Below, in pieces: positions 1-7,200 of a stretch of 7,200 bases of DNA; position 1 is the first letter of the stretch, and each line of letters begins with the position of its first letter. Origin of the DNA: Magnetococcales bacterium (lineage in GTDB: Bacteria > Pseudomonadota > Magnetococcia > Magnetococcales > Magnetaquicoccaceae); the NCBI GenBank assembly GCA_015228895.1, contig JADGCR010000115.1, positions 1 through 7,200 on the forward strand, given 5' to 3'. The position numbers and the translations under genes were made by a program. The notes under the pieces are model-generated. The model made no database searches and was not told the origin of the DNA. It saw only the letters and a list, made by a program, of their open reading frames with translations.

Positions 1-1245
1 CTCGACGACCAACTGGCCCCCCTCGCCCCACCCCCCCCGGACTCCCTGACCCTGGAAAAGGAACGGCCCGGAGAGATCCGGCAAGACTTCCCGTTCCGCC
101 GGGAAGCGGACTGTCTGGAGTCTTGCGCCGACATCCCGGAACCCCACGAATTCCTGCTGCGCATGACAATGGACCAGGGACGCCAACGATTGGCCACCCT
201 GTTCACCGAAGAGGGACACGACCACGGGGATCCAGGCCATGAAGACCATGGACGGCACGAGCACGATCATGGACGGCACGAGCACGACCATAACCATGGA
301 CATGGACACGATCACGGGAGCGGCCTGCTGGGCTGGCTGCGTGGCACTTTCGCCCACTCCCATGACGTGACCGACAAGGTGGACTCCGTCATGGAGTCCA
401 GCGAGAAAGGAATCCGGGCGCTCAAGATCTCCCTGGTGGGACTGGGGATCACGGCGATTCTGCAAGTGCTGGTGGTCCTCTATTCCGGCTCGGTGGCCCT
501 GTTGGCGGACACCATCCACAACTTCGCCGACGCCGCCACCAGCATCCCCTTGTGGGTGGCCTTCGCCCTGGCCAAACGGGGCGCCAACCGTCGCTTCACC
601 TACGGCTATGGCAAAACCGAGGATGTGGCCGGGGTGATCATTGTCGGGGTGATCTTCTTTTCCGCCTGCGTGGCGGGCTACGAGGCCATTCTCAAACTGC
701 TCCAACCCGCCCCGATGACCCACCTGGGATGGGTGGCCACGGCGGCGGTGATCGGCTTCATCGGCAACGAAGCCGTGGCGGTCTACCGCATCCGGGTGGG
801 GAGGGAGATCGGTTCCGCCGCCCTGATCGCCGACGGTCACCACTCGCGGGTGGACGGTTTTACCAGTCTGTCGGTGCTGATCGGCGTGGTGGGCACCTGG
901 CTGGGCCATCCCCTGCTGGACCCCATCGTGGGCATTGGCATCACCATCGCCATCCTGTTCATCGTCAAGGACGCGGCCAGGGCGGTGTGGCATCGTCTGA
1001 TCGACGGCATCGAACCGGAGATTCTCGACGAGATCAGCCACGCGCCCACCCACGTCCCGGGAGTGCGGACCGTGCGGACCGTGCGGGCGCGCTGGATCGG
1101 TCACAAAGTCTACAGCGATGTCACCATCGCCGTGGACCCGAACCTGCCCCTGCTGGTGGCCCACGACATCGCCCAGGCCGTGGAGCGCTCGTTGCGCGCC
1201 CATGTCCGCCTGCTGGATGAAGTCGTGGTGCGCGTCACCCCATGA
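1..1245 (+). CDS. Cation diffusion facilitator (CDF) metal/H+ antiporter, His-rich, 5' end probably outside window
   Basis: This is an inner-membrane exporter of divalent cations (Zn, Co, Ni, Fe or Cd class), driven by proton exchange. Numbering is from the ATG at 163. A His/Asp-rich tail (residues 19-52) is followed by SHD near 66-68, then about six membrane segments between 86 and 270, then a soluble C-terminal domain (275-360) of the ferredoxin-like CDF type. The metal-site motifs are visible: H119xxxD123 in ADTIHNFADA (TM2) and H227xxxD231 in ADGHHSRVD (TM5). FTYGYGKTED after TM2 is also typical. The His-tail form looks like the CzcD/ZitB-type housekeeping exporters, not the magnetosome proteins MamB/MamM, which lack such a tail; the substrate cannot be read from sequence. 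Start: the frame is open from 163 back to base 1, 43 of those 54 codons end in G or C, and there is no ATG/GTG/TTG among them. ATG 163 and 169 have no purine-rich Shine-Dalgarno, so the true start is probably upstream. If not, the gene is 163-1245 (360 aa). The last 4 bp overlap the next gene. Confidence 0.85.
   Translation, partial: LDDQLAPLAPPPPDSLTLEKERPGEIRQDFPFRREADCLESCADIPEPHEFLLRMTMDQGRQRLATLFTEEGHDHGDPGHEDHGRHEHDHGRHEHDHNHGHGHDHGSGLLGWLRGTFAHSHDVTDKVDSVMESSEKGIRALKISLVGLGITAILQVLVVLYSGSVALLADTIHNFADAATSIPLWVAFALAKRGANRRFTYGYGKTEDVAGVIIVGVIFFSACVAGYEAILKLLQPAPMTHLGWVATAAVIGFIGNEAVAVYRIRVGREIGSAALIADGHHSRVDGFTSLSVLIGVVGTWLGHPLLDPIVGIGITIAILFIVKDAARAVWHRLIDGIEPEILDEISHAPTHVPGVRTVRTVRARWIGHKVYSDVTIAVDPNLPLLVAHDIAQAVERSLRAHVRLLDEVVVRVTP
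247..288 (+). repeat. Two-copy 21-bp tandem repeat in the His-rich tail of the CDF gene
   Basis: Two head-to-tail 21-bp units (247-267 and 268-288) differ only at their last base (T versus C). Each encodes His-Gly-Arg-His-Glu-His-Asp in frame. Further CAT/CAC-GGA/GAC codons up to about 315 continue the same low-complexity pattern. This is an in-frame duplication that lengthens the presumed metal-collecting tail, and copy number is likely to vary between strains. Confidence 0.9.
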
Positions 1246-2903
1246 CCCTGCCACAGGCCATCGCCCTGCACCAGGCCGGCCGTCTGGACGAGGCCGCGAC
1301 CCTCTACCGGGAGATCCTGCGCGCCGACCCGGACCATCCGGACGCCCGCAACAATCTGGGCCTGCTGGCGCATCGACGACACCGGTTGCAGGAGGCCGAG
1401 GCCCATTTCCGGCAGGTTCTGGCCCGCCACCCCGACCACCAGGGGGCCACCCTCAATCTGGCCAACCTGCTGGCCGAACAACGACACCATGCCCAGGCCG
1501 AGGAACGGTTCCGCGCCGCCATCGCCATCCGACCCGATTTCGTCCAGGCCCATCACAATTTAAGTATCCTGTTGCAAAAACAGAAACGCTACCGGGAGGC
1601 CGAACCCCCCTGCCGCCAGGCGTTGCGTCTGCAGCCCGACCATGTGGAGGCCCTCAACAATCTGGGCATCATCCTGAAAAATCTCCACCGCCACCCGGAG
1701 GCCGAGACAGCCTACCGGCAGGCCCTGCGCCTTGCGCCGGAACATGTCGAGGTGTTGAGCAATCTGGGCGTGCTGCTGTACGCGCGACGCCGCTTCCAGG
1801 ACGCGGAGGCCCTCTACCGGCAGGCGTTGGCCCGCCAGCCCGACCATGTGACCACCCTGTACAATCTGGGCATCGTCCTGTGGGAGCAGAAACGGTTCCC
1901 GGAGGCCGTGGACGCCTATCGCCGGACCCTGGACCTGCAACCGGACCACGCGGACGCCCAATGGAACTTGAGCCTGCTGTTTCTGGTTCTGGGACGCTTT
2001 CCGGAAGCCTGGCCCCTGTTCGAGGCCCGCACCCACCCGAACATCTCCGAGACCAACTCGTTTACCATCGAGGCCGGGTTTCCCAGGTGGCGCGGGGAGG
2101 ATCTCACCGGGCGTTCCCTGTTGATCGTTCCCGAACAGGGGTACGGGGATCAGATTCAGTTCTGCCGCTTCGCCGCCCTGCTGAAAGACAAAGGGGCCGC
2201 AAAGATCTCCCTGGCCTGCAAACCGCCCCTGTGGAGCCTGTTCCAATCCCTGACCGGCGTGGAACTTTTATGGGCGCAGGAAGACCCGCGGGCCTATCCC
2301 CCACACGATTTCTGGACCCTGCCCCTCTCCCTCCCCCTGCATCTGAACACCACCCTCCAGACCCTGCCGGCAAAACTGCCCTATTTGCGCCCCCCAACCG
2401 AACGGATCTCCCACTGGGCGACCCGAATCACCGGAAACGGCTATCGGGTGGGCCTGGTCTGGAAGGGCAATCCGGGCTTCAACAACGACACCAGGCGCTC
2501 CCTGCCCGGTCTGCCCCAGATGGCACCCTGGTGGGAAATTCCCGGCGTGATCTTTTTCAGTCTGCAAAAAGGGAACGGGGAAGCGGAGGCCCGCCATCCC
2601 CCCCTCCGGCAACCCATCCACCATTGCGCCGACGAGATCCGGGATTTCGCGGATACCGCCGCCATCATCCACGCCCTGGATCTGGTCATCAGTTGCGACA
2701 CCGCCGTCGCCCATCTGGCCGGAGCCATGGGCAAACCCTGTTGGGTGTTGCTGCCGGCGCGGGGGACCGATTGGCGCTGGTTGCACGAACGGGAGGACTC
2801 CCCCTGGTATCCGGGGGTCATGCGTCTGTTTCGTCAAACCACCCCTGGTGACTGGTCCGGGGTGGTGCGGCGGGTGGTGGCGGCTTTGCAACGGAGGGAT
2901 TGA
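1242..2903 (+). CDS. TPR-repeat protein with C-terminal GT9/GT41-like glycosyltransferase domain
   Basis: Residues 1-265 form about eight TPR units of 34 residues. The regular ones begin at the P-D/E-H or P-D-F motifs near 30, 64, 98, 132, 166, 200 and 234, and a first unit covers about 1-29. Residues ~285-553 form a GT-B-like domain. EQGYGDQIQFCRFAALL (298-314) matches the EQG-GD-xQFxRY motif typical of bacterial TPR-glycosyltransferases. WKGNP (407-411) with ND and RS nearby, and DFADTAAIIHALDLVISCDT (468-487) then AVAHLAGAMGKP, match the nucleotide-sugar-binding half. There is no signal peptide or membrane segment, so it is probably cytoplasmic. Family knowledge suggests glycosylation of protein or surface polysaccharide; acceptor and sugar donor are unknown. 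The ATG overlaps the CDF stop in ATGA (1242-1245) and has no Shine-Dalgarno of its own, which indicates translational coupling. The TGA lies inside the left arm of the downstream terminator. Confidence 0.85.
   Translation: MTLPQAIALHQAGRLDEAATLYREILRADPDHPDARNNLGLLAHRRHRLQEAEAHFRQVLARHPDHQGATLNLANLLAEQRHHAQAEERFRAAIAIRPDFVQAHHNLSILLQKQKRYREAEPPCRQALRLQPDHVEALNNLGIILKNLHRHPEAETAYRQALRLAPEHVEVLSNLGVLLYARRRFQDAEALYRQALARQPDHVTTLYNLGIVLWEQKRFPEAVDAYRRTLDLQPDHADAQWNLSLLFLVLGRFPEAWPLFEARTHPNISETNSFTIEAGFPRWRGEDLTGRSLLIVPEQGYGDQIQFCRFAALLKDKGAAKISLACKPPLWSLFQSLTGVELLWAQEDPRAYPPHDFWTLPLSLPLHLNTTLQTLPAKLPYLRPPTERISHWATRITGNGYRVGLVWKGNPGFNNDTRRSLPGLPQMAPWWEIPGVIFFSLQKGNGEAEARHPPLRQPIHHCADEIRDFADTAAIIHALDLVISCDTAVAHLAGAMGKPCWVLLPARGTDWRWLHEREDSPWYPGVMRLFRQTTPGDWSGVVRRVVAALQRRD
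1329..2036 (+). repeat. Array of 102-bp repeats encoding TPR units
   Basis: Seven 34-codon units follow one another without a break. The DNA itself is partly conserved: the 10-mer CAATCTGGGC occurs at 1352, 1658, 1760 and 1862, spaced by exact multiples of 102 bp (306, 102, 102). It encodes the N-L-G of helix A. The CGGCAGGC-type helix B codons also recur. The last three intervals look more alike than the earlier ones, which fits more recent unit duplication or conversion there. Confidence 0.85.
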
Positions 2904-2939
2904 ACAAAAAACCCCGCCGAAGCGGGGTTTTTTGTTCAA
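2900..2939. terminator. Bidirectional rho-independent terminator between convergent genes
   Basis: A perfect inverted repeat: left arm 2900-2917 (TTGAACAAAAAACCCCGC), loop CGAA, right arm 2922-2939. The GC-rich core (CCCCGC/GCGGGG) is flanked by A6 on one side and T6 on the other, so either strand makes a stem followed by a U-run. It sits between the stop of the TPR-glycosyltransferase (2901-2903, inside the left arm) and the stop of aclA (2958-2960), and serves both units. Confidence 0.95.
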
Positions 2940-2957
2940 ACAAGACAGCCCGGCTGT

Positions 2958-5726
2958 TTACGCCACATAGGAGCAGGCGCTGGCGGCGGTACGGGTATCC
3001 ATGTCACGACCACGATTGGTGTGATCATCGATCTCGGCGGCCGAGCCGATCATGCGACCAAACAGGAAGGTGGTGAACGCGGCGCTCTCCAGGGAGGCTG
3101 CGGTGATCTCACCATTCGCGTAAGGTTTCCACAACATCTTCAACAGAATGACGGCAATGACGGCATCCACGTTGACACAGTAGATATCCTTGCTGATGCC
3201 GGTCTTGAACAGGGCGTGCACCAGTTGATGGTAGAAATCCTGGAAGATGTTGTAGGCCTTTCTCTGCTTGAAGAGATTGTCCACGAACACCTCGCGGGGA
3301 TCGAAATTCTCAGGCTTGCCCTTGAACACCGGATGATTGACGCAGGGAATCTTGGCGTAGTCCATGCTTCCGGCAAACTTGGCCTTGGCCTTGTACGCCT
3401 TGTACTCGTTGGCATAGGCCAGCGCCATGGCGGAGAGCTGCAGACCGTGCGCCTTGTCGCCCGGATCCATCAGACCGGAATCCTTGAAACGCTCCATGAG
3501 GAACGCGATGGCCTCGTAACCGTTGCCACCATGAGCGTAACCGGTGTGGGTGAGGAAACCCAGATAGGCCTTGTTGACCTGAATGCGACCCGGATCCATG
3601 GGACCGTCGGCACTGACCGCCCCCTTGGGACCCTGGGCGGAGATGGTACCCGGTCCGTTGGTGACCAGCAAACCCACCAGCACGGAAAAGCTGAACAGCT
3701 CCTCTTCGTTGGGACGCCGCCCCAGCAGGGAGAGAAACGCCGTCTCGGTGAAGCTCCAGGAGTCCATCAACTCTCCGTTGTCCACACCCTGGAAGCCCTT
3801 CTTGTCCTGCTTGTCGGAAGGCACCACACAACCCACCAGGGTGCTGAAAATACGGAAATGCCACGGCATGGCCAACAGGGTGGTCACGGAGAGACGCCGC
3901 TTCATGAGGGGACGCCAACCCAGATGACAACAAATGGCGGCCAGCACCGTGCTGTCCCGCACCCCCCCCTCGACCCCATCGGTCAAAGCCTTCAGGAACT
4001 CCACGAACACCGACTTGCAACCCCGGTTTTCCAGGGCGGTCAACATGGCCTTGCCACGCTTGCCGCTCTTGCCCGCCACCAGGATGTCACGGGTGCCGTT
4101 CTGGACGGCCTGGGCCAACAGGGGCTGATAATCGAAGGAGAGATCCTCCGGATCGGTCATGCCCGACAGACCGAACAGGTCAACGAACGCCTGAACCGCG
4201 TCACGGGCCGGCTTGACCTCGTTGGGCCCCAGAATGGCCACCCCGGTGGACAGGACCACATTGGGGCTGCTGCCCGCCTCACGGGCGGCGTCCGCGGCCA
4301 GGAGGCCCGTGGTGCCGCTCTGGTTGACAAAGGCGTTCAAGGCCACATTGGCCATGGCGGTCCCGGTGGCGGCGGGATACTCGCGGACCAGGGAGAGCAC
4401 CAGGTTCTCTTCCAGGGTGTGGGTGGAGGCGTCCAGCACGCTCACCCCATGCAACTGGGAAACCTGGGTCGAGGCATCCATGCGGGACGCCCCGGAGCAG
4501 TCCTTCATCGCCTGGCGGGGGAAGATGGCGCCCACCTGTTTGGCCAGAGCCGCGATCTGTTCGTTGTAGGGATGCAGGGCCTCCACCACGGGCAGTTGCA
4601 GCTCCTTGGGCAGGGGCGCGTCCTGGGCGCTGAAGAACCAGCATTTGGGAGCGAGATTGCCACGGGGTTCGAAGTCGGGACGAATGCCGTTCATCATCAT
4701 GACCGAGGTCATGGCCTGGGGAATATGGGCGATGTTGGTCACCACCGCGCCCTTGGCCGAGCAGGCCGGGGTTTCCGGGGTGAAGATGGCCTTGACGCCG
4801 AACTTGTCCATGAACCACTTTTCCTTGGCCAGGGCATCGTCGCCGGAACCGGCGATGGCGCCCGCGTGACCGCAGGAGCGGGTCAGTTTGGCCTTCCAGC
4901 GACCCACCACACAGGCGACCACCGGCTTGTGGAACACCAGATCCTTCTCATAGTATCCACCCGGTTCGATATACATCACCGCCGCCTTGGTGCGATCGTC
5001 GTTGTGCATGGCGTGGGTGAATTCCGGGGCGGCGAAGTGGATGTAGACATCCTTGCCGGAAGAGATGGAAACCGTGGTCCCCCAACCCGCCGTCAGGAGA
5101 TAGGTGGCGATGGTGGTGGTGAAGTTGCCGGAGTTGGAATAAAGACCAATGGACCCCGGCACCAGGGACTCTTCCGGGGCGTTGCCACCCAGGGCGCCGC
5201 CAATGCGCACGTGGTTGTGGGCGTCGCCGACGCCCAGACAGTTGGCGCCGAAGACATCCACGCCGCGCCATTGGCAATACTGGCGGATCATGCGGGCGTG
5301 CTTGACTTTCACTTTTTCCGTGAGGATGACCACCTTTTTGAGGTCCGGATTGACCCGCACCGCCTCGATGACCGCATCCTTGACCCCGTCCGGTGGGACA
5401 TAGACCACGGCCACGTTGAACTTCTTGCCGTCGTTCAGGGCTTCCAGCACGTTGTTGTAAACCGGGATGTCTCCCCGTTTGGTCTTCATCACCGAACCGG
5501 AGCGACCCGGCATCACGCCGCAGACGATGTTGCCGCCGGAGTATTCATGGCTGATGGGGGTCACCGTGGTGCTTTCGCCCCCCATGATGTTAAGAACGCA
5601 CACCCGATCCTCCTTGGTGGCCAGTTCGGCCAGGGAGTGGATCCCCACATAATAGGGAAACTCCGTCTCACCACGGGGATGCATGAAATTTTGCCCTTCT
5701 TTGGGTTGAGTATGAAATGATGTCAT
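2958..5726 (-). CDS. aclA: ATP citrate lyase large (alpha) subunit, unusually long form
   Basis: With AclB it should cleave citrate to acetyl-CoA and oxaloacetate using ATP and CoA, the committing step of the reductive TCA cycle. Residues ~20-350 are succinyl-CoA-synthetase-alpha-like: PGSIGLYSNSG (190-200) is the CoA-ligase motif and GHAGAI (286-291) carries the phosphorylated His287. Residues ~655-922 are citrate-synthase-like: LLGRRPNEEE (667-676), AHGGNG (731-736), VNHPVFK (796-802, His798), NVDAVIAV (852-859, Asp854). The residue expected to be the first catalytic His (DHG in relatives) is Asn690 (VTNGP). Between these parts lie about 300 residues (~355-650) not found in the classical ~608-residue subunit. 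It follows aclB by 58 bp. ATG 5726 has GAAAGAGG at a 6-nt spacing; Met15 is an alternative start with GAAGGG upstream. The size fits the atypical lyase type I recall for Magnetococcus and tubeworm symbionts. A citryl-CoA synthetase/lyase-like role is the alternative. Confidence 0.85.
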   Translation of the reverse strand: MTSFHTQPKEGQNFMHPRGETEFPYYVGIHSLAELATKEDRVCVLNIMGGESTTVTPISHEYSGGNIVCGVMPGRSGSVMKTKRGDIPVYNNVLEALNDGKKFNVAVVYVPPDGVKDAVIEAVRVNPDLKKVVILTEKVKVKHARMIRQYCQWRGVDVFGANCLGVGDAHNHVRIGGALGGNAPEESLVPGSIGLYSNSGNFTTTIATYLLTAGWGTTVSISSGKDVYIHFAAPEFTHAMHNDDRTKAAVMYIEPGGYYEKDLVFHKPVVACVVGRWKAKLTRSCGHAGAIAGSGDDALAKEKWFMDKFGVKAIFTPETPACSAKGAVVTNIAHIPQAMTSVMMMNGIRPDFEPRGNLAPKCWFFSAQDAPLPKELQLPVVEALHPYNEQIAALAKQVGAIFPRQAMKDCSGASRMDASTQVSQLHGVSVLDASTHTLEENLVLSLVREYPAATGTAMANVALNAFVNQSGTTGLLAADAAREAGSSPNVVLSTGVAILGPNEVKPARDAVQAFVDLFGLSGMTDPEDLSFDYQPLLAQAVQNGTRDILVAGKSGKRGKAMLTALENRGCKSVFVEFLKALTDGVEGGVRDSTVLAAICCHLGWRPLMKRRLSVTTLLAMPWHFRIFSTLVGCVVPSDKQDKKGFQGVDNGELMDSWSFTETAFLSLLGRRPNEEELFSFSVLVGLLVTNGPGTISAQGPKGAVSADGPMDPGRIQVNKAYLGFLTHTGYAHGGNGYEAIAFLMERFKDSGLMDPGDKAHGLQLSAMALAYANEYKAYKAKAKFAGSMDYAKIPCVNHPVFKGKPENFDPREVFVDNLFKQRKAYNIFQDFYHQLVHALFKTGISKDIYCVNVDAVIAVILLKMLWKPYANGEITAASLESAAFTTFLFGRMIGSAAEIDDHTNRGRDMDTRTAASACSYVA

Positions 5727-5732
5727 GGAAAA

Positions 5733-5740
5733 CCTCTTTC
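5733..5740 (-). promoter_or_regulatory. Ribosome binding site of aclA
   Basis: On the minus strand GAAAGAGG lies 6 nt before the ATG at 5726. It supports that start over the internal Met15. The rest of the 58-bp gap (5727-5784) shows no hairpin or promoter, consistent with co-transcription from aclB. Confidence 0.7.
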
Positions 5741-5784
5741 CCGTTTAGATTCTCAACGATTCGACCCCAAGGCCGACACCTGGT

Positions 5785-7059
5785 CTATTTCTTGATGCCC
5801 AACTTGTTGGCGATGACCTGACGACCCTCTTTTCTCATCCAGTCGTCCACGGCCTTGGCATAGTTGATCACCTCGCTCATGGCCGAGTCATAACCGAACA
5901 TGGCGTAAGGGAGACCCAGCGAGTCCAAAGTGTCTTTCAGATAGCCCAAACCTTGAATCAGATTGGGGCCGCCCCGTCCAACCACCACAAACAAAGGCGT
6001 TGGTCCATGGGTGTTGAAATAGTTGCGCAATCCGTCGCCCATGGCGCGGAAGGTTTCGTAGATGTCGGTGTTGTTGGCCTTGCCGCCGATGATGAACAGA
6101 ACATTGGTCTGGGGCAGCCAGTGTTTGTAGGTGATGTCGCTGATCTGTTTCATCTTGGCATACGGGGGATTGCCGCCGAAGTCGGAGGAGATGGTGGCGA
6201 TGTCGCCCAGCAGTTCGGTCACCAGGGCGTTGGCCCCGCCCCCGAAAGTCATGGCGGTGACGGTCCCGGCGGGATTGATGACATAGACATCCGACTGTCC
6301 CTGATAGGTCCGGAGTTGATTGACCTCCAGTTCGTATTCGGACAGGTTGGTGTTGTCCAGATTGGTGGGCAGACCCAGACGCCTGGAGTTGCGGTCATCG
6401 CCATCGAAGGCGCATTTGAAATCGCAGGCCATGGGGACCAGACGGCCATTGGGATCGCGCCAGATGCGGATGGGGTTGATCTCCAGGGTGGTCATCCCGT
6501 AATTGTTGAACAGATCCCAGAGCTTGGTGATGTTCTGCACCAGGGGGCTGAGGATTTCGTTCGGGGCGTTCATTTTGTCGAGGGCGTTGGAGATGACGAA
6601 TCCCTTCAGGCCGGTCAACGGGTCGAAAGGCACCACCGCGATTTTGCTGGGGGGGAGCTCCTCGATATCCATGCCACCGTGGTGGGTGATGGTGAGGGTG
6701 GGGGCGCGAAACACCGTGTTGTCGGTTATGGAGACGTAAATCTCGTGTTCCGCCTTCACGAAGCCTTCGAAAGTCACCCCTTCGGATTTGGAGGTTTGAT
6801 TGCCGTGGGTATGTTCGGCGAAATAGAGCCGTTCTTTTTCTTTGAGGGCGGTGCGCAGATCCGTGGCTTTTCCTACCAGACCGGCCTTGCCTTTTTTGCC
6901 GATTCCCCCTTTGAAAATGGGTTTGATGAGGCATCCTCCCCATTTGTCGATCAGGGCCTGGATTTCGTCAGGTGTCGCTTCCGGGCCAAGCACTTCAGAA
7001 GTCGGGAAATCGACATACTTGAGTAACTTGGCCCCCCATTTCATGCCTGTAATTTGCAT
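5785..7059 (-). CDS. aclB: ATP citrate lyase small (beta) subunit
   Basis: This is the ATP-grasp, succinyl-CoA-synthetase-beta-like partner of AclA. It binds ATP-Mg and citrate and supplies the phosphate that passes to His287 of AclA. Visible features: the nucleotide-binding region CLIKPIFKGGIGKKGKAGLVG (split over 43-63) with KP (46-47) and GKAGLVG; LEINPIRI (192-199), the Mg-binding E-x-N-P motif; the flavodoxin-like C-terminal half with FGGGANALVTELLGD (272-286), IIGGKANNTD (323-332) and GRGGPN (361-366). The last two match the stretches of animal ACLY that hold citrate (Asn/Thr and Arg). Length 424 is slightly above the ~398 of green-sulfur AclB. It is the first gene of the aclBA operon, the same gene order as in Chlorobium. 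ATG 7059 is preceded by TGAGGA about 9-10 nt upstream; Met6 is a weaker alternative start. Confidence 0.9.
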   Translation of the reverse strand: MQITGMKWGAKLLKYVDFPTSEVLGPEATPDEIQALIDKWGGCLIKPIFKGGIGKKGKAGLVGKATDLRTALKEKERLYFAEHTHGNQTSKSEGVTFEGFVKAEHEIYVSITDNTVFRAPTLTITHHGGMDIEELPPSKIAVVPFDPLTGLKGFVISNALDKMNAPNEILSPLVQNITKLWDLFNNYGMTTLEINPIRIWRDPNGRLVPMACDFKCAFDGDDRNSRRLGLPTNLDNTNLSEYELEVNQLRTYQGQSDVYVINPAGTVTAMTFGGGANALVTELLGDIATISSDFGGNPPYAKMKQISDITYKHWLPQTNVLFIIGGKANNTDIYETFRAMGDGLRNYFNTHGPTPLFVVVGRGGPNLIQGLGYLKDTLDSLGLPYAMFGYDSAMSEVINYAKAVDDWMRKEGRQVIANKLGIKK

Positions 7060-7068
7060 CGGTGCGGT

Positions 7069-7077
7069 TCCTCACTC
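7069..7077 (-). promoter_or_regulatory. Ribosome binding site of aclB
   Basis: The minus strand reads GAGTGAGGA ending about 9 nt before the ATG at 7059. Spacing from GAGG to the ATG is 10 nt, slightly long but acceptable. No comparable purine run precedes the alternative Met6. Confidence 0.55.
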
Positions 7078-7105
7078 TTTGTAATTGCAAAAGTTGATCC
7101 TTGTT

Positions 7106-7176
7106 GAAGCACTAACAAAAAACGGGTAAGGCGGCGTAAGAGTCTTGGCCGTTCATTACCCGTTGTTTGTTGCTTC
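7106..7176 (-). promoter_or_regulatory. Long hairpin in the leader of aclBA (terminator or leader/operator element)
   Basis: Arms 7114-7129 (AACAAAAAACGGGTAA) and 7156-7171 (TTACCCGTTGTTTGTT) are complementary at 15 of 16 positions. They extend by GAAGC (7106-7110) with GCTTC (7172-7176) across a 3-nt bulge. The 26-nt interior holds CGGC (7132-7135) and GCCG (7148-7151), which can pair as an inner stem. On the minus strand the stem ends in T6, so it could terminate a gene entering from beyond 7200. Equally it could fold in the aclB leader RNA or bind a regulator. No convincing sigma-70 promoter is visible between it and aclB (7060-7105). Confidence 0.7.
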
Positions 7177-7200
7177 GTGTTGGCGGGAGCGACGGGGCTC
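7156..7200 (-). CDS. Possible C-terminal end of a gene entering from the right edge
   Basis: On the minus strand a frame open from 7200 encodes EPRRSRQHEATNNG and stops at TAA 7158-7156, in the left arm of the long hairpin. The same geometry, a stop codon within the terminator arm, occurs at 2900-2903. Against it: another minus frame is also open here, the segment is only 14 codons, and codon bias is not decisive. I do not recognise the peptide. Confidence 0.2.
   Translation of the reverse strand, partial: EPRRSRQHEATNNG

Follow-up and report, generated by a model that had tools for sequence, protein, structure and literature searches.

A type II ATP citrate lyase gene pair from Magnetococcales, likely with a tandem-duplicated lyase domain in its oversized large subunit

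The window (the whole 7,200-nucleotide stretch of Magnetococcales DNA that was analysed) carries two neighboring genes, aclB and aclA, both on the minus strand and separated by a gap of 58 nt. The initial annotation had placed them as minus-strand ORFs at 7059-5785 and 5726-2958, and these coordinates are exact. The features are:

5785..7059, minus strand: aclB, ORF of 424 aa, ATP-grasp and citrate-binding subunit
2958..5726, minus strand: aclA, ORF of 922 aa, large subunit of a type II ATP citrate lyase (ACL)
4677..5636, minus strand: AclA residues 31-350, citryl-CoA synthetase alpha-like module with the phospho-His H287
3828..4529, minus strand: AclA residues 400-633, first of the two lyase-type domains, without conservation of the catalytic residues but with an invariant R404/K408-D417 motif of its own
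2961..3827, minus strand: AclA residues 634-922, second lyase domain, carrying H732, H798 and D854 (NVD)

Both ATG codons are preceded by an AGAGG/GAGG sequence, as read by eye. The ACL landmarks named in the initial annotation are all present: GHAGAI (H287) and NVD (D854) in AclA, and EINP, GGKANNTD and GRGGPN in AclB. The arrangement is shared by relatives, as an AclB match lies directly upstream of AclA in 29 of 33 loci; among the other four, two (L023 and L028) have at most 204 upstream bases, one (L014) has 975 and one (L015) has 8,000 in which AclB finds no match. No Rfam match was obtained at the gathering threshold, and a promoter and terminator scan gave no more than expected by chance (0 compared with 1.5 on average after shuffling, and 3 compared with 4.4). 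A Pfam scan of 12 Magnetococcales neighbor proteins from nine loci, seven of which had a match, contained no TCA enzymes, nor was the sole Nitrospinaceae neighbor scanned (L021) a TCA enzyme.

AclB contains ATP-grasp_2 and Citrate_bind domains above the Pfam cut-off. Citrate_bind (PF16114) scores 58.3 bits against a cut-off of 26.8 and has no match in any of 14 control genomes, while Citrate_synth_N (PF24948) stays below its cut-off (38.8 vs 83 bits). The best PDB match of AclB is the large subunit of citryl-CoA synthetase (CCS; E 7e-37, 130 bits), well beyond chance, and its identity to the other 119 homologues among the matches listed is 71-93%, the nearest being from Magnetococcales. In AclA, CoA_binding and Succ_CoA_lig exceed the Pfam cut-off, and CCS is again the best PDB sequence match of the N-terminal part (110 bits). 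Could the pair, rather than a citrate lyase, be a common succinyl-CoA synthetase or a malate-CoA ligase to which extra domains are fused? Succinate-CoA ligase NCBIfam models do match both subunits, but at scores far below their curated cut-offs (130/336 and 112/353 bits for AclA, 67/370 and 64/376 for AclB), and the best succinate-CoA ligase reaches only 43 bits with AclB, which besides exceeds the Citrate_bind cut-off. Moreover, a separate sucC above cut-off occurs in 12 of 13 relatives, and the succinyl-CoA synthetase beta subunits of eight such loci share just 24-30% identity with AclB, over 118-236 residues. This reading is scarcely credible and was rejected on the Pfam, NCBIfam and PDB scores, the beta subunit identities and the tree; the grouping with ordinary succinyl-CoA synthetases that would have spoken against the initial annotation is not seen in scores, identities or tree. 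In the tree, type I ACL and CCS are represented by one row each, cut to the stretch aligned in the AclB PDB search. The CCS row is placed on the side of succinyl-CoA synthetase (99/98), and type I sits on a very long branch, which leaves the branching order of CCS, type I and type II unsettled.

Among the matches listed, AclA is 65-91% identical to the other 119 homologues, among them type II ACLs from Magnetococcales, from Magnetococcus MC-1/MO-1 and from tubeworm symbionts. The closest are WMHbin3 and nNGHbin2, both Magnetococcales (91%); identity to the named type II subunits is 68% for MC-1, 67% for MO-1 and 68% for Endoriftia. These identities, together with literature passages, bear out the suggestion that the pair belongs to the divergent kind of ACL put forward for MC-1 and tubeworm symbionts. 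The enzyme type is thus already known, and the Magnetococcales pair is a further type II ACL. Passages of one study report type II ACL in many freshwater Magnetococcales and ascribe citrate cleavage in Magnetococcus to a “postulated” enzyme (PMC6783814), which passages elsewhere also term “putative”. Many of the named AclA matches are labeled “CoA-binding protein” or “succinyl-CoA synthetase alpha subunit”. The oversized large subunit also holds up, with 922 residues against 617 in the PDB chain of Chlorobium AclA, and the type II AclA stretches in an alignment of 47 family members span 900-937 residues.

Why is the subunit so large? The initial annotation left the extra ~300 residues unexplained; they are accounted for by a second lyase-type domain. 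Residues ~400-633 of AclA appear to form a second citryl-CoA-lyase-type domain that is catalytically degenerate. Profile comparison relates this middle domain to the C-terminal one (95%, E 2e-8). In its stand-alone AlphaFold model, the middle domain has a citryl-CoA lyase/citrate synthase fold: each of the 14 Foldseek matches with E<=0.001 is either a citryl-CoA lyase or an ACL, and the top match is the lyase partner of the PDB citryl-CoA synthetase. The model of full AclA has a pTM of 0.63, with pLDDT below 50 at residues 281-295, where the phospho-His loop lies, at 407-410 within the invariant motif, and at 692-708 and 908-922; residues 398-407 are also poor in the stand-alone model. When the middle domain was searched against PDB sequences, nothing significant emerged (best E 0.65, an imelysin), and its kinship is visible only by profile-profile and fold comparison. 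The possibility of a further synthetase-type domain was rejected, as hhalign against the N-terminal module gave a probability of 0.1%. A literature search, covering few subscription journals and without Hugler and Sievert 2011, found no domain duplication in type II ACL, a scope that does not establish it as unreported.

The C-terminal domain keeps H732, H798 and D854 in 47 of 47 type II sequences. The NCBIfam citryl-CoA lyase model NF004869 matches residues 645-912 (E 3e-8) at 33.3 bits, under its curated cut-off of 212, and profile comparison with the PDB citryl-CoA lyase is weak (E 0.0066); the stretches aligning H798 and D854 with citrate synthase/citryl-CoA lyase residues are not significant alone. 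Asn690, likewise invariant (47/47), occupies the place of the DHG-motif His of citryl-CoA lyase, and the lyase chemistry may therefore differ. Among the 120 of 737 stand-alone C-terminal homologues listed, no clear split ancestor was found; many resemble contig-end fragments and several are named “partial”.

The duplication is drawn from the alignment of 47 family members, in which the places of the middle copy aligned with H732, H798 and D854 are not conserved. Both copies could nonetheless be catalytic, or the middle copy could have a different activity of its own, rather than being a dead partner. It does own residues invariant in 47/47 (R404, K408, D409, S411, G412, S414, M416, D417 and R482) and has frequent histidines at 426 (40/47), 601 (36/47) and 623 (38/47). 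However, these histidines are out of register with the catalytic residues of the C-terminal copy, whose counterparts are not kept, and an active middle copy is considered improbable.

Family, gene pair, domain content, duplication and residue conservation were computed; the chemistry, the partner role and the direction of the cycle are inferred. Very probably, the pair encodes a Magnetococcales type II ACL with a tandem-duplicated lyase domain, an enzyme likely used to cleave citrate in the reductive TCA cycle. ATP and citrate would be bound by AclB and the phosphate carried on H287 of AclA; citryl-CoA would then be formed, and the C-terminal lyase domain, with H732, H798 and D854, would cleave it into acetyl-CoA and oxaloacetate. 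Tandem duplication of the lyase domain would have produced the oversized AclA, its first copy losing the catalytic residues and probably acting, within the same chain, as a non-catalytic partner for the second. One AclA chain would thereby supply the lyase-domain pair that other ACLs build from two chains. A more tentative proposal, given somewhat less than an even chance, extends this to the whole type II family as an intramolecular pseudo-dimer: a dead scaffold copy whose R404/K408-D417 residues help the active site of the other copy, half as many chains as in other ACLs, and a lyase center altered by Asn690. If true, ATP-driven citrate cleavage would have been solved here by a different mode of assembly.

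The likely use of the enzyme in the reductive TCA cycle was considered from the genomes of 11 Magnetococcales relatives. All 11 have PF01558-type oxidoreductases, and none has a RubisCO match. The pathway markers are unspecific, since of 14 control genomes 11 (including E. coli) have PF01558 and six have TIGR03710 above cut-off, and the absence of RubisCO is weak evidence because it is not stated how complete the relatives' genomes are. Citrate synthase is found in 10 of the 11, with two copies above cut-off in two of these, which leaves room for an oxidative TCA cycle as well. The enzyme might be a genuine type II ACL with a role other than CO2 fixation, for example in making biosynthetic acetyl-CoA from citrate alongside an oxidative TCA cycle; type II-like lyase domains in a Paraburkholderia entry (P0337) and many other contigs (among the 120 of 737 matches listed) also fit such a role. 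It is nevertheless unlikely given the oxidoreductases, the lack of RubisCO matches and, in passages of PMC6783814, the strong experimental support stated for CO2 fixation by the reductive TCA cycle in MC-1 and IT-1. With PF01558 present and no RubisCO match in all 11 relatives, yet citrate synthase in 10 of them, reductive-TCA autotrophy of the host is only plausible.

The two-lyase-domain reading accounts for the odd size of AclA, singles out H287, H732, H798, D854 and N690, and predicts a distinct subunit make-up, which makes the citrate lyase assignment directly testable. It also provides a signature by which the two types of ACL, I and II, can be distinguished in metagenomes.

Compared with known systems, the pair shows no essential difference from the postulated type II ACL (Mmc1_3638/3639 of Magnetococcus marinus MC-1, MO-1 and tubeworm symbionts), sharing the adjacent two-gene arrangement and the ~900-residue AclA. 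With type I ACL (Chlorobium AclAB, Methanothrix, human ACLY) it shares the module order, synthetase alpha then lyase, and an ATP-grasp and citrate-binding partner subunit. However, type I bacterial AclA has ~600 residues and a single lyase module, similarity between the Chlorobium and query AclA sequences is weak (42 bits), and the AclA described here carries Asn690 in place of the lyase His. The citryl-CoA synthetase/citryl-CoA lyase (CCL) system gives the best PDB sequence matches for both subunits, but there the lyase stands alone as a 268-residue protein with one domain, whereas here it is fused and doubled. A Planctomycetes “AclA”, reported in passages of PMC5459899 as a ccsB-ccl fusion, is placed there phylogenetically between CCS/CCL and type II ACL.

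The aclBA pair occupies the minus strand exactly where the initial annotation had placed its two open reading frames. The genes are 58 nt apart, with AGAGG/GAGG-like sequences (read by eye) upstream of both ATG codons. Two plus-strand genes converge with aclA, tail to tail, and lie outside the gene pair:

7059-5785, minus strand: aclB, open reading frame of 424 aa
5726-2958, minus strand: aclA, open reading frame of 922 aa
163-1245, plus strand: CDF cation transporter gene
1242-2903, plus strand: TPR protein gene, glycosyltransferase-9-like match under cut-off

The CDF transporter has an N-terminal stretch rich in His; it was not called a magnetosome gene, since the MamB/MamM models gave ~131 bits, far under their cut-off of 350. 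No magnetosome genes were recognised within the window. Upstream of aclB, the minus strand carries a 9-bp inverted repeat, AACGGGTAA...TTACCCGTT (7164-7156 / 7129-7121), followed by a T run. This element (7121-7164) looks like the terminator of the gene preceding aclB; its loop is longer than the terminator scan allows.

AclA is 65-91% identical to 119 listed homologues (its own entry left out) and 68% identical to AclA of M. marinus MC-1. Among the matches listed, the closest named homologues are from Magnetococcales, with those of tubeworm symbionts and various other proteobacteria lower in the list; results for AclB are alike (71-93%). The window AclAB is a further member of type II ATP citrate lyase (ACL), an enzyme family that had been proposed before. 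The closest genome loci, at 91% each, belong to Magnetococcales WMHbin3 (L001) and nNGHbin2 (L012). WMHbin3 is placed in 'Ca. Magnetaquicoccaceae' by PMC6783814. We infer that the window organism is a relative of freshwater magnetotactic cocci.

AclB directly precedes AclA in 29 of 33 loci; at L015, the 8 kb preceding AclA contain no match to AclB. Another AclA (L033:9138-9992) carries a ~29-residue insertion in its middle domain, the match being interrupted at residues 542-545. P0337, a partial protein labelled Paraburkholderia sp. WSM4177, gives a 59% match to the type II lyase domain. Because this genus is mostly heterotrophic, an organism with type II ACL may not in every case be autotrophic.

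Could the pair encode an ordinary succinyl-CoA synthetase? The NCBIfam succinate-CoA ligase models fall far under cut-off, the citrate-binding domain is over its own, and this identity was rejected. In the PDB, AclB best matches citryl-CoA synthetase (CCS; 130 bits), followed by ACL from Methanothrix (85), human (about 56-61) and Chlorobium (53), with succinate-CoA ligases at 43 bits and lower. In a 23-row AclB tree with single CCS and type I rows, the 14 type II AclB fall on one side of a branch (support 99/93) and seven beta chains of succinyl-CoA synthetase, taken from relatives' genomes, on one side of another (100/100). The CCS row groups with the synthetases (99/98), which counts against a simple story, and the type I row joins type II on a very long branch.

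H287 (phospho-His, GHAG), H732 (AHGG), H798 (NHP) and D854 (NVD) are each kept in 47/47 aligned type II AclA sequences. These are the putative catalytic residues of the family, with human and pig equivalents. In the comparison with citryl-CoA lyase (CCL), H732 falls on the AHGG His and N690 (47/47) on the His of DHG; H798 and D854 match up with residues of citrate-synthase GHRVYK and lyase NVD only in stretches that lack significance on their own.

AclA has two predicted lyase-type copies, in the middle (~400-633) and at the C-terminus (634-922); their arrangement is predicted by a full AclA model that is of low confidence at 407-410 and 692-708. Citrate synthases align with this model over ~405-914 for 321-344 residues; both copies contribute to this match, because only 281 residues are available in 634-914. 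Hhalign pairs H732, H798 and D854 with middle-copy positions that are not conserved: position 503 is E in 16/47, 546 is K in 13, R in 11 and a gap in 11, and 592 is D in 17, Q in 15 and S in 4. Neither H732 nor H798 is aligned with the middle-copy His at 426, 601 or 623 (40, 36 and 38 of 47). R404, K408, D409, S411, G412, S414, M416, D417 and R482 of this copy are invariant. In our reading of these sequences, the middle copy would be degenerate, and retained for structure or for residue donation to its partner.

Pathway markers were scanned in 13 relatives' genomes of unstated completeness (11 Magnetococcales, one Nitrospinaceae, one Gallionella) and 14 controls. One Citrate_bind protein each occurs in 13/13 relatives against 0/14 controls, PF01558 in 13/13 against 11/14, and TIGR03710 over cut-off in 11/13 (10/11 Magnetococcales) against 6/14; sucC is over cut-off in 12/13 relatives. 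RubisCO occurs in 1/13 relatives (the Gallionella), completeness not being stated, against 5/14 controls, and citrate synthase over cut-off in 12/13 against 13/14, absent from one Magnetococcales. The TIGR03710-type gene adjoins sucC and a sucD-like gene in 10/11 Magnetococcales genomes (the G009 copy being a fragment under cut-off); in the eleventh, G008, the pieces are found close to where two contigs begin. Therefore, the Magnetococcales relatives have reductive-TCA parts, plus citrate synthase in 10/11. Four of them (G002, G003, G005, G008) carry a second TIGR03710-type oxidoreductase ~5 kb from citrate synthase.

Outside Magnetococcales, isocitrate dehydrogenase adjoins aclBA at L024 and L027, and aconitase plus isocitrate dehydrogenase at L025; the scanned neighbour at L021 (Nitrospinaceae) is not a TCA gene. 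Among 12 neighbour proteins scanned at nine Magnetococcales loci, seven gave a Pfam match, in no case with a TCA enzyme. L025 belongs to the Gallionella MAG (G013), where type II ACL is followed by these two genes, sucC and a sucD-like gene share the contig, and RubisCO lies on another. This suggests that a lineage of iron-oxidisers has two routes of CO2 fixation; the RubisCO contig could be a binning error.

No mention of a duplicated lyase domain in type II ACL was found in the literature searched, subscription papers being mostly outside reach. The new content here, an explanation of the domains together with predictions on residues, is based on 47 family members and should hold family-wide. 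The name type II ACL comes from Hugler and Sievert (2011, as cited in PMC3522073), and low-similarity ACL genes are reported in Nitrospina (PMC3578206). For tubeworm symbionts and some Chromatiaceae, type II aclAB is described alongside genes for aconitase, isocitrate dehydrogenase, malate dehydrogenase, OGOR and fumarate reductase (PMC6315080), and the Planctomycetes enzymes are positioned between CCS/CCL and type II (PMC5459899).
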